This document shows positions 1 through 64,000 of a stretch of 64,000 nucleotides of DNA, one piece after another. Position 1 is the first letter of the stretch. Every line of letters begins with the position of its first letter. A program made the position numbers and the translations under genes. The notes under the pieces were generated by a model. That model searched no databases. It was given only the letters and a program-made list of their open reading frames with translations, and was not told where the DNA came from. Where the stretch lies: positions 4,092,001-4,156,000 of the forward strand of contig NZ_AP023354.1 of the NCBI RefSeq assembly GCF_018324685.1, read 5' to 3'. This DNA comes from Actinocatenispora sera (lineage in GTDB: Bacteria; Actinomycetota; Actinomycetes; Mycobacteriales; Micromonosporaceae).

Positions 1-26
1 CGCACGAGCTCGCCAAGAACGAGTAG
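1..26 (+). CDS. atpD: C-terminal end of upstream gene, probably ATP synthase beta subunit
   Basis: Only the last seven codons (reading HELAKNE) and a TAG stop are in the window. The assignment to the F-type ATP synthase beta subunit is inferred from position: atpC follows on the same strand, and atpD directly precedes atpC in almost all bacteria. The residues themselves are too few to identify a family. Confidence 0.45.
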
Positions 27-46
27 GTCGCAGCCGTACCACCCGG

Positions 47-81
47 TTCGGGCCGGTGTCCCTCGTGGACACCGGCCCGAA
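47..81 (+). terminator. Strong intergenic hairpin between atpD and atpC
   Basis: A perfect 15-bp inverted repeat (47-61 pairing with 67-81) encloses a 5-nt CTCGT loop, 20 nt after the presumed atpD stop. There is no following T run, as is usual for actinomycete hairpins. It could end or attenuate transcription before atpC, or act as an RNA-processing or stability element protecting the upstream message. Confidence 0.7.
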
Positions 82-276
82 CTGCGTCGGCACCGCGTTC
101 TTCGCTGCCGGGTTCTCCGCTGCCGGCACCGGCGGCTGAACCGGGCGAGCACGACACCGTGGGTGGTGGTGGAAAGTGCGGTGCGTCACTGTTTCCGTGT
201 CTGGGGTGCGCGCGGCGTGCCAGCCGTCACGCATTAGACTTCTTCTTCAAATCCCCGTTGCGCCTAGGAGAAGCCG

Positions 277-567
277 GTGGCCGACCCACTGCACGTCGAG
301 CTCGTCGCGGTCGAGCAGAAAGTCTGGACCGGCGAGGCGAAGATGCTCATCGCCCGCACCACCGAGGGCGAGCTGGGCGTTCTGCCCGGCCATGCACCGT
401 TGCTCGGTGAGCTGGCCGACCCGGGTACGGTCCGGATCCAGCGCGACGGCGAGGAAGAGCTGGTCTACACGGTCAACGGCGGATTCCTCTCCGTCACCGG
501 CCGCGGCGTCACGGTGCTCGCCGAGACGGTCGAGCTGGGCGAGCCGGCCGAGGCCGGCGCGCACTAG
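277..567 (+). CDS. atpC: F-type ATP synthase epsilon subunit
   Basis: A 96-residue protein, the normal length for the short actinobacterial epsilon subunit of the F1 rotor stalk, which couples rotation to catalysis and restrains ATP hydrolysis. The N-terminal beta-sandwich carries the family motif GELGVLPGHAPLL near residues 36-48. The longer C-terminal helical hairpin of E. coli epsilon is reduced, as in mycobacteria. The GTG at 277 is chosen because TAGGAG lies about 6 nt upstream and the protein starts with the typical LHVELVAVE strand. The gap to the presumed atpD is about 250 nt with a strong hairpin, which is unusual because these genes are normally adjacent. Confidence 0.95.
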   Translation: MADPLHVELVAVEQKVWTGEAKMLIARTTEGELGVLPGHAPLLGELADPGTVRIQRDGEEELVYTVNGGFLSVTGRGVTVLAETVELGEPAEAGAH

Positions 568-583
568 CGAGAGCCGGGCACCG

Positions 584-1042
584 ATGCGAGTCTTCGAGGC
601 GATCGGCGTCGGTGTCCTGCTCGTGCTCGTCGCGCTCGGCCTGCTGTTCGTGCGCCGGGCACTGATCGCGCGCCGCGGCGGCACGATCGAGGTCAGCGTC
701 CGGGTGACCGCGCGGATCCCGGGCCGCGGTTGGGCGCCGGGCTTCGGCCGGTTCGCCGGCGACCAGCTGCTGTGGTACCGGATGTTCAGCCTGGCGATGC
801 GGCCGCGTGAGGTGCTCTCCCGGCGGACGCTGGCGATCCGGTCCCGCCGCCCACCGGGCGGCCCGGAACTGCTCGTCCTGCCGCCCGACGCGCTCGTGCT
901 GTGTTGCGCGAACGACCGGGACGTCGTCGAGGTCGCGATGACCGAAGGCGCGCTGACCGGCTTCCTGTCCTGGCTCGAGGCCGCCCCGCCCGGGGCGGCC
1001 TCGCGTCGTTTCGGCCTCCCCGCCGACGACCAGGCCATCTGA
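584..1042 (+). CDS. DUF2550 family membrane protein
   Basis: A 152-residue protein beginning with one hydrophobic helix (about residues 5-25, rich in Val and Leu), followed by a basic linker and a soluble domain containing WAPGFGRFAGDQLLWYR-like sequence, which is characteristic of actinobacterial DUF2550. It starts 16 nt after atpC and is probably co-transcribed with it. The same order (atpC then DUF2550) is known in Mycobacterium. Function is unknown; the topology suggests a single-pass inner-membrane protein with a cytoplasmic domain. The stop region has been duplicated downstream. Confidence 0.85.
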   Translation: MRVFEAIGVGVLLVLVALGLLFVRRALIARRGGTIEVSVRVTARIPGRGWAPGFGRFAGDQLLWYRMFSLAMRPREVLSRRTLAIRSRRPPGGPELLVLPPDALVLCCANDRDVVEVAMTEGALTGFLSWLEAAPPGAASRRFGLPADDQAI

Positions 1043-1107
1043 CGGCCGGGGTCGGCTGAGGACCAGGCCCGCTGACGGCCGGGCTCGGTGGGGACCGGGT
1101 GGAGTGA
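1043..1107 (+). repeat. Tandem duplication of the DUF2550 gene end, with stop codons
   Basis: Two units (1043-1075, 33 bp; 1076-1107, 32 bp) repeat the last codons of the preceding gene. TGA codons fall at the ends of the gene and of each unit (1042, 1075, 1107), and GACCAGGCC-like sequence precedes them. The second copy is more decayed. Confidence 0.7.
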
Positions 1108-1192
1108 GGACCGAACCGGCGGGCCGCATCGGGCCTGTCTGCCCGTGCGACCCGCCGACGATGCGGAGCACCGCGACGAGCCAGGTCGTGGC

Positions 1193-1369
1193 TCAGTCGG
1201 CGACCAGCTCGACCTCGTAGCCGTCCTGGTCGGCCATCCAGGAGCGCCCCGCCGGCCACTGCTGGTACGGCGCGTAGCCCAGCTCGCCGAACAGCCAGCC
1301 CCAGGAGCGCGCCGCCCGGGCCAGATCCGGTACCCAGAGCTCGACGTGGTGCAGCGCGCCCCGGCTCAC
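1193..1369 (-). pseudogene. VOC (glyoxalase/dioxygenase) family remnant with internal deletion
   Basis: The frame encodes 58 residues. It begins with a typical VOC first strand and helix (LHHVELWVPDLARA...WGWLFGELGY) and ends with the typical last strand (DGYEVELVAD), but the roughly 60 residues that normally lie between are missing, so only about half of a VOC domain of about 120 residues remains. The GTG start overlaps the stop of the cobalamin adenosyltransferase gene (GTGA), suggesting that the intact ancestor was translationally coupled to it. The reading frame is still open. I infer an in-frame deletion and a non-functional product; a minimal protein cannot be excluded. Confidence 0.65.
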
Positions 1370-1938
1370 CGCTGGCCGCCCGGCACCCACTTCACGTCGC
1401 CGTCCGGGTTCGCCAGCCGGGCCAGGATGAACAGCAGGTCGCTCAGCCGGTTCAGGTACTTCGCTGCGAGCACGTTGGTCCGCTCGGGGTCGTGCTCCAG
1501 CAGCGCCCATGCTGAGCGCTCGGCTCGCCGCGCGACGGTACGGGCGTGGTGCAGCAACGCGGCGCCCGGGGTGCCGCCGGGCAGGATGAACGAGTCGAGC
1601 TTGGCGCAGCGCTCGTTGAACTCGTCACACCAGCCCTCCAGCCGCTCGACGTAGTCGCCGGTGACCCGCAGCTCCGGGTTCTTCGGCTCCGGGGTGATCG
1701 GGGTGGCGAGGTCGGCGCCGACATCGAACAGGTCGTTCTGGACTCGGGTGAGCACCCCGGTCAGCTCGTCGTCGAGCCGGCCGAGCGCGAGCGCGGTGCC
1801 CAGCACGGCGTTGGTCTCGTCACAGTCGGCGTACGCGGCGATGCGCGGGTCGGTCTTGGGCACCCGGCTGAAGTCGTTCAGCCCGGTCGTCCCGTCGTCG
1901 CCGGTTCGGGTGTAGATCCTGGTCAGATGTACCGCCAT
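1366..1938 (-). CDS. Cob(I)yrinic acid a,c-diamide / cob(I)alamin adenosyltransferase, PduO type
   Basis: A 190-residue enzyme that transfers the 5'-deoxyadenosyl group of ATP to cob(I)alamin to make adenosylcobalamin. The N-terminal ATP-binding motif [12 protein letters not shown] (residues 9-20), the [10 protein letters not shown] helix and the [10 protein letters not shown] motif near the C-terminus are the signature elements of the PduO family. The conserved arginine-glutamate pairs for substrate binding are present. It is divergently arranged with murA across about 90 nt, as in Mycobacterium, and no cobalamin riboswitch would fit there. The downstream VOC remnant overlaps its stop codon. 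Confidence 0.93.
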
Positions 1939-2029
1939 CGGACCACCCTATTCCTGCGTCCGGCGGCGGGTGGCGGCCGACTCCGGCACACCGCCCCGGG
2001 GCGCGAGCGGATCCGGTGCCGCGCCTACG

Positions 2030-3328
2030 ATGACGCGCGTGGATGTCATCCGGGTCTACGGCGGTACGCGGCTGGCCGGCGAGGTGCCGGTGGCCGGCGC
2101 CAAGAACAGCGCACTCAAGCTGATGGCGGCGGCACTGCTCGCGCCGGGCCGTACCACCATCACGAACGCGCCGGGCATCACCGACATCTCGATCATGGCC
2201 GAGGTGTTGCGCCGGCTCGGCTGCCAGGTCGAGGTGGACGGCGGCGACATCACGATCGACACGCCGGAGGAGCTTTCGCCGGAGGCCGACTACAACCTGG
2301 TCCGCCGGTTGCGCGCGTCGATCTGCGTGCTCGGCCCCCTGCTGGCCCGCTGCCGCCACGCCCGCGTGGCGCACCCGGGCGGCGACGCCATCGGCTCCCG
2401 CGGCCTGGACATGCACGTCGCCGGGCTGTCCCGGATGGGCGCCGACATCGGCTCCGAGCACGGCTTCGTGGTGGCCCGGGCCGCCCAGCTGACCGGCGCG
2501 CAGATCTGGCTCGACTTCCCGAGCGTGGGCGCCACCGAGAACATCCTGATGGCGGCCGTACTGGCGCGCGGCACCACGGTGATCGACAACGCGGCGCGCG
2601 AGCCGGAGATCGTGGACCTCGCGGACATGCTCAACTCGATGGGCGCGCAGGTCTCCGGTGCCGGTACCGCCACCCTGGAGGTCACCGGCGTCGAGTCGAT
2701 GCACCCCACCACGCACCGCACCGTCGGCGACCGGATCGTCGCCGGTACCTGGGCGTTCGGTGCGGTGATGACCCGCGGCGACGTGACCGTCCAGGGCGTA
2801 CGGGCGGCGAACCTGAGCGTCGCGCTGGACAAGCTGACCGACGCCGGTGCCGCGATCGCGGAGCTGCCCGACACCGACGGCGTACCCGCGTTCCGCGTCA
2901 CCATCGACCGCCGGCCGACCGCGGTCGACGTGGTCACGCTGCCGTACCCCGGGTTCGCCACCGACCTGCTGCCGATGGCGATCGGGCTCGGCGCGGTGTC
3001 CGGCGGCGTCTCGCTGATCACCGAGAACATCTTCGACGGCCGGTTCATGTTCGTGAACGAGATGTCCCGGCTCGGCGCCGACATCCGTACCGACGGCCAC
3101 CACGCGGTGGTCCGCGGCCGGGAGCGGCTGTCCGGCGCCCCGGTGCGCGCCTCCGACATCCGGGCCGGTGCCGGGCTCGCCATCGCGGGCCTGTGCGCGG
3201 AGGGCACCACCGAGGTCAGCCACGTGCACCACATCGATCGCGGGTACCCGCACTTCGTCGAGCAGCTGCGCGCGCTGGGCGTCAAGGCGGAGCGCTGCAC
3301 CGTACCCGACGACGACTTCGGCTACTGA
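2030..3328 (+). CDS. murA: UDP-N-acetylglucosamine 1-carboxyvinyltransferase (MurA), Asp-type
   Basis: Transfers enolpyruvate from phosphoenolpyruvate to UDP-GlcNAc, the first committed step of peptidoglycan synthesis, in the cytoplasm. 432 residues from the ATG at 2030. Visible motifs: GAKNSALK with the catalytic lysine, [11 protein letters not shown], and [10 protein letters not shown]. The loop position that holds Cys115 in E. coli reads PGGDAIGS, so the catalytic residue is Asp119, as in Mycobacterium tuberculosis and Chlamydia; the Cys-to-Asp form is known to be insensitive to fosfomycin. The frame is open back to 1970, but homologous proteins start at VDVIRVYGG, so ATG 2030 or GTG 2039 is preferred. 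Confidence 0.95.
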
Positions 3329-3364
3329 GGCGCCCGCCCGAGGCGCCGAACGCGACGCCAGCCC

Positions 3365-3381
3365 CGCGGGGTCACCCCGCG
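3365..3381. terminator. Short GC hairpin between convergent genes
   Basis: CGCGGGG and CCCCGCG form a 7-bp stem around a 3-nt loop between the convergent murA and the gene at 3405-3827. Stem and loop are terminator-like, but no T run follows. Confidence 0.4.
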
Positions 3382-3404
3382 CCCGGCCATCTGCGTGCCG
3401 AGGT

Positions 3405-3827
3405 CTAGCCGACCAGGCGGCGGGCCTTGTCGAGCTGGTCGACGAAGACCAGCACCCGTGCGCTGTTGCCGTCGGTCGAGATGGTGGACCGGATGCCGGC
3501 ATCGGCCAGCACCTCGCGCACCAGCGTCGCCTGCCGCTGGTTCTCGGCGACCAGCACGGTCCGGAGCAGGCCGTACCCCTCGTCGAGCGATTCCGGGGCG
3601 TCCACCACCTGGTCCTGCGCGGCCGGCTCGATCGCCTCGTGCGTCCCGTCGGGCACCGACGGCGCGGCGACCGGGGGGCCGAGCGGGGTCGGTGCAGCCG
3701 GATCGTCGTCGTTCGGCGACACGTGGTAGCGACGCTCGGTCAGGTCGCTTCCATAGGTCCAGCGGAGCACGATCGCCAACCCGGCGATGAGGCCGAACGC
3801 AATCAGGATGCTGACTGGGGCAGGCAC
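3405..3827 (-). CDS. Membrane-anchored DUF2007-like protein
   Basis: 140 residues from a GTG start. Residues about 4-22 form one hydrophobic helix, followed by an acidic, proline-rich linker (about 35-75). A C-terminal domain of about 55 residues resembles DUF2007 ('putative signal transducing') domains: a VLVAENQRQATLVREVLADAG helix-strand pattern and a final strand VLVFVDQLDKARRLV. Such domains have a ferredoxin-like fold and often sit on membrane anchors. It is convergent with murA. No specific function can be assigned; the DUF2007 link is by pattern only. Confidence 0.65.
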   Translation of the reverse strand: MPAPVSILIAFGLIAGLAIVLRWTYGSDLTERRYHVSPNDDDPAAPTPLGPPVAAPSVPDGTHEAIEPAAQDQVVDAPESLDEGYGLLRTVLVAENQRQATLVREVLADAGIRSTISTDGNSARVLVFVDQLDKARRLVG

Positions 3828-4002
3828 GTCCGTCAGTCTGCCACTGCCAAGCCAGCTTCGACATCGGTGCCCCGGCGACCGATATCCCCGCGTGTCCGGA
3901 ACCGCCGATCATCGCCGCCGGCGAACACCAAGACCAGCGGGCCGGGCAGATCCCGGACCGGTCCGGTTGCCCGCGGGGCGGCTCGGTGACGGGGTCGGGC
4001 GG

Positions 4003-5217
4003 TCAGACCACGCCGACTCGTCGGGCCAGCGCGCGCAGCTGCTGCCCGCCGGCCTCCCGGCGGGCCCGGCGCAGGATGTCGCCGACCGTCTCCCGCACCG
4101 CCGTGGACGCTCGGATGCGTTGCGGCGCCAGCCGTTCGGCCACGCAGAACGCCTCCACCGCGCGGTCGTCGGTGCCGCCCTGCGCATACCCGCGGCCGAG
4201 GTCGGCGAAGAACGAGGCGCGCCGGGACGCCGAGTCGACGACCTCCGGCCGGATCTGCCGGGCGATCTCGTCGACCCGGCCGCCCTCGCCCAGCTCGACG
4301 GCGATCGCCACCCGCCAGAACCCGATGTTGGTGGGCCCGAAGCACAGCCCCGCGAACTCGCCCTCGCCGGTACGCGTGGCGACCGCGTCGGCCTCGGCCA
4401 GGTGGGCGTGGGTGTCGTCGGCGCGTTCGGTCACCGCGGCGGCGAACGCCGCGGACAGGTGCAGCATCCCGTACACCTGGGCGGTGTCGGCGTCGGCGAG
4501 GTGTGGTTGTAGCCGGTCGGCGGCCTCGCCGGCGAGCCGGCCGGTGAGTGCCTTGGTCTCCGGCGGCAGCGAGTGCAGCCGGGTGAACGCGGCGAGGCCG
4601 AGGTAGGCCGGCTCGGCCAGTTCGGTGGCGGCCCGCCCGCACGCCTCCGCGGCGGTCATCGCGAGGTCGCGGTGGCCCAGGTACTTCAGCGTGTAGGTGG
4701 CGCAGTAGGTGGCCCGCACCATCAGCCGCAGCGCGTCGCGGCGCTGCGCCGCGGTACCGGTGCGGCACCGGGCGCCCAGGTCGCGCAGCAGGTCGGGCAG
4801 CAGCGGCCCGAGCTTGTCGTACCGCGCGGCGGCGCGCAGCGGTTGCAGCGCGTCGGTGTCGCGGCGCAGCGCGGCGAGGTCTCGGCCGGCGGTGTGCTCG
4901 TCGTCGAGCGCGAGCAGCACCAGCGCCGACCGTACGGCGGGGACGGTGGCGAGTGCCGCGGCGTGCTCGGGGAACAGCGGAGCACCGGGCTGGTCGGTCA
5001 GGTCGGCGGTGGACACCTGCAGCGCGGTGGCGACGGCGGTCAGCTGGGAACGCCGGTCGAGGATGCGCTTGCCGTTCTCCACCTCCGACAACAGCCCGAC
5101 GGAGATGCCGGCCAGCCCGGCAAGCGTCTTGAGCGGCATGCCGCGGTAGCGCCGCCAGGTGCGAATGCGTTCCCCGACAATCGGCCGGTCATCGGGGAGG
5201 TACGACTCCCGAGCCAT
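4003..5217 (-). CDS. XRE-family transcriptional regulator with TPR-like C-terminus
   Basis: 404 residues. Residues about 13-70 form a Cro/C1-type helix-turn-helix (IRTWRRYRGMPLKTLAGLAG, then VGLLSEVENGKR). The remaining 330 residues are Ala/Leu/Arg-rich helices resembling tetratricopeptide repeats, a layout common in actinomycete regulators that sense peptides or partner proteins. The ATG at 5217 is chosen because the family starts a few residues before the HTH; the frame stays open to 5331. It diverges from the small genes at 5583 and 5813 across 365 nt, and it may regulate them. Targets are not known. Confidence 0.8.
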   Translation of the reverse strand: MARESYLPDDRPIVGERIRTWRRYRGMPLKTLAGLAGISVGLLSEVENGKRILDRRSQLTAVATALQVSTADLTDQPGAPLFPEHAAALATVPAVRSALVLLALDDEHTAGRDLAALRRDTDALQPLRAAARYDKLGPLLPDLLRDLGARCRTGTAAQRRDALRLMVRATYCATYTLKYLGHRDLAMTAAEACGRAATELAEPAYLGLAAFTRLHSLPPETKALTGRLAGEAADRLQPHLADADTAQVYGMLHLSAAFAAAVTERADDTHAHLAEADAVATRTGEGEFAGLCFGPTNIGFWRVAIAVELGEGGRVDEIARQIRPEVVDSASRRASFFADLGRGYAQGGTDDRAVEAFCVAERLAPQRIRASTAVRETVGDILRRARREAGGQQLRALARRVGVV

Positions 5218-5582
5218 GAATTTCACGGTATAGACGGTTTGCCGGAGGCGATAGACCTGCCAGAGGGTGATTTGTATCTGACACTCAGCGAGGTGATCTC
5301 CGCGCGACTGGCGGCGAACCCATCGATCCACGTGATCGCGTCATTCGGAGCAGCAGGGCATCGGCCGGTGGAATCCGCGCGCAGTAGGCGGCTTGGACAG
5401 AGTTCACTCTGCTGAACTTTTCCGGCTGCTCGGAAAGTAGCCTTGTGATTGCGTTCAGTTGCATTCCCGTCGACGCCCGATGGGCCGGAGCGCCGGCTCA
5501 TCGGGCGGGCGAGACGGGCAGCCGGACACGTGCTGTCAACACCCTTCGAAGCAGAGGCCACCAGTCCTGCCGGGAGACGGTC
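5218..5582. other. Divergent intergenic region, no gene recognised
   Basis: This 365-nt stretch separates the XRE regulator from the small gene at 5583. It is less GC-rich than its surroundings and contains two adjacent inverted repeats near 5401-5431, so it probably carries both promoters and operators. An open frame on the minus strand covers it, but its composition is not protein-like. Confidence 0.6.
5401..5418. promoter_or_regulatory. Candidate operator palindrome AGTTCA-N6-TGAACT
   Basis: Perfect 6-bp arms separated by six bases lie in the divergent region upstream of the small gene at 5583. A second imperfect inverted repeat (ACTTTTCCG / CGGAAAGT) follows at about 5415-5438. The neighbouring XRE regulator is the obvious candidate to bind here; this is inferred from position only. 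Confidence 0.45.
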
Positions 5583-5816
5583 ATGGACCCGCAATCAGCA
5601 AACCCACTTCTCTCCGACGTCGCGACCCGGCTGCTCCGGTCGCACCACCCCGACGAGGCGAACCCGGACCGGTGCGCGCATCCGCGCTGCCGCCGGCCGT
5701 ACCCGTGCGAGACCGCGCGAGTGGCCACCGAGGCGACGAGACAGGCAGGACGGGTACGGCGGCCCCGGCCGGTGTCGCCGGCCGTCGGCCCCGCGGCCGC
5801 GGTGACGGCGCGATGA
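5583..5816 (+). CDS. Small Cys-rich protein, XRE-linked
   Basis: 77 residues from the ATG at 5583, preceded by CGGGAG about 6 nt upstream. The central motif CAHPRCRRPYPCETA holds three cysteines and a histidine, a possible small metal site; the C-terminal third is Arg/Pro/Ala-rich. Its last codons overlap the next gene by an ATGA junction, so the two are translationally coupled. No family was recognised. The neighbouring divergent XRE regulator suggests it belongs to a small regulated unit. Confidence 0.6.
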   Translation: MDPQSANPLLSDVATRLLRSHHPDEANPDRCAHPRCRRPYPCETARVATEATRQAGRVRRPRPVSPAVGPAAAVTAR

Positions 5817-6049
5817 CCATGGCGACCACCGGTGTGACCCCCCGCATCGGCGACCTGGTCCGACTGGACGCCGCGGCGAGCTCGCAGTTCGAGCGGCCCC
5901 TCTGGTTCCGGGTGATCGGCGTGCGACCGTCCCCGACGGTGCCCGGCTGGGCCTACCTGGACGGCTGGGAGCTGGCCGAGGGCCTGGAGATCACCGAGGT
6001 GACGGTGTTCGTCCGGGTCGCCGGGCTGACCGTCCGGCGAGACGACTAG
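5813..6049 (+). CDS. Small beta-rich protein, paralogue of the 23.3-23.8 kb small proteins
   Basis: 78 residues, ATGA-coupled to the gene before it. The pattern RIGDLVRL ... LWFRVIGV ... PGWAYLDGW ... VTVFVRVAGLTVRR alternates short strands. It lines up with the two small proteins at 23317-23562 and 23559-23825: each has G-x-x-V near the start, W followed by an (R/Q)V(I/V) strand, G-x-x-YL, and a terminal RR. I infer a shared small beta-barrel-like domain. Function is unknown; all three copies sit beside an XRE-type regulator. Confidence 0.6.
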   Translation: MTMATTGVTPRIGDLVRLDAAASSQFERPLWFRVIGVRPSPTVPGWAYLDGWELAEGLEITEVTVFVRVAGLTVRRDD

Positions 6050-6163
6050 GTGTGTGAGGGCTGAACGTTGGCCACGCCTTCTCGCAATCGGGATGCTGGT
6101 GGCCGGCCGCCGGCCTCGAGTGTGGTCGATTGCGCTCGTCGGAGCGGTTTGCGCGGACGCAAG

Positions 6164-7456
6164 TCATCGTCGAGTACTGCCCAGTTCCGATTTCTCGGTC
6201 ACGGTGCAAAGGGTTTGCGACCGCTCCGACGCTGCTGCTGACGCGTCATCGGATGCGCCGCAACGGAGGTAGGGGCTCGCCAGGGCGGGCATGATCGCGA
6301 CGATCGCCAGGACTGCCAGGCCGATGCCGAGGACGACGGGGGCACGCAGACCGTACTGCGGGATGAGCGCTGAGCCGACGGCCGAGCCGATGATGACTCC
6401 GAGAGTGATGAACGAGCCGTGGATGCTGTTCACCAGCGGCGCGGTGCTCCCGCTGCGCTGGATGCGCACCGCCATCGCGGGATTCATGGTGACCCCGACG
6501 AGGCCGATGCCGAGGATGAACGCCACCGCCAACGGGGGCGCATCGGTGGAGAGCGCGAACCCGGTCAGGAAGAGCGCGTTCAGGCCGGTGCCGACCAGGA
6601 GCGTCGAGACGGTGTGCCGGTCGGCCAGGCGTCCTACGATGACGTTGCCCACCAGCGTGGCTGCTCCGTAGACGAGGAGGAGCACGGGCACGACGCCCTC
6701 GGGGAACCCGGTGATCTCGGTGAGGATCGGGGTGAAGAAGCTGAACGCCGAGAACGTCGCGCCGATGATCAGCGTGCTGGAGGCGAGGGCGAGCAGGAAC
6801 TGCGGTCGGCGGAGCACCGCGAGGTCCGAACCGGGCGTCGCGGAGGGTTCAACGCCATCGCTCGCCTTCGTGGCGGCCGGGTTGCGCACCATGGTGTGGG
6901 TCAGGGCGGCAGCGAGCACGGTGATCGCGGAGATCGCCCAGAACGCGGACTGCCAGCCGAATCTGCTGCCGACGAAGGTCGCGAGGGGCAGCCCGAGGAG
7001 GGTGCCCAGCATCAGCCCGTTCATCACGACTGCGACCCCGCGTCCACGCACGTGCTCGTCGACGAGTTGGACGCCCATCGAGACCGCGATGCCGAAGAAC
7101 GCCTGCGAGGCGGCTCCGCTGATGATCCGGGCGAGGATCATCATCGGATACCCGGTCGCGAGCGCGGCGATGACGTTGCCGACGAGGAAGATCGCGAAGA
7201 CGATCATGAGCGCGGCTTTCGGCGGGACCTTGAGCAGGGCGAAGGTGAGCGGTGGGCCTCCGACGGACATTGCGACGGCGAAGATCGTCACGAGGTAGCC
7301 GATCTGCGGGATCCCGGTGCCGAGACCCTCTGCGAGCTGGGGCATGAGGCCTGCGACGGTGAACTCGCTGGTCACCATCGCGAACACCCCGGCGGCGAGC
7401 ACGTACACCGCGGGCGGGACGGCCTTCTTCGTGGCGGGTGCTGTTGCTGCGCTCAA
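6164..7456 (-). CDS. MFS drug-efflux transporter, DHA1 type
   Basis: 430 residues, 12 predicted membrane helices, resembling the AraJ/PbuE branch of the DHA1 major facilitator family (proton-driven export of small molecules). Typical elements are the helix-1 sequence VYVLAAGVFAMVTSEFTVAG and an R-rich loop between helices 2 and 3. The TTG at 7456 is preferred as start because AGAAAGG sits 7 nt before it; a TTG at 7486 is the alternative but overlaps a probable operator. The last 30 residues are polar and unlike the family, which may mark a recombination joint. GGTACC-type codon pairs, very frequent in the flanks, are absent here, suggesting transfer together with the TetR gene. Confidence 0.88.
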   Translation of the reverse strand: MSAATAPATKKAVPPAVYVLAAGVFAMVTSEFTVAGLMPQLAEGLGTGIPQIGYLVTIFAVAMSVGGPPLTFALLKVPPKAALMIVFAIFLVGNVIAALATGYPMMILARIISGAASQAFFGIAVSMGVQLVDEHVRGRGVAVVMNGLMLGTLLGLPLATFVGSRFGWQSAFWAISAITVLAAALTHTMVRNPAATKASDGVEPSATPGSDLAVLRRPQFLLALASSTLIIGATFSAFSFFTPILTEITGFPEGVVPVLLLVYGAATLVGNVIVGRLADRHTVSTLLVGTGLNALFLTGFALSTDAPPLAVAFILGIGLVGVTMNPAMAVRIQRSGSTAPLVNSIHGSFITLGVIIGSAVGSALIPQYGLRAPVVLGIGLAVLAIVAIMPALASPYLRCGASDDASAAASERSQTLCTVTEKSELGSTRR

Positions 7457-7480
7457 GTGAGAGCCTTTCTGTACTTGATT

Positions 7481-7489
7481 ATCCAAAAC
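7481..7489 (-). promoter_or_regulatory. Operator half-site upstream of the MFS gene
   Basis: GTTTTGGAT on the minus strand, 25 nt before the TTG start of the transporter, is identical to one arm of the palindrome in front of the adjacent TetR gene. Binding by that TetR protein would repress the transporter. Only one clear half-site is visible here. Confidence 0.45.
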
Positions 7490-7525
7490 GTGGCCGCGAA
7501 GAAACGCCGCCGGGCAGCGGCGCTC

Positions 7526-8128
7526 TCAGTTCAGGAGGGATTTCATTCCGGCCAGGGCGATCCGGCGGAGCGTCTCGGTGTCGACGCCGGTCTGTGCGGT
7601 CACGCGCAGTCCGGAGATGACGGTGCTGACGAGCACGGCCCCGTCGTCGGCGTCGATGCCTTCGGCGATCGAGCCGTCGATCTGACCGGCCCGGATCGCT
7701 CCGGACAGGAGGGAGAGCCTCTCGCGGAGGTCGCGGTCGAGGATCCGGGCGACGCGCTCGTCCCGGTCGCGCAGATCTGGACTCATGAAGCTCTGCACGA
7801 CCATGCAGCCGGCTGCGTGGCCTCGGCTCGACGCCTGCAGCTCCTCGTCAACGACGACGTCGATCAGGGCTCGCAGCCTCTCCGCGCCGGGGAGCGCGTC
7901 GTCAGCGAGGATCGACGCCTGGCGCGCTCCGGTCGTCACGACATAGCGCTCCAGAGCGCGCACGAACAGTTCGTCCTTGGAGACGAAGGTGTTGTACAGG
8001 CTGCTGCGGCGCACGCCCGCCGCCGCGCAGAGTTGCTCGGTCGAGGTCTCGGCGAATCCGTGCACCCGGAATTCACGCGCTGCCGCGTCGAGCACCGCCG
8101 CCTCGTCGAACATGCGTGGTCGCGCCAT
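7526..8128 (-). CDS. TetR/AcrR-family repressor
   Basis: 200 residues. The N-terminal helix-turn-helix spans about residues 8-55 (AAREFRVHGFAETSTEQLCA, then RRSSLYNTFVSKDELF). The C-terminal helical domain would bind a ligand; HAAGCMVVQ near residue 105 is shared by the subgroup that controls efflux pumps. It lies directly upstream of the MFS gene on the same strand and has a clear palindrome in its own promoter, so it probably represses itself and the pump. Codon usage differs from the neighbours in the same way as the MFS gene. Confidence 0.9.
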   Translation of the reverse strand: MARPRMFDEAAVLDAAAREFRVHGFAETSTEQLCAAAGVRRSSLYNTFVSKDELFVRALERYVVTTGARQASILADDALPGAERLRALIDVVVDEELQASSRGHAAGCMVVQSFMSPDLRDRDERVARILDRDLRERLSLLSGAIRAGQIDGSIAEGIDADDGAVLVSTVISGLRVTAQTGVDTETLRRIALAGMKSLLN

Positions 8129-8145
8129 GCGGGAGACTCTACGCT

Positions 8146-8169
8146 GTTTTGGATCCCAGAATCCATAAC
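8146..8169. promoter_or_regulatory. TetR operator palindrome GTTTTGGAT-N6-ATCCATAAC
   Basis: A 9-6-9 inverted repeat with one mismatch lies 18 nt upstream of the TetR start codon. One arm recurs exactly upstream of the MFS gene. The length and position fit autoregulation by a TetR dimer. Confidence 0.65.
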
Positions 8170-8332
8170 GTCCACCTCGAAGTTCGAGACGCCGCGTGGA
8201 CCGTCACGAACCTCCTGCCCGCAACAACCAGGTACCGGTCAGGGCGGCACGGCCATCCGCCGCCACCCGGTCCGCACCCCTGGGTAGAGTTCGCTACTGA
8301 ACGGTAGCTTTGCTCCGAGGAAGGGGACGGAC

Positions 8333-9184
8333 ATGGCGGGACGGCTCGCGGTGGTCGGCGCCGGGCTGATGGGCTCGGGCATCGCTCAGGTGGCGGCCCA
8401 GGCCGGTTGGCGGGTCAGCATGCGCGACGTCGACGACGCGGCGCTGGCGCGCGGGATGGCCGGCATCGAGAGGTCGCTGAACAAGTTCGTCGAGAAGCAG
8501 AAGGTCAGCGAGCCGGACGCGGCGACCGCGCTCGGCCGGATCGCCACCACCACCGACCTCGGCGTGGTGTCCGAGGCCGACATCGTCGTCGAGGCGGTGT
8601 TCGAGCAGGTCGAGATCAAGCAGCGGGTCTTCATGGAGCTGGACCGGCTCGCCGCGGACGGCGCGGTGCTCGCCACCAACACCTCCGCCATCCCGATCAC
8701 CACGATCGCCTCGGTGACCAAGCGGCCCGAGTACGTGGTCGGCACCCACTTCTTCTCGCCGGTGCCGATGATGGCGCTGGTCGAGCTGGTTCGCGGGTAC
8801 CAGACGAGCGACGAGACGATGGCCCGCGCGACCGCGTTCGCCGAGGAGATCGGCAAGACCGTGGTGACCGTCAACCGGGACATCGCCGGCTTCGTGACCA
8901 CCCGGCTGATCTGCGCGCTGGCGATGGAGGCGGCCCGGCTGGTGGAGAACGGTGTGATCAGCGCGGCCGATCTGGACACCGCCTGCAAGCTCGGCTTCGG
9001 GCACGCGATGGGTCCGCTGGCCACCACCGACCTGACCGGCGTCGACGTGCTGGTGCACGCCACCGAGAACATCTACGCCGACAGCAAGGATCCGAAGTTC
9101 GCCCCGCCCGAGTCGCTGCTGCGGATGGTCGCCGCCGGGCACCTGGGCCGCAAGTCGCGGCAGGGCTTCTACTCGTACGAGTAA
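8333..9184 (+). CDS. 3-hydroxybutyryl-CoA dehydrogenase
   Basis: 283 residues, the usual length for the short single-module enzyme (FadB2/Hbd). It oxidises (S)-3-hydroxybutyryl-CoA to acetoacetyl-CoA with NAD(P), or the reverse, in fatty-acid or polyhydroxybutyrate metabolism. The Rossmann motif VVGAGLMGSGIAQ opens the protein; the catalytic His-Glu region appears as GTHFFSPVPMMALVELV near residue 140; NRDIAGFVTTRL leads into the helical dimerisation domain. A GAGGAAGGGG ribosome site precedes the ATG. The start of native-looking codon usage here marks the right edge of the MFS/TetR insertion. Confidence 0.93.
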   Translation: MAGRLAVVGAGLMGSGIAQVAAQAGWRVSMRDVDDAALARGMAGIERSLNKFVEKQKVSEPDAATALGRIATTTDLGVVSEADIVVEAVFEQVEIKQRVFMELDRLAADGAVLATNTSAIPITTIASVTKRPEYVVGTHFFSPVPMMALVELVRGYQTSDETMARATAFAEEIGKTVVTVNRDIAGFVTTRLICALAMEAARLVENGVISAADLDTACKLGFGHAMGPLATTDLTGVDVLVHATENIYADSKDPKFAPPESLLRMVAAGHLGRKSRQGFYSYE

Positions 9185-9246
9185 GCGGCCGGGTTTGCCG
9201 CCGTCGCCCCCGGGTACGCCTGACCGCAGCGACCCGGGGAGGCGCG

Positions 9247-9858
9247 ATGGCCGCGACGACACGTCACCCGTTGACCGAGTACCAGCGCCGCCGGCGCTTC
9301 GACCGGACCGCCGAACCGTCCGGACGATCCGGCGGCTCGCGCGATCCGGCGGCCGGCGACGGGCTGTTCGTCATTCAGCACCACGCCGCGTCGACCGACC
9401 ACTACGACTTCCGGCTGGAGGTCGACGGGGTACTGAAGTCCTGGGCGGTGCCGAAGGGCCCGTCCACCGATCCGCGGGACCGGCGGCTCGCCGTACCGAC
9501 CGAGGACCATCCGCTCGACTACGCCGACTTCGAGGGCACCATCCCGGCCGGCGAGTACGGCGGCGGCACCGTACTGGTGTGGGACACCGGCGGTTACACC
9601 AACACGACGCGGCGCGGCGGGACCGCCGTGTCGATGGCCGACGGGCTGGTGCGCGGGCACGTCACGTTCCGCCTGGACGGCACGAAGCTGACCGGCGGGT
9701 ACGCGCTGACCCGGTTCCGCGGCGGCGACCACGAGGCGTGGCTCCTGGTCAAGCAGGACGGGGAGGGCGCCGACGCGCGCCGCAACCCGGTGTCGACCCA
9801 GACCGAGTCGGTGCGCTCCGGCCGTGACCTGGACCAGATCGCGGCGGAGGCCCGGTGA
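9247..9858 (+). CDS. LigD-type DNA 3'-phosphoesterase
   Basis: 203 residues matching the phosphoesterase module of bacterial LigD, which trims 3'-phosphate or ribonucleotide ends before joining during non-homologous end joining. The motif FVIQHHAASTDHYDFRLE (about residues 40-57) supplies the His and Asp metal ligands, and EYGGGTVLVWD is conserved. The gene stop overlaps the GTG of the polymerase gene (GTGA), so the two modules are made as separate but coupled proteins rather than the single LigD of mycobacteria. Confidence 0.92.
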   Translation: MAATTRHPLTEYQRRRRFDRTAEPSGRSGGSRDPAAGDGLFVIQHHAASTDHYDFRLEVDGVLKSWAVPKGPSTDPRDRRLAVPTEDHPLDYADFEGTIPAGEYGGGTVLVWDTGGYTNTTRRGGTAVSMADGLVRGHVTFRLDGTKLTGGYALTRFRGGDHEAWLLVKQDGEGADARRNPVSTQTESVRSGRDLDQIAAEAR

Positions 9859-10778
9859 CCGTGCAGGTGGGTCGCCGCCGGGTGCCGCTGACGCACCCGG
9901 ACAAGATCCTGTTCCCACCGGCGGACGGGTCGTCCGGATCCGGGATCGACAAGGCCGGTCTGGCCGACTACCTCCGGCTGGTGGCCGACCGGATGCTGCC
10001 GCACGTGCGGGAGCATCCGCTTGCGCTGCAACGGTTCCCGGACGGCACCGGCGGGTCCGGCTTCTTCGCCAAGAAGGTACCCGAGTCGGCCCCGGACTGG
10101 GTGCACACCGTCACCGTGGACCGGGTCACCGGCGGCAGCGTGACGATGCTGTGCGCCGACGATGTCGCCACCCTGGTCTACCTCGCCGATCTGGCCGCGC
10201 TGGCGCTGCATCCGTGGCCGAGCCGGGCGGCGGCACCGCGCCGCCCGGTCAGGCTGATCTTCGATCTGGACCCGCCCGGCGCGGACGACTTCGCGGTGGT
10301 CCGCCGGGCCGCGCTCGCCCTGCACGACCTGCTGGCCGAGCTGGAACTGTCCGGCTACCCGATGACGACCGGTTCCCGTGGCGTGCACGTGGTGGTCCCG
10401 CTGGCCGCCCGGCAGGACGTCGACGAGGTACGCGCGGTCGCCGGCGCCATCGCCGATCGCCTGGCGGCGCGGTATCCGGACGAGTTGACCACCCAGGTAC
10501 GCAAGGAGCAGCGGCACGGCCGGCTGTTCGTGGACACGCTGCGCAACGCGTACGCGCAGCATGCGATCGCGCCGTACTCGCCGCGGCCGCTGCCCGGCGC
10601 TCCGGTGGCCACCCCGCTGTCCTGGGACGAGCTCGCCGACGAGACGCTCACCAGCGCCCAACGGTACCGGATCCCGGACCTGGCCGACCGTCTGTCCACC
10701 GTGGATGATCCGTGGGCCGGGCTGGGCCGGCACGCGCGCGACCTCGACCCGGTTCGCCGCCGGCTGGGGGAGGACTAG
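9855..10778 (+). CDS. LigD-type polymerase/primase (PolDom)
   Basis: 307 residues of the archaeo-eukaryotic primase fold used in bacterial end joining to fill in or extend broken ends, preferring ribonucleotides. Family elements: LTHPDKILFPP at the start, the metal-binding FDLDPPGADDF near residue 136, the TTGSRGVHVVVPL phosphate-binding loop, and a conserved C-terminal block (APYSPRPLPGAPVATPLSW). It is coupled to the phosphoesterase gene. No ligase domain and no Ku gene are in the window, so the remaining partners must lie elsewhere. Confidence 0.93.
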   Translation: MTVQVGRRRVPLTHPDKILFPPADGSSGSGIDKAGLADYLRLVADRMLPHVREHPLALQRFPDGTGGSGFFAKKVPESAPDWVHTVTVDRVTGGSVTMLCADDVATLVYLADLAALALHPWPSRAAAPRRPVRLIFDLDPPGADDFAVVRRAALALHDLLAELELSGYPMTTGSRGVHVVVPLAARQDVDEVRAVAGAIADRLAARYPDELTTQVRKEQRHGRLFVDTLRNAYAQHAIAPYSPRPLPGAPVATPLSWDELADETLTSAQRYRIPDLADRLSTVDDPWAGLGRHARDLDPVRRRLGED

Positions 10779-11006
10779 CCAAGGGGTACGACTCAGGGCG
10801 GAGATGGATATCGCCGCGGCGGAGGAGGTTGTCAGGGTGTCGCCCCTGGCATAGTTCAGGGTGTTCCCCGGTCCCGCCGCGGCCGGCAGGGCCGTACCGT
10901 CGGTGGTACCGCTGGGGGAGCGGGGAGGCGTCGGACCCGGCCCGGGCCGGTTTCGTCATGGGGGTGGCGAGCCGGCGCGCGGCCGGGTCCGGGGACCGTT
11001 GGGGGG

Positions 11007-11465
11007 ATGGTCGTGGCGGGTGAGCGCGCATTGCACTGCACGAAGGAGCAGTGCGACACCAGCGAGCGGGTGGCCACACCGGAGTCACGTAGCGACAACG
11101 GGCCGAACGGTTCGGCGGAGACGCCGATCGTGGTGCACGTCTCCGGCCGGTTCGATACCCACACCGCCGCCGCCATTCGGGAACGCCTGCACGCCGCGGT
11201 ACGCCACGGTGACGGTCTGCTGCTGATCGACATGTCCACTGTGGACACCTTCGACGCCACCGGGTTGGGTGTGCTGGTCGGTACCCACCGGCTGGCCGAG
11301 CAGGCCGGCCGGCGGCTCGCGCTGCGCGGTACCCCGGCCCGGCTGACCAGGCTGCTGCACCTGACCCGGCTGGACCGCTTCCTGCCGACCGTCCCGGTAC
11401 CGTCGGCCACCGCCTCGCCGATGAGCGCCTGGCGCCCGGACGGTTCCCACTTCACCGCCGCCTGA
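11007..11465 (+). CDS. STAS-domain anti-sigma factor antagonist
   Basis: 152 residues. The STAS fold occupies about residues 38-130 (IVVHVSGRFDTHTAAAIRE, then LLLIDMSTVDTFDATGLGVL). In SpoIIAA-type antagonists the loop reads DSSGLGV and its second serine is phosphorylated by the partner kinase; here it reads DATGLGV, leaving threonine at that position. This fits a partner-switching protein that frees a sigma factor when dephosphorylated. No anti-sigma kinase or sigma gene is adjacent, so its partner is unknown. The ATG at 11007 gives a 35-residue polar leader; an internal start is possible. Confidence 0.82.
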   Translation: MVVAGERALHCTKEQCDTSERVATPESRSDNGPNGSAETPIVVHVSGRFDTHTAAAIRERLHAAVRHGDGLLLIDMSTVDTFDATGLGVLVGTHRLAEQAGRRLALRGTPARLTRLLHLTRLDRFLPTVPVPSATASPMSAWRPDGSHFTAA

Positions 11466-11646
11466 GCAACGCGCGCTCTCGGAGCCGGCGCGAGTCCTTG
11501 ATCGGCGCGCGGATGGTGCATTATTTACGACGCGTTCTCGAACGTCTGTCGGAAAATGCCGAGCGGGATTCCCGAATGGAATGACGGATAGTGGTCGCCG
11601 CCGGAATCCCACGCGGGACCGCGGTGACCGTCAGTGAAACGGATCG

Positions 11647-11934
11647 TCAAACGGCGCCGGTGTGCGGGCGCAGCCGCTTCGCCGCGGCGTCGAACGCAAC
11701 CCGCAGGCGGTCCGGGTCCTGCGCGCAGACCGCGTCGTGGAAACCGGCCTCCAGCTGATCGGCGATCGCGATCAGCGCGGGATGCAGGGCGACCGCATTC
11801 ATCCGGCTGACCGCCTTCATCGCCGGGATCCACGCTTCGACTTCGGTGCCTGAGCTGGGTAGCTCGCACATGATCAGCTGCATGTATGCCTCGCGAGCAG
11901 CCTCGGTCAAACTCAGGCCCTGCATGTCGTCCAT
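11647..11934 (-). CDS. Hypothetical small helical protein
   Basis: 95 residues from an ATG at 11934. Composition is balanced and protein-like (TEAAREAYMQLIMCELPSSG, then AMKAVSRMNAVALHPALIAI), with three or four predicted helices and no signal or membrane segment. No family was recognised. It stands alone, with about 215 nt separating it from the ATPase operon upstream on the same strand. Confidence 0.55.
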   Translation of the reverse strand: MDDMQGLSLTEAAREAYMQLIMCELPSSGTEVEAWIPAMKAVSRMNAVALHPALIAIADQLEAGFHDAVCAQDPDRLRVAFDAAAKRLRPHTGAV

Positions 11935-12150
11935 CGGCGTCCTCGTGCGTGTGTTCCGATGTGCGGATCGCGACGTGTATGCGCGATGTGCGTATCGCCG
12001 CGTGGCAAAGCGGTGGGGCAAGTCAAGCACAATTACCCAGCCAGGGGAATACCGTCCGAATTCGCATACTGCGATCGCCGGCTCCGGCCGCGCTCGGTGA
12101 ATGTCATCCTAGGGGCACCAAGATGGGAATTTCCTGACAGCGTCGTTCGG

Positions 12151-12864
12151 TCAATGCCCGAGGAGGACGAACAGCCCGATCGTGACGAGGACACCGGTAC
12201 CGAATACCGCGCCGAACGCGCGCGCGGTCATCGGCTGGCCGTACCGGGACAGCCAGCTCAACCCGGCCGGTACGCCGGCGAGGGTGCCGAGCGCGAAGGC
12301 GACGTCGGCGATCACCCGCGCCGCGGCACGTTCGCCGACCGGCATACCGGGCGCGGCGACCAGCAGCGCGGTGCCGATACCGGCGCAGACCACGGCGCCC
12401 GCCACGCCGGCGATCAGCATCGCCACCCAGATCGGTACCGGTGGCCGCAGCGGCAGTTCGCCCAGCCGTGCGGCGGTCACGGTGCGCTCGGCCCGGTCGA
12501 GCAGCTCGGTGGCCGTGATCGCCGGCTGCGCGGTCACCGCCCGCGGCGCCGGCGCGGGCCCGAGGTCACGGCGCCGGACGGGCAGCGCGGCGAGCTCCCG
12601 CCAGATCCGCCGGACCCGCCGGTCGACCGCCTCGACCGCCTCGGCCGCCGCGGCGACCGCGGACCGGGCCGCGCGCACCCGGCCTGCCGACTCCTCCAGC
12701 CGGTCGGTGATCTGCCGTCGCCCGGTGACCAGTGCCTGGTCGGTCCGGTCCTGGCCGGCGACCTGGTCGTGCAGCGGCAGCGCGAGCGCCGCGACCGCCA
12801 GCCGGTAGCGCTCCCGCGGCGACCCGGTGCCGGCGACCGGCCGGGCGTCGGCCAGCTGGCTCAT
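12151..12864 (-). CDS. Membrane protein of the FtsK/EccC-like operon
   Basis: 237 residues. The first 140 are helical with a likely coiled coil (about 45-92); three hydrophobic segments follow (about 145-171, 182-206, 215-235). The ATG overlaps the stop of the ATPase gene (ATGA), so the two are translationally coupled. The large ATPase upstream lacks membrane helices, and this protein may anchor it. No family was recognised. The operon order (helical 87-mer, 303-mer, ATPase, membrane protein) suggests a small envelope machine. Confidence 0.72.
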   Translation of the reverse strand: MSQLADARPVAGTGSPRERYRLAVAALALPLHDQVAGQDRTDQALVTGRRQITDRLEESAGRVRAARSAVAAAAEAVEAVDRRVRRIWRELAALPVRRRDLGPAPAPRAVTAQPAITATELLDRAERTVTAARLGELPLRPPVPIWVAMLIAGVAGAVVCAGIGTALLVAAPGMPVGERAAARVIADVAFALGTLAGVPAGLSWLSRYGQPMTARAFGAVFGTGVLVTIGLFVLLGH

Positions 12865-15662
12865 CGCTGCTCCTCGGTGCGGTACGGGATGACCACCCGT
12901 GGGCGGCGGTCCACGGCACGGTCGAAGAACAGCGCCCGGCGCTCCCGCGGGTACCAGTGCGGGCCGCCGGGTTCGGTGGACAGCGGCGCCAGCTCGGCGC
13001 CCTGCACGTCGAGCGCGAGCCACGCACCGAACGCGTCGAACCGGGCGCCGAGGCCGCCCAGGTCGTCGCGCAGCCGCGGTACCGAGCGCCACCAGCCGAG
13101 CAGGTGGGTACGCAGCTCGGGGCCGCGACCGAGAATGTCCTTGAGGTCGTCGCGGGCGCTGCGCCGGGTGGCCGGGTCCTTGCGCTCCAGCCGGGTCGCC
13201 GCCGCGTCGACCGCGTACGCCAGCAGCACGTGCGGCCGGGCCGGCTGGTCGCCGCCGTCGCGCAGCGCCCGCGCCGTCGCCGCGAACAGCCCGCACACCC
13301 CGTCCCGGTCGTACCAGTCGACGTCGTGGCCGCCCGCGCCCAGCTCGTCGTGCAGCCGCTTCGCCGCCTCGACCGCGTCGTCGTCCAGGCAGACCAGGCT
13401 GAACCGCACCGCGCCCGGCCGGTACTGCGCCGCCAGCGAGACGGCCGCGGTGGCGAGCACGTCGCAGGCCTCCACCGCGCGGGCGCCGAGCACCGCGAGG
13501 TTGCGGCCGGGGGAGCGGGACAGCCGCACGCCGGCGGAGCGGCCGGTCACGTCTATGGTGTGCCCGACCAGCGCCACCGGGGTACGGCTGGGTTCCGGTC
13601 CCGGTACCAGCGCGGCCAGGTCGGCCGCCTCGGACAGCAGCGGCACCCGGCCGCCGTCGAACAGCACCGGCGGTGCGGCGTCCGGATCGCGCCGCTGCCA
13701 GAGCCGCTGTTGCAGCACGTCCAGGGTGCCGCGGCGGCCGGCGTCGGGGATGTGCGCGACCCGGTTCGCCGGCTCGGCGCCGGAGTCCGGGTTGATCACC
13801 GCGTGGTGCCGGGGCACCGTGTCGGCGGCGAGGTTGCCCTCGGCGAGGATCCGGCGCGCCTTCGGCAGCGCGATGCGCAGGGTGAACTGGGCGACCATCG
13901 AGGCGCGGCCCCACAGCGCGTCGATGCCGGACAGGTCCTGGCTGGCGAGGATCAGGTGGATGCCCTGCGACCGGCCGCGCCGGGCCAGATCCTCCAGCAG
14001 CCGGGCGGCTTCCAGCGCGACCGCGTCCCGGCCGTCCAGCAACACCTGGAACTCGTCGATCACCGCGACGATGCGCGGCCACTGCCCGGCCGGGTCCTCG
14101 GCGCGAAGCTCGGCGAGCTTGGTCGCCTCGTACGCCTTGGCCGCCTCGGCCCGCTCGCGCAGCTGCTGGTGCAGGAACGCGAGCAGCGCCAGGCCGTACT
14201 CGCGGTCGGTGTTGACGTTGACCCCGACCAGCCGGACGTGCGGCAGCCAGCTCGGGTCGCGCCGGCCGGGCGCGAACCGGGCGAACGACACGCCCTCCTT
14301 GAAGTCCAGCAGGTAGAGCGCGAGCTCGTCGGGGGAGTAGCGCGCGGCGAGCGACCCGATCAGCGCGTACAGCAGGTTCGTCTTGCCGGTACCGGACGGG
14401 CCGCCGACGAGCGCGTGCGGCGGCGAGTCGCCGAGCTCGACCTCGACCAGACGCCCGTCCGGCCCGGCGCCGACCGGCGCGGCCAGCCGGTCGGCCGACG
14501 ACTCGGTCCACTCCTTGGCGGGCAGCAGGTCGGCGAACACGGCCGGGTCGGGCCCGGCCAGTACCTTGGCCGCGATCGCCCGGCTGGTGCCGGTGGCCAG
14601 CTCGATCGACGGCGGTGGGTCGAGCTGTACCAGGAACTGGTTGCCCGTCAGGGAGGTCCAGGCCCGGTCTCCCCAGAGCACGATCCGGTCGAGCTGCGGG
14701 TGCCGGCACCACTCGCCGGCCGGCCCGATGCCGGCGATCAGCAGGTGCACCCCGCAGGCCGGCCCGGTGCGGACCAGCCGGTCGAGCTGGGCCTGCTGCG
14801 CGTTGGTCAGTTCGGCGCCGTCGCCTTCGCCGAGCAGTACGGCGATCCGCCAGGGTTCCGGCCGGCGACCGGTCGCCGCGTGCAGCTCGCGCAGCGCCGC
14901 GTAGTCGCCGGCGAGCACCGTCTCGTTGATCCGGCGTACCTGCTCGACCAGCCCGTCCAGCACGTCGCCGAGCCCGCCGGGGCCGACGAACGTGAGCAGC
15001 CCGGCCTGCGCCAGCGGGGCGAACGCGGCCAGGCTGCCGCCGAGCCGTTCCGGGTCGTACACGGTCAGCTGCACCGAACCGGGCACGGTCGAGCCGAGGA
15101 TCCGCAGCAGCAGCGAGCCGACGAACCGGTGTACCCGCTCGGTCGGCCGGTGGGTGACCGGCGTGGTCGGTTCCGGTGCCGGCGCCCGGACGGCCAGCTC
15201 GGCCCGCTCGTGGCCGGGGTCCTCGATCAGCAGGTGCGCCTCGTCCAGCACGGCGACCAGCGCCGGCAGCGGCGGCTCGGAGCCGGCGACCACGTCGCGG
15301 GCCAGCAGCCGGCCGATCCGGTACAGCCCGGGCGGCTGGGCGCGGGCCGGCAGCGTCGGCGCCCAGTGCGGCCAGTCCAGGCCGGCGGCGCCGGGCGCCT
15401 GCTCGATCGCGAGCGCGGTGAGCTGGTCGGCGGCGGCGCGCAGCCGGTGCAGCGACTGCCGGTCGACCTCGCCACGGCGGGTAGCGTGCGCGGCCAGCAG
15501 TCGCTGTCCGCAACGTTGCGCCTCGCGCTCGGCCCTGGCATGCTCGTCGCGCATCGCGTCCGCCGCCGCCTGCGCCGCGGCGAGATCGGCGCGCGCCGAG
15601 CCCCGGGCGTACGAGAGGGTCTGCCGGAGCTGCTCGATCAGCTCGCGGCGGCTACCGGCCAT
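12861..15662 (-). CDS. FtsK/SpoIIIE-family ATPase with three tandem ATPase-like domains
   Basis: 933 residues, no membrane helix. Residues about 20-55 are a coiled coil. A first ATPase-like region (about 150-310) ends with WRIAVLLGEGD and GVHLLIAG but has no Walker A. The central domain is intact: GGPSGTGKTNLL (Lys427) and IVAVIDEFQVLL (Asp536-Glu537), then the FtsK-type LARRGRSQGIHLILASQ. A third region (about 700-860) keeps the layout (NLAVLGARAVEACDVL, RPHVLLAYAVDA) but lacks the P-loop lysine. Tandem FtsK-like domains are typical of EccC in type VII secretion. The start overlaps the upstream gene by 11 nt and the stop overlaps the downstream gene. Function in transport of protein or DNA is inferred only. 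Confidence 0.85.
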   Translation of the reverse strand: MAGSRRELIEQLRQTLSYARGSARADLAAAQAAADAMRDEHARAEREAQRCGQRLLAAHATRRGEVDRQSLHRLRAAADQLTALAIEQAPGAAGLDWPHWAPTLPARAQPPGLYRIGRLLARDVVAGSEPPLPALVAVLDEAHLLIEDPGHERAELAVRAPAPEPTTPVTHRPTERVHRFVGSLLLRILGSTVPGSVQLTVYDPERLGGSLAAFAPLAQAGLLTFVGPGGLGDVLDGLVEQVRRINETVLAGDYAALRELHAATGRRPEPWRIAVLLGEGDGAELTNAQQAQLDRLVRTGPACGVHLLIAGIGPAGEWCRHPQLDRIVLWGDRAWTSLTGNQFLVQLDPPPSIELATGTSRAIAAKVLAGPDPAVFADLLPAKEWTESSADRLAAPVGAGPDGRLVEVELGDSPPHALVGGPSGTGKTNLLYALIGSLAARYSPDELALYLLDFKEGVSFARFAPGRRDPSWLPHVRLVGVNVNTDREYGLALLAFLHQQLRERAEAAKAYEATKLAELRAEDPAGQWPRIVAVIDEFQVLLDGRDAVALEAARLLEDLARRGRSQGIHLILASQDLSGIDALWGRASMVAQFTLRIALPKARRILAEGNLAADTVPRHHAVINPDSGAEPANRVAHIPDAGRRGTLDVLQQRLWQRRDPDAAPPVLFDGGRVPLLSEAADLAALVPGPEPSRTPVALVGHTIDVTGRSAGVRLSRSPGRNLAVLGARAVEACDVLATAAVSLAAQYRPGAVRFSLVCLDDDAVEAAKRLHDELGAGGHDVDWYDRDGVCGLFAATARALRDGGDQPARPHVLLAYAVDAAATRLERKDPATRRSARDDLKDILGRGPELRTHLLGWWRSVPRLRDDLGGLGARFDAFGAWLALDVQGAELAPLSTEPGGPHWYPRERRALFFDRAVDRRPRVVIPYRTEEQR

Positions 15663-16563
15663 CGCGGCGCAGCGTCTCGTCGGGGCGCTGGGGCGCCGTG
15701 GCGGTCAGTTCGGGCAGCCGGTCCTCGGTGCCGCCGAGCGCCCGCAGCAGCTCGCCGACCAGGACCGGCCAGCCGACGACGGCGTCGACCGGGTGCCGCT
15801 GGCTTGCGGCGCGCCGGGCGCCGAACGGGTCGCACAGCTGCCCGACCAGCTCGGCCGGCAGCTCCGGCGGCAGCGCGGGCAGCAGGTCGCGGATCCGGCC
15901 GGTACCGCGGGTGGTGAGCGTCGCGGCGTCGTCGGGGCACAGCGGGTGGCCGACCAGCTCGGTACCGAGCCGGCGGGCGGCCCGGTCGGCCGGCGCGGCG
16001 AGCGCCATCCCGGTGGCCGGGTGGGTGGCGAGCAGCGCGTCGCGGTAGGCGTCCCGGCCGCCGCGGGCCGCGCTGCTGAGCCGGCGCAGCGCCTCGGCCG
16101 GCTCCTCCGGCGTGGCGTGGTCGTCCCGATCCCCGTCGGAGCGGACCGTCTCGGGCCGCTGCTCGTCGGCCGGCCGCCCGGTGAGCTCGTCGACCCGCCG
16201 CTGCCACCAGGACCGCAGCGCGAGGATCGGCTGCGTGGCGAGGTCGGCGCCGCCCGGCGCGACGACGGCGCGGGCCGGCGCCGGGGCGGCGTCCGGGGCC
16301 GCGACGCCGGCGACCCCGATCCCGGTCAGGTACCCGTCGAGTTCGGTGAGCACCGACCGGGTCGCCGCGATCGCGCTGTCCAGGTGGCTGCCGGCGAGGG
16401 TGAGCTGGCCGAGCCACTCGGCGTGGCCGGACTCGCGCATGACGTACCCGCAGCGTTCGGTGGCGTCGCGCAACGCGCCGGCGGCGTGGGTCAGTTCGGG
16501 CAGCGGCAGTTGCTGCCCGATCTCGCGCAGCCGGGCACCGAGCGACTCGACGAGGGACGGCAC
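15652..16563 (-). CDS. Hypothetical protein of the FtsK/EccC-like operon
   Basis: 303 residues from a GTG 5 nt after the preceding stop; no strong ribosome site is visible, so coupling to the upstream gene is likely. The N-terminal third is helical (LGARLREIGQQLPLPELTHA and on), similar in feel to WXG/ESX-associated helical proteins. The middle is Ala/Pro-rich, and the C-terminal part is helical again. No catalytic motif or membrane segment is evident. Its last 11 nt overlap the ATPase start. I do not recognise a family; a structural or adaptor role beside the ATPase is inferred. Confidence 0.7.
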   Translation of the reverse strand: MPSLVESLGARLREIGQQLPLPELTHAAGALRDATERCGYVMRESGHAEWLGQLTLAGSHLDSAIAATRSVLTELDGYLTGIGVAGVAAPDAAPAPARAVVAPGGADLATQPILALRSWWQRRVDELTGRPADEQRPETVRSDGDRDDHATPEEPAEALRRLSSAARGGRDAYRDALLATHPATGMALAAPADRAARRLGTELVGHPLCPDDAATLTTRGTGRIRDLLPALPPELPAELVGQLCDPFGARRAASQRHPVDAVVGWPVLVGELLRALGGTEDRLPELTATAPQRPDETLRRDGR

Positions 16564-16567
16564 GGCG

Positions 16568-16831
16568 CTACAGGCTGGCGAGGTAGGTCTGGGCCTGCTC
16601 CACCGCGCCGATCGTGGTGGCCAGGCAGTTGTCCAGGTCGTCACGGGCGGCGACCAGGGCGGCCTGCGCGGTCTGCACCGCCTCGGCGCCGGAGCCCTCG
16701 ACCGCGAGGGCGAGGTTCTGCTGGGCGGCGTCCAGCTTCTCGTTGGCGAGCTGGACCGCCTGCTGGCCGTCCTGTACCTCGGCCACGGCGGCGTGGATCG
16801 CCGACTTGACCTCGGCCACGTTGATCGTCAC
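16568..16831 (-). CDS. Small helical (WXG100-sized) protein leading the FtsK/EccC-like operon
   Basis: 87 residues, almost entirely Ala/Glu/Gln-rich heptad-like sequence (VKSAIHAAVAEVQDGQQAVQ and further) predicting two long helices in a hairpin. It lacks a WXG motif but has the size and helical-hairpin design of ESX substrates and of actinomycete DUF6244-like proteins; both links are by pattern only. The GTG at 16831 is chosen because GGAGG lies 6 nt upstream. It is the first gene of the operon, the position usually taken by the substrate or most abundant component. Confidence 0.75.
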   Translation of the reverse strand: MTINVAEVKSAIHAAVAEVQDGQQAVQLANEKLDAAQQNLALAVEGSGAEAVQTAQAALVAARDDLDNCLATTIGAVEQAQTYLASL

Positions 16832-17272
16832 GTAGACCCTCCTCACGGGCGCTGGTACGACAGGCAGGTCCTGGGAGGCCTGCACAGGAAGGACCTCTCA
16901 GGGGATGCCCGGTCGGGTAACAGGACTGCCGCGACTCCTCTGCGCGCTCGGGCGCATCAATCATGTCAAGAACGACAAAAGGACACCAGGAAAACCACAA
17001 CATTTCGTGCCTGTGTCGTAACTGACAGTCGCATATCCGGCGAGCGCTGTCCACTTTTCGGCCTCTCTCGCGCCACCTCTCCTCCTTTGCGACAAGTATG
17101 TGCCGGCATCCCGCGGCGACGGAAGGTGCGATACGCGACACCGCGGCTTGTTCCTGTCCGGTAAGGTGGTCGCCTCGCCGCCGGGCCGTGCACCGGACGA
17201 AACATTCGTCCAAGACGCGCCGGCGCCGCCGCGACCATGCTCGACCCGTACCGACCAGGTGAGGGGTGGGCG
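16832..17272. other. Divergent promoter region, no gene recognised
   Basis: This 441-nt region separates the FtsK/EccC-like operon from the carboxylesterase. The part around 16955-17050 is clearly richer in A and T than its surroundings, as expected for promoters in a high-GC genome. Several short inverted repeats (for example AGGTCCT / AGGACCT near 16866-16896) lie in the leader of the operon. No convincing coding sequence was seen. Confidence 0.5.
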
Positions 17273-18742
17273 ATGACGGTCGTGGGCGAGGCGCCGACGG
17301 TGCGGGTGACCGGCGGTCGGGTGGTCGGGCGGATCGACCGGGGAGTCGCCGCGTTTCTCGGCATCCCGTACGCCGCACCGCCGTTCGGCGCCCGTCGGCT
17401 GCTGCCGCCCGCACCACCGGTGCCGTGGGCGGGCGTGCGCGACGCCGGCCGGTACGGGCCGACCTGCCCCAAGACGCCGGGCACGCCGCTGTTCCCGGAG
17501 ACCGTGATCGACGGCGAAGGCTGCCTCAACCTCAACGTCTGGACCCCCGATCCGCAGGCCACCGGGCTGCCGGTACTGGTGTGGATCCACGGCGGCGCGT
17601 TCACCACCGGCGCCGGCTCGCTGCCCGGCTACCGGGGCAGCTCGTTCGCCCGGGACGGCGTGGTGTGCGTGACGATCAACTACCGGCTCGGCGCCGAGGG
17701 GTTCCTCTACCTCGGCAACGGGGTCGCGAACCTGGGGCTGCGCGACCAGCTCGCCGCGCTGGCGTGGGTGCGCGACAACATCGCCGCGTTCGGCGGGGAT
17801 CCGGACCGGGTCAGCGTCGCCGGCCAGTCCGCCGGCGCGGTCAGCGTCGCCACCCTGCTCGCCATGCCGCGCTCGGCCGGCCTGTTCGGCCAGGCGATCG
17901 CGCAGAGCGGGTCGGCCGCCCGGACCCTGACCCCGGACGCCGCCACCGACGTCGCGGCCCGGTTGGCCGACGCGCTGGGCGTCCCACCGACGCGGGCCGC
18001 CTTCCGCGAGGTACCGGCCGACGCGCTCGCCCGGGCGTCGACCGCGCTGGTGGCGGCGAGCCAGGTACCGCACGATCCGACCAGCTGGGACGTGCTGCCC
18101 TTCGCCCCGGTGGTCGACGGCGACACGCTGCCCGCGCACCCGTTCGACGCGGTACGCGGCGGGGCCGGTCGCGGGGTGCGGCTGCTCACCGGCTGGAACC
18201 GGGACGACACCCGGATCGGGTTGGTACCCACCGGGATGATCGACGCGGTCGACGAGACCATGCTGGCCGGAGTCGTGGCCGCGCTCGGCGGACCCGACGG
18301 TACGGTCCAGCGCTACCGGTCGGCCCGGCCCGGGGCGGGCAGCGGCGAGCTGCTGGCCGCCGTGACCACCGACCGGTCGCTGCGACTGCCGATCACCCGG
18401 GGCGTGGAGGTACGGCTGGCCGGCGGCGCGGGCGGGAACTGGTTGTACCGCTTCGACCACGGCTCCACGAGCTTCGACGGCCGGCTCGGTGCCGCGCACG
18501 CGGTGGAACTCCCGTACGTGTTCGACCTGCTGGACGACGAGTCGGCCCGGCCGCTGATCGGCGCCGATCCCTCGGCCGCCGTGGCGCGGACGGTGCACGG
18601 CGCCTGGGTCCGGTTCGTCACCGACGGCGATCCGGGTTGGCCCCGCTATGACCTGGCCAGCCGCAACACCGCGCTGCTCGACGCGGCGATCACCGTCGTC
18701 GCCGACCCCGACGGCGCGGAACGCGCCGGCTGGCCGGACTGA
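17273..18742 (+). CDS. Type B carboxylesterase (alpha/beta hydrolase)
   Basis: 489 residues, typical for bacterial carboxylesterases and p-nitrobenzyl esterases. Hydrolyses carboxylic esters, probably in the cytoplasm as no signal peptide is present. Signatures: GRIDRGVAAFLGIPYAAPP at the start, VLVWIHGGAF (oxyanion hole), and the nucleophile elbow AGQSAGAVS with the catalytic serine. The histidine region is FDHGSTSFDGRLGAAHAVEL. The ATG at 17273 follows GAGGGGTGGG and is preferred over 17237. Natural substrate unknown. Confidence 0.92.
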   Translation: MTVVGEAPTVRVTGGRVVGRIDRGVAAFLGIPYAAPPFGARRLLPPAPPVPWAGVRDAGRYGPTCPKTPGTPLFPETVIDGEGCLNLNVWTPDPQATGLPVLVWIHGGAFTTGAGSLPGYRGSSFARDGVVCVTINYRLGAEGFLYLGNGVANLGLRDQLAALAWVRDNIAAFGGDPDRVSVAGQSAGAVSVATLLAMPRSAGLFGQAIAQSGSAARTLTPDAATDVAARLADALGVPPTRAAFREVPADALARASTALVAASQVPHDPTSWDVLPFAPVVDGDTLPAHPFDAVRGGAGRGVRLLTGWNRDDTRIGLVPTGMIDAVDETMLAGVVAALGGPDGTVQRYRSARPGAGSGELLAAVTTDRSLRLPITRGVEVRLAGGAGGNWLYRFDHGSTSFDGRLGAAHAVELPYVFDLLDDESARPLIGADPSAAVARTVHGAWVRFVTDGDPGWPRYDLASRNTALLDAAITVVADPDGAERAGWPD

Positions 18743-19121
18743 CAAGGCAACAGGATGCCGTCCCTCGCCGGGGGCTGCGCGGCCGGGCCGATACTGGAGC
18801 AGGATGCCCGGCTCCGGTGCGAACGGCGGCCGGAGGCCGAACGGGTGGTGCCGCAGCCGGTGGCCGACGGACCGGCCGGGTCGGGGGACGACCGGCGTGC
18901 CGCGGCCGGATCGTGGCGGGGTGGCCCTGGATGCGCCCGACCGACGCGAGCCGGAAGCGGGCCGGCGGCCAGGTGACTGCGACGCGGAAGTGGGCCGGCG
19001 CTGAGGTGACTGCGACGCGGAAGTGGGACGGCCTCCGGGTGGCGGCGACGCGGAAGCGGACGGCCGGGTGGGTGCGAGGCGGACGTGGGCCGGCGGCCGG
19101 ACGGGTGCGAGGAGGTGTCGG
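18743..19121. other. Intergenic region with tandem repeats, no gene recognised
   Basis: The 379 nt between the esterase and the AraC gene hold no convincing gene. The second half is a 33-bp tandem repeat array (18938-19069) followed by decayed, similar GGCGACGCGG-rich sequence up to the ribosome site of the AraC gene. Confidence 0.6.
18938..19069 (+). repeat. 33-bp tandem repeat array
   Basis: Four units with exact 33-bp spacing start at 18938, 18971, 19004 and 19037. The core is GACGCGGAAGTGGG. The second and third units each begin with AGGTGACTGC, so a TGA recurs every 33 bp. The outer units are decayed. No parent gene for the repeated sequence is visible, unlike the other arrays in the window. 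Confidence 0.75.
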
Positions 19122-19958
19122 GTGAGCGCGGGAGGAGACCGGTGCAAGGTCGCGGTGCCGGGCTGGCAGATCGAGACGTACGCCCGGCCCGGCGTCGCGA
19201 TGGCCGGCTACGGCGACGAGGCGAACGAGTTCGGCGACATCGCGCTGATCCCGCACCCGACGCTGACCGTACTGTTCGACCTCGGCGAGCGGCCGTTCGT
19301 GGTCGAGGACGCCGGCGGCGCCCGGCAGCGGGACCGCGTCGTGGCCGGTCTGGCTCCGGTCCGAGCCCGTGGCCGCGGGCTCGCCGGCCGCTCCGAGTGC
19401 CTCCAACTGCGGCTCTCCCCGCTGCTGGGGTACCCGCTGCTCGGCGCCGCCGCCGACCTGCGCGGCGCGGTCGTCGCCCTGGACGACCTGTGGGGCCGCG
19501 AGGCGGTACGCATCCAGGAGCGGTTGCGGGCCGCCCGCACGTGGCCGGACCGGTTCGCGGTCGTCGCCGCCGCGCTGGCCCGCCGGCACCGCGACGCGGT
19601 TCGTACGGTCGACCCCGAGGTCGCGCACTGCTGGCGCCGGCTGACCGCCACCGGCGGCCGGGTGCGAGTCGACCGGCTCGCCGCCGAGGTCGGCTGGAGC
19701 CGTACCCGGCTGTGGTCCCGGTTCGGCGCGCAGGTCGGCATCACCCCGAAGCGGGCCGGGCGGCTGATCCGGTTCGACCGCGCGGTGCACCGCCTCGCCG
19801 CCGGCCACCCCGCGGCATCGGTCGCGATCGACTGCGGTTACGTCGACCAGTCGCACCTGCACCGGGAGGTGACCTCGTTCGCCGGCGCCACTCCGACCGA
19901 GGTCGCGGCGTCCCCGTTCCTCGCCCTCGACCACGTTGCCTGGCCCACCCGCCGGTAA
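19122..19958 (+). CDS. AraC-family transcriptional regulator
   Basis: 278 residues. The C-terminal 85 residues form the two-helix-turn-helix AraC domain: VRVDRLAAEVGWSRTRLWSR, then AASVAIDCGYVDQSHLHREV with the usual glycine-tyrosine and final F-x-GATPTE motif. The N-terminal part (about 20-150) resembles DUF6597-like sensor domains of AraC proteins. GTG 19122 is chosen because GGAGG lies 6 nt upstream. Possible target is the carboxylesterase before it, but nothing in the sequence proves this. Confidence 0.88.
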   Translation: MSAGGDRCKVAVPGWQIETYARPGVAMAGYGDEANEFGDIALIPHPTLTVLFDLGERPFVVEDAGGARQRDRVVAGLAPVRARGRGLAGRSECLQLRLSPLLGYPLLGAAADLRGAVVALDDLWGREAVRIQERLRAARTWPDRFAVVAAALARRHRDAVRTVDPEVAHCWRRLTATGGRVRVDRLAAEVGWSRTRLWSRFGAQVGITPKRAGRLIRFDRAVHRLAAGHPAASVAIDCGYVDQSHLHREVTSFAGATPTEVAASPFLALDHVAWPTRR

Positions 19959-19993
19959 CACTGAGCCGTCGCCGTGCGCGTGCGCACCCGGCG

Positions 19994-20057
19994 GTGCCGT
20001 CCCCGGCCACCGCCGGCGTTCCCCGGGCTACCGCTGGCGTTCCCCGGCTACGTCGCC
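19994..20057 (+). repeat. Three degenerate 20-21-bp tandem units
   Basis: GGCGTTCCCCGG-type units start near 19995, 20015 and 20036, downstream of the AraC gene. The array is short and decayed. Confidence 0.5.
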
Positions 20058-20168
20058 GCCCCCGCCACGAACTCTTCCCCTACCGCACCGCCTCCTCGCT
20101 TCCGGCTTGCGGCGTGGGGGCTGCGGGCTGCGGTGTAGTAGCGTGCGCCACGTTGGAGGTGAGGTCGA

Positions 20169-21035
20169 GTGCCGTTCGACTTCGGCCTGTCTCGTCCGGC
20201 GACGCTCGCACCCTCGAACGTGGTGGCCGAGCCTTCACATGGCGGTGGCCGCCCGAAGGGATGCAACAGCTTCCCCGGCGACACCAGAGTCCTCCTTGCA
20301 GACGGCAGCACCAAACCTATCGCGAAAATTCACATCGGTGACCGTGTCACCAACGCGAAACCAGACGCTCACGGCACGCAGAAGCACCGCGTTGACGGCG
20401 TCATCCGCACCACCACCGACCACGACTTCGTCCAGATCACCCTCAAGGATGGCAGCGGCCGGCAGAAGATCACCGCGACCGCCCATCACCGATTCTGGGA
20501 CCACACCACCCACCGCTGGACCGAAGCCACCAACCTGAAAACAGGCGACCGACTCCAAACCACCCACCGCACCAGCCGCATCACCGCGCTCACCCGCTAC
20601 ACCAAACCCCAGATCACCTACAACCTCACCATCCGCAGCCCCCACACCTACTATGTACTCGCTGGAAATACGCCAGTTCTTGTGCATAATGCAGGTGGCG
20701 AACTTGGGCCGGGCGAAGTATTCCTTTGGCGTGGTGTCAAGGGAATGGAGCGTGATGATCTCCTGAAGAACTGTGTCTTCAAGAGCACCCAGGGAGTCAA
20801 GTATTTCTCTTTCACGGAAAGGGGGTCGGCGGAATATGCTAGAAGGGCGTACGCCGCCTATCCGAAAGAGGGTAGAAATACAATGGTGCGCACCAAAGTC
20901 AACCTGGCAGATCTTCCTGAATCTGCAAGAATGGCATACACGGCAGATGTCGTGGACGGTGGCGTCGCCCTTCAGGACGACGTGCTTCCGAAGCTGAGTA
21001 GGCCACAGTTGATGCCTTCTATGGGCTGTGGGTGA
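20169..21035 (+). CDS. Orphan polymorphic-toxin module: HINT peptidase plus C-terminal toxin domain
   Basis: 288 residues. Residues 32-174 are a pretoxin HINT domain: it starts CNSFPGDTRVLLADG, has the internal TATAHHRFW histidine block, and ends TPVLVHNAGG where self-cleavage releases the toxin. The last 114 residues are the candidate toxin; LWRGV, YFSFTERGSAEYARRAY and YTADVV recall the R / STS-like layout of ADP-ribosyltransferases, which is speculative. The usual long delivery part is missing: only 31 unrelated residues precede the HINT domain, so this is a detached cassette. GTG 20169 follows GGAGG. The toxin part is AT-richer than its surroundings. The immunity candidate overlaps the stop. 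Confidence 0.8.
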   Translation: MPFDFGLSRPATLAPSNVVAEPSHGGGRPKGCNSFPGDTRVLLADGSTKPIAKIHIGDRVTNAKPDAHGTQKHRVDGVIRTTTDHDFVQITLKDGSGRQKITATAHHRFWDHTTHRWTEATNLKTGDRLQTTHRTSRITALTRYTKPQITYNLTIRSPHTYYVLAGNTPVLVHNAGGELGPGEVFLWRGVKGMERDDLLKNCVFKSTQGVKYFSFTERGSAEYARRAYAAYPKEGRNTMVRTKVNLADLPESARMAYTADVVDGGVALQDDVLPKLSRPQLMPSMGCG

Positions 21036-21505
21036 TGGTGATGGAATACGTTATCGCCTCATCATCGGAAAGCGTTGTTCAGATGTGTCGGGAAATGTTG
21101 GGATTCCTCGCCGGCGTTAGTTTTCGGATGGGTTCGATTCCTGAAACAGGCTTTGACTGTGATGCCGCGATCCTAAACTCCCCCCTTGGTCACGAGCGTT
21201 ACGGGGGTACGCCTCAGATTGGGCACGTTCAGACTCTGATCAACCGTCGTGATGACGGAGCTCCCGCAGTTATCCTGGCGGCGGCTCCAATCAGGGCTGA
21301 CGTGGCTGCCGCAGAGCCCAGCGACGCTGAGATCGAGAGTCATGTGCAAGGCGTCATCGAATCTTGCATCTCTGCCTTCAGATCGAAATTCCCGAATCGC
21401 GGAGAAGAGGCCCGCATTCTACTGCATCTAGAAGGTGCTGGAATTGATCGTCGGGACATCAAAGTCCCGTTGAGGGGTGTTCTGAGATTTCTTGAAGATT
21501 CCTAG
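21035..21505 (+). CDS. Candidate immunity protein for the HINT-linked toxin
   Basis: 156 residues starting at an ATG that overlaps the toxin stop (TGATG); other in-frame starts lie at 21032, 21038 and 21041. It is soluble, AT-richer than the chromosome around it, and unlike any family I can name with certainty. The segment DAAILNSPLGHERYGGTPQI followed by a strand VILAAAPI and a final VPLRGVLRFL recalls macro-domain layouts. Macro domains reverse ADP-ribosylation, so this would suit an ART-type toxin, but that is a hypothesis. Its role as immunity protein rests on overlap and order. Confidence 0.7.
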   Translation: MVMEYVIASSSESVVQMCREMLGFLAGVSFRMGSIPETGFDCDAAILNSPLGHERYGGTPQIGHVQTLINRRDDGAPAVILAAAPIRADVAAAEPSDAEIESHVQGVIESCISAFRSKFPNRGEEARILLHLEGAGIDRRDIKVPLRGVLRFLEDS

Positions 21506-21556
21506 CGTATCGGGTCCATTATTCACCGCTGTGGTATCGGTGGAACTCGCACCAGT

Positions 21557-22488
21557 GAGCCTTTTTCATCCTGCTGCGAGTTCGTGGTCTTGAAGGACGT
21601 GGATGGCTTTGGCGAGTCGGCCGGCGCGGTGGGGGCTGGAGCGTAGCTTGCGCAGGATGCGCCAGGTTTTGAGCTGGGCGTTGGCGCGTTCGCCGGGGCC
21701 ACGCAGCCTCGCGTGCGCCCGGTTGGCAGCTTTCTGAGACTCGGGTTTACCCTTGCCCTTGTACGGAGTGATCACCGGCTCGCCGATCCCGTGATAGCCC
21801 TTGTCGCCCAGGGCGATCAGCCCGGCCTGGCGTAGCGCGGCGAGAATGTTCCAGATGCGGGCGGCGGCGGTGTCGTGCACGCTGCCGGGCAACGCACCCG
21901 ACACCCACAGGATGGCCCCGTCGGGTGCCGAGATCACCTGCAGGTTCATCCCGTGCATCCGGTGCTTGCCGGAGTAGAACGGCCGGTCGGCGGCCACCCG
22001 ATCGATCGGGACCAGGGTTCCGTCGATGATCACGTAGGCCATGCCGGCCCGCCTCGCGGTCTTCAGCGCCGCCTGCAGCTTCGGTGCCCGGTCGGCCAGC
22101 AGCTCCACCGTCTCGTTGACGTAGCGCCAGCAGGTGGCTGTGGACACCTCGAAACCCGCCCCGACCTGCGTGAACGGTTCACCTTTGCGCAGATACACCA
22201 GCACCAGCAGCGCCTGTTGCCCCGCATCCAGCGCCCGCCACCGCGAGCCGAGTTGCCGACGATGGCGGCGGATGAGTCCAGACACGAAGGTCAGGGTCTG
22301 AGATGACAACGGCAGCGCGGCACGGTAAAACAACATGAAGAAGCCCTTGCTGACGACAGCAGATCTTGGTCGATCGCCGTCATAGCAAGGGCTTCGCTAC
22401 ATCCCCGACCGCGACACGCCCCTCTCGGTCACGAACCCGTCTCGATCCCCAGCGGCCCAACACATCCCCACCACGATGAAAAGGGCTC
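21557..22488 (-). mobile_element. IS5-family insertion sequence, ISL2-like, intact
   Basis: 932 bp. The ends are inverted repeats starting GAGCC(T/C)TTTTCATC; over the outer 21 bases about 17 match. The element is flanked by the direct repeat AGT (21554-21556 and 22489-22491), which fits the ANT target duplication of the ISL2 subgroup. One transposase fills it. A 12-bp inverted repeat (GAAGCCCTTGCT at 22340-22351 and its complement at 22384-22395) lies in the promoter end. It is inserted about 50 nt after the immunity gene. Confidence 0.85.
21566..22336 (-). CDS. IS5-family transposase
   Basis: 256 residues, apparently full length. An N-terminal helix-turn-helix (about 45-75, PFTQVGAGFEVSTATCWRYV) precedes a DDE_Tnp_4 nuclease domain with acidic residues in VIIDGTLVPID, GDKGYHG and GERANAQLK (the D, D and E positions). 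The stop codon lies inside the left terminal repeat. No frameshift is present, so the element may be active. Confidence 0.92.
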   Translation of the reverse strand: MLFYRAALPLSSQTLTFVSGLIRRHRRQLGSRWRALDAGQQALLVLVYLRKGEPFTQVGAGFEVSTATCWRYVNETVELLADRAPKLQAALKTARRAGMAYVIIDGTLVPIDRVAADRPFYSGKHRMHGMNLQVISAPDGAILWVSGALPGSVHDTAAARIWNILAALRQAGLIALGDKGYHGIGEPVITPYKGKGKPESQKAANRAHARLRGPGERANAQLKTWRILRKLRSSPHRAGRLAKAIHVLQDHELAAG

Positions 22489-22493
22489 AGTGG

Positions 22494-22933
22494 AGTCGTC
22501 GAGTCTCTCGGTGCGGGTGGGTTGGAATTCGAGGACGCCGAGACGGCAGGTTCTGAATTTTGCTCAATCTCCTGGCCTGGATCCAGTGAGCCGGCAAGTA
22601 TGCGTGAAGCGGTCAACTACCAGTGCCTTTCGGGACTCCGTCGGTGCTGGACATCAACAGCGCCCAGAAGGATCCGTGCCCGTGCACGCCGGCCGCGGGG
22701 GAGATGAACACTTCGGAGCCTGCTGGGGGAGTCTTGGCGGTGCGGTGGACCGTGGACCGGGTCATCGGCCGGAGCCTCCGTTTCCGGTCGGGGCACTCAT
22801 TGCTGCTCGCCAGCGACGGGGGCCTGCTCTGTGTGCTACCGGCTACCGTACGCGCCCTATACCTACCTGTCCATGGTGCCCTACACCTGTCTCAGCGATG
22901 ATGCAGGTCAGCACGCCTGTCTAGCGTTGGATC
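22494..22933. other. Intergenic region, no gene convincingly supported
   Basis: This 440-nt stretch follows the IS right end. Open frames on the plus strand exist (for example 22704-22901, 65 codons), but none has a good ribosome site or recognisable composition. The right part holds the repeated CCTGTC motifs in front of the GntR gene. If the IS and one AGT are removed, plus-strand frames run on across the junction, so an older gene may have been interrupted here. Confidence 0.4.
22865..22921 (+). promoter_or_regulatory. Phased (A/G)CCTGTC repeats upstream of the GntR gene
   Basis: ACCTGTC at 22865, ACCTGTC at 22885 and GCCTGTC at 22915 are spaced 20 and 30 bp, that is two and three helical turns. 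They end 12 nt before the GntR start codon and could be operators for that protein or promoter elements. Inferred from spacing and position. Confidence 0.45.
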
Positions 22934-23164
22934 ATGACCCTGGATCCCGACATCAGTACGCCGCTCTGGCGGCAGTTAGTCGATGTGCTGGTTGCTCGGA
23001 TCGAGGATGGGACGTACCGCAAGGGCGGCCGGCTTCCGTCCGAAGTCAGTCTGCAGCAGGAGTTCGGGGTTGCCCGCGGCACGGTACGGCACGCCTTGCA
23101 GCATCTCGTCGCCGAAGGCATCGCCGAGACGACCAATGGCAAGGGAACCTACGTCAGGCCGTAG
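22934..23164 (+). CDS. HTH-only GntR-family protein
   Basis: 76 residues: the complete winged helix of the GntR family (STPLWRQLVDVLVARIEDG, LPSEVSLQQEFGVARGTVRH, GIAETTNGKGTYVRP) and nothing else. GntR proteins normally carry a further 70-250 residue effector domain, so this is either a natural minimal form, common in actinomycete accessory regions, or the stump of a larger gene; the stop directly follows the wing. No effector-domain remnant was seen downstream. Confidence 0.85.
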   Translation: MTLDPDISTPLWRQLVDVLVARIEDGTYRKGGRLPSEVSLQQEFGVARGTVRHALQHLVAEGIAETTNGKGTYVRP

Positions 23165-23236
23165 ACACCTGCTCGGCCGTGTGATGCTCCCGAGGGCCGA
23201 AGGCGATTGGCCTTCCGCGCAACGCCGTACGACGGA

Positions 23237-23320
23237 TCAGTGGCGGTGCGAGTATGCGGCGCCGAGCACGAACGCCAGTACCAGGGTGAACAGCCAGCCG
23301 AGCGCGATCGAGACGGTCAC
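23237..23320 (-). CDS. Tiny membrane peptide, translationally coupled
   Basis: 27 residues from a GTG that overlaps the stop of the gene before it (GTGA). The sequence is one hydrophobic helix (VTVSIALGWLFTLVLAFVLG) with a short His/Arg tail. It is the third gene in a chain of overlapping small genes. Existence is supported by coupling and by its clear membrane-helix composition; function is unknown. Confidence 0.45.
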   Translation of the reverse strand: MTVSIALGWLFTLVLAFVLGAAYSHRH

Positions 23321-23562
23321 GGCTGCCGCCGGATGAGCAGGGTGGCGGTGCGCGCGAAGAAGACCCGTACCGGCGCCTGGTCGTCGTCGGCGGGGACGAC
23401 TCGCAGGTAGACGGCGCCCTCGACGAGCGCCGGAAGTACCGACACGACCCTCGCCCACCAGCAGCCGTGGCCGTGGATGCCCGCGGTCGGGCAGATGAAC
23501 ACGTGATCGCCGGGTTGCGGTTGGTCCGCGCCGCGGCCCGTTTCGCGCGCATTCGTGGTCAC
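23317..23562 (-). CDS. Small beta-rich protein (second copy of XRE-linked family)
   Basis: 81 residues from a GTG overlapping the previous stop (GTGA). Pattern: PGDHVFICP ... WWARVVSV ... GAVYLRVV ... VRVFFARTATLLIRR. This matches the layout of the neighbours at 5813-6049 and 23559-23825 (G-x-x-V, W-x-RV(I/V), G-x-x-YL, terminal RR). It follows directly from the paralogous gene upstream and precedes the tiny membrane peptide. Function unknown. Confidence 0.65.
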   Translation of the reverse strand: MTTNARETGRGADQPQPGDHVFICPTAGIHGHGCWWARVVSVLPALVEGAVYLRVVPADDDQAPVRVFFARTATLLIRRQP

Positions 23563-23825
23563 GGCCGGCACCGCCGCTCCACCCGTACGCCGCCGTCGAT
23601 GACGTACTCGCGGCGGATCTCGCGCGGCGACTCCGGATAGAAGCCGACCAGGTACGAGTGACCCGGCAGCCAGGCGTCGTCCACCCGGATCACCTGGTAC
23701 CAGCGCGATCGGTAGGTGAACTGGTCGCCCGCCCGGTTGGTCAACCACACCCGCTCGCCCGGCGTCGGCGTCGCCCCCAACACCAGCTCGTACCCGGGAC
23801 GTACCGGATCCACCCCACTCGACAT
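23559..23825 (-). CDS. Small beta-rich protein (third copy of XRE-linked family)
   Basis: 88 residues. The ATG at 23825 follows GGGAGGCAGTC, a good ribosome site. Pattern: PGERVWLTN ... RWYQVIRV ... GHSYLVGF ... YVIDGGVRVERR, shared with the genes at 5813 and 23317. It is the first gene of a three-gene overlapping operon that diverges from the XRE-DUF5753 gene. Function unknown; a regulated partner of that XRE system is inferred from position. Confidence 0.68.
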   Translation of the reverse strand: MSSGVDPVRPGYELVLGATPTPGERVWLTNRAGDQFTYRSRWYQVIRVDDAWLPGHSYLVGFYPESPREIRREYVIDGGVRVERRCRP

Positions 23826-23942
23826 GACTGCCTCCCGTGATTCTTGCCTGACGCTCCGTGCCGGGTGATATGAGTGAGAAGCTATCATGCTATTCGTTAT
23901 GTATGGCAAGAGCGATATCGCAAACACCAGGGGTCGCTAAGG

Positions 23943-24815
23943 ATGGCAACGCAGGCGTGGAACGATGAGGACGTGGCAGATCGGTTCAGCCCGACCGTGC
24001 GCAAGCGCGTACTGGGGCTCCAGCTCGCGCGACTGCGTCGTGCTGCCGGGCTGACCAGCGAGAAGGCTGCCGACGAGCTGGGTGTGGGCCAGGGCCATCT
24101 GTCGCAGATGGAGCACGCGCATCGGAGCGTGAACAAGGCTCAGCTGCTTGCGCTGCTCTCCATCTACAAGGTCGATGAGAGCAAGCGCGCCGAGCTGATG
24201 CTGTTGCACCAGACGCTCAAGCAGCCAGCCTGGTGGCAGGGCATGGGTGTACCGGCCGGCTCATACGTCGACCTTGAGGCGGCTGCAGCGCGCATCCGTA
24301 GCTTCGATCATGGCGTCATCTCCGGTCTGTTGCAGACGCCGGAGTACTCCGCGGAAATCATTCGCCGGACCGATCCAGACGCGGATGAAGCCGTTGTGTC
24401 GCAGCGTGTTTCAGTTCGGTCTCAGCGCTCTGAGCTGCTGGCTGACGGGCTGAAATTGTGGACCGTCGTTGACGAAGGGGCGCTCCGTCGCATCGTTGCT
24501 GACCGTGGCGTGATGGCCGCTCAGGTCGAGCACCTGGCGGATCGCGCCGAGCAACTGCCCGAGGTACAGGTGCAGGTCCTCACGTTCGATGCTGGTGCCC
24601 ACGTCAGCATGGAGGGTGGCTTCGCCGTACTGGAGTACGAGGACCATCCGACTCTGGCCTACACGGAGAAGTGGGGGCAGGGTAATTGGCTTGAGCGGGG
24701 CAGCGAGGTCGATCAAGCATCACTTCGCTGGGACCGGCTGTCGGCAGAAGCGCTGAAGCCGGCCGACAGCATCAAGCTCCTCAGAAAGCTAGCGAAGGAA
24801 CTGCGCGATGGGTGA
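23943..24815 (+). CDS. XRE-family regulator with DUF5753
   Basis: 290 residues. The helix-turn-helix lies at about 25-80 (LGLQLARLRRAAGLTSEKAA, GVGQGHLSQMEHAHR), and the rest is the DUF5753 ligand-sensing domain (FDHGVISGLLQTPEYSAEII is its hallmark). Such regulators are paired with DUF397 proteins in nearly all morphologically complex actinomycetes; some control development or antibiotic production. Here a DUF397 gene overlaps its end by 8 nt. The ATG at 23943 is preferred, matching the usual distance to the HTH. It diverges from the small beta-rich operon. Confidence 0.92.
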   Translation: MATQAWNDEDVADRFSPTVRKRVLGLQLARLRRAAGLTSEKAADELGVGQGHLSQMEHAHRSVNKAQLLALLSIYKVDESKRAELMLLHQTLKQPAWWQGMGVPAGSYVDLEAAAARIRSFDHGVISGLLQTPEYSAEIIRRTDPDADEAVVSQRVSVRSQRSELLADGLKLWTVVDEGALRRIVADRGVMAAQVEHLADRAEQLPEVQVQVLTFDAGAHVSMEGGFAVLEYEDHPTLAYTEKWGQGNWLERGSEVDQASLRWDRLSAEALKPADSIKLLRKLAKELRDG

Positions 24816-24993
24816 GATCAGCTGGCGGAAGTCGACGCGGTCCGGTGGCGGGGCCGGGAACAACTGCGTCGAGGTGGGTACCGGCGCCGGGCCGGTGTTG
24901 GTGCGGGACACGAAAGATCGTGACGGCGGGACGTTGAGCGTGTCGCCGCGGGCGTTCCGGGCGTTCGTCGCCGCGGTGAAGACGCGGTACTGA
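24808..24993 (+). CDS. DUF397 family protein
   Basis: 61 residues with the family signature: ISWRKSTRSGGGAGNNCVEV at the start, VLVRDTKDRDGG in the middle, and LSVSPRAFRAFVAAVK at the end. It overlaps the XRE-DUF5753 gene. DUF397 proteins are small partners of these regulators, with BldB-like systems as the studied case; how they act is not settled. Confidence 0.92.
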   Translation: MGEISWRKSTRSGGGAGNNCVEVGTGAGPVLVRDTKDRDGGTLSVSPRAFRAFVAAVKTRY

Positions 24994-25035
24994 CGCCCCG
25001 AAGTCCGGCCGCACCCGGCTGGGTAGGGTGGTGCG

Positions 25036-25695
25036 GTGCGTCTGCTCATTGCGGTTTGTCAGGTCGACTACATCGGGCGGCTGACCGCCCACCTGCCGAT
25101 GGCGCCGCGGCTGATCCTCGTGAAGGCGGACGGTTCGGTGTCGGTGCACGCCGACGACCGGGCGTACAAGCCGCTCAACTGGATGAGCCCGCCGTGCCGG
25201 CTGACCGAGGAGCCCGGCCTGTGGCGCGTCATCAACAAGGCCGGTGAGGAGCTGCGCATCACCATCGACGAGGTGCTGCACGACTCCGAGCACACCCTCG
25301 GCAAGGATCCCGGGCTGCAGAAGGACGGCGTCGAGGCGCACCTGCAGGAGCTGCTGGCCGAGCACCCGGACACCTTCGGCGCCGGCTTCACCCTGGTACG
25401 CCGGGAGTACCCGACGGCGATCGGCCCGGTCGACCTGATGTGCCGGGACGCGTCCGGTGCGTCGGTGGCGGTGGAGATCAAGCGGCGCGGCGAGATCGAC
25501 GGCGTCGAGCAGCTGACCCGCTACCTGGAACTGCTCAACCGCGACCCGCTGCTCGCCCCGGTCGCCGGCATCTTCGCCGCGCAGGAGATCAAGCCGCAGG
25601 CCAAGGTGCTCGCCACCGACCGCGGCATCCGCTGCGTCACCGTCGACTACCACAAGCTGCGCGGCATCGGCTCCGACGAACTCACCCTCTTCTGA
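25036..25695 (+). CDS. nucS: Mismatch-specific endonuclease NucS/EndoMS
   Basis: 219 residues. Cuts both strands at mismatches (G-T, T-T, G-G) and provides non-canonical mismatch repair in actinobacteria and archaea that lack MutS-MutL. The N-terminal dimerisation domain starts [16 protein letters not shown]; the RecB-like nuclease core shows Asp133 (GPVDLMCRD) and Glu147-Ile-Lys149 (VEIKRRG). The C-terminus DELTLF resembles the beta-clamp-binding tail reported for this family. GTG start at 25036. In Mycobacterium nucS also lies near the atpC-murA region. Confidence 0.95.
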
Positions 25696-25737
25696 CGGCT
25701 CGATCGTCGCGAGCCATTCCGGCGCCCCCTCCGGCGT

Positions 25738-25857
25738 GTTGATCAAGGGATCGCGATCTTGATCAAGGGATCGTGCCACCGCGACCTGGGACGACGTGTC
25801 CCGATCCCTTGATCAACCCTCGGATCCCTTGATCAACTCTCCCCTCCCTTGATCAAC
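25738..25857. repeat. Array of five TTGATCAAGGGA elements, two direct and three inverted
   Basis: The palindromic core TTGATCAA occurs at 25739, 25759, 25809, 25829 and 25849. The first two are followed by GGGATC, and the other three are preceded by the complement GATCCC or TCCC. Spacing within each group is exactly 20 bp. The two groups can pair into one long hairpin (25738-25772 with 25803-25837, loop of 30 nt). It lies 42 nt after nucS and directly before the RDD gene and may terminate transcription or bind a protein. Confidence 0.85.
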
Positions 25858-25861
25858 GGGG

Positions 25862-26602
25862 GTGGCGCGGCAAGGGGCTGGCGGGACGGACCGGGGCCGG
25901 CGGGTGGTTGCCGGGGTGGCTCATGATCTGACGGTGGTGACGACATCGAAGGGGCCGCGATCAGACCGGCGTACTGCCGATCTAGCGGTCGTGCGGCGTT
26001 GTGACCTGCCGCGATTGTGGGACATGCCGGGGTTGGTGTCCGGCGGGGCCGCGGCCGGCCGGCGGCTGACCGGTACGGCGGAAGGCGACGCGTGGCGGTT
26101 GGTGCGCCGCGCGGCCGGCACCCTCGGCGTCGGCCTGCACGGCGCGGCCGGCGGCGCGGCCGGCGGTGCGGCCGGCGGTGCGGCGCACGGCACGGCGGGC
26201 GGTGCGGCGCACGGTGCGGCACACCGTGCGGGCGGCGCCGGTCGTACGGTGCACGGTGCGGCCGGGGACCCGCGGTACCCGTCGCCGCGGGAGCTGCGCA
26301 AGGTGCTGTCGTTCGTGCTGGATCTGGTGCTGCACCTCGCGATCGGGGTGGGCGTCGCGGCGGCGTTGCTCCAGCTCGGGCAGCCGGCCGTGGTCTGCGC
26401 GGTCGCCGGACTGGTCGGGTTCGTGGTCGCGTCGGCGGTGCACCGGATCGCGGTGCAACGGCTGACCTCGGCGACGCTGGGCAAGGCGATCACCGGGCTG
26501 CGGATCATCCGGGACGACACCGGCGGGCCGGCGACGACCGGGCTGCTGGTCATGCAGTGGCTGTTCGGCGTGATCCTGATCGTGGCCGGCCTGTCCAGCT
26601 GA
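25862..26602 (+). CDS. RDD-family membrane protein with repetitive Gly/Ala/His leader
   Basis: 246 residues from the first GTG; a later start, such as ATG 26021, is equally possible, because the first 50 residues are low in information and run into the repeat array. The C-terminal 110 residues are an RDD-like domain: two hydrophobic helices (about 148-170, 175-195), the conserved TLGKAITGLRIIRDDTGG and a last helix (about 226-244). Residues about 93-130 are a GC-rich microsatellite translated as HGAAGGAAGG-type repeats. RDD proteins act as small transporters or membrane partners; a specific role is unknown. Confidence 0.72.
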   Translation: MARQGAGGTDRGRRVVAGVAHDLTVVTTSKGPRSDRRTADLAVVRRCDLPRLWDMPGLVSGGAAAGRRLTGTAEGDAWRLVRRAAGTLGVGLHGAAGGAAGGAAGGAAHGTAGGAAHGAAHRAGGAGRTVHGAAGDPRYPSPRELRKVLSFVLDLVLHLAIGVGVAAALLQLGQPAVVCAVAGLVGFVVASAVHRIAVQRLTSATLGKAITGLRIIRDDTGGPATTGLLVMQWLFGVILIVAGLSS

Positions 26603-26641
26603 CGCCGAGCCGAGTCGACGGCTGACCCTCCGACGTGGCGA

Positions 26642-27334
26642 TCAGGGGTGGACGAGGCCGTCGATGAGGCGGTCCAGGTTGCGGTCGAAGACCTCGTCGG
26701 CGTCGGTCGGCTGGGCCGGGGTCGACATCGCCCGGGCCAGGTGCGGGTAGTCGCCGCTGGCGAGCACGCCGGCGAGGTAGCTGGCCTGGTCGGCGCGCCA
26801 GCGTTCGATGAAGTCGCCGCCGTCGGTGCCGGCGCCGGCCGTCTCGGCGTAGGTGTACGCGAAGCCGTTGAGCAGCGGCACGATCTCCATCCCGGCCGCC
26901 GGCGTCACCCCGGCACGCTCCAGTATGGACAGTGCGAAGTCCAGGTACCGCAAGCCGTTCGGGCCCAGCGACGGCAGTCGGCGCAGCGCCGCGGACAGCC
27001 ACGGGTGCCGCTTCGCGGTCTGGTACTGGCTGCGCACGGTGGCGCGCAGGTCGGCCCGCCAGTCGTCGGTCGGTTCGGGCAGCGCCAGCTCGCCGGCCAC
27101 CTCGTCGATCATCAGGTCGTACAGCTGGTGCTTGCCCGGCACGTAGTTGTACAGCGACATCGTGCCGGCGCCGATCCGGCCGGCGATGCGGCGCATCGAC
27201 ACCGCGTCCAGCCCGTCCGCGTCGGCGATGGCGACGGCGGCGCGGGCGATGTCGCCGCGGGTGTGGGTCGGCCGCGGGCCGCGCGCGCCCCGCTCGGGCC
27301 GCAGCCAGATCACCGCCGGATGTTCGGACGACAC
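26642..27334 (-). CDS. TetR-family repressor of the DrrAB-type exporter
   Basis: 230 residues. Helix-turn-helix at about residues 25-70 (IARAAVAIADADGLDAVSMR, RIGAGTMSLYNYVPGK), then an Actinorhodin-type TetR C-terminal domain. GTG 27334 follows GGAGG by 9 nt. It diverges from the ABC transporter genes, and two matching palindromes lie between them, so it most likely represses both directions until an antibiotic-like ligand binds. Confidence 0.88.
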   Translation of the reverse strand: MSSEHPAVIWLRPERGARGPRPTHTRGDIARAAVAIADADGLDAVSMRRIAGRIGAGTMSLYNYVPGKHQLYDLMIDEVAGELALPEPTDDWRADLRATVRSQYQTAKRHPWLSAALRRLPSLGPNGLRYLDFALSILERAGVTPAAGMEIVPLLNGFAYTYAETAGAGTDGGDFIERWRADQASYLAGVLASGDYPHLARAMSTPAQPTDADEVFDRNLDRLIDGLVHP

Positions 27335-27379
27335 CGCCCACCACCTCCTCGGCGACAGCCTAGGAGACCCGCCATAGCA

Positions 27380-27430
27380 ACGTACAGAGTACGTAGTATT
27401 CTGGGGGCAGAAACAACGTACGACGTACCT
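27380..27430. promoter_or_regulatory. Two TetR operator palindromes, ACGTAC-N3-GTAC(G/C)T
   Basis: Site 1 (27380-27394) reads ACGTAC AGA GTACGT, perfect arms. Site 2 (27416-27430) reads ACGTAC GAC GTACCT, one mismatch. Their starts are 36 bp apart. Site 2 ends 13 nt before the exporter start codon and site 1 covers a TAGTAT hexamer usable as a -10 box, so binding would block transcription. Confidence 0.7.
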
Positions 27431-27443
27431 AGTGGAGGGCGGC

Positions 27444-28391
27444 ATGAACGACGACGCCACCGTCGTGGCCCGCGGGCTGCGCAAGCGCTACGGCGACACC
27501 GAGGCGCTGCGCGGGCTCGACCTGCGCGTACCGGCGGGGACAGTGACCGGCCTGCTCGGCGTCAACGGCGCCGGCAAGACCACCGCGGTCAAGATCCTCA
27601 CCACCCTGACCAGGCCGGACGCCGGCGAGGCGACGATCGCCGGGTACGACGTGGTGCGCGCGCCCGAGCAGGTGCGCCGGCGGATCGGGCTCACCGGCCA
27701 GCACGCCGCGGTCGATGACAAACTGACCGGCCGGGAGAACCTCGCGATCTTCGGCCGGCTGTACCGGCTCAGCGGCCGCGCCGCGCGCACCCGCGCCGAC
27801 GAGCTGCTCGCCGAACTCGACCTCGCCGACGCGGCCGACCGGGTCGTCTCCGGCTGGTCCGGCGGCATGCGGCGGCGCCTGGACCTCGCCGCCAGCCTGA
27901 TCGTGCGGCCACCCGTACTGTTCCTCGACGAGCCGACCACCGGGCTGGATCCGCGCAGCCGCAACGCGATCTGGGAGCGCGTCGCCGACCTCGTCGCCGC
28001 CGGCACCACCGTGCTGCTGACCACGCAGTACCTGGAGGAGGCGGACCGGCTCGCCGACCGGGTGGTGGTGCTCGCCGCCGGGCGCGCCCTGGCCGAGGAC
28101 AGCCCGGAGGCGCTCAAGCACGGGCTCGGCAGCACCGTCGAGGTCGTCGTCGCCGCCCCGTCCGCGCTCCCCGCGGCGACCCGGGTGCTGGCCGGGCTCA
28201 CCGGCGCCGAACCCGACGTCGAGCCGGACACGCTGCGGCTCACCGCGCGCGCCGGTACGCCGCTCGGGCTGCCCGCCGTCGTGCGCGAGCTCGACGCCGC
28301 CGGCGTGCCGGTGGTGGACGCGAGCGTGCACAAGCCGACCCTCGACGACGTCTTCCTGCACCTCACCGCGCCGGAAGCGAGCCTCGCATGA
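27444..28391 (+). CDS. DrrA-type ABC exporter ATPase
   Basis: 315 residues of the daunorubicin-resistance (DrrA) subfamily, powering export of hydrophobic drugs or natural products through a partner permease. Walker A LLGVNGAGKTT, Q-loop in IGLTGQHAAVDDKLTG, signature SGWSGGMRRRLDLAASL, Walker B VLFLDEPTTGLD and switch TTQYLEEAD are all intact. The DrrA-type C-terminal domain is present. ATG 27444 follows GGAGGGC. The permease gene lies 127 nt downstream, a gap wider than usual for this pair and containing two TCGAAGGGAG repeats. Confidence 0.93.
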   Translation: MNDDATVVARGLRKRYGDTEALRGLDLRVPAGTVTGLLGVNGAGKTTAVKILTTLTRPDAGEATIAGYDVVRAPEQVRRRIGLTGQHAAVDDKLTGRENLAIFGRLYRLSGRAARTRADELLAELDLADAADRVVSGWSGGMRRRLDLAASLIVRPPVLFLDEPTTGLDPRSRNAIWERVADLVAAGTTVLLTTQYLEEADRLADRVVVLAAGRALAEDSPEALKHGLGSTVEVVVAAPSALPAATRVLAGLTGAEPDVEPDTLRLTARAGTPLGLPAVVRELDAAGVPVVDASVHKPTLDDVFLHLTAPEASLA

Positions 28392-28518
28392 CCGCCGACC
28401 CGCCCTCGCACGGGCAACAGACGCACCCGTCGGCCCGGTCGACGGGCACCGTCGAAGGGAGCCGCGCGAGCGCGCCGCGGTTCCTCCCGCATGCGCCTGT
28501 CCTCGAAGGGAGTCCGAC

Positions 28519-29340
28519 ATGAGCCAGCTCAGCGGTACCGACAGCGGCCCCGCCCGGTTGAGCTGGGCGGTGCGCGACGGGATGACCATCGTCCGGCGCA
28601 ACGTGCTCTACCTGCGGCACGCGCCCGGCCTGGTGATCCTGATGGTCGCCGCGCCGATCGTGCTCACCCTGCTGTTCGGGTACGTGTTCGGCAGCGCCAT
28701 CCAGCTGCCCGGCGGCGGCGACTACCGGGAGTTCCTGGTGCCCGGGCTGTTCGCGATGGTCGCCGCGAACGGGGTCATCGGCGCCGCGTCCGTGGTCGCC
28801 ACCGACGCCGGACGCGGCGTGATGGACCGGTTCCGGTCGTTGCCCGCCTCCCGCCTCGCCGTACCGTTCGGGCACGCCGGCGCCGACTCCATCGGCGGCG
28901 CGATCGGGTTCGCCGGCATGGCACTCTGCGGCCTCGCCGTCGGCTGGCGGATCCGCGGCGGGGTGCTCGATGCGGTCACCGGCTTTGCCCTGCTGCTGCT
29001 CTTCCGGTACGCGGTGAGCTGGGTCGGCGTGTTCCTCGGCCTGTCGGTACGCAACGAGGCGGCCGCCGGGCAGCTGTCCATGCTGGTGATGCCGATCGGC
29101 ATGCTCGCCAACACGTTCGTGCCCACCGACGGGATGCCGGCCTGGCTGCGCACCGTGGCCGACTGGAACCCGGTCAGCGCCGTCGCCGCCGCCAGCCGGG
29201 ATCTGTTCGGCAACCCGACCGTGGCCGCACACGGCGCCTGGCCGATGGAGCACCCGGTCCTCGCCACGCTGGGCTGGTCCGCCCTGCTGCTCGCGGTCTT
29301 CGTCCCGCTCTCGGTCCGCCGCTACCGCACCGCCCGCTGA
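28519..29340 (+). CDS. DrrB-type ABC-2 exporter permease
   Basis: 273 residues with six predicted membrane helices (first about 40-62) and the ABC-2 family signature around GLFAMVAANGVIGAASVVAT and RFRSLPASR, where the coupling helix contacts the ATPase. ABC-2 motif MLANTFVPTDGMPAWLR lies before the last helices. It forms the exporter with the ATPase encoded upstream. The ATG at 28519 follows GAAGGGAG. Confidence 0.92.
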   Translation: MSQLSGTDSGPARLSWAVRDGMTIVRRNVLYLRHAPGLVILMVAAPIVLTLLFGYVFGSAIQLPGGGDYREFLVPGLFAMVAANGVIGAASVVATDAGRGVMDRFRSLPASRLAVPFGHAGADSIGGAIGFAGMALCGLAVGWRIRGGVLDAVTGFALLLLFRYAVSWVGVFLGLSVRNEAAAGQLSMLVMPIGMLANTFVPTDGMPAWLRTVADWNPVSAVAAASRDLFGNPTVAAHGAWPMEHPVLATLGWSALLLAVFVPLSVRRYRTAR

Positions 29341-29374
29341 CCCCAGCGGGCCGACCGCGAGGCCCGGGACCACC

Positions 29375-29490
29375 CCGCGGCGGATGCCCGCGGTCGGAGG
29401 TCAGCCGCGACCGGTGCCCGCGGCCCGGGTCCGGCCGCGCCGACGTGTCCGCGCTCGGGGCCGGCCGCGGCGGAGGCCTGCGATCGGGGG
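29375..29490 (-). repeat. 90-bp duplication of the aldehyde dehydrogenase gene end
   Basis: The sequence around the ALDH stop (29471-29505) recurs with about 85% identity at 29381-29415, a 90-bp shift, and includes the stop codon (TCA on the plus strand at 29491 and again at 29401). Shorter related units lie between. The array fills the space to the convergent permease gene. Confidence 0.6.
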
Positions 29491-31014
29491 TCAGCCGCGG
29501 CCGTGCAGGAGGCGGACGAGCTTGGGGATCAGGGCGTCGGTGCGCGGGCCGCGACGGAACGACATGATCGGCATCGGGGTGCGGAACCGGCGGCGCGCGA
29601 TCGCCTTCGGCCGGGCGAACTCGCGCAGCCCGTCGGCGCCGTGGATGCGGCCGAAACCGGAGTCGCCGACGCCGCCGAACGGCAGCGCCGGCAGCCCGAC
29701 GAAGCTCATCCCGCCGTTGATCGAGGTCATCCCGGACCGCAGCCGGGTCGCCACGTCCATCCCGGAACGGCGGGAGAACACCGCCGAACCCAGCCCGTAC
29801 GGGGTGGCGTTGGCGCGGCGGACCGCCTCGTCCAGGTCCGGTACCCGGGTGACCGTCAGGGTCGGCCCGAACGTCTCCTCGCGCACCGCGGCCGAGTCCT
29901 CCGGCACGTCGAGCAGGATCGTGGGATGCACGTACGGCGGGTCGACGGCGTCGTTGCCGCCGAGCACCGCGGTGCCGCCCCGTTCGAGCGCGTCGGCGAT
30001 GTGCCGGCGGATCACGCCGAGCTGGCCGGGCATGGTGATCGGGCCGATGTCCGCCCCGTCGTCCGAACCGACCCGCAGTGCCTTCGCCTTGGCCACCAGC
30101 TTGTCGACGAACGCGTCCGCGACCGCCTCGTGCACGTACACCCGCTCGATGCCGATGCAGGTCTGGCCGGCGTTGCTCATCCCGGCCCAGCAGGCGGCGT
30201 CGGCCGCGTCGTCGAGGTCGGCGTCGGCGGCGACGATCATCGCGTCCTTGCCGCCGCACTCCACCAGTACCGGGGTCAGCGTCTCGCTGCAGGCCGCCAT
30301 GACCTTCTTGCCGGTACCGGTGGAGCCGGTGAACGCGAGCTTGTCGACACCGGCCGCGCACAGCGCCGCCCCGGTGTCGCCGAGCCCGTGCACCACCTGG
30401 AACACCGGCTCGTCGCCGACCACCTCGGCGAACGAGTCGACCAGCCACTGCCCGACCGCCGGGGTGTACTCGCTGGGTTTGAACACGACCGCGTTGCCGG
30501 CGGCGAGTGCGTAGGCGATGGAGCCCATCGGGGTGAAGACCGGGTAGTTCCACGGGCCGATCACGCCGACCACGCCGAACGGCTGGTAGGTCACCAGGGC
30601 GCCCTGGTCGGGCAGCAGGATGTTGCCGCCGACCCGGCGCGGGCCGAGCACCCGGCGGGCGTGCCGGGCCGCCCACGCGACGTGGTCGATCGCCGCGGTG
30701 ATCTCGATGACCGCGTCGGCGACCGGCTTGCCGCCCTCGTCGTGCACCACCCGGGCCAGCTCCGGCATCCGGCGGGCCAGAGCGGCGCGCCACCGGCCGA
30801 GTCGCTCGGCCCGGCCGCCGAAGCCCAGCCCGGCCCACCAGCGGGCCGCCTCGCCGGCCCGCCGCACCGCGGCCCGGACGTCGGCGTCGTCGGCCACCGG
30901 GAACTCGCCCACAACCGCACCGGTCGCCGGGTGGGTGGACCGTAGCCGCCCGCCCACCACCACCGGCAGCCCCGGCGTCTCGGTATCCGCTGACTTGTGC
31001 ACCTCGGCGGTCAT
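29491..31014 (-). CDS. NAD(P)-dependent aldehyde dehydrogenase
   Basis: 507 residues of the ALDH superfamily, oxidising an aldehyde to its acid. The N-terminal cofactor domain shows VGVIGPWNYPVFTPMGSIA and FTGSTGTGKKV; the catalytic base is in LVECGGKD, and the nucleophile is Cys286 in AGQTCIGIERV. The C-terminal FGPTLTVTRVPD and GGVGDSGFGRIHG are also typical. The sequence is closest in feel to succinate-semialdehyde or coniferyl-type dehydrogenases, but the substrate cannot be read from the sequence. No metabolic partners are adjacent. Confidence 0.92.
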   Translation of the reverse strand: MTAEVHKSADTETPGLPVVVGGRLRSTHPATGAVVGEFPVADDADVRAAVRRAGEAARWWAGLGFGGRAERLGRWRAALARRMPELARVVHDEGGKPVADAVIEITAAIDHVAWAARHARRVLGPRRVGGNILLPDQGALVTYQPFGVVGVIGPWNYPVFTPMGSIAYALAAGNAVVFKPSEYTPAVGQWLVDSFAEVVGDEPVFQVVHGLGDTGAALCAAGVDKLAFTGSTGTGKKVMAACSETLTPVLVECGGKDAMIVAADADLDDAADAACWAGMSNAGQTCIGIERVYVHEAVADAFVDKLVAKAKALRVGSDDGADIGPITMPGQLGVIRRHIADALERGGTAVLGGNDAVDPPYVHPTILLDVPEDSAAVREETFGPTLTVTRVPDLDEAVRRANATPYGLGSAVFSRRSGMDVATRLRSGMTSINGGMSFVGLPALPFGGVGDSGFGRIHGADGLREFARPKAIARRRFRTPMPIMSFRRGPRTDALIPKLVRLLHGRG

Positions 31015-31337
31015 GCGGCGAGTGTAGGCCGAAACCGTACCGGGCGGTAACCGTCCCGCGGCCCGCCCGCCCGCCGTCGATCGGGCCCCGCCGCGCCGGC
31101 GGACGATGGCCGGCCCGTCGTGGCCCGGCGCCCAGCGCAGAGGCGACGCCGATCGGCCCGCCCGGGCGTCGGGCAGCCAGCCGGGCGCCGTGGCACGGCG
31201 GCGGTTCAGGCGCCGAGTGCGGGCGGGAAGACGGCCAGGACGTCGCGGCCCGGCGCCGGGGGAGAGTGCCGGTTCAGGCGCCGAGGACGCCGATGGCCGG
31301 TGTGTCGTGGCAGGGCGCCGGCGCAGCGGTGCCGGGT
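31015..31337. other. Intergenic region filled by decayed gene-end repeats
   Basis: 323 nt between two minus-strand genes. After about 80 nt of upstream sequence for the ALDH gene, the rest (about 31097-31334) consists of decayed copies of the 3' end of the gene at 31338-31850. No independent gene is supported, though plus- and minus-strand frames are open by composition. Confidence 0.6.
31203..31334 (-). repeat. Two 64-68-bp copies of the end of gene 31338-31850
   Basis: Copy A (31203-31270) and copy B (31271-31334) each begin, on the plus strand, with GGTTCAGGCGCC, as does the true gene end at 31335. That motif contains the complement of the stop codon. Copy A matches about 85% of the gene's last 60 nt, including GAAGACGGCCAGGACGTC. 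A further decayed copy starts near 31097. Confidence 0.75.
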
Positions 31338-31850
31338 TCAGGCGCCCAGTGCGAGCTGGAAGACGGCCAGGACGTCGTGGCGCAGCGCCGGCGGCGCGGC
31401 GGCGCAGATGCGCCGGGTGTCGGCGTGCGCGCTGCGGATCGACCCGCCGCGCCGGACCAGCCGCAGGTAACCCGCCGGGCTGCGGACCACCGCGTCGCCG
31501 CACCCGGCCGGTACGGCGGCGTCGGTCGCGGGGCTGCCCACGGTTCCGGCGGCGAGCCGGACGAGGCCCCGCACGTACCGGGAGTCGTGCAGGGCCCCGC
31601 GGTAGGCGACCAGCAGCGCGGTGTCGAAGTACTCCGGGCCGAACCTGTCCCGCCAGTCGGGGTCGAGCTCGACGTCGACCACCCGGTCGTCGGCCCCGAG
31701 CGTGACCCGGATCGTGCCGGACGGGTCGGCGCAGCGAAAGTACGACGGCGGCCGCTCGCCGAACGCGCGCACCTCGGAGATCGCCCACGCGCGCAGGTCG
31801 CGCCGGGCACCGTCGCGCCGTGGACGCGCCCGGACGTTGTTCACGGCCAT
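31338..31850 (-). CDS. Hypothetical protein with faint YbaB/EbfC resemblance
   Basis: 170 residues from ATG 31850, with AGGAGG about 10 nt upstream. The part GTIRVTLGADDRVVDVELDP followed by W-R-x(2)-FGPEYFDTALLVAY resembles the strand-strand-helix of YbaB/EbfC nucleoid-associated proteins, whose actinomycete relatives are often linked to type VII secretion. The C-terminal 60 residues do not match. The resemblance is weak. Its 3' end has been copied twice downstream. Confidence 0.6.
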   Translation of the reverse strand: MAVNNVRARPRRDGARRDLRAWAISEVRAFGERPPSYFRCADPSGTIRVTLGADDRVVDVELDPDWRDRFGPEYFDTALLVAYRGALHDSRYVRGLVRLAAGTVGSPATDAAVPAGCGDAVVRSPAGYLRLVRRGGSIRSAHADTRRICAAAPPALRHDVLAVFQLALGA

Positions 31851-31897
31851 GCTTCTGGTCCTCCTGCTGCGCTCGGCGCCGGTCCGCTGAACGGTAC

Positions 31898-32128
31898 TCA
31901 GCGTCGGCAACCGGACGCACGGGACGAGCAGGCCGTGTCCGGTCGATCATGTGGTATCGCGACAGCCCGCTCGGCGGTGGCGAGCCGGGCCGCCAGCGGC
32001 AGCACCGCGCGCCCGAGCGGATCGGCGAGTGCTGCCGCCAGCGGCAGCACCGCGAGCCCGAGCGGGTCGGCGAGCGCCGCCGCCAGCGTCCTGCCGGCCC
32101 GGGGTCGGTCGGCGAGGCCGACGATCAT
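31898..32128 (-). CDS. Possible small protein made of 15-residue repeats
   Basis: A 76-codon frame whose ATG overlaps the stop of the sulfotransferase-like gene (ATGA). Its middle is a 45-bp tandem repeat (starts at 31993, 32038, 32083) that translates, in this frame, to hydrophobic ADPLGLAVLPLAA-type units resembling a membrane helix. The exact multiple of three and the coupling favour translation, but it may equally be another intergenic repeat array that happens to be open. Confidence 0.3.
   Translation of the reverse strand: MIVGLADRPRAGRTLAAALADPLGLAVLPLAAALADPLGRAVLPLAARLATAERAVAIPHDRPDTACSSRASGCRR
31993..32095. repeat. 45-bp tandem repeat
   Basis: CCAGCGGCAGCACCGCG begins units at 31993 and 32038, and a partial CCAGCG unit begins at 32083; spacing is exactly 45 bp. 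The first two units differ at only a few positions. Confidence 0.75.
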
Positions 32129-32835
32129 GCCGGGACGAGCCGGTGCGCGCGCAGGCGGTCGTAGTAGGGGCGGTGGTGCGCGGCGAACTCGGCGAGCTGC
32201 GGCGTGTCGTGCACCGTGTGCGGGTACCGGGTGGCGGTCGCCGACAGACCGGTGGAGGCGGCCACGTCCGCGTGCCACTGCGCGGTGCGCCGCCATTCGC
32301 TGCGCTCGCCGGCGGGCCAGCGCAGCGCCTCGGGCCGGAAACTCAGCCCGACCGCGGCACAGTACGCGGCCATCGTCGCGTCCGGGTGCGCGGCGAGATC
32401 GGCCGCGTCGACCACCACCGGCGCGCTGTCGGCGTGCGCGGCGGCCGCGTCGTACAGCTCGGCCAGGTGCTCCAGCCCGATGTCGGCGCGGCACATGCCC
32501 GGGTCGATCGCGTAGAACGACGCGGCGATCTCGGCCGGGTCGCGGATCAGGAACGTGTGCCGCACCTGCGCGAGGAAGCGGTCGTCGGCGAGCACGGCCG
32601 GGTACCGGTTGTCGGTGGTGTCCTTGAAGAACACCCGGTCGGTGGCCGACGCCGTCCGCAGCGCCGCGATCAGCTCGGCGTGGCTGCGTACCGGTCCGGC
32701 CGGCCCGTCGGTCTCGCCGTGGTCGGCGACGTTGCAGAACGGTTCGTGCAGCGCGAGCAGGTCGCCGCGCTCGACCATGGCCCGGAAGAACGCGGTGGAC
32801 CTGGACCGCGGCGCGCTCCACAACGCGATGATCAT
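32125..32835 (-). CDS. Sulfotransferase-family protein
   Basis: 236 residues. The opening IALWSAPRSRSTAFFRAM is the 5'-phosphosulfate-binding loop of sulfotransferase-like P-loop proteins, and FLIRDPAEIAASFYAI is the 3'-phosphate-binding strand-helix with its RDP and Ser. Members transfer sulfate from PAPS, although many bacterial proteins of this short type have no proven substrate. No sulfate-activation genes are nearby. The stop overlaps the possible repeat protein. Confidence 0.82.
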   Translation of the reverse strand: MIIALWSAPRSRSTAFFRAMVERGDLLALHEPFCNVADHGETDGPAGPVRSHAELIAALRTASATDRVFFKDTTDNRYPAVLADDRFLAQVRHTFLIRDPAEIAASFYAIDPGMCRADIGLEHLAELYDAAAAHADSAPVVVDAADLAAHPDATMAAYCAAVGLSFRPEALRWPAGERSEWRRTAQWHADVAASTGLSATATRYPHTVHDTPQLAEFAAHHRPYYDRLRAHRLVPA

Positions 32836-32886
32836 CGTGCCTGTCTACCGAACCCCGGCCCGAGCCGCAACGCGGCACCGGCCGGG

Positions 32887-33573
32887 TCAGCTCAGCTGGT
32901 CGGCGACGATGCGGCGGGCGACGGACTCGGGGGAGGGGAGCTCGCCGCGCTCGGCCAGGCCGCGGTAGCGGGCCCGGTCGGGGAACCAGGCGTCGTCGCT
33001 GGCCCGGATCAGCGCCTGCATCTCGGTGTCCATCACGCCCGGGTTGACGCTCGCCACCCGCACCCGGTCGTCGTCGGCGTACTGCTGGGCGAGTGCGGCG
33101 AAGTACATCTCGCCGCCGGCCTTGGTGGCGCAGTAGGTGGCCCAGCCGTCGATCACCCGGTGCGCCGCGCCGGACGAGACGAACAGCACCGTGGTCGGCC
33201 GGTTGCCGGCGGCGGCCAGTACCGCGCCCGTCAGCAGCATCGGGGCGAGCAGGTTGACGTGCACGCTCGCCGCGGTACGGGCCGTGTCCAGGGTGCCGAT
33301 CGCGCCGATCGGCTCCACCGACCCGGCGTTGTGGATCAGGACGACCGGCTCGTCGGCGGGCCCGGCGGACAGGAAGCCGGGCAGGTCCGGCAGGTCCAGG
33401 TCGGGCCCGGACAGGTCGGCCGGGCAGAGCCGGACCCGCGCCGGGTCCGCGGCCTGCTGCTCGGCGGTGAAGCGCCGGCCGATCGCGAACAGCCGGTCAC
33501 CCCGCCCGTACAGTTCGTCGAACAGTGCCCGGCCCAGCCCGCGAGACACCCCGGTCAGTACGGTGGCGGTCAT
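32887..33573 (-). CDS. Short-chain dehydrogenase/reductase
   Basis: 228 residues of the classical SDR fold. Cofactor motif LTGVSRGLGRAL at the start (the Arg after Ser suggests NADPH), HNAG after strand 4, catalytic Ser in FVSSGAAH, and Y-x3-K in WATYCATKAGG. It resembles sepiapterin reductase/YueD-type SDRs. ATG 33573 follows AAGGAAGG. It diverges from the 3-hydroxyacyl-CoA dehydrogenase gene across about 95 nt. Substrate unknown. Confidence 0.88.
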   Translation of the reverse strand: MTATVLTGVSRGLGRALFDELYGRGDRLFAIGRRFTAEQQAADPARVRLCPADLSGPDLDLPDLPGFLSAGPADEPVVLIHNAGSVEPIGAIGTLDTARTAASVHVNLLAPMLLTGAVLAAAGNRPTTVLFVSSGAAHRVIDGWATYCATKAGGEMYFAALAQQYADDDRVRVASVNPGVMDTEMQALIRASDDAWFPDRARYRGLAERGELPSPESVARRIVADQLS

Positions 33574-33669
33574 GGTCGGTGCCTTCCTTCGGGGCCGGTA
33601 CGACCAGCCGATGCTACGAAACGGCGGCCGGCAGCGTGGCCGGGACGCCGCGAACACAGGAGGTCATGG

Positions 33670-35253
33670 GTGGCTGACGAGATCGGTACCGTCGGGGTGG
33701 TCGGGCTGGGCACGATGGGTGCCGGCATCGTCGAGGTGTTCGCCCGCAGCGGGCTGCCGGTGACCGCGCTGGAGATCGACGACGCGGCGCTGGCCCGCGG
33801 CCGCGACACCCTGCGCGCCTCCACCGACCGGGCGGTACGCAAGGGCAAGCTCACCGCCGAGCAGGCGGCGGGAATCCTGGACCGGATCACGTTCACCACC
33901 GACTACGCCGCGCTGTCCGGTGCCGACCTGGTCGTCGAGGCCGCGCCGGAGCGGATGGCGATCAAGCGCGCGGTGTTCACCGAGCTGGACCGCATCTGCC
34001 CGCCGCACGCCATCCTCGCCACCAACACCAGCTCGCTGTCGGTCACCGAGATCGCCCACCACACCACCCGCCCGCACCGCGTCGTCGGGATGCACTTCTT
34101 CAACCCGGCGCCGGTGATGAAGCTGGTCGAGGTGATCTCCACGGTCGTCGCCGACCAGGACGCGGTGGACACCGTGGTGGCGCTGTGTCAGCGGCTGCGC
34201 AAGACCCCGGTCGCGGTCGGCGACCGGCCCGGCTTCGTCGCCAACTACCTGCTGCTCGGCTACCTCAACCAGGCGGCCTGGATGGTCTCCGACGGCTACG
34301 TCTCGGCCGCCGACCTGGACACCGCGATGCACGACGGCGCCGGCCTGCCGATGGGCCCGCTGACCCTGATGGACCTGATCGGCCTCGACACCATCGTGGA
34401 GATCCTCGACGTGATCCACGCGTACGGCGGGGCCAGCCGCCGGCACGCCTGCGCCCCGCTGCTGCGCCAGCTCGTCTCCGCCGGCCGGTACGGGCGCAAG
34501 TCCGGGCACGGCTTCTACCCGTACGCCAAGGCCGGTTCGGGGGCAGTGGCGGCAACCGCGGCGGCCGGGACGCGTACCGACGCGCCGCCGGTCACCGTGC
34601 CGGCGACCGTTGCGGTACTGGCCGATCCGGCCGCCGCCGCGGCGCTGGCCGGCGCCGGCGTCACGGTCCGCGAACTGTCCGATGTGGACAAGACCGCGCT
34701 GGCCGGGGTCGAGGTGGTCGTGGTCGGCGCCGGTGCCGACGCCGCGACCTACGCGGCGCTCGGGGCGGCGACCGACGCGGTGCTCGCGGTCGACTCGGCC
34801 ACCGAGGCGCTCGCCGCCGCCGGCGCGGCGAGCGGCCGGCCCGGCTCGGTCGTCGGCCTGCACCTGGTCGGCGAGCTCGTCGAGATCGCCCGTACCGTCG
34901 GCACCGACGACGCCGCGGTCTCGGCGGCGCGCGGGCTGGCCGAGGCGCTCGGGCGGCGCGCGATCGTGGTCGACGAGCGGGCCGGGTTGGTCGTCGAGGC
35001 GCTGCTGGTGCCCTACCTCAACGACGCGATCGGCATGCTCGCCAGCGGGTACGCCGACGCCGACGGCATCGACCACGCCATGACGCTGGGCTGCGGGTAC
35101 CCGGAGGGGCCGATCGCCGCGATCGACCGGCTCGGCCCGGCCGCGGTGCTCGCCGCCGCGCGGGCACTGTACGCGGAGTCCGGTGAGCCGAGTCGCGCGC
35201 CGTCCCCACTGCTCGCCCAGCTGGTCGCCGCCGGCCGCGGCGCCCGCGGCTGA
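33670..35253 (+). CDS. Two-module 3-hydroxyacyl-CoA dehydrogenase
   Basis: 527 residues. Module 1 (about 1-290) is a full NAD-dependent 3-hydroxyacyl-CoA dehydrogenase: VGVVGLGTMGAGIVEV, GMHFFNPAPVMKLVEVI with the catalytic His-Glu area, and GRKSGHGFYPYA. Residues about 290-425 form an Ala-rich linker and a second Rossmann-like part without a clear dinucleotide motif. A second C-terminal 3HCDH domain (VVDERAGLVVEALLVPYLND onward) follows. The layout matches PaaC/PaaH-like enzymes of aromatic or fatty-acid beta-oxidation. GTG 33670 follows AGGAGG. The gene end is tandemly duplicated downstream. Confidence 0.9.
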   Translation: MADEIGTVGVVGLGTMGAGIVEVFARSGLPVTALEIDDAALARGRDTLRASTDRAVRKGKLTAEQAAGILDRITFTTDYAALSGADLVVEAAPERMAIKRAVFTELDRICPPHAILATNTSSLSVTEIAHHTTRPHRVVGMHFFNPAPVMKLVEVISTVVADQDAVDTVVALCQRLRKTPVAVGDRPGFVANYLLLGYLNQAAWMVSDGYVSAADLDTAMHDGAGLPMGPLTLMDLIGLDTIVEILDVIHAYGGASRRHACAPLLRQLVSAGRYGRKSGHGFYPYAKAGSGAVAATAAAGTRTDAPPVTVPATVAVLADPAAAAALAGAGVTVRELSDVDKTALAGVEVVVVGAGADAATYAALGAATDAVLAVDSATEALAAAGAASGRPGSVVGLHLVGELVEIARTVGTDDAAVSAARGLAEALGRRAIVVDERAGLVVEALLVPYLNDAIGMLASGYADADGIDHAMTLGCGYPEGPIAAIDRLGPAAVLAAARALYAESGEPSRAPSPLLAQLVAAGRGARG

Positions 35254-35343
35254 CCGCCGACCGGCCGGAGCGCCCGCGGTTGACCGCCGGCCGGCCGGGG
35301 CGCCCGCGGTTGACCGCCGGCCGGGCGGGAACGCTGCACCGGC
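35254..35343 (+). repeat. 30-bp tandem duplication of the hydroxyacyl-CoA dehydrogenase gene end
   Basis: Units 35254-35283 and 35284-35313 each end in GCCCGCGGTTGA; the gene itself ends GCCCGCGGCTGA at 35253. Stop codons therefore recur at exactly 30-bp steps (35253, 35283, 35313). A third unit from 35314 is decayed. Confidence 0.85.
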
Positions 35344-35420
35344 CGGCGGGTGGACCGACCGGTGCGCGGGCCGTGGCGCGGGTGCCCGCGCCGGGACGGT
35401 GCCGTCCTATGCTGGTGGGC

Positions 35421-35813
35421 ATGCCGGAGGGTGCCGAGGCCGAGGGGCCTTCGATGGATGACGTGGCGGGCTCGATCGCAGCCCGCAGGGCGCTGGGACC
35501 GGACGCCGAGGAGGCGGTCATCCGGGCGTTCCTGGAGCGCACCGGGCAGGAGATCGACCGCCGGGTGGACGAGCGGCTGGCCCGCACCCAGCCCGTGCCG
35601 CCGCCGATGCCAGCACCAGCGCCGCCCCCGCCGCAGCGCCAGCCCAGCGGCGTCGACCACACCCCGTTCGTCCTGGCGATCGTCTCGATCGGCGCGGGCA
35701 TCCCGCTGACCGGCATCGCCACCCAGCTGCAAGGCTCGACCCTGATCGGCATCGTGATCATCTGGGCCGGCCTGGTCCTGATCAACGTCGTGTACGGCAT
35801 GCGCCGCCACTAG
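35421..35813 (+). CDS. Small actinobacterial membrane protein
   Basis: 130 residues from ATG 35421 (ATG 35409 and 35454 are alternatives). The N-terminal helix SIAARRALGPDAEEAVIRAF with DRRVDERLA is a pattern seen in many conserved hypothetical actinomycete proteins; a Pro-rich linker (about 57-75) leads to two membrane helices (about 82-102 and 106-126). Function unknown. Confidence 0.72.
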   Translation: MPEGAEAEGPSMDDVAGSIAARRALGPDAEEAVIRAFLERTGQEIDRRVDERLARTQPVPPPMPAPAPPPPQRQPSGVDHTPFVLAIVSIGAGIPLTGIATQLQGSTLIGIVIIWAGLVLINVVYGMRRH

Positions 35814-35890
35814 ACCTCGGGGCCCCGTGGTGCCACCCGCCGACCGGCCGTCGGGTGGCCCGGGCGGTGGGCTCAAATACGCTTGACGGC

Positions 35891-36202
35891 GTGAGTCCGC
35901 GACGCAACCGACGCCATCCGGCGGTGACGCCGGTCGATATCGACCGGTCCCGGCACGGAGTCGACACCCTGGAGAACTGGCCGGACGGGCAGTGGCGGGT
36001 GCGCGCGGTCAGCGGCAGCAGCGGCAAGACGTACCGCTGTCCCGGCTGCGACCAGGAGATCCGTGCCGGGGCCGGCCACCTGGTCTGCTGGCCCGAGGGG
36101 CGGATCGACGACCGGAGGCACTGGCACACCGCCTGCTGGCGGGCCCGGCTGCGGCGCGGCCCGGTGATCCAGCGCTCCCGCAACGCCCCGCGGTACGGCT
36201 GA
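35891..36202 (+). CDS. Conserved actinobacterial zinc-ribbon-like protein
   Basis: 103 residues from GTG 35891. A basic N-terminus is followed by WRVRAV...SGKTYRCPGCDQEI and DDRRHWHTACWRAR, giving C-x2-C and H-x3-C as a probable zinc site, and a conserved tail RSRNAPRYG. Proteins of this type are often labelled 'ATP/GTP-binding protein' in databases without support. Cytoplasmic. Function unknown. Confidence 0.8.
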   Translation: MSPRRNRRHPAVTPVDIDRSRHGVDTLENWPDGQWRVRAVSGSSGKTYRCPGCDQEIRAGAGHLVCWPEGRIDDRRHWHTACWRARLRRGPVIQRSRNAPRYG

Positions 36203-36275
36203 CCGGCGGATCGCGCCACCAGGTCAACAGAACACGGCCGGCACCGCGTCAACCATCCGACGGCAGGACCGGTGG

Positions 36276-36803
36276 ATGGAGGTCGCGGTGGAGTTCGAGG
36301 AGTACGTGCGGGCCCGTGGTGCGGCGCTGGTTCGATTCGCGCACCTGCTGACCGGGGACCGGCGGCTCGCCGAGGATCTCACCCAGGAGGCGCTGGCCCG
36401 GGCGTACGTCCGGTGGCGACACATCGTGCGCAACGACGCACCGGACGAGTACGTTCGGCGGTGCGTGATCAACGCGCGGGCGTCCTGGTGGCGACGGCGG
36501 TCGAACCGGGAGAGACCGGCGGAGGTCGAGACCGGCGGCGGCGGGTACGAGTCGGTCGCCGGGCCGGAAGCCCGGGCCGCGGAGCGGGACGCGCTGTGGC
36601 GCGAGATCATCCGGCTGCCCCGGCAGCAGCGCGCCGTGGTGGTGCTGCGCTACTACGAGGACCTCGACGACGCGCGCATCGCGAAGATCCTCAACTGTTC
36701 GGCCGTCACCGTACGCACCCATGCCATGCGGGCGCTGGCTGCCCTGCGTTCCGCGGTCGCGGAGCCGGACCGTGCGCTCGCCCGAGACAGGAGGGCGTCG
36801 TGA
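36276..36803 (+). CDS. ECF sigma factor, SigE family
   Basis: 175 residues. Region 2 (about 8-75) contains LVRFAHLLTGDRRLAEDLTQ and AYVRW; region 4 (about 112-165) has LPRQQRAVVVLRYYEDLDDA and the HTH KILNCSAVTVRTHAMRAL. This SigE-like group is greatly expanded in Micromonosporaceae and Streptomyces. The stop overlaps the next gene (GTGA), which encodes a single-pass membrane protein, the usual place for the regulator of such a sigma factor. Confidence 0.92.
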   Translation: MEVAVEFEEYVRARGAALVRFAHLLTGDRRLAEDLTQEALARAYVRWRHIVRNDAPDEYVRRCVINARASWWRRRSNRERPAEVETGGGGYESVAGPEARAAERDALWREIIRLPRQQRAVVVLRYYEDLDDARIAKILNCSAVTVRTHAMRALAALRSAVAEPDRALARDRRAS

Positions 36804-37900
36804 CCGACGACCTGGAAGACCGGATCACCCGCACACTCACCGAGGCCGCCGAGACCGGGCCGGGCCTGGACCTGCTGCCCACCGTCACCGACCGGGGTCG
36901 GCGCCTGCGCCGGCGGCGTCGCGTGGCGTTCGGCGCCACGACCGCGGCGGTCGTGGCGGTCGTGGCGGTGGCCGGCGCGCCGACCGTCCTCGACCGGCCG
37001 AGCGACCACCGGGCGATGCCCGGTGGCGCACCGTCGGCCACGGCCTCGGTCGGGGCGTCGCCGAGCGAGGCACCGAGCGGCCGGATCCTCGCCCCGCCGG
37101 CGGCGACCGGGCAGAAGACCGTCCAGGCCGATCCGTCCGTACTGGCCAGCGATCCGATGCTGATCCACCTGGGCCTGACCTGGACCCCGCCCGCGACCCA
37201 TTCGATGACCTGGCAGAGCGATCGCATCAACACCGGCGTGGAGACCGTCCGGGTGGACGCGGGCGGGCTGCAGCTCGCGGTGACCGCGGCACACAGCCGG
37301 AAAGCCGTCGGCAACCTGCGGGCCGCGGACCGGTCCGGCACGACCACGATCGGCGGCCACCAGGCGACGCTGTACCGCGAGCCCGGCCAGTGGTCGGTGG
37401 TGTGGCAGCCGCGGCCCGGCGTGTGGATCGACGCCACCGGCCGCAGCCGGGCGGAAGCCGTCCGGATCGCCGCCGGGGTGCGGCTCGACGCGGTGTACCA
37501 GTGCTCGTTGCCGGCCCGGTTGGGCAGTGCCCCGGCCGGCGCCGCGCTGCGCAGCTGCGAGATCGGCGTCGACTGGTACGACGGTGCGCCGCACTACGCC
37601 GCGAAGCTGTACGTGCATGCCGCGGAGCGGACCATCGACGTCTCGTTCTCCGACATGCACTCGCAGATGCCCGCCGACGAGGCCGACGGCACCTGCACGA
37701 TCCAGGGCCGGTCGGGCATCGTGCTGCGCCGCAACGGCTTCACCACGATGCGGGTCACCGGGCTGCACGGTTTCAACACCGTCGAGGTCGGGGGCAACGC
37801 CCCCGACGGCCCGCTGCTCGCAGTGGCGAACGGCCTGCACGTCACCGGCGTACCGGACCGGCCGGAGACGTGGTCGACCAGGCCCTTCACCGGCGGCTGA
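36800..37900 (+). CDS. Membrane protein coupled to ECF sigma factor
   Basis: 366 residues from GTG 36800, translationally coupled to the sigma gene. The cytoplasmic N-terminus (about 1-38) is short and ends in a strongly basic RRLRRRRRVAF; one membrane helix follows (about 38-60), then a Ser/Pro/Ala-rich spacer and an extracytoplasmic domain of about 260 residues with two cysteine pairs possible. It has no zinc anti-sigma HxxxCxxC motif. A role as membrane partner of the sigma factor is inferred from coupling and topology. Confidence 0.78.
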   Translation: MTDDLEDRITRTLTEAAETGPGLDLLPTVTDRGRRLRRRRRVAFGATTAAVVAVVAVAGAPTVLDRPSDHRAMPGGAPSATASVGASPSEAPSGRILAPPAATGQKTVQADPSVLASDPMLIHLGLTWTPPATHSMTWQSDRINTGVETVRVDAGGLQLAVTAAHSRKAVGNLRAADRSGTTTIGGHQATLYREPGQWSVVWQPRPGVWIDATGRSRAEAVRIAAGVRLDAVYQCSLPARLGSAPAGAALRSCEIGVDWYDGAPHYAAKLYVHAAERTIDVSFSDMHSQMPADEADGTCTIQGRSGIVLRRNGFTTMRVTGLHGFNTVEVGGNAPDGPLLAVANGLHVTGVPDRPETWSTRPFTGG

Positions 37901-37977
37901 CCGGTCGGTACGACCTGCGCCACCGTCGCCCGGCGCAGCAGCCGGCCGGGCGACGGCGCGTGACAGACTGGGGGATC

Positions 37978-38793
37978 GTGAGTGCTGTGATCCGGGCCAA
38001 TTCGATCCTGCCGGCCACCCGGACCGACATCGAGCTGACCACCGCCGACGGCGTGACGCTGGTCGGCGAGCTCGCCACCCCGGTCGACCGGCCGCCGGTG
38101 GCGACGCTGATCTGCCTGCATCCGCTGCCCACCCACGGCGGCATGATGGACTCCCACCTGTACCGCAAGGCGGCTTGGCGGCTGCCCGCGCTGGCCGGCG
38201 TCGCGGTGCTGCGGTTCAACACCCGGGGCACCAGCAGCCTGCGCGGCACCTCCGGCGGCAGCTTCGACAACGGAGTGGCGGAGCGGTACGACGTGGCCGC
38301 CGCGATCGAGTACGCGGAGTTTCACGATCTGCCGGAACTGTGGCTGGTGGGCTGGTCGTTCGGCACCGATCTGGCCCTGATGTACGGATGTGACCCGGCC
38401 GTGCGCGGGCTGATCCTGCTGTCCCCGCCGCTGCGGTACGCGAAGCCCGAGCACCTGGCCGCCTGGGCGGCGTCCGGCCGGCCGGTGACCGCGCTGGTGC
38501 CGGAGTTCGACGACTACCTGCGGCCGGCCGAGGCCAGGCGGCGGTTCGCCGCGATCCCGCAGGCCGAGGTGGTCGGCGTGCCCGGCGGCAAGCACCTGTG
38601 GGTGGGTCACTCGGAGCTGATCCTGGACGAGATCGTGCGCCGGGTCGCGCCCGAGTCCGCGCCGCTGCCCCGCTCCTTCGACGGCCCGATGGAGTTCGGC
38701 GACGCCTCCGCGTACGCGAACCGCACCGTCGCCGCGTTCGCCGGCAAGCCGCTGCCCGACCCGACCCCGGGCGACGCCGCGCCCGGCGAGTGA
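37978..38793 (+). CDS. Alpha/beta hydrolase
   Basis: 271 residues from GTG 37978. Strands and turns fit a serine hydrolase of the dienelactone-hydrolase/YdjC-like 'alpha/beta' group: LICLHPLPTHGGMMDSHLYR, RFNTRGTSSLRGTSGG, nucleophile elbow VGWSFGTDLAL, acid around TALVPEFDDYLRPAE and GGKHLWVGH with the catalytic histidine. No signal peptide. Substrate unknown. It is followed about 120 nt later by a second, unrelated alpha/beta hydrolase gene. Confidence 0.85.
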   Translation: MSAVIRANSILPATRTDIELTTADGVTLVGELATPVDRPPVATLICLHPLPTHGGMMDSHLYRKAAWRLPALAGVAVLRFNTRGTSSLRGTSGGSFDNGVAERYDVAAAIEYAEFHDLPELWLVGWSFGTDLALMYGCDPAVRGLILLSPPLRYAKPEHLAAWAASGRPVTALVPEFDDYLRPAEARRRFAAIPQAEVVGVPGGKHLWVGHSELILDEIVRRVAPESAPLPRSFDGPMEFGDASAYANRTVAAFAGKPLPDPTPGDAAPGE

Positions 38794-38910
38794 CCCCGCC
38801 GGTGAGGCGGCACCGGCCGGCCGCCGCCGAGGCCGGCCCGCCGGAACCGGTGGACCGGCCACCCGGCCCCTGCGCTGCACGAAGCGGACCGGTACCGGCA
38901 GGATAGGACG

Positions 38911-39687
38911 ATGCGGATCGGACATACCGAGGCCGGCCACGGCGTACCGCTCGTCCTGCTGCACGCGTTTCCCCTGAACGCGGCGATGTGGGCGGCGCAA
39001 CGCGACGGGCTGGCCGCCCACGCCCGAGTCATCACCCCCGACCAGCGCGGCTTCGGCGACAGCACCGAGCTGGGCCGGGCCGACCCGGACCTGGACGTGG
39101 TGGTCGACGATCTTCGCGAGCTGCTCGATGCGCTGTCCCTGGAGACCGTGGTGCTCGGCGGCATCTCGATGGGCGGCTACGTGGCGCTGGCGTTCCTGCG
39201 CCGGTACCCGGAGCGGCTGGCCGGCCTGCTGCTTGCCGACACCAAGGCGACCGCGGACACCGACGAGGCGGCGGCGAACCGGCGGCGCATCGCCGATGCG
39301 GTCGAACGGGCCGGCTCCAGCGAGCCGCTACGCCGCGAGGTGGTGCCGAACCTGATCGGCGGGACCACCCGCTGGCAGCGCCCCGACGTGTACGAGCGGG
39401 TCGCCGCCACCGCGGTCGCGGCGCCACCGGCGGCGGTGGCGTGGGCCGAGCGCGCGATGGCGGTACGCCGCGACGCCACCGACCTGCTCGCCGGCGTCAC
39501 GGTGCCGACGCTGGTGGTGGTCGGGGAGGACGACGCGCTGGCCGGACCGGCCGAGGCAGCCCGGATGGCCGACGCGATCCCGGGCGCCCGGCTGCGCCGG
39601 ATTCCCGGCGCCGGCCACCTCACCCCGGTCGAGGCGCCGGAACGCTTCAACACCGGCGTCCGCGCCCTCCTCGCCCGCATCGGCTGA
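38911..39687 (+). CDS. Alpha/beta hydrolase
   Basis: 258 residues of the classical alpha/beta-hydrolase fold. Oxyanion region LLHAFPLNAAMW, strand-turn DQRGFGDST, nucleophile elbow GGISMGGYVAL, aspartate in VVVGEDDALAGP and histidine in PGAGHLTPVEAPE. The layout matches 3-oxoadipate enol-lactonase-like and related esterases, but no aromatic-pathway genes are adjacent, so a substrate is not assigned. Confidence 0.9.
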   Translation: MRIGHTEAGHGVPLVLLHAFPLNAAMWAAQRDGLAAHARVITPDQRGFGDSTELGRADPDLDVVVDDLRELLDALSLETVVLGGISMGGYVALAFLRRYPERLAGLLLADTKATADTDEAAANRRRIADAVERAGSSEPLRREVVPNLIGGTTRWQRPDVYERVAATAVAAPPAAVAWAERAMAVRRDATDLLAGVTVPTLVVVGEDDALAGPAEAARMADAIPGARLRRIPGAGHLTPVEAPERFNTGVRALLARIG

Positions 39688-39791
39688 CCAGCCGGCCGCG
39701 TTGCCGGGACGCCGTGCGGACCCGGGCCACCATTCGGGTGCCCTCCGCCGCCCTGCCGTGTTCTGTCAGGGCACCGGGGTAGCACTGGGGT

Positions 39792-40490
39792 ATGGACATC
39801 GCGGACAGCACGACCCTGGTCACCGGGGCTGCCGTAGGAACCGGCCGGGCCATCGCACTCGCCCTGGCCCGGCGGGGCGCCACCGTGGTCGCCGCCGACA
39901 TCGACGACCCGGGCGGTCGCGAGACCCAGCGACTCGGTGGCAGCGCGGTGCGTTACGTCCACCTCGACGTCGCGGACGGCGACGGGCTCGGCAAGCTGGT
40001 CGGAGACGTCGCCCCGACGATCCTGGTCAACAACGCGGGTGGCGGCGCGCGGGCACCGTGGCGTTACCCCGATGCCGCCTCGGAGCTGTGGGAGCTGACC
40101 CTGACGGTCAACCTGGTGGCCGCCATGCGCGCCACCCAGGCGGCGTTGCCCGGCATGCGTGCCGCCGGCGCCGGTGCGGTGGTGAACCTCGCCTCGTCGG
40201 CGGCGTGGGGGCCGGACGCGCACCGCTGGCCGGAGTACGCCGTGGCCAAGGCGGGGCTGCTGCGCTTCACGACCGCGATGCGTGACTTCGATCCGCGGGT
40301 GCGGATCAACTGCCTCGCCCCGGACTGGATCGCCACCGAGCGGTTGACGGCGGCCGAACTCGCCACCGAGCCGCCGCCGATACCGCTGGCGCGGATCACC
40401 GAACAGGTCGAGCGGCTCGTCGTGGATGACACGCTGTCCGGGCGGGTGGTCGTGCTCGACCGCGGTCGAGCACCGGTACTGCTCGCCTGA
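39792..40490 (+). CDS. Short-chain dehydrogenase/reductase
   Basis: 232 residues. TLVTGAAVGTGRAIALALAR is the cofactor motif, VAADIDDPGG has an Asp that usually selects NAD, LVNNAGGG follows strand 4, and the active site shows NLASSAAWG with Y-x3-K in WPEYAVAKAG. The C-terminus is short and replaces the usual substrate lid. It is convergent with the GH1 gene. Substrate unknown. Confidence 0.88.
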   Translation: MDIADSTTLVTGAAVGTGRAIALALARRGATVVAADIDDPGGRETQRLGGSAVRYVHLDVADGDGLGKLVGDVAPTILVNNAGGGARAPWRYPDAASELWELTLTVNLVAAMRATQAALPGMRAAGAGAVVNLASSAAWGPDAHRWPEYAVAKAGLLRFTTAMRDFDPRVRINCLAPDWIATERLTAAELATEPPPIPLARITEQVERLVVDDTLSGRVVVLDRGRAPVLLA

Positions 40491-40514
40491 GGCCGCCCGG
40501 CGGTGCTGATATGT

Positions 40515-41915
40515 CTACTGTGGACGGTCGGTGGCGATCAGGTCGCGGTACCAGTGGTACGAGGACTTCGGGGTGCGGCGCTGAGTCGGATAGTCGACGT
40601 GCACCAGGCCGAACCGCTGCCCGTAACCGGCGGCCCACTCGAAGTTGTCCAGCAGCGACCAGACGAAGTAGCCGCGGACGTCGACCCCGGCGTCGCGGGC
40701 CGCGGCGAGCGCGGCCACGTGGCCGGTCAGGTACTCGACCCGCTCTGGGTCGGCCACCGTGCCGTCGGCGGCCGGCTCGTCCGGGTAGCTCGCGCCGTTC
40801 TCGGTCACGTACAGCGGGGGCAGCCGGGTGCCGTACCGCTCCGTCAGCCCGGTGAGCAGGTCGGTCAGGCCGGGCGGTACCGACGGCCAGCCGAACCCGG
40901 TGCGCGGCACGGAGTCGTCGAACGGGGCGAACCCGAACGGCAGCGGCGGTAGCGAGTCGGTCAACTCCGGCGGAAGCTCCGCGGCCAGCGCGTCCGGCGC
41001 GCAGATCCGGGTCGGCTGGTAGTAGTTGACGCCGTAGAAGTCCAGCGGAGCGGCGATCGTGGCGAGCGCCGCGGTGTCGGCGGCCAGCTCGTCCAGCGAC
41101 GCGAAGCCGGCCGGCGCGCTCGGGTAGCGGCCGAGCAGCACCGGGTCGGCGAACAGCCGGTTGTGCAGCACGTCGTACGCGTCGGCCGCGGCGCGATCGG
41201 CGGGCCCCGGCTCGGCGCCCGGCGTCGCCCCGGCCGGTACCACCGGGGTGTGGTTGTTCGCGATGCCGATCCGGCCGGCCACGCCCGCGGCGCGCAGCGC
41301 GGCGACCGCCAGACCGTGCCCGTACAGCTGGTGGTGGGCGGTGGGCAGCGCGTCGAGCAGCAGCTGCCGGCCCGGCGCGTGCACGCCGACCCCGTAGCCG
41401 AGCATGGTCATCATCGCCGGTTCGTTCAGCGTCACCCAGTACGCCACCCGGTCGCCGAGCCGGTCCGCGACCAGCGCGGCGTAGTCGGCGAACCGGCGCG
41501 CGGTGTCGCGCGTGGTCCAGCCGCCGGCGTCCTCGACCGGCTGCGGCGTGTCCCAGTGGTACAGGGTGAGCATCGGGGCGATGTCGTGCGCGCGCAGCTC
41601 GTCCACAAGCCGGTCGTAGAAGTCCAGGCCGGCGGCGTTGACCGGGCCGCTGCCGGTTGGCTGCACCCGCGGCCACGCGACCGAGAACCGGTAGGCGCCG
41701 ACGCCGAGGTCGGCCATCAGCGCCACGTCGTCGCGGTACCGGTGGTAGTGGTCGCAGGCGGTCTCCCCGGTCTCGCCGTTGGCGATCCGGTTCGGCTCGG
41801 CGCAGAAGGTGTCCCAGATCGACCGGCCGCGGCCGTCGGCGTCCACCGCGCCCTCGATCTGGTAGGCGGACGTGGACACGCCCCAGACGAAGTCGGTCGG
41901 AAACTGCCCTGCCAT
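40515..41915 (-). CDS. GH1 family beta-glucosidase
   Basis: 466 residues of glycoside hydrolase family 1, hydrolysing terminal beta-glucosyl residues of cellobiose or glycosides in the cytoplasm. The FVWGVSTSAYQIEGAVDADG N-terminal signature is present; the acid/base is Glu165 in TLNEPAMM and the nucleophile Glu372 in YVTENGASYP. ATG 41915 follows GGGAGGATGTC. A palindrome 24 nt upstream is a probable sugar-regulator site. No transporter or regulator gene is adjacent. Confidence 0.95.
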   Translation of the reverse strand: MAGQFPTDFVWGVSTSAYQIEGAVDADGRGRSIWDTFCAEPNRIANGETGETACDHYHRYRDDVALMADLGVGAYRFSVAWPRVQPTGSGPVNAAGLDFYDRLVDELRAHDIAPMLTLYHWDTPQPVEDAGGWTTRDTARRFADYAALVADRLGDRVAYWVTLNEPAMMTMLGYGVGVHAPGRQLLLDALPTAHHQLYGHGLAVAALRAAGVAGRIGIANNHTPVVPAGATPGAEPGPADRAAADAYDVLHNRLFADPVLLGRYPSAPAGFASLDELAADTAALATIAAPLDFYGVNYYQPTRICAPDALAAELPPELTDSLPPLPFGFAPFDDSVPRTGFGWPSVPPGLTDLLTGLTERYGTRLPPLYVTENGASYPDEPAADGTVADPERVEYLTGHVAALAAARDAGVDVRGYFVWSLLDNFEWAAGYGQRFGLVHVDYPTQRRTPKSSYHWYRDLIATDRPQ

Positions 41916-41938
41916 GACATCCTCCCTCGGCCCGCCGA

Positions 41939-41955
41939 TGTGAGAATTCCTCACA
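41939..41955. promoter_or_regulatory. Operator palindrome TGTGAG-N5-CTCACA upstream of GH1
   Basis: Perfect 6-bp arms around AATTC, 24 nt before the GH1 start codon and overlapping the likely transcription start. The sequence is AT-richer than its surroundings. It is suited to a dimeric repressor of sugar genes (LacI, ROK or GntR type); which one is unknown, as no such gene is adjacent. Confidence 0.65.
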
Positions 41956-42117
41956 CTCTAGCGCCGGGCGCCCGGCCCGCGCCGTACCCGACGCAGGCAC
42001 CCGGTCCCTTCGGATGCCCGCCGCGCCGCCCGGCATGCCTCGACGGCGCGGACCATCGGGCCCGGCGGCCCGATCGCATGACACGATGAGGAGGTCGGTG
42101 AGGCGAGGGATGTGGCA

Positions 42118-43344
42118 ATGCGGGACAACGCGGACACGGCCGGCGCGGCGCCGCCGCAGACCACCGTGATGTGGGCACCGGAGCTGCTGCGCTACGACTT
42201 CGGCGACCACCCGCTGAACCCGGTCCGGGTCGAGCTGACCATGGCACTGGCGCGCGAGCTCGGCGTGCTGGACCGCCCCGGTGTCCGGCTGCTCGCGCCG
42301 ACCCCCGCCGACGACGCCACGCTGCGGCTGGTGCACACCGACGACTACCTCGCCGCGGTACGGGCGGCGTCCGTCGACCCGGCCGTCACCGGGCACGGCC
42401 TCAACACCGCCGACGATCCGGTGTTCCCCCAGATGCACGAGGCGAGCGCGCTGATCGTGGGCGCCAGCGTGGCCGCCGCGCAGGCGGTCTGGTCCGGCCC
42501 CACCCGGCGCGCGGTCAACATCGCCGGCGGGCTGCACCACGCGATGCCCGACCACGCCAGCGGCTTCTGCGTCTACAACGACCCGGCGATCGCGATCCGC
42601 ACCCTGCTGGACGCCGGCGCCGAGTCCATCGCGTACGTGGACGTCGACGTGCACCACGGCGACGGCGTGCAGCACGTGTTCTACGACGACCCCCGGGTAC
42701 TGACGATCAGCCTGCACGAGAGCCCGTACGCGCTGTTCCCCGGCACCGGTTTCCCCACCGAGACCGGCGGGGAACGCGCCCCCGGCAGCGCGGTCAACGT
42801 CGCCCTGCCCCCCGGTACCGGCGACGGCGGCTGGCTGCGCGCCTTCCACGCCGTGGTGCCCGGCGCGGTCCGGGCGTTCAAGCCGCAGCTGCTCGTCACC
42901 CAGTGCGGCGCCGACGCGCACCGGGCCGATCCGCTGGCCGACCTGCGACTGTCGGTGGACTGCCAGCGCACCGCCTACCTGGCGCTGGAGCAGCTGGCCG
43001 AGACCGTCTGCGGCGGCCGCTGGCTCGCGTTCGGCGGAGGCGGGTACGCGCTGGTCGAGGCGGTACCGCGGGCCTGGACGCACCTGCTCGCGATCCTCAC
43101 CGGCACCCCGATCGAGCCGGACACCCCGACCCCGGCGACCTGGCGCGCGCTGGCCGAGGCCCGCTGCCCGCAGGGACACCCGCCGGCCACCATGAGCGAC
43201 TTCCCGGGCGCCGCGGCGGCGACCGTACCGCACCGCCCGTGGGATCCGGGGGAGCCGGCCGACGCGGTCGACCGGGCCGTGCTCGCCACCCGGCGCGCGG
43301 TGTTCCCGCTGCTCGGCCTCGACCCGTACGACCCGAGGGACTGA
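42118..43344 (+). CDS. acuC: AcuC-type protein deacetylase (histone deacetylase family)
   Basis: 408 residues of the zinc-dependent class I histone-deacetylase family, removing acetyl groups from lysines of metabolic enzymes such as acetyl-CoA synthetase. Conserved: IAGGLHHAMPDHASGFCVYN with the catalytic His pair, YVDVDVHHGDGVQ with Asp and His zinc ligands, QCGADAHRADPL with the third ligand, and FGGGGYALVEAVPRAW. It directly precedes a GNAT/acyl-CoA-synthetase fusion, together forming an acetylation-deacetylation pair. The start may be ATG 42118 or GTG 42112. Confidence 0.92.
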   Translation: MRDNADTAGAAPPQTTVMWAPELLRYDFGDHPLNPVRVELTMALARELGVLDRPGVRLLAPTPADDATLRLVHTDDYLAAVRAASVDPAVTGHGLNTADDPVFPQMHEASALIVGASVAAAQAVWSGPTRRAVNIAGGLHHAMPDHASGFCVYNDPAIAIRTLLDAGAESIAYVDVDVHHGDGVQHVFYDDPRVLTISLHESPYALFPGTGFPTETGGERAPGSAVNVALPPGTGDGGWLRAFHAVVPGAVRAFKPQLLVTQCGADAHRADPLADLRLSVDCQRTAYLALEQLAETVCGGRWLAFGGGGYALVEAVPRAWTHLLAILTGTPIEPDTPTPATWRALAEARCPQGHPPATMSDFPGAAAATVPHRPWDPGEPADAVDRAVLATRRAVFPLLGLDPYDPRD

Positions 43345-43350
43345 GCCGCG

Positions 43351-46122
43351 ATGGTCGCCGACGACCACCCGGCCCACCGCCCGGCCGACGACCACCCGGT
43401 CGATCGCCCGGCCGACGAGACCGCCGACGGTTACCCGGCCGACCGTGCGGCCGACGTCGTGCTCGCCGACGGCGGCACCGTGCACCTGCGGCCGATCCGC
43501 CCCGAGGATGCGCCGCGCATCGTCGCGATGCACTCCCGGTTCTCCGAACGCACCCGGTACCTGCGCTACTTCTCGCCGTACCCGCGGATCCCGGAACGCG
43601 ACCTGCGCCGGTTCACCACCGTCGACCACCACGACCGGGAGGCGTTCGTCGCCGAGCTCGGCGGCGAGCTGATCGCGGTCGGCCGGTACGAGCGGATCGA
43701 CGCCGACGAGGCCGAGGTGGCCTTCGTGGTCGAGGACGCCCACCAGGGTCGGGGACTCGGCTCGGTCCTGCTCGAGCACCTGACCGCGGCGGCCGGGCAG
43801 GAGCACATCGCACGGTTCGTCGCCGAGGTGCTCCCGGAGAACGGCACCATGCTGCGCGTCTTCTCCGACGCCGGGTACACGGTGGACCGCAGCTACGCCG
43901 ACGGCGTGGTGCACCTGACGTTCGAGGTCGCGCCGACCGAACGGTCCGTCGAGGTGGCCCGCGACCGCGAGCAGCGCACCGAGGCGGCCGCGATCCGCCG
44001 GCTGCTGACCCCGCGCAGCGTCGCCGTGGTCGGCGCCTCCACCCGGCCGGGCACGATCGGGCACACGCTGCTGCGCAACCTGACCGCGGGCAGCTACACC
44101 GGCACGATCGTGCCGATCCACCCGACCGCCAAGACGGTCCGCGGGCTGCGCGCGTACCCGTCGGTGGCGGCCGCGCCGGAGCCCATCGACCTGGCGCTGG
44201 TCGCGGTACCGGCCGAGGCGGTCGGCGCGGTCGTCGCCGACTGCGCCCACGCCGGGGTGTACGCGCTGGTCATCGTCTCGGCCGGGTTCGGCGAGCAGGG
44301 CGCCGAGGGCCTCGCCCGGCAGCGCGAGGTGGTCACCGCCGCGCGCGCCAACGGGATGCGCATCGTCGGCCCCAACTGCCTCGGCATCGCCAACACCGAC
44401 CCCGACCTGCGGCTCAACGCGACACTCGCGCCGGCGCTGCCGGACCGCGGCCGGGCCGGGTTCTTCTGCCAGTCCGGCGCGCTCGGGGTGGCGCTGCTGG
44501 CCGAGGCGCACCGTCGCCGGCTCGGCCTGTCGAGCTTCGTGTCCGCCGGCAACCGGGCCGACGTGTCCGGCAACGACCTGCTGCAGTACTGGCTGGACGA
44601 CCCGGGCACCGACCTGGTGCTGCTGTACCTGGAGACGTTCGGCAACCCGCGCAAGTTCGCCCGGCTGGCCCGCCGGCTGGCCCGGCGCAAACCGGTGGTG
44701 GCGGTCGCCGGCCGGTCCCGGCCGCCGGCGCTGGCCGGGGTCGGCCCGGCACCGGACGAACGCTCGGTCGAGGCGCTGTTCGCCCGCTCCGGCGTGATCC
44801 GGGTCGACACCGTGCCGGAACTGTTCGACGTCGGGCTGCTGCTCGCCCACCAGCCGCTGCCCGGCGGCCGCCGGGTCGGCGTGGTCGGCAACTCCACCGC
44901 GCTGGGCGTGCTCGCGGTCGAGGCGCTCACCGCCGCCGACCTGACCGTACCGGCGGGCTATCCGGTCGACGTGGGTCCGTCCGCCACCGCGAACCAGTTC
45001 GCCACCGCGCTGCGCCGCGCCGTCGCCGACGAGACGATCGACGCGCTCGTCGCGGTGTTCGTGCCACCGCTCGCGGTGCCCTCGGCCGCCTACGCCGAGG
45101 TACTGGTCGCCGAGACCGCCGGTGGCAGCAAGCCGGTCGTCGCCACCTTCGTCGCCGGCGATGTCGCCGCCACCGCGGGCCGCGCCACCGCGGGCGAGCC
45201 GGCCCAGGCCAAGCTCGTCCGCCCCGGGCCGGACGGCGGCCCCGGCCCCGGCACCGTCCCGGCGTACGACTCGGTCGAGGAGGCGGTGCGCGCGCTGGCC
45301 CGGGTCGCCCGGTACGCGCAGTGGCGTCGCCAGCCCGCCGGTCGGGTGCCGGTGCTGCCCGATACCGACCCGGCCGCCGCCCGCCGGCTGATCGCCACCG
45401 CGCTCGCCGAGTACCCGGCCGGGGTCGCGCTTCCCGACGACGCCGCCGCACCGATCCTCGCCCGGTACGGCATCGCCGTGGAGCCCTCCATCCGCGCCAC
45501 CGACGGCGCCGGCGCCATCGCCGCCGCCGACCGGCTCGGCTACCCGGTCGCGCTGAAGGTGGCGGAGGGTCCGCTGCGGCACCGGCTCGATCTCGGCGGG
45601 GTGCGGCTGGAGCTGTCCGACGCCGGCGACGTGCGCCGCGCGTACGCCGACATGGCCACCCGCTTCGGCACCGGGATCGCGGTGATGGTGCAGCGGATGC
45701 GCCCGCCGGGCGTGGCCTGCGTGGTGGATCTGGTGGAGGACCCGGCGTTCGGGCCGGTCGTCGGGTTCGGCCTGGCCGGCGTCGCCACCGACCTGTTCGG
45801 CGACCACGCCTGGCGGGCCGCGCCGCTGTCCAGCTCGGACGCCGAGGCGCTGGTACGGGCGCCGCTCGCGGCCCCGCTGCTGTTCGGCCGGCCGGTGTCC
45901 CCGGACGACCCGTTGCCCGCGCGGGGCACCGACGCCGATCTCGGCGCGCTCACCGACCTGCTGGTCCGGCTCGGCCTGCTCGCCGACGAGCAGCCCGAGG
46001 TACGCGCGGTGCAGCTCAACCCGGTGCTCGCCGGTGCCGACGGGGTGGCCACCCTGCATGCCACCGTGCACGTCGGCCCGCCCGGCTCCCGCCCCGACAC
46101 CGGCCCCCGCCGGCTGCGCTGA
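43351..46122 (+). CDS. GNAT acetyltransferase fused to ADP-forming acyl-CoA synthetase (Pat-type)
   Basis: 923 residues. An N-terminal 9-residue repeat (ADDHPxxRP, three copies) precedes a GNAT domain (about 35-195) with the acetyl-CoA loop HQGRGLGSVLLEHL. A CoA-binding domain (RSVAVVGASTRPGTIGHTLL), succinyl-CoA-ligase-like domains and a C-terminal ATP-grasp (about 690-910) follow. This fusion is the protein lysine acetyltransferase Pat, which in actinomycetes often has the GNAT part first. It acetylates acyl-CoA synthetases and other enzymes; acuC just upstream would reverse this. The gap between them is 6 nt. Confidence 0.92.
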   Translation: MVADDHPAHRPADDHPVDRPADETADGYPADRAADVVLADGGTVHLRPIRPEDAPRIVAMHSRFSERTRYLRYFSPYPRIPERDLRRFTTVDHHDREAFVAELGGELIAVGRYERIDADEAEVAFVVEDAHQGRGLGSVLLEHLTAAAGQEHIARFVAEVLPENGTMLRVFSDAGYTVDRSYADGVVHLTFEVAPTERSVEVARDREQRTEAAAIRRLLTPRSVAVVGASTRPGTIGHTLLRNLTAGSYTGTIVPIHPTAKTVRGLRAYPSVAAAPEPIDLALVAVPAEAVGAVVADCAHAGVYALVIVSAGFGEQGAEGLARQREVVTAARANGMRIVGPNCLGIANTDPDLRLNATLAPALPDRGRAGFFCQSGALGVALLAEAHRRRLGLSSFVSAGNRADVSGNDLLQYWLDDPGTDLVLLYLETFGNPRKFARLARRLARRKPVVAVAGRSRPPALAGVGPAPDERSVEALFARSGVIRVDTVPELFDVGLLLAHQPLPGGRRVGVVGNSTALGVLAVEALTAADLTVPAGYPVDVGPSATANQFATALRRAVADETIDALVAVFVPPLAVPSAAYAEVLVAETAGGSKPVVATFVAGDVAATAGRATAGEPAQAKLVRPGPDGGPGPGTVPAYDSVEEAVRALARVARYAQWRRQPAGRVPVLPDTDPAAARRLIATALAEYPAGVALPDDAAAPILARYGIAVEPSIRATDGAGAIAAADRLGYPVALKVAEGPLRHRLDLGGVRLELSDAGDVRRAYADMATRFGTGIAVMVQRMRPPGVACVVDLVEDPAFGPVVGFGLAGVATDLFGDHAWRAAPLSSSDAEALVRAPLAAPLLFGRPVSPDDPLPARGTDADLGALTDLLVRLGLLADEQPEVRAVQLNPVLAGADGVATLHATVHVGPPGSRPDTGPRRLR

Positions 46123-46214
46123 ACGCCGGTCGGTCGACCTGCGCCCGCCGGTGCTGCACTGTCCGGGACCGCCGTACCCGTCCGGAGGCGCGGACGTCTG
46201 GCCGGGGGAGCGCG

Positions 46215-46353
46215 CCGCGACGCCCGGCTCCAAGGAGGGCGCCGCTACGCCCGGTCGACCCAGGCCAGCGGAGCGGGCCGCTTCGCCCGTCCGGCAACAG
46301 ACCAGCGGAGAGCGCCGCTACGCCCGGCCGACGCAGGCCAGCGGAACGGGCCG
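46215..46353 (-). repeat. 36-bp tandem copies of the VOC gene end
   Basis: Units with CCGCTACGCC(C/T)GG on the plus strand occur at the gene end (46351) and at 46315, 46278, 46242 and 46215 (spacing 36, 37, 36, 27). CTA is the complement of the TAG stop; it is kept in the copies at 46315 and 46242 and changed in the other two. GGCCAGCGGA(A/G)CGGG is also shared. Confidence 0.8.
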
Positions 46354-46770
46354 CTACGCCTGGCCGACGAGCAAGCAGAACGGGTGGCCGGCCGGATCGG
46401 CGAGCACGTACAGCGGTTCGTCCGGGTCGTCGCTGCGGTCGTACCGCAACGTCGCCCCGAGCGCCTCGGCCCGGCGCCGCTGCCGTTCCAGTTCCGCCAC
46501 GCTGGACACCCGGAAGTCGTGGTGCAGCTGTTTCGGCACCGCGTCGGACGGCCACGTCGCCGGCGCCAGCGCGTCGACCTTGTTGATCGCCAGCACCCGG
46601 CCACCCGCGGAGTCGACCAGCACCAACCAGTCCGCGTCGTCGGCGCCGTCGGCGGGCAGCTCGTCGCCCGGTCGGTACCGCAGGCCGAGGAACCGGCGGT
46701 AGAACTCGGCGAGGCCCCGGCAGTCGGTGGTGTCGATCGCGGTGTGCATGAGGATCGGGAACGTCGACAT
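46354..46770 (-). CDS. VOC family protein (glyoxalase/bleomycin-resistance fold)
   Basis: 138 residues, one VOC repeat pair. It starts ILMHTAIDTTDCRGLAEFYR, then LHHDFRVSSVAELER, and ends VLADPAGHPFCLLVG, where the usual metal-binding Glu is replaced by Cys-Leu. Such single-domain proteins dimerise; some bind drugs, and many have no known role. No resistance gene is nearby. The 3' end is tandemly duplicated. Confidence 0.85.
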   Translation of the reverse strand: MSTFPILMHTAIDTTDCRGLAEFYRRFLGLRYRPGDELPADGADDADWLVLVDSAGGRVLAINKVDALAPATWPSDAVPKQLHHDFRVSSVAELERQRRRAEALGATLRYDRSDDPDEPLYVLADPAGHPFCLLVGQA

Positions 46771-46802
46771 GCCACCACGATCGCAGCCGGGGCGAGAAAC
46801 GG

Positions 46803-46836
46803 CGATGCCCCGGGCCGGAGATGGTCCGGGGCATCG
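46803..46836 (-). terminator. Terminator hairpin downstream of the sigB-like gene
   Basis: A 14-bp stem with one mismatch (46803-46816 with 46823-46836) and a 6-nt loop lies 12 nt past the stop of the sigma gene. It is very GC-rich and not followed by a T run, the normal form in actinomycetes. Confidence 0.75.
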
Positions 46837-46848
46837 TGGTGGTGCGGG

Positions 46849-47832
<984 letters not shown>

Positions 47833-48034
47833 CGGTTTTCGCCTCCCCGTGTCGGTGTGCCTGGTTCTGCCCTTCCAGGGTCCCGGCGGTGGCGTGAAAC
47901 CACGGTGAGGCGGACGTGAGATCCGTGTGAGGTCGCGCGGATGGACTCGGCACGGCAATCGCACCATGCCCGCGCAACCCCGGTCGTGGATCTTGTACCA
48001 GGGGCAACGCGAGGCCCCGGGTTCGCCGCGATCT

Positions 48035-48051
48035 TTCTACGGTGCGTAGAA
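48035..48051. promoter_or_regulatory. BlaI-type operator palindrome TTCTACG-GTG-CGTAGAA
   Basis: Perfect 7-bp arms around GTG, 36 nt before the BlaI-family start codon. The TAC...GTA core is like known BlaI/MecI operators (TACTACA...TGTAGTA). It would allow autorepression of the BlaI-M56 operon. Confidence 0.75.
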
Positions 48052-48086
48052 TCGTGCTCGTACACGCCGGCGGAAAGGGGACCGGA

Positions 48087-48464
48087 ATGGCTCGGCTCGG
48101 CGAGCTGGAGCGAGCGGTGATGGAGGTGCTCTGGTCGGCACCCGACTCGTGCACCGCCCGCGACATCGTGGCGGCGCTGCCCGACCGGGATCTCGCCGCG
48201 ACCACGGTGCTCACCGTGCTGTCCCGGCTGGAGCGCAAGGACCTCGTCTCGCGGGACCGGGACGGCCGGGCCCACCGGTACCGGCCGACCGCGACCCGCG
48301 AGCAGCACGCCGCGATGCTGATGCACGAGGCGCTGGACACCGCCGAGGACCGCACCGCCGCGCTCGCCTCGTTCGCCGAGCAGGTCAGCGCCGGTGAGGC
48401 CGAACAGTTGGCGGCATCTCTGGTCGAGGCCTTGCGGCGGCGCTCCGGGGCGCGAGACGGTTGA
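48087..48464 (+). CDS. BlaI/MecI/CopY-family repressor
   Basis: 125 residues. The winged helix spans residues about 3-75: LGELERAVMEVLWSAPDSCT, TTVLTVLSRLERKDLVSR and the wing GRAHRYRPT. The C-terminal helices dimerise, and the linker is where an induced M56 protease cuts. ATG 48087 follows GGAAAGGGGACC. The M56 peptidase gene starts 3 nt after the stop, so the pair is one operon; no beta-lactamase gene is in the window. Confidence 0.92.
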   Translation: MARLGELERAVMEVLWSAPDSCTARDIVAALPDRDLAATTVLTVLSRLERKDLVSRDRDGRAHRYRPTATREQHAAMLMHEALDTAEDRTAALASFAEQVSAGEAEQLAASLVEALRRRSGARDG

Positions 48465-48467
48465 GTC

Positions 48468-49406
48468 ATGACGCTGACCGTGGTCGCGCTGACGCTGCTC
48501 GCCGTTGCCCTGCTCGGCCCGGTCTCGCACCTGCTGCCGCGAGCCCGGTGGGCGGCCGCGGAACCGCGGGCCACCCTGGTGCTGTGGCAGGCGGTGGGCC
48601 TGTCGGCCGGGCTGGCGGTGCTCGGCGCCGCCGCCGCGGTGGCAGTCGCGCCGCTGTCCGACACGCTGCTCGGCGCGTTCCGGGTCTTCTTCGCCCACCT
48701 GCTCGCGGGTGACCCGACCGGCGGGCTCGGTCCGTTCCACACCGTGGTGCTGCTGGTCGCGCTGGTGCTGACCGCCCGGCTGCTGGGCGTGCTGGCGCTG
48801 TCCACCTGGCGCACCGTGCGCGCCCGTGGCCGGCACCGGCGGATGGTCGACCTGGTCGGCCGGCCGCTGCAGCCCGGCCCCGCGGCCGGGGCGGCGGAAC
48901 GCGAGTCGCTGGTGCTCGATCACCCGGCCCCGGCCGCATACTGCCTGCCCGGCGGCACGCCCCGGGTGGTGCTGACCTCCGGCGCGGTGGAGCTGTTCGA
49001 CGACGAGGAGCTCGCCGCGGTGCTCGCGCACGAGCGCGCCCACCTGGCCGAGCGGCACGACCTGGTGGTGTTGCCGTTCGCCGCCTGGTCGAAGGCGCTG
49101 CCCTGGCTGCCGACCGTGCGCCGCTCCCGGACCGCGGTCGACCGGCTGGTGGAGATGGTCGCCGACGACCGCGCCTGCGCCGACTGCGACCGTACGGTGC
49201 TCGCCTGCGCGCTGGCCCGGTTCGGCGCGGCCGCACACGCGCCGGACGGTGCGCTGGCCGCCACCGGTACCGGCGCCGTGCTGGCCCGGGTCGACCGGCT
49301 GCTCGATCCGCCGCGCCGCTCCGCCCGGCTGCGCTCCCTGCTGCTCGCCGCCGCCGCGACCCTGCTGGTCCTGCCGACCCTGGCGCTGCTGACCACCACC
49401 CTGTGA
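48468..49406 (+). CDS. M56-family membrane metalloprotease (BlaR1/MecR1-like, no sensor domain)
   Basis: 312 residues. Membrane helices at about 1-22, 35-62, 85-108 and 288-310. The zinc motif is HERAH (His188, Glu189, His192) with the third ligand region in EMVADDRACADC. BlaR1 homologues carry a further penicillin-binding sensor outside the membrane; here the chain ends after the last helix, so the inducing signal must be sensed another way. It presumably cleaves the coupled BlaI-type repressor. Confidence 0.9.
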   Translation: MTLTVVALTLLAVALLGPVSHLLPRARWAAAEPRATLVLWQAVGLSAGLAVLGAAAAVAVAPLSDTLLGAFRVFFAHLLAGDPTGGLGPFHTVVLLVALVLTARLLGVLALSTWRTVRARGRHRRMVDLVGRPLQPGPAAGAAERESLVLDHPAPAAYCLPGGTPRVVLTSGAVELFDDEELAAVLAHERAHLAERHDLVVLPFAAWSKALPWLPTVRRSRTAVDRLVEMVADDRACADCDRTVLACALARFGAAAHAPDGALAATGTGAVLARVDRLLDPPRRSARLRSLLLAAAATLLVLPTLALLTTTL

Positions 49407-49425
49407 CCCGGCCGGTCAGGCCGGG
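49407..49425. terminator. Short hairpin between convergent M56 and dtd genes
   Basis: CCCGGCC and GGCCGGG form a 7-bp stem; the 5-nt loop contains part of the dtd stop codon. Weak, without T run, but placed exactly where two transcripts converge. Confidence 0.4.
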
Positions 49426-49850
49426 GCGTCCTCCTCCAGCAGGATCGTGCGAGGCCCGACGTTGGTCGAGTCGACCAGCATGTGCGCCTGGAACCGGCCG
49501 GTGGCCACCGTCGCGCCGAGGTCCCGCAACGCCGCGACGAACGCGTCCACCATCGGTTCCGCCAGCTCGGCCGGCGCGGCGGCGTTCCAGGACGGCCGGC
49601 GGCCCTTGCGGGTGTCGGCGTAGAGGGTGAACTGGCTGACCACCAGCACCGGGGCGGCGAGGTCGGCGGCGGAGCGCTCGCCGTCCATGATCCGCATCCG
49701 GTACGCCTTCGCCGCGAGCTTCGCCGCCACCGCCGCGGTGTCGGTGTGCGTGACGCCAAGCAGGATCAACAGCCCGTCGGTGATCTTCCCGACCGACTCG
49801 CCGTCCACGGTCACCTCGGCCCGGCTCACCGTCTGCACCACGGCCCGCAT
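49416..49850 (-). CDS. dtd: D-aminoacyl-tRNA deacylase
   Basis: 144 residues. Removes D-amino acids and glycine from mischarged tRNAs in the cytoplasm. It starts [18 protein letters not shown], has the catalytic motif [17 protein letters not shown] and the C-terminal NVGPRTI (GPxT) motif that closes the other subunit's site. Normal length for the family. Convergent with the M56 gene. Confidence 0.95.
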
Positions 49851-49898
49851 GAATGTCTCCGTTCTCCGGCCCGGCCCGCTCGTGGTCGGTCTGGCCGG

Positions 49899-51458
49899 TC
49901 AGTTCGCGGGAAGCAGGATGCCACGCTCGATCAGCCCGGCCACCACCGGCACCGCGGTCGCGACCAGCAGGTCCCGGTCCAGCCCGTAGCCGGCGGCGAG
50001 CAGGTCCAGCACGTCCCCGAGCGGCAACCCGCGGCACCCGGCCACCAGCGCCGCCACCAGCTCGTCGGTCTCCTCGACGTACCGGGCGCCGGAGTCCAGC
50101 GCGAACCGGCGCACCTGTCCGGCCCAGCCGTCGTCGGTCAACCGCGACTCGGTGTGCAGCGCGAGCGTGTCCGCCGGCCGCAGCCTGGCCCCCAGCAGCG
50201 CCGTCCCCGGATGCGCGCGCAGCCAGTCGGCCCGGGCGAACCACTCCGGTACCAGGCCGCCGATCGGATCGGTGGGCTGTCGCAGATCCTCGATGCGGAT
50301 CGTCGGGTCGGCGTGGCCACCGGCGCGCAGCGACACGATCCCGAACCCGACCGCCTCGATACCCTCCGCGGCGAACCAGTCCAGCCAGTCGTCGGCCGAC
50401 GTGTTTCCCGCCGCGGAGGCCGCAGGGAGACCGGCCGACGTGTTTCCCGCCGCGGAGGCCGCGGTCAGACCGGCCGGGGTGCCGTCCTCGCCGGTGTCGG
50501 CGAGCCAGAGCCGGACGTACTCCTCGGGGGTGCTGACCTCGCGCTGGATCACCCAGGCGTCCAGGCCGGTGGGCGCGATGAGCTCGGCGAGCCGCTGCGC
50601 CCAGTCGCCGCGCGCCGGGTGGATCCAGTTGGCCAGGAACTGGGCGTGGCCGCCGTCGGCGAGCAGCGCCGGCAGTGCCGCGATCAGCTCGGCGACGACC
50701 GCGTCGCCGGCCCGGCCGGAGTCCCGGTAGGTGTAGTGCGCCCGTTCGGTCGGCCCGACGATGAACGGCGGGTTGCTCACCACCAGGTCGTACCGACGGC
50801 CCGCGACCGGCGCGACCAGATCACCGGCGAGCAGCTCGAACCGCTGGCCGGACAGCGCCGCGGTGGTCGCCGCGAACCGCAGCGCGCGGGTACTGATGTC
50901 GGTACCGGTGACCGTGCCCGCATGCCGGGACAGGTGCAGCGCCTGCACCCCGCACCCGGTGCCCAGATCCAGCGCGGTGCGCACCGGGGTACGCATGGTG
51001 GCGAGGGCGAGCGTGGTCGAGGCGCCACCGACACCGAGCACGTGGTCTCGGGGGAGCGGCCCGTCCCGCAGCGCGGCGGGCAGGTCGGCCACGATCCACC
51101 ACGGCTCGGCGGCGTCCACGTCGCCGTACGGCTGGACCTCGACCCCGGCGCGCACCGTGTCGCCGTCCGCGACGAGCAGGCCGGCGGCGATCGCCGACTC
51201 CAGCGGTACCGACGGCAGCGCCGCCGCCGCGACCGGTACCGGCACCCGCGCGCCGGCCAGGAACAGCCGAACCAGGACGGCCAGCGGATCGTCGGCGGTC
51301 GCCAGCCGGCGCCGGACCCGGGCCGCCTCGCCCCGGCGCACCGCTCCGGCGGTACCGGCGTCCAGCCGCGCGGTCAGCCCGGCGTCGGTGAAGTCCGCAG
51401 CGAGCAGGTCGGCCCGCAGGCGGGCGGCCCCGTCGGTACCCAGCAACGGTTCGATCAC
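49899..51458 (-). CDS. Class I SAM-dependent methyltransferase (HemK/PrmC-like core, DUF7059/DUF7782 type)
   Basis: 519 residues from GTG 51458, preceded by GAGGATGG. The N-terminal 130 residues are a helical domain typical of these actinobacterial proteins; the methyltransferase core follows with TALDLGTGCGVQALHLS (SAM loop) and LVVSNPPFIVGPT (NPPF, methylating an amide or base nitrogen). A C-terminal extension of about 200 residues carries a 13-residue repeat, GLxAASAAGNTSA, twice at about 330-356. A modification target such as RNA or protein is likely but unknown. Confidence 0.85.
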   Translation of the reverse strand: MIEPLLGTDGAARLRADLLAADFTDAGLTARLDAGTAGAVRRGEAARVRRRLATADDPLAVLVRLFLAGARVPVPVAAAALPSVPLESAIAAGLLVADGDTVRAGVEVQPYGDVDAAEPWWIVADLPAALRDGPLPRDHVLGVGGASTTLALATMRTPVRTALDLGTGCGVQALHLSRHAGTVTGTDISTRALRFAATTAALSGQRFELLAGDLVAPVAGRRYDLVVSNPPFIVGPTERAHYTYRDSGRAGDAVVAELIAALPALLADGGHAQFLANWIHPARGDWAQRLAELIAPTGLDAWVIQREVSTPEEYVRLWLADTGEDGTPAGLTAASAAGNTSAGLPAASAAGNTSADDWLDWFAAEGIEAVGFGIVSLRAGGHADPTIRIEDLRQPTDPIGGLVPEWFARADWLRAHPGTALLGARLRPADTLALHTESRLTDDGWAGQVRRFALDSGARYVEETDELVAALVAGCRGLPLGDVLDLLAAGYGLDRDLLVATAVPVVAGLIERGILLPAN

Positions 51459-51566
51459 CCACCCATCCTCGCCGCAGTGCCACTCGCTGCCGGGGTCGGG
51501 GTGTTGATCGGTGCGGTAAGTGGGAGGATCGGAAAGGGACGAACGCCGAGGTGAATCGAGGCACAG

Positions 51567-51929
51567 GTGAAGCGCTCCGCGACCCGGCCGGTGCTGATCA
51601 CCGACGCGGAGAAAAGCCAGGACCAACAGCTGCATTCGCGTGAGATCCGATACGCGGTGATGATGGGGCTCCGAGTGGTCTGCCTGATCACCGGCGCGCT
51701 GCTGGCCTACTACCGGGTGCCGCTCTGGGGTGTCTGGTCGTCGCTGTGCGTGGTCGGCATGGTGCTGCTGCCGTGGATGGCGGTGATCATCGCCAACGAC
51801 CGCCCAGCGCGCAGCGAGCACACCCTGCGCGGCCGGATGCGGCGGGGCCGGCCCGGCGACGAGCAGTCCACCGCCGCCTCGCTGCCCACGGCAGAGCACC
51901 GCACGTTCGACCCAGACGACAACCCGTGA
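51567..51929 (+). CDS. DUF3099 membrane protein
   Basis: 120 residues. RPVLITDAEKSQDQQLHSRE and IRYAVMMGLRVVCLI are hallmarks of actinobacterial DUF3099; two membrane helices (about 33-50 and 54-75) and a basic cytoplasmic tail follow. The gene lies between sigB and DUF3039 as in Mycobacterium. Function unknown. Confidence 0.9.
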   Translation: MKRSATRPVLITDAEKSQDQQLHSREIRYAVMMGLRVVCLITGALLAYYRVPLWGVWSSLCVVGMVLLPWMAVIIANDRPARSEHTLRGRMRRGRPGDEQSTAASLPTAEHRTFDPDDNP

Positions 51930-52020
51930 GGACGTAGGGGTAGAACCCCGCCGCCCGGTGCCGATCGATGGCCGGTGCGCCGCTGCCTCGCCGATCAAGG
52001 GCGCAGGACACGGGCGCCGG

Positions 52021-52097
52021 TCCGGACGGGCGCCGAGCCGGGACACCGCCCGCCTCGGTCAGGGGCGGGCGCCGAGCTGGGACACCGCCCGCCTCGG
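52021..52097 (-). repeat. 39-bp tandem copies of the psuK gene end
   Basis: GGTCAGGGGCGGGCGCCGAG recurs at a 39-bp step: stop-codon complements TCA lie at 52098 (true stop) and 52059, and a decayed TCC at 52021. The unit also contains ACACCGCCCGCCTC. Further decay products continue to about 51991. Confidence 0.85.
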
Positions 52098-53225
52098 TCA
52101 GGGGCGGGCGCCGAGCTGGGACACCGCCCGGGCGCCGAGTGCGGCGCCGGCCCGCAGTGCCGCCGCCGGGTCGGCCCCGGCCAGCTCCGCCGCGAGCAGG
52201 CCGGCGGCGAACGCATCGCCGGCGCCGGTCGGATCCACCACCTCGACCGGGACCGCATCGACGCGCACCACCCGGTCGCCGTCGACCCGGATCGCCCCGG
52301 CGGAACCCAGCTTCACCACCACCGTCCGGGCCAGGCGGGTCAGGCGGTGCCCGGCGTCGACCGGGTCGGCGGCCGGGTCGCCGACCAGCACCCGTGCCTC
52401 GTCGAGGTTGGCGAACAGCAGGTCGATGCCGCGCAGCCAGTCGTGCGCGGCGGTACCGGCCGCGGCCAGCGGGCCGGCCGACGCGGCGTCCACGCTGACA
52501 CGCAGGCCAGCCGCCCGCGCCGTCGCCAGCGCGGCCAGCGCGGCCGGCGCCGAACCGGGATCGAACAGCGGGTACGCGGACAGGTGCAGCCACGCCGCCC
52601 CACCGGCCCCGCCGGTCGCACCAGCATCGCCGGCCGAGCCGGACCCGCCGGCGTCGCGGGGGGAGCCGGCGCTGGTGGCCGCGCGCACCGCGGCGACGAC
52701 GTGCTCGACCGGCAGCAACTGGTTCGCGCCCCGGTCGCACAGCATGGTGCGTTCCTGCGGGTCGCTGAGCACCACGATCGCGCCGGTCGCCGCGGCAACC
52801 CGGGCGACCGCCGGCCGTACCCCGGCGGCGGACAGCTCGGCCAGCCGCGCGTCGCCGGCCGAGTCGGCACCGACCGCGGCGATCAGCGTCACCGGGGTGC
52901 CGGTACCGGCGAGCCAGGTCGCCGTGTTCGCCGCGGAGCCGCCGGGGGTCAACCCGATCCGTACCGCGGTGTCGGTGCCGAGCGCGAGACCACCGGCGAG
53001 CGGCGCCGGCAGTACCGCTACCACGTCGGTGGCGATGTCACCGACCACCAGCACCCGCCCCGCCGGCGCACCCCCGTCCTCGGCAGCCTCAGCTCGGGCC
53101 TCGGCGTCGTTCGCGCCGGCTCCAGCTTTGGCCCTGGAGTCGCCGGCGCCGGGGCCGGCCACGGATGCACCGGCGCCGACCGTGGCTTCGGCTCCGGGGC
53201 GTGCCGCGGGGTGATCAGCCGGCAT
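52098..53225 (-). CDS. psuK: PfkB-family sugar kinase, probably pseudouridine kinase
   Basis: 375 residues. The kinase core begins near residue 57 (GRVLVVGDIATDVVA); the first 55 residues are Ala/Gly-rich and unlike the family. Substrate motif TPGGSAANTATWL and the C-terminal signature VVDPTGAGDAFAAGLL with the catalytic Asp are intact. A Gly/Ala/Ser insertion (about 190-205) is variable-looking. Its ATG overlaps the stop of psuG, which argues for phosphorylation of pseudouridine; ribokinase or adenosine-kinase activity cannot be excluded. Confidence 0.85.
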   Translation of the reverse strand: MPADHPAARPGAEATVGAGASVAGPGAGDSRAKAGAGANDAEARAEAAEDGGAPAGRVLVVGDIATDVVAVLPAPLAGGLALGTDTAVRIGLTPGGSAANTATWLAGTGTPVTLIAAVGADSAGDARLAELSAAGVRPAVARVAAATGAIVVLSDPQERTMLCDRGANQLLPVEHVVAAVRAATSAGSPRDAGGSGSAGDAGATGGAGGAAWLHLSAYPLFDPGSAPAALAALATARAAGLRVSVDAASAGPLAAAGTAAHDWLRGIDLLFANLDEARVLVGDPAADPVDAGHRLTRLARTVVVKLGSAGAIRVDGDRVVRVDAVPVEVVDPTGAGDAFAAGLLAAELAGADPAAALRAGAALGARAVSQLGARP

Positions 53226-54132
53226 CGGCGGACGCCACGGCGATGGCCGCGGCCAGTTCGGCGTTGCGCAGGATGATCCGTACGTTGACCGCGAGACTCT
53301 CCCCGCCGGTGTGCTCGTGCAGGTACGACAGCAGGTACGGGGTGACGTCGTGACCGGTCACCCCGGCCGCGTCGAGCCGCTCCAGCGCCTCGTGCAGGAC
53401 CCGGTCGTGCAGCTCCGGATCGATCTGCTCGTCGGTCGGCAGCGGGTTGGTGACGAGCACCGCGCCGCGGTGCACGCCCTGCTGGCGGCGGGCGGCGAGG
53501 ACCGCGGCGATCTGTTCGGCCGAGTCGACCCGCCAGTCGACCGGGTGGCCGGAGTCGCTGAGGTAGAAGCCGGGGAACCGGGTGGTGCGGTAGCCGAGCA
53601 CCGTCACGCCGAGGGTCTCCAGCCGCTCCAGCGTCGCCGGTACGTCCAGGATCGACTTGACCCCGGCGCTGACCACGCAGATCGAGGTGCGCGACAGGGC
53701 GGCGAGGTCGGCCGACTCGTCCCAGGTGTCGCGGGCCTGCCGGTGCACGCCGCCCAGGCCACCGGTGGCGAACACGCCGATCCCGGCCGCCTCGGCGATC
53801 GCCGAGGTCGCGGCGACGGTGGTGGCGCCGTGCGCGCCGGCGGCGGCGGCGGGGGCGAGATCGCGTACGGACAGCTTCGCCACGTCGTTGCGCTCGGCCA
53901 GTTCGGTGACGCCGGCGTCGTCCAGGCCGACCACGATCCGGCCGGCGAGCATCCCGATCGTCGCCGGTACCGCGCCACCGGCGCGGACCTGCTGCTCGAT
54001 CTGGCGGGCCACCCGCAGGTTGTCCGGGCGGGGCAGCCCGTGCGAGATGATCGTGCTTTCCAGGGCCACCACGGGCCGGCCGGCCCGCAGCGCGTCGGCG
54101 ACCTCGTCGCCGTAGCTGATCTCGTACGTCAC
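53215..54132 (-). CDS. psuG: Pseudouridine-5'-phosphate glycosidase
   Basis: 305 residues. Splits pseudouridine 5'-phosphate into uracil and ribose 5-phosphate by breaking the C-C glycosidic bond, in recycling of modified RNA. Signatures: VALESTIISHGLPRPDN, VPATIGMLAGRIVVGL, HGATTVAATSAIAEAAGIGV, CVVSAGVKSILD, and VTNPLP. GTG 54132 is the start that best fits the family. Its last 11 nt overlap psuK, so both are made from one message, glycosidase first. Confidence 0.95.
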   Translation of the reverse strand: MTYEISYGDEVADALRAGRPVVALESTIISHGLPRPDNLRVARQIEQQVRAGGAVPATIGMLAGRIVVGLDDAGVTELAERNDVAKLSVRDLAPAAAAGAHGATTVAATSAIAEAAGIGVFATGGLGGVHRQARDTWDESADLAALSRTSICVVSAGVKSILDVPATLERLETLGVTVLGYRTTRFPGFYLSDSGHPVDWRVDSAEQIAAVLAARRQQGVHRGAVLVTNPLPTDEQIDPELHDRVLHEALERLDAAGVTGHDVTPYLLSYLHEHTGGESLAVNVRIILRNAELAAAIAVASADAG

Positions 54133-54351
54133 GCGGCCACGGTACGGTGCCCCGACGGCACCGGGCCGCAGGACCGCCCGCAGTGTGCGCCGGCTCGCCG
54201 CGAGCCCGGCATCGGCGAGCGGTACCGGCATCCCGTACCAGCGTTGGCGGCGCGGGTGGTGCACCTGAGACACTGGACCGGACGCCCGGACCGGACCGGA
54301 CTGCCGGGCGGCGCCGCGACGCGACCGGCGCGGATCGACATGGAGGCTGAT

Positions 54352-54570
54352 GTGAGCACGCTGACCGAGGTGCGGCCGGAGGAGAGCGACACCGACACCG
54401 GTCCGGACATGTTCCACTACGTGAAGAAGGACAAGATCGCCGAAAGTGCGGTGATGGGTACCTTCGTCCGCGCCCTGTGCGGGGAGAAGTTCCCGGTCAC
54501 CAAGACACCGAAGCCGGGCTCGCCGGTGTGCCCGCGGTGCAAGGAGATCTACGAGTCGATGGCGCACTGA
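54352..54570 (+). CDS. DUF3039 family protein
   Basis: 72 residues from GTG 54352, with GGAGG 8 nt upstream. MFHYVKKDKIAESAVMGTFV and ALCGEKFPVTK...PVCPRCKEIYE are typical of this actinobacterial family; Cys in ALCGE and the C-x2-C make a likely zinc site. It is divergent from psuG and convergent with the YihY gene. Function unknown. Confidence 0.92.
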   Translation: MSTLTEVRPEESDTDTGPDMFHYVKKDKIAESAVMGTFVRALCGEKFPVTKTPKPGSPVCPRCKEIYESMAH

Positions 54571-54601
54571 CCCCATCGCGGTCGGGCCGGCCGGGCGTGA
54601 C

Positions 54602-55954
54602 TCAGGACGCGGCGCGTCGCTGGCCGGCCGCTCGGCGCCGGCCCGCATCGCGGCGTCGACCGGTCGCTTCGGTGTCCTCGGCCGAAGCCTCCGCCGGTTC
54701 GTGCGGCGCACTCGACAGGTTCGCGGCCGGCTCGCTCCCGGCGCCGGCCCGTTGGCCGTCACCCGGCTCGTTCTTGGCGCCGGCCCGTTGGCCGTCACCC
54801 GGCTCGTTCCCGGCACCGGCCGCCCGGCCGCCGGCCCCTTCGTACCCGGCGCCAACTCCTCGGTCGTCTGCGGCGGGTTCATCGACCATGTCGCGGTTGT
54901 CCGCCGGTGCCGGCCCCTTGGAGTCTTCCTCGTCCGGCTGGTCGTTCGACTGGTCGCCGCCCCGGCGGCCGAGCACCTGGTCGCGGAACCACTGACCGGG
55001 CCGCGGCCGGGTACCGCGGGGCCAGCGCTCCTCCAGTGCCGCGTTGAACTCGGCGCCGAGCAGGATCGCGAACGCCAGCGCGTAGAAGTACATCAGGGTC
55101 AGGATCGGCGCGGCGAGTGTCGAGTAGACCCGCAGGTTGTTCGCGATCGTCGAGAAGTAGACCTGCAGCCCGTAGGACAGGATCAGGAACAGCACCAGCG
55201 CGACTGCCGCGCCGGGGAACGCCCGCCGCCAGCGCAGCCGGATCGGTGTCGCGAGGTGGTAGAAGGTGCTGATCCCGGCGAACACCACCACCCCGAGCAC
55301 CGGCCAGTACAGCACGTGCACGACCGCGGAGATCACCGCGTGCCAGCTGCCGGAGAACAGCCGGTCCAGCGCCCCGGGGCCGAACACCACGGCCGGCAGC
55401 ACGACCACCCCGGCGGTGACCGTGAACAGGTACAGCCGCAGCGCCACCAGCCGGCTGCGGACCGCGCCGCGCAGGTCCCGCTGGCCGTATGCGATGGTGA
55501 TGGTGTTGACGAACGTCGCGGTCGCCGACGAACCGGACCACAGCGCGATGATCGTGCCGATCCCGATCACGTCGGTACGGTTCTCCTCCAGGATCTGGCT
55601 CATCACCGGCGCCACGACCTGGTCGACCACCCGCGGGTTGAGGACCTTGCCGGCGGTGTCGATGCCCCAGTCACGGATCTGCTCGACGGTGTCCGGCCCG
55701 ATCCAGCGGGCGGCGTAGCCGAGCGCGCCGAGCAGCGCGATCAGGATCGAGGGGAGCGACAGCAGCTGCCAGAACGCGGACTCCGCGGACATCCCGAGAA
55801 TCCGGTCGTGCCAGGCTTTGCTGAGCGTCCGGCCGAGGATCGCGAACCCTGCGCGCACCCCGGCGAAAACGCGACGTCTGAGCGTACGCGGCATCCCCAC
55901 CACCGGCGCAGACCCCCCGACGGTGGCATCATCGGGTGCTGCACGCGATGCCAT
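54602..55954 (-). CDS. YihY/BrkB-family membrane protein with repetitive C-terminal tail
   Basis: 450 residues. Residues about 40-330 are the YihY domain with six membrane helices (SAFWQLLSLPSILIALLGAL, then LYLFTVTAGVVVLPAVVF, VLYWPVLGVVVFAGISTFYH, ILTLMYFYALAFAILLGAEF). The last 110 residues are a hydrophilic tail with a 12-residue repeat, NEPGDGQRAGA(K/G), encoded by 36-bp units at 54740-54847, and a basic end. Homologues were once called RNase BN, which is not their function; transport or envelope roles are suspected. Start ATG 55954; longer frames are open. Confidence 0.88.
   Translation of the reverse strand: MASRAAPDDATVGGSAPVVGMPRTLRRRVFAGVRAGFAILGRTLSKAWHDRILGMSAESAFWQLLSLPSILIALLGALGYAARWIGPDTVEQIRDWGIDTAGKVLNPRVVDQVVAPVMSQILEENRTDVIGIGTIIALWSGSSATATFVNTITIAYGQRDLRGAVRSRLVALRLYLFTVTAGVVVLPAVVFGPGALDRLFSGSWHAVISAVVHVLYWPVLGVVVFAGISTFYHLATPIRLRWRRAFPGAAVALVLFLILSYGLQVYFSTIANNLRVYSTLAAPILTLMYFYALAFAILLGAEFNAALEERWPRGTRPRPGQWFRDQVLGRRGGDQSNDQPDEEDSKGPAPADNRDMVDEPAADDRGVGAGYEGAGGRAAGAGNEPGDGQRAGAKNEPGDGQRAGAGSEPAANLSSAPHEPAEASAEDTEATGRRRDAGRRRAAGQRRAAS
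54740..54847 (-). repeat. 36-bp coding repeats in the YihY tail
   Basis: GGCGCCGGCCCGTTGGCCGT starts near-identical units at 54740 and 54776, with a decayed third at 54812. The period is a multiple of three, so the frame is kept. Confidence 0.75.
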
Positions 55955-56226
55955 CGACAAGACGGTACGTTGTCTCCCTTCCCAGTGTGCGTCAGGTCCC
56001 CGGCTTCCGGGGTGTCGCAGACGCTTGTCGGTGACCCCCGCTAGGCTTGCCCGCGGCTTTCGTCGGGCCGCGGCGCGCATCGGCGCCGCGCAGCCGGGTC
56101 GCGTGCGGTGCGAGGTCTCGCACGCCGCGGCCGGCGACAGCCGGGATGCAGAGGTCGAGTTCACCAGGCCGGTCGGGCAGGCCGGTTCAGCCTGCCCGGG
56201 CCGGCCGGAGACGGGGGGAGTGCATC

Positions 56227-57939
56227 GTGCCGCGGGAAAGACCGTCCACCGAGGCCGGACCGGCTCTCCGGGAGTGGCAGCGGAGGGCACTCGTGGCCTA
56301 CCTGCGGCGCCCGCGGGAGGACTTCCTCGCGGTCGCGACCCCCGGCGCCGGCAAGACCACGTTCGCCCTGCGCATCGCCGCCGAGCTGCTCGCCGACGGT
56401 ACCGTCGAGGCGGTCACCGTGGTGACCCCGACCGAGCACCTGAAGACCCAGTGGGCGCAGTCCGCGGCCCGGGTCGGCATCCAGCTCGACGCGGCGTTCC
56501 GCAACGCCGACGTGCACACCGCGAGCGACTTCCACGGGGCCGCGGTGACGTATGCGCAGGTCGGCATCGCGCCGGCGGTGCACCGGCGGCGCACCATGAC
56601 CCGCCGCACGCTGGTGATCCTGGACGAGATCCACCACGCCGGTGACGCCCGCAGCTGGGGCGATGGGGTGCGCAGCGCGTTCGAGCCGGCGGTGCGGCGG
56701 CTGTCGCTGACCGGTACCCCGTTTCGCTCCGACGACAATCCCATCCCGTTCGTGTCGTACGAGCCGGGCCCGGACGGGCTGCTGCGCTCGGCCGCGGACA
56801 GCGTGTACGGCTACTCCGACGCCCTCGCCGACGGCGTGGTGCGCCCGGTGATGTTCCTGGCGTACTCGGGGGAGGCGCGCTGGCGCACCAGCGCCGGCGA
56901 CGAGCTCGCGGTGCGGCTCGGCGAGCCGCTGACCAAGGACCTCACCGCACAGGCCTGGCGTACCGCCCTGGACCCGCGCGGCGAGTGGATGCCGCAGGTG
57001 CTGCGGGCGGCCGACAACCGGCTCCGGGTGCTGCGCGCCGGCGGGATGGCCGACGCCGCCGGCCTGGTGATCGCCACCGACCAGAACGCCGCCCGGTCGT
57101 ACGCGAAGCTGCTGCACACGATCACCGGCGAGCCGGCGGTGGTGGTGCTGTCCGACGACGACGGCGCGAGCGGCCGGATCGCTCAGTTCGCCGCGTCCGA
57201 CGCCCGCTGGATGGTCGCGGTGCGGATGGTGTCGGAGGGGGTGGACATCCCGCGGCTGGCCGTCGGGGTGTACGCGACGAGCGCGTCCACGCCGCTGTTC
57301 TTCGCCCAGGCGATCGGCCGGTTCGTCCGGGCCCGGCGGCCCGGCGAGACCGCGAACGTGTTCCTGCCCTCGGTGACCCCGCTGCTGGAGCTCGCCAGCG
57401 CGATGGAGGCCGAGCGCGACCACATCCTGGGCGCCCCGAAGAAGGAGGGCTGGGACGACGACGCGCTGGCCGAGGCGCAGCGCACCGAGGACGCGTCCGG
57501 CGAGCTGGAGCGCGGGGTCGAGCACCTGTCCGCGACCGCCGAGCTGGACCAGGTGATCTACGACGGGACCTCGTTCGGCACCCCGATCGCCGCCGGGACG
57601 CCGGAGGAAGAGGAGTTCCTCGGGCTGCCCGGGCTGCTCACCCCCGACCAGGTGCAGACGTTGCTGTCCAAGCGGCAGGCCGAGCAGCTGGCCCGGCAGC
57701 GCACGCAGAAGCCGCCCGCGGCACCGCCGTCCGGCCCGGCCGCCCCGATGAGTACCGCGGAGCGCCGGGTGCACCTGCGCCGCCAGCTCAACGCGCTGGT
57801 CGCGGCCGAGCACAACCGCACCGGCCGGCCACACGGTCAGGTACACGCCGAGCTGCGCAAGCGGTGTGGTGGTCCGCCGAGCGCCCAGGCCACCGTCGAG
57901 CAGCTGGAGGAGCGCATCGCGACGATCCGCTCCTGGTAG
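56227..57939 (+). CDS. DEAH-type superfamily 2 helicase
   Basis: 570 residues from GTG 56227, after GGGGGAG. Motif I is VATPGAGKTT (Lys43), motif Ia VTVVTPTEHLKTQWAQ, motif II LDEIHHAG (Asp133, so DEIH), motif III LTGTPFRS, and motif VI QAIGRFVRARRPGE. This layout fits the short actinobacterial helicases with a C-terminal coiled, charged tail (about 420-570). Probably acts on DNA or RNA in repair or restart; its partner is not visible. It runs toward a strong terminator. Confidence 0.9.
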   Translation: MPRERPSTEAGPALREWQRRALVAYLRRPREDFLAVATPGAGKTTFALRIAAELLADGTVEAVTVVTPTEHLKTQWAQSAARVGIQLDAAFRNADVHTASDFHGAAVTYAQVGIAPAVHRRRTMTRRTLVILDEIHHAGDARSWGDGVRSAFEPAVRRLSLTGTPFRSDDNPIPFVSYEPGPDGLLRSAADSVYGYSDALADGVVRPVMFLAYSGEARWRTSAGDELAVRLGEPLTKDLTAQAWRTALDPRGEWMPQVLRAADNRLRVLRAGGMADAAGLVIATDQNAARSYAKLLHTITGEPAVVVLSDDDGASGRIAQFAASDARWMVAVRMVSEGVDIPRLAVGVYATSASTPLFFAQAIGRFVRARRPGETANVFLPSVTPLLELASAMEAERDHILGAPKKEGWDDDALAEAQRTEDASGELERGVEHLSATAELDQVIYDGTSFGTPIAAGTPEEEEFLGLPGLLTPDQVQTLLSKRQAEQLARQRTQKPPAAPPSGPAAPMSTAERRVHLRRQLNALVAAEHNRTGRPHGQVHAELRKRCGGPPSAQATVEQLEERIATIRSW

Positions 57940-58017
57940 CCGCAGGGGCCGGCGATCCGGCTCCCAGTCGCGAGCGCCCGCGGTAGGGCCACCGGTCGCG
58001 GGCGCAGGCGACAGGCA

Positions 58018-58048
58018 AAACGCCCCGGACCACCGGTCCGGGGCGTTT
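58018..58048. terminator. Bidirectional terminator
   Basis: A perfect 14-bp stem, AAACGCCCCGGACC with its complement, and a 3-nt loop lie between the convergent helicase and DUF7455 genes. The A run on one side and T run on the other make it work in both directions. Confidence 0.9.
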
Positions 58049-58073
58049 CGCGGTTGTTATGGCTTTCGTGGGG

Positions 58074-58310
58074 TCAGTTTTCGCTCATCAGGGGTGTGCC
58101 GCGCCAGTCGAGCTCGGGGTCGACCGAGACGTCGGTGGCGATCTTGACGAGCTGCTCGGCGTACTTGTTCGCGTGGTGGCCGCAGAACACCAGGTCACCG
58201 CCGCCAGCGACGGCCACCCGGAGCTTGCCTGCTGCGCCACACCGGTCGCACTGCTCGCCGGCGGCCGGCGGCACCGCCGTCTCCGACGGCGGGGTCAGGG
58301 TCGGGGTCAT
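58074..58310 (-). CDS. DUF7455 family protein
   Basis: 78 residues from ATG 58310, with GAGGAGGC just upstream. GEQCDRCGAAGKLRVAVAGG and LVFCGHHANKYAEQL give a C-x2-C plus C-x2-H zinc-finger-like site, the defining feature of this actinobacterial family, which is found next to sigA in many genomes. Function unknown. Confidence 0.9.
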   Translation of the reverse strand: MTPTLTPPSETAVPPAAGEQCDRCGAAGKLRVAVAGGGDLVFCGHHANKYAEQLVKIATDVSVDPELDWRGTPLMSEN

Positions 58311-58603
58311 ACGCCTCCTCCTCTGCTCGTCACCGGTCGAGGCTCGACAACGGCCTGAGCCGCCTCGGAACCCCGATCTGCCTTCGATGCCCGACCGGCT
58401 GCCAGGCACTGTGCTTGCTTCACACATGCTGCAACACGGACGGCGGCTCGGTCGTTCCCCGCATCGGGGCCGGGGAGAAACGTCACAGCCGACCGTGCCG
58501 CCAGACTGCCATGCCCGCACCGGTTCCGTCGACTCCGAACGGCCTTCGACGGGCCGTTGGCGCGGAATTACGCTCTGAGTGAAAACGGACCGGTGCCCGG
58601 CGC
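58311..58603 (-). other. Intergenic region between sigA and the DUF7455 gene
   Basis: 293 nt without a recognisable gene. It carries the 3' end of the sigA transcript and the promoter of the DUF7455 gene. No clear hairpin or operator was seen. Confidence 0.4.
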
Positions 58604-59845
58604 TCAGTCGAGATAGTCCCGAAGTACCTGAGAGCGGGACGGATGACGCAACTTGGACATCGTCTTGGACTCGATCTGGCGGATCCGCTCCCGGGTCACC
58701 CCGTACACCTGGCCGATCTCGTCCAGGGTGCGCGGCTGGCCGTCGGTGAGCCCGAACCGCAGCCGGACCACGCCGGCCTCCCGCTCCGACAGCGTCTGCA
58801 GCACCTGCTGCAGCTGGTCCTGCAGCAGCGAGAACGACACCGCGTCCACCGCCACCACGGCCTCGGAGTCCTCGATGAAGTCGCCGAGCTGGCTGTCGCC
58901 CTCGTCGCCGATGGTCTGGTCGAGCGAGATCGGCTCCCGCGCGTACTGCTGGATCTCGACGACCTTGTCCGGCGCGATGTCCATCTCCCGGGCCAGCTCC
59001 AGCGGGGTCGGCTCGCGGCCGAGGTCCTGCAGCAGCTCGCGCTGGATCCGGCCGAGCTTGTTGATCACCTCGACCATGTGCACCGGAATGCGGATCGTGC
59101 GGGCCTGGTCGGCCATCGCCCGGGTGATCGCCTGTCGGATCCACCACGTCGCGTAGGTGGAGAACTTGTAGCCCTTGGTGTAGTCGAACTTCTCGACCGC
59201 CCGGATCAGCCCCAGGTTGCCCTCCTGGATCAGGTCGAGGAAGGCCATGCCCCGCCCGGTGTAGCGCTTCGCCAGGCTCACCACCAGCCGCAGGTTCGCC
59301 TCCAGCAGGTGGTCCTTGGCCCGCTCGCCGTCCCGGAGCACCCAGCGCAGGTCGCGCAGCGCCTGGGCGTCCAGCTCGTCGTCGCTCGCGCAGCGCAGCC
59401 GCTCCGCCGCGTACAGCCCGGCCTCGATCCGCTTGGCCAGATCGACCTCCTGCGCCGCGTTGAGCAGCGGGACCTTGCCGATCTGCTTGAGGTAGGCGCG
59501 GACCGAGTCGGCGGACGCGGTCAGCTCGGCATCCTTGCGCGCCTGCCGCAACGCGGTGGAGTCCTCGTCGTCCCAGTCGAAGTCGGAGTGGCCCGGCTCC
59601 TTGTCGCTGGCCGGCTTGTCGCTGGTGGCCGGCGCCGCCTTCTCGGCGGCCTTGGCGTTCTTCCTCGCGGTAGGCCGCCTCGCGGCGGGCTTCGCGCTCT
59701 TCTTCGCGGCGGGCGGCGGCTTCGGCGTCGCGGCCGGGCCGACGACCGCGCGGGATGCGGGGGCCACCGAGCGGGCGGCGTGGGTGGCCCCGCGTCGCCG
59801 GGCCTTGTTCGGGTCGCGATCGGTTGCGTGCTCTGCTTCTGTCAC
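58604..59845 (-). CDS. sigA: Principal RNA polymerase sigma factor (SigA/HrdB)
   Basis: 413 residues. A Lys/Ala/Pro-rich N-terminal part of about 95 residues (histone-H1-like) precedes region 1.2 ([20 protein letters not shown]), region 2 ([36 protein letters not shown]), region 3 ([14 protein letters not shown]) and region 4.2 ([20 protein letters not shown]). GTG 59845 follows GGAAGG. The conserved block sigA-suhB-LytR_C-DUF4193-DUF3093-dut identifies it as the housekeeping factor. Confidence 0.96.
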
Positions 59846-60120
59846 AGACGACCTTCCCGAGCGGCGACACATGCACGGTCGATCCGGCGAGGCGCGGCCG
59901 GGCCGCCACGCGCAGCCGGCCCTATGTGGGACGTCACACGTGGGGCAGGCGTGAATTGTAACGCTCGTCTCGTCGCGCCATCCTCTTCGTCATTCGCGCG
60001 GCTGCTCCGGCCGGTCCCGTACCGTCCGTGCCGGTACCGCCGGGACGCGCTCGCGCCGCTGCCGATACGGTCGGACCAGCAGCGGCCGCAGAATGGCCGC
60101 GGGGATGGCGGAGGTGTCCG

Positions 60121-60930
60121 GTGTCGGTGGATCTGCAACAACTGCTCGAATTGGCGATCGATCTGACCGGCCAGGCCGGCACGCTGGTGCGAGACAGCCG
60201 GGACCGGGCGATCACCGAGGTCGACACCAAGAGCAGCTCCACCGACGTGGTGACCGCGGCGGACAAGGCGGCCGAGCGGCTGGTGGTCGACGGCCTGCTG
60301 GCGGCGCGGCCCGGCGACGCGATCCTGGGCGAGGAGAGCGGTGACCACGCCGGTACGGAGGTCGGCGCCGGTACCGTGCGCTGGATCCTCGACCCGATCG
60401 ACGGCACCGTGAACTACCTGTACGGCATCCCGCAGTACGCGGTCTCGCTGGCCGCCCAGATCGACGGCGAGATGGTCGTCGGGGTGGTGCGCAACCCGGT
60501 GTCCGGCGAGGTGTACACGGCGATCCGCGGCGGCGGCGCCTACCGGGACGGCATCCGCCTCACCGGCCCCGGCCGGACCGAACTGGCGCAGGCGCTGGTG
60601 GCCACCGGCTTCGCCTACGACCGGCAGCGGCGCGCCCGGCAGGCCCAGGTCGTCGCCGGGCTGCTGCCGCTGGCGCGCGACATCCGCCGGTTCGGCGCCG
60701 CGGCACTCGATTTGTGCGCGGTGGCCGAGGGGCGCGTCGACGCCTACTACGAGCGCGGCATCCAGCCCTGGGACCACGCCGCCGGCGGCCTGGTCGCGAC
60801 CGAGGCGGGCGTACGGGTGGCCGGGCTGCGCGGCGCGCCCGCCGGCCGCGAACTGGTCCTGGCGGCCGCGCCGGCCCTGTTCGACACGCTGCACGACACC
60901 CTGGTCGAGCTCGGCATCGAGAAGGTCTGA
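60121..60930 (+). CDS. suhB: Inositol monophosphatase family protein
   Basis: 269 residues. Hydrolyses inositol 1-phosphate or related sugar phosphates with magnesium. Metal-site motifs: GEESG, LDPIDGTVNYLYGIPQYAVS, and IQPWDHAAGGLVATEAG. The start could be GTG 60121 (GGAGG 7 nt upstream) or GTG 60127. The gene diverges from sigA, in the place suhB holds in Mycobacterium. Confidence 0.93.
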   Translation: MSVDLQQLLELAIDLTGQAGTLVRDSRDRAITEVDTKSSSTDVVTAADKAAERLVVDGLLAARPGDAILGEESGDHAGTEVGAGTVRWILDPIDGTVNYLYGIPQYAVSLAAQIDGEMVVGVVRNPVSGEVYTAIRGGGAYRDGIRLTGPGRTELAQALVATGFAYDRQRRARQAQVVAGLLPLARDIRRFGAAALDLCAVAEGRVDAYYERGIQPWDHAAGGLVATEAGVRVAGLRGAPAGRELVLAAAPALFDTLHDTLVELGIEKV

Positions 60931-60945
60931 CCCGGTCGCGCCGGC

Positions 60946-61464
60946 TCAGCAGGTGCCGGGCGGCGGGGTCGGGTCGCCGAGGGTGACCTCGGCCTCCTTC
61001 ACGTCGCTCGGCCCGCGAATGGCCTGGAACTTCTCGCCGAGCACCAGGTCGATCGTGTCGGTTTCCCGACCCGGGTCGTACTGCATGGTGGCGCCCGGAA
61101 CGTACGCGCGCATCAGTTGCGCGGCGCCGACCGCCTTGCGGCCGAACCGGATCTGCGCCGAGCCCTGCACGACCGTACCGGTGGGGTCCTGCTTGACCGA
61201 CACGACGTGGAAACCGACCGCCTTCAGCTTGGTCGAGGTGCCCTCGGCCAGGCCGGCGCGGTCGGTGGAGTTGTAGACGTTGAGTTTGACCGCCTGCTCT
61301 TTGGGCATGGTCGTGTTCGCCGGCTTGGCGCCGGGCGGGCAACTGTGGCCACCGTCCGCCTGGCTGCTCTGTTTGTCCGAGAGCAGGGTCCAGGTGACCA
61401 CGACCACGGCGATGAGCATCAGGGCGCCGAGAATCGCCAGCGACCGGACCCGCGACAGGCTCAT
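60946..61464 (-). CDS. Membrane-anchored LytR_C-domain protein
   Basis: 172 residues from ATG 61464. One membrane helix (about 10-28, SLAILGALMLIAVVVVTWTL) is followed by a LytR_C domain outside the cell: VKLNVYNSTDRAGLAEGTST, VGFHVVSVKQDPTG, and a final strand. Its position beside suhB and DUF4193 corresponds to the cell-envelope integrity protein Rv2700 (Cei) of Mycobacterium tuberculosis, so an envelope role is likely by synteny. Confidence 0.88.
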   Translation of the reverse strand: MSLSRVRSLAILGALMLIAVVVVTWTLLSDKQSSQADGGHSCPPGAKPANTTMPKEQAVKLNVYNSTDRAGLAEGTSTKLKAVGFHVVSVKQDPTGTVVQGSAQIRFGRKAVGAAQLMRAYVPGATMQYDPGRETDTIDLVLGEKFQAIRGPSDVKEAEVTLGDPTPPPGTC

Positions 61465-61830
61465 CCCCGACCCCCCATTTGCCCGCCGAGCCGCGCCCGC
61501 GTACGCGCCTCGCGCAGAGGTTAACGTGTGCACCCCGAATGTGCGGTACAGGCGTCCGGCGCGGCGTGTGTGACCTCGCCCCCGGACAGCTTAGTGTGTC
61601 GCCTCGGTCACATCGGGAACAACGAACGGAGGCAGGACGTACATCCCTCCGAGAGGGAAGGTAAGGTTCCCGGCCCGGCGGGGTCGTTTCCTTCCACTCG
61701 GCTTTGTAGGGGAGGGCCGAACGACCGGTCACCGGTATCCGTGGGGGGAAGCGGATGCGGTACGGGACTGCGACCGGTCCGCGCGGCGTTACACCGGGCG
61801 CACGGATGTGAAAACGGGAGAGTGAAATCG
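61465..61830. other. Divergent intergenic region before DUF4193, no gene
   Basis: 366 nt between LytR_C and DUF4193. It is less GC-rich around 61590-61720, which suits promoters for both genes, and has a small CCCTC/GAGGG hairpin at 61645-61657 in the DUF4193 leader. No coding sequence was supported. Confidence 0.5.
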
Positions 61831-62130
61831 ATGGCCACCGACTACGACGCTCCACGGCGCGACGAGGTCGAGCTGGGGGAGGACAGCCTTGAGGAACTCA
61901 AGGCACGTCGGCAGGACGCGCAGTCGGGCAGTGTCGACGTCGACGAGACCGAGGTTGCCGAGAGCTTCGAGCTACCCGGCGCGGACCTCGCCGACGAGGA
62001 ACTGACCGTCAAGGTCCTGCCGATGCAGCAGGACGAGTTCCGCTGCTCGCGGTGCTTCCTGGTGCATCACCGCAGCCAGCTCGCCGCCCAGAAGAACGGG
62101 GAGCTGATCTGCGTCGAATGCGCGGCATGA
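61831..62130 (+). CDS. DUF4193 zinc-binding protein
   Basis: 99 residues after a GGGAGAG ribosome site. The acidic N-terminal half (TDYDAPRRDEVELGEDSLEE) and the C-terminal CSRCFLVHHRSQLA...ICVEC pattern (two C-x2-C pairs) define DUF4193. It is conserved across actinobacteria between Cei-type and DUF3093 genes. A regulatory or RNA-polymerase-related role is often suspected, but I see nothing that proves one. Confidence 0.93.
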   Translation: MATDYDAPRRDEVELGEDSLEELKARRQDAQSGSVDVDETEVAESFELPGADLADEELTVKVLPMQQDEFRCSRCFLVHHRSQLAAQKNGELICVECAA

Positions 62131-62345
62131 CCACGGGCGTCGGGTGATCCGACGCCGGTGGTTACGCCCACGACCGTGCCCCGAGGTGATGCCGATGCGC
62201 ACCACGCCGGGGCACCATGGTGAAAGCGGCAGTTCCTCGGCGGTCGGTGCCGCCGGTGTGCCGGGCCGACGGGCCCGCGTACCGGCGACACCGACCGCGG
62301 CGGACTGCCGGGTCGGCGGCGCCGGGCGAAGGCGGGTGGGCACGG

Positions 62346-63215
62346 ATGAGCGGTGACGAGGATCGCGCCGACGCGGCGCTGTCCGGCGACGTGGTCGCCG
62401 CCGACGGCAGCCCGGTCGCCTCGGTCGCCGAACTGTCCGTCCAGGACGACCTCGTCGCGACCATCGCCGACCTGACCGCCGACGATCTGCCGCCCACCGA
62501 ACGCCGGCGGCTGCTCGGCCGGCTGGCCGGGCAGGCCGGCCGCACCGGCTGGCGACTGCTGTCCCGGCCGCGCGGTGCGCTGCGCTGGATCGGCGAGACC
62601 GTGCTCGAGGTCGCGCCGCACCTGCCGGTCCGTGACCTGGCCACGCTGCAGCGGCACTACCCGGGGTTGGACGGCGAGGCGCTCGCCGAGCGGTTGGTCC
62701 GCAACGCCAGCCGGGTGACTGCCGCGATCGGCGCGGCAGGCGGCGGGCTGTCCGCGCTCGAGTGGACCGCGCCACCGACCCTGCTCACCGCGCCGGTACT
62801 GCTGTCCGCCGAGACGGTGACCGTGGTGGCGGTGGAACTGAAGCTGATCGGTGAGTTGCACGAGGTGTACCGCATTCCGGTGCCGCGCGGCCCGAGCCGG
62901 GCGGTCTCCCTGGTCGGCTCCTGGGCCGGCCGCCGCGGCATCACCCTGGCCAGCGCCGGCCGCGGGCTCGGCGCCTCGCTGGGCCTCGCCGCGCGGCGCG
63001 AACTGGCCGACCGGTTGCTGCGCCGGTTCGGCCGCAACCTGACCACGCTCGGGCCGCTGCTGACCGGCGCCGCGGTCGGCGCCGAGCTGAACCGGCGGGC
63101 CACCCGCGCGGTCGGCGGTGCGGTCCGTCGCGACCTGGCTCGCCACGCGATCCGGCCGACCCCGCCGCCCGGCGGGTACCCACCGGGTTGGCACCCGGCC
63201 GCACCACCCCGCTGA
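62346..63215 (+). CDS. Conserved actinobacterial membrane-associated protein
   Basis: 289 residues from ATG 62346. LPPTERRRLLGRLAGQAGR begins a helical region; several weak hydrophobic segments follow (about 135-165 and 235-255), ending in a Pro/Gly-rich tail. The composition (many Leu-Ala-Arg helices, AETVTVVAVELKLIGELHEV) matches conserved hypothetical proteins of Micromonosporaceae beside dut. No enzyme motif. It could be a peripheral or polytopic membrane protein. Confidence 0.75.
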   Translation: MSGDEDRADAALSGDVVAADGSPVASVAELSVQDDLVATIADLTADDLPPTERRRLLGRLAGQAGRTGWRLLSRPRGALRWIGETVLEVAPHLPVRDLATLQRHYPGLDGEALAERLVRNASRVTAAIGAAGGGLSALEWTAPPTLLTAPVLLSAETVTVVAVELKLIGELHEVYRIPVPRGPSRAVSLVGSWAGRRGITLASAGRGLGASLGLAARRELADRLLRRFGRNLTTLGPLLTGAAVGAELNRRATRAVGGAVRRDLARHAIRPTPPPGGYPPGWHPAAPPR

Positions 63216-63276
63216 CCGCGGCGACGCAGCGCGGCCCGGCGGGGCGGTCGTCCGGCCCGGTCGGCTGGCAGGTGGG

Positions 63277-63750
63277 TCAGGCCGGCTGGTCGGCGGTGCG
63301 GTGCAGCGCGTCGGCGAGCCGCTGCGGATGCCGGGAGCTGACGATCCAGTACGGGGTGGGGTCCTGCGGGTCGTCGAGCACGATTCGGACCGCACCGGAG
63401 ATCCACGGGCGCTGGATCACGAACGCGAGCGGGTGCGCGTCGACCGACAGCAGCCGCCGCTTGTCGTCCGCGCCGAGCGGTTCGACCGCGGCGATCACCG
63501 AGCGCGGCAGCCGCGCGTCGTCGATGATGAACTCGGTGTCGGTCACCGCCAGCCGGATCCGTCCCCACCACCACAGGCCGGCGACGACGAGGCCGAGCAC
63601 GACCACGTACGCGGGCCAGCCCGGGTAGCGGCTGAGCGGGCCGTCGAACAGCGCGGCGAGCAGGGCGCCGAGTGCCAGCCCGGCCGGCCAGAACCAGAGC
63701 GGCACCGCGTACCGTTCCCGGTACCGCGGTTGCGTAGGTTCGTCGGTCAC
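63277..63750 (-). CDS. DUF3093 membrane protein
   Basis: 157 residues from GTG 63750. [20 protein letters not shown] opens a two-helix membrane anchor (about 16-36 and 42-62), then a soluble domain with [20 protein letters not shown] and [17 protein letters not shown], the DUF3093 signature. It is divergent from dut, in the same place as the Mycobacterium homologue. Function unknown. Confidence 0.92.
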
Positions 63751-63791
63751 GGACCGAGCGTACGGCGCGGTCGAGCTCGGGAGGAGACCTG

Positions 63792-64000
63792 GTGGGCACC
63801 GTCGATGCCGCCGGCGTGGTGGACGTGCTGGTTCAGCGGCTGGACGAGGAACTACCGCTGCCGGCGTACGCGCAGCCCGGCGACGCCGGTGCCGATCTGG
63901 TGGCGTCGCGCGACGTCACGCTCGCGCCGGGTGAGCGTGCGCTGGTCCCGACCGGGGTGGCGATTGCGCTGCCGGACGGGTACGTCGGGCTGGTGCACCC
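63792..64000 (+). CDS. dut: Deoxyuridine triphosphatase, 5' part
   Basis: The first 69 codons are in the window. Cleaves dUTP to dUMP, preventing uracil in DNA and providing the thymidylate precursor. [19 protein letters not shown] contains motif 1, followed by [20 protein letters not shown] and the start of motif 2 (GYVGLVHP). GTG 63792 follows GAGGAG. The gene runs off the right edge. Confidence 0.93.

Follow-up and report, generated by a model that had tools for sequence, protein, structure and literature searches.

Type VII secretion is pictured as a large pore complex. In its canonical ATPase EccC, a dead DUF domain is followed by a live D1, a dead D2 and a D3, as laid out in PMC11154593. 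Soluble EssC homologues that are active only in their centre have been described by Bell et al. (2024, PMC11090510) from Type III-A CoCoNuT extension operons, where they are encoded together with WXG100 genes. For the Actinomycetota, the sole new type VII subtype in the account of Garrett et al. (2024, PMC11217815) is T7SSd, found in Olsenella and Bifidobacterium and equipped with kinase and Ig-like components. Here we compare with these systems a four-gene locus of Actinocatenispora sera. It lies in a window of 64,000 nucleotides (contig NZ_AP023354.1, positions 4,092,001 to 4,156,000), which is the whole stretch of DNA analysed and to which all coordinates below refer.

Gene organization and the motor protein

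Four coupled minus-strand genes, here called A, B, C and D, occupy positions 12151..16831 of the window. Gene A (16568..16831, start GTG, 87 aa) encodes a helical hairpin that is probably of WXG100 type without the Trp, and a Shine-Dalgarno-like GAGGAGGG is located upstream of it at 16844-16837. Gene B (15652..16563, start GTG, 303 aa) encodes an A-like hairpin head, a linker and a C-terminal domain; gene C (12861..15662, 933 aa) a soluble EccC-like ATPase; and gene D (12151..12864, 237 aa) an N-terminal region that is helical by eye, followed by three membrane helices. The A stop and the B start are 4 nt apart, the B and C frames overlap by 11 nt and C and D are joined by an ATGA overlap. All four open reading frames agree with an earlier note on this DNA, made from the sequence alone, whose four-gene operon is borne out. 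Long antisense frames are also present in the region. A Pfam scan of ten flanking window genes revealed no EccB, EccD, EccE or mycosin families, as the earlier note had claimed, and no Hsp70, GrpE, kinase, PP2C, vWA or TerD families; A, B and D together with these ten genes likewise contained none of the EccB/EccD/EccE/mycosin or EssA/EssB/EsaA components.

C begins with a region that is helical by eye in the alignment (residues 1-100, 15363..15662, minus strand, as for all features of C). It continues with a degenerate FtsK-like domain (residues 105-345, 14628..15350) that corresponds to the EccC DUF by order only, an active D1-like domain (residues 375-640, 13743..14540) and a second degenerate FtsK-like domain (residues 660-933, 12864..13685) that is closest to EccC D2 (81.4%). 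The single intact P-loop domain claimed before is present, with a Walker A motif at residues 421-428 (G421-T428, including Lys427; 14379..14402) and a Walker B motif at Asp536-Glu537 (14052..14057), and Lys427 is kept in 21 of 22 aligned C sequences, the window protein counted. This middle domain matches Pfam FtsK_SpoIIIE (E 1.2e-24), EccC D1 (99.9%, E 6e-31) and EccC D2 (1.8e-19). In hhalign, profiles of the N-terminal and C-terminal flanks match C's own middle domain with E-values of 1.9e-8 and 8.9e-7, whereas 20 column shuffles of each reach 0.065 and 0.079 at best, and the reversed profiles 0.054 and 0.46. Judged by these profiles, the flanks are degenerate FtsK domains homologous to the middle domain; the EccC-like tandem arrangement with two degenerate members, read earlier from the sequence, stands by profile and by the order of alignment with EccC rather than by fold. 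No stretch of C is hydrophobic enough for a membrane helix (the highest Kyte-Doolittle mean over 19 residues is 1.42), and no similarity was detected between its N-terminus and the membrane/stalk part of EccC. The FtsK gamma domain is absent from the Pfam scan, PADLOC yielded motor-domain matches only (mad8, SspH, HerA), viral contigs scanned with the C alignment contained no relative, and phage records gave at most weak partial matches over the motor domain.

Over its length C aligns in order with EccC residues 202-992 (DUF-D1-D2; 655 columns, 99.9%) in a comparison set of 27 rows, most of them truncated at the 3' end. Taken alone, its N-terminal flank matches EccC D2/D1 at 31-59%, and the direct comparison with the DUF region gives 0.9%. 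Since there is no fourth domain, D3 is missing. EccC is the best family match (93.9 bits; FtsK, 14.1 bits), and both NCBIfam EccC models score below their cut-offs (TIGR03924, 93.9 bits vs 509.15; TIGR03925, 59.9 vs 346.55). An unrooted tree separates 26 C rows from the EccC and FtsK rows by a 100/99 branch; C falls among other EccC-like ATPases that are soluble, away from EccC/EssC. The tree retains one spurious, half-filled row (C_L075 d1), and its C side includes Caballeronia L108, whose gene set we take to be of the soluble EssC-like ATPase/WXG100 operon kind. By its score far below the cut-off and its separate placement in the tree, C is not EccC, and what it lacks relative to EccC, at the level of sequence, is the membrane/stalk part and D3. 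The EccC-like machine of the earlier note is thus upheld as to its tandem domains but not as EccC itself, and the HMM search it called for ranked EccC first, though under the cut-off. Its emphasis on a motor active in the middle domain alone also needs qualification: the feature is present, but the same order is found in EccC DUF-D1-D2 (PMC11154593), so that it is ordinary rather than peculiar and was rejected as a novelty. The A. sera genome contains three canonical EccC genes elsewhere, all megabases away from the window's C.

The hairpin proteins and the membrane partner

The structure model of A is a hairpin with helices at residues 5-44 and 49-86 (mean pLDDT 86.9), confirming the 87-residue hairpin of WXG100 size proposed from the sequence. 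Its turn is GSG, and Tyr83 is invariant in an alignment of 12 sequences; WxG at the turn and YxxxD/E are absent, Tyr83 being followed by xxxL and the C-terminus, which lies four residues past the Tyr. The A profile matches WXG100 over its full length in hhalign (88%, E 2.8e-6; 28 sequences, left after 30 of 39 candidates had been kept and two dropped, one mis-cut and one duplicate), compared with 14% for the reversed profile, at most 0.4% for 15 shuffles and 0.4-10% for other helical regions. The type-3 A subset alone reaches 39.7% (reversed, 23.1%). A scores 14.1 bits with Pfam PF06013, under the gathering score of 27.3, and sub-threshold matches (E up to 1) to this family occur in 11 of 12 A members, the best at E 0.0024. 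DUF6244 (PF19757), a family named in the earlier note, matched below threshold only: 5 of the 12 type-1/2 A proteins reach E 1 or lower, the lowest value being 0.0014, and the window's A protein has no Pfam match to it. Foldseek with the A model found generic hairpins, nothing at E 0.001 or better and no WXG100 protein among the best 50 matches listed. A profile search of the PDB ranked ESAT-6 first (E 7e-6), but designed coiled coils reach 8e-9 when the A profile is reversed, so the ESAT-6 value carries no weight and its rank was rejected as proof of homology. Whole-hairpin profile homology gives moderate, not strong, grounds for placing A within the WXG100 superfamily in the wide sense, to which the fold and PDB-profile searches add nothing.

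The head of B (residues 1-86, 16306..16563, minus strand) is similar to A. In hhalign it matches the A profile at 90.6% (E 1.3e-6), with 0.4% for the reversed profile and at most 0.3% for 20 shuffles, and its direct comparison with WXG100 gives 1.4%. The window's B matches no Pfam family, and a PDB search with B was equally without result, for its C-terminal domain too.

The membrane helices of D start at residues 145, 184 and 217, in line with the earlier picture of a motor free of membrane helices whose gene is ATGA-coupled to a three-helix protein. D shows no similarity to the membrane/stalk part of EccC. Types 1/2 and type 3 of D match at 34.5% (E 4e-4; reversed, 0.3%), which is suggestive only of their homology. 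In a relative on a Rhodococcus plasmid, a one-helix membrane protein takes the same 4-nt-overlap position and is followed by an A homologue (93%).

Conservation, paralogues and neighbourhoods

C homologues were found in 182 and A homologues in 174 of 200 genomes of the Micromonosporaceae, a family of soil bacteria, and most of the family genomes searched have several C paralogue loci. One locus collection was drawn from 33 genomes, 30 of which yielded a locus. B adjoins A in 29 of 30 loci, counting L127, a weak fragment where a contig ends, and the single miss (L126) ends near a contig end; C was found within the 1.5-kb flank in 24 of 30. In 18 of 20 sampled loci the gene after C is D, assigned in 16 of them by BLAST family (in L064 a 97-aa piece only) and in two by place and helices (L063, L070). 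The earlier note had made its interpretation depend on flanks of ATPase type and on genes that stay together across the family; the flanks match an ATPase domain by profile, the genes are conserved together, and its overall interpretation is partly supported. That the operon is a mobile element in the family was rejected, as an inference from the recurring neighbourhoods.

Loss of a catalytic motif tends to go along with absence of the hairpin gene. Among 30 third-paralogue loci chosen regardless of A, the A gene adjoins the motor gene in 11 of the 21 that keep both Walker motifs and in none of the nine with one broken (Fisher p 0.006). The classes were assigned by eye, the split was drawn post hoc and the loci are related; with Walker A alone as the criterion, the figures are 11/26 and 0/4 (p 0.14). 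No adjacent A is seen in L063 or in 10 of the 21 intact loci (one of the ten, L257, begins at a contig end). In one genus all 30 loci read are dead, none has A and all have a D match. C-D pairs without A and B also occur (L074, L076).

All 101 family genomes searched have a canonical EccC, those without a C match included, and its co-occurrence with C is therefore uninformative. In ten genomes compared (G006, G011, G013, G030, G033, G034, G038, G039, G041, G047) a distance of 12-17 kb separates the third paralogue from an EccC gene, in G042 one of about 75 kb, and no second EccC-like gene was found near types 1/2 in the 20-kb stretches read. WXG100 genes adjoin two further C relatives, at 30.8 bits (above the Pfam cut-off of 27.3) and 25.5 bits (below it). 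Of the C relatives that fall on C's own side of the tree, some adjoin Hsp70, J/TPR and GrpE genes (L078 likewise, by eye), some TerD genes and some genes that resemble JAB and E1 enzymes by eye, and on a Gram-negative plasmid the neighbours are vWA/PP2C/kinase/CARF genes. A cluster that by eye resembles a type IV secretion (conjugation) set adjoins some third-paralogue loci.

Possible roles and comparison with known systems

The best reading of the locus, to which we give even chances, is a reduced relative of the type VII secretion motor, tethered to the membrane and handling A and B. By its likeness to FtsK and EccC, C would assemble into a hexamer; D would tether it at the inner membrane face, replacing in trans the transmembrane/stalk part that EccC carries in cis. 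The motor would engage A, either by itself or as a pair with the B head, and use the ATP hydrolysed in its middle domain to move or remodel A/B at or across the membrane, and the dead outer domains may act in assembly and regulation. The operon has no gene for a pore component, so passage would be through D itself or a borrowed pore, or there would be no conduit at all, with membrane release or remodelling instead of export. More tentatively, the operon may be a stand-alone, pore-less, chromosomally fixed type VII relative in which a soluble EccC-type motor split from its anchor acts on A and a hairpin-headed B, duplicated across the bacterial family into several paralogous loci per genome, one of them dead and without the hairpin in at least one genus.

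Since C relatives stand in Hsp70-, Ter- and CARF/kinase-type operons, a purely intracellular role has to be reckoned with. In such a conflict or quality-control machine, an NTP-driven motor would unfold or remodel proteins or nucleoprotein, with the hairpins as adaptors or regulators, D as anchor or sensor and no export. The company kept by same-side relatives (Hsp70, J/TPR, GrpE, TerD, JAB/E1-like and vWA/PP2C/kinase/CARF genes) and the remark of Bell et al. (2024, PMC11090510) that, where transmembrane parts are missing, "a different mechanism appears likely" favour it. We nevertheless think it unlikely here, as the window's D has three membrane helices and D regularly follows C, the ten window flanks are free of Hsp70, GrpE, kinase, PP2C, vWA and TerD, and occurrence is near-universal in the family, unlike that of a patchy defence island.

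It is less probable again that C and D form an accessory unit which delivers A/B, or feeds its own cargo, to a canonical EccB/C/D/E pore encoded elsewhere. Every family genome searched does have EccC, A. sera three times, and in the ten compared genomes the third paralogue is near it; but EccC is present also where C has no match, G042 departs from this proximity, types 1/2 have no second EccC-like gene in the stretches read and the window's C is far from all three. An FtsK-type motor pumping DNA with coiled-coil partners would suit the FtsK_SpoIIIE domain, the PADLOC motor-domain matches and the type IV secretion-like cluster, yet it is most improbable given the much higher EccC than FtsK score, the Pfam scan without a gamma domain and partners of apparent WXG100 type. 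Chance or annotation artefact, with overlapping frames in GC-rich DNA and an A-WXG100 likeness due to helical composition, could draw on the long antisense frames and on the coiled-coil scores of the reversed A profile. We give it hardly any credence: for the genes themselves it is refuted by conservation across genera with protein-level alignment, and for the flanks and A the hhalign controls argue against it.

If the reading as a membrane-tethered type VII motor relative is true, the motor and hairpin set with its small membrane partner offers a simple system for their own roles. The separate membrane protein coupled to the motor gene may answer a gap in Bell et al. (PMC11090510), namely how a soluble EssC-like motor meets the membrane, and the paralogues, some live and some dead, form a natural series for testing whether the hairpin depends on ATP hydrolysis.

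Compared with EccC of ESX (T7SSa), C has a degenerate-active-degenerate order as in DUF-D1-D2, with its first domain equated to the DUF by position only, and hairpin partner genes, but is without the transmembrane/stalk part and D3, scores far below the NCBIfam cut-offs and has no EccB, EccD, EccE or mycosin beside it in the ten window flanks. T7SSb-j, as presented by Garrett et al. (2024, PMC11217815), share with the operon the common set of an ATPase and a WXG100-type protein; the ATPases described there are membrane-bound, unlike the soluble C, and the kinase and Ig-like components given there for T7SSd were not seen in the window operon. A resembles the WXG100/Esx proteins described by Poulsen et al. 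(2014, PMC3935865) in being a helical hairpin of ~90 residues whose turn Gly and C-terminal Tyr align with theirs, but has no turn Trp, no YxxxD/E and no tail past the second helix.

The CoCoNuT-linked ATPase described by Bell et al. (2024, PMC11090510) is, like C, soluble, with an N-terminal helical part in place of membrane helices, and has three ATPase domains of which the central alone is active; its operon likewise encodes small proteins of WXG100 type, some bearing WxG and some lacking it, plus a further partner. Judged by its sequence, C carries the marks of these extension ATPases, no membrane helix and a central domain alone active among three, and the candidate for a WXG100 gene beside it is A, WXG100-like by profile only. 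The window operon differs from the extension described there in the absence of vWA, kinase, phosphatase and CARF genes from its ten flanks, in having a three-helix membrane protein of its own whose gene is coupled to that of the ATPase, and in its chromosomal location, most family genomes searched having several copies. The literature (PMC11090510) already has EssC homologues that are soluble, active at the centre and accompanied by WXG100 genes; new here are the dedicated membrane partner, the several fixed paralogues per genome and the conserved dead-motor paralogue without the hairpin.

The operon and its ATPase

The operon comprises four coupled genes on the minus strand of the window: A (16831-16568) encodes an 87-residue helical hairpin, B (16563-15652) a protein of 303 residues, C (15662-12861) a 933-residue FtsK/EccC-like ATPase and D (12864-12151) a 237-residue protein with three membrane helices. 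On re-reading, the residue positions and protein lengths in the earlier note agree with ours. The window covers positions 4,092,001-4,156,000 of its source genome, a single contig of 7.04 Mb, and Actinocatenispora comari NUM-2625 carries a near-identical locus (97% for C). A Pfam scan found the ten flanking genes in the window to be unrelated in kind (MFS, TetR, hydroxyacyl-CoA dehydrogenase, LigD parts, STAS, esterase, AraC, transposase and a weak HTH); the LigD phosphoesterase and primase-polymerase domains are separate adjoining genes (9271-10778, plus strand). The 95-residue gene after D (11647-11934, minus strand; family c27) has no Pfam match, is present downstream of the operon in four loci of the same genus and is absent from all other loci clustered.

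C has a single intact FtsK_SpoIIIE domain (Pfam, 1.2e-24). Its top-scoring solved chains are 4nh0 (named FtsK/SpoIIIE), which we take to be the EccC of T. curvata, YukB and EccC5. The earlier claim that both flanks are FtsK-like was borne out by profiles built from 22 sequences: residues 105-345 (95.4%, E 1.9e-8) and 660-933 (91.4%, E 8.9e-7) are homologous to the active domain, with reversed copies and 20 shuffles of each flank profile reaching at most 1.0%. Compared with 27 EccC sequences, whose successive domains are DUF, D1, D2 and D3, C as a whole gives a collinear alignment (its residues 130-870 with EccC 202-992, 99.9%). Its active domain is closer to D1 (E 6e-31) than to D2 (2e-19), and its C-terminal flank matches D2 (81.4%). 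Judged from these alignments, C thus appears to correspond to DUF-D1-D2 of EccC minus the membrane/stalk part and D3, the DUF equivalence being by order only because the N-terminal flank alone does not match the DUF region (0.9%). Excerpts of PMC11154593 describe the DUF of EccC as a degenerate ATPase and D1 as the active one, so activity confined to the central domain of C is not new. C was rejected as EccC proper, scoring 93.9 bits in NCBIfam against the 509 required.

The hairpin proteins

A is highly conserved, with column identity averaging 72% and 25 invariant columns among 12 sequences. The helical hairpin proposed for it earlier is also what AlphaFold predicts from the single sequence (helices 5-44 and 49-86, mean pLDDT 86.9). 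Profile comparison of 22 A proteins with 28 WXG100 proteins gives a match spanning residues 10-85 (88.3%, E 2.8e-6); the GSG turn falls on WxG, and Tyr83 lies near the conserved Tyr. Controls gave 14.3% (reversed), at most 0.4% (shuffles) and 0.4-10.3% (other helical regions of the operon), and the A proteins of the third paralogue described below, taken alone, gave 39.7% with a reversed control at 23.1%. All Pfam scores of A proteins are below threshold, the 50 Foldseek matches listed for the model are generic hairpins, and in a PDB profile search the reversed A profile scored higher against designed coiled coils than the true profile did against ESAT-6. In our judgement, A is probably derived from WXG100. 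Residues 1-82 of B resemble A in profile comparison (90.6%, with 0.4% for the reversed control); this head does not match WXG100 directly (1.4%), and no known relative of the C-terminal domain of B was found in Pfam and PDB searches.

Distribution and a third paralogue

Homologues of C (E 1e-30) occur in 182 of 200 Micromonosporaceae genomes and 37 of 44 genera, with one to five matches per genome, mainly two to four, the third paralogue included; the window's own genome has one. Across the wider phylum, matches (E 1e-20) occur in 30 of 396 genomes, including two from the family itself, and mostly span the motor domain only. A was found in 174 of the 200 family genomes (E 1e-5), a few with weak matches only. 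That the four genes stay together in the family, as the earlier reading needed, holds by gene calling in 13 of 20 loci taken for C, all in the order A-B-C-D. In one more (L064) A is recognised by profile and D is present as a piece; L074, L076, L063 and L070 have C-D only, and L078 and L079 are distant relatives. Among 30 A loci (30 genera, from 33 genomes searched), B adjoins A in 29, once as a weak piece, the sole exception ending near a contig end; C lies within the 1.5-kb flank in 24. The two chromosomal settings that recur among C loci suggest that two or more paralogues arose long ago and have been inherited vertically. Solitary A-like hairpin genes also occur (L141, 7080-7340; L144, 7582-7842), with no C match within the 15-kb stretch.

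The third paralogue, 36-41% identical to C, has the order C-D-A without B in seven loci chosen by an A-like match, an eighth being cut by its contig. By eye, ftsH adjoins L140, L142, L143, L146, L150, L151 and L207, and two of seven ftsH-side loci carry folP and a type IV secretion-like cluster on the other side. This cluster (L209, 7977-16961; L211, 6911-14373) is chromosomal, lies between folP and the operon, and by eye includes pilin-like, VirB3/4/6/8-like and M23 peptidase genes, of which Pfam confirms M23 only. Beside another such operon (L143, 11207-13199), YbaB-like and WXG100-like genes, both below the Pfam cut-off, together with WXG100_2 and 97-residue genes, resemble a type VII cargo cassette. 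The distance to eccC is 12-17 kb in ten genomes compared and 75 kb in one.

In one genus the third paralogue is present in 39 of 41 genomes (E 1e-200). All 30 of its loci examined (L214-L243) have lost the Walker A Lys, with no GK[ST] and Arg in its place, and the Walker B Asp-Glu pair; these dead ATPases still yield a long protein match and all 30 have a D match, and A was found within the flank in none. Among 30 loci of other genera, picked by C alone, A adjoins C in 11 of the 21 whose Walker motifs are both intact and in none of the 9 that have a broken motif (p 0.006), or in 11 of 26 versus 0 of 4 when split by Walker A alone (p 0.14). Since the classes were fixed after the data were seen and the loci are related, the association of A with intact motifs is suggestive only.

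Elsewhere on the window's contig (G000:C1, about 3,888,000-3,963,400, outside the window; L274-L278) lies a tandem direct array with a 16.0-kb unit; comparison at offsets of 15,987, 32,007, 48,079 and 64,081 bases shows 99.1-99.9% identity between copies. Four copies hold FtsK-type open frames of 538-581 residues and the fifth a 145-residue fragment; no tRNA was found in its first stretch. It looks like a tandem integrative element.

Possible function and known relatives

We see about an even chance that the operon encodes a membrane-tethered motor handling hairpins. The sequences establish the anatomy of the operon, the coupling of its genes and their conservation. In this reading C would work as a hexamer, D would tether it, A together with the B head would be engaged, and any transport is putative. 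The main rival, a purely intracellular machine, we regard as rather unlikely. Relatives of C have varied neighbours. On a Rhodococcus plasmid, genes for Hsp70, J/TPR and GrpE precede a C homologue (33% over 84%), which is overlapped by 4 nt by a one-helix membrane protein and followed by an A homologue (93.1%, E 3e-7) and a 272-residue protein (L107, 12457-13275). The latter is hairpin-headed by eye with no match to A (0.1%); also by eye, a caspase-type peptidase domain follows its helical head, and Pfam finds nothing. A second Rhodococcus plasmid relative has TerD genes; L078 has Hsp70-like and J-like genes (by eye) and L079 a WXG100-like gene slightly under the Pfam cut-off. A Caballeronia plasmid has the order vWA, WXG100 (above the Pfam threshold), 436-residue protein, ATPase, CARF nuclease-type protein, vWA, PP2C and kinase. 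At L088 (7190-13701) and L089 (5488-12060), a soluble ATPase lies beside small proteins and genes that by eye are JAB peptidase-like and E1-like ThiF. An unrooted tree of 68 motor domains separates the 26 C rows, one of them spurious, together with L088 and L089, from EccC, EssC-like and FtsK rows (support 100/99).

Within open-licence PMC text, we found no literature on the family's operon and no occurrence of "DUF6244". Garrett et al. 2024 (PMC11217815), in the extracts available, describe T7SS ATPases as membrane-bound, whereas C is soluble. Extracts of Bell et al. 2024 (PMC11090510) describe soluble EssC homologues adjoining Type III-A CoCoNuTs, with an N-terminal coiled coil and three domains of which the central one alone is active, accompanied by two WXG100 proteins, one without WxG; stand-alone copies of such ATPases are credited there to Anantharaman et al. 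2012. The window operon belongs to this kind, a soluble EssC homologue with, in A, a partner that is WXG100-like by profile.
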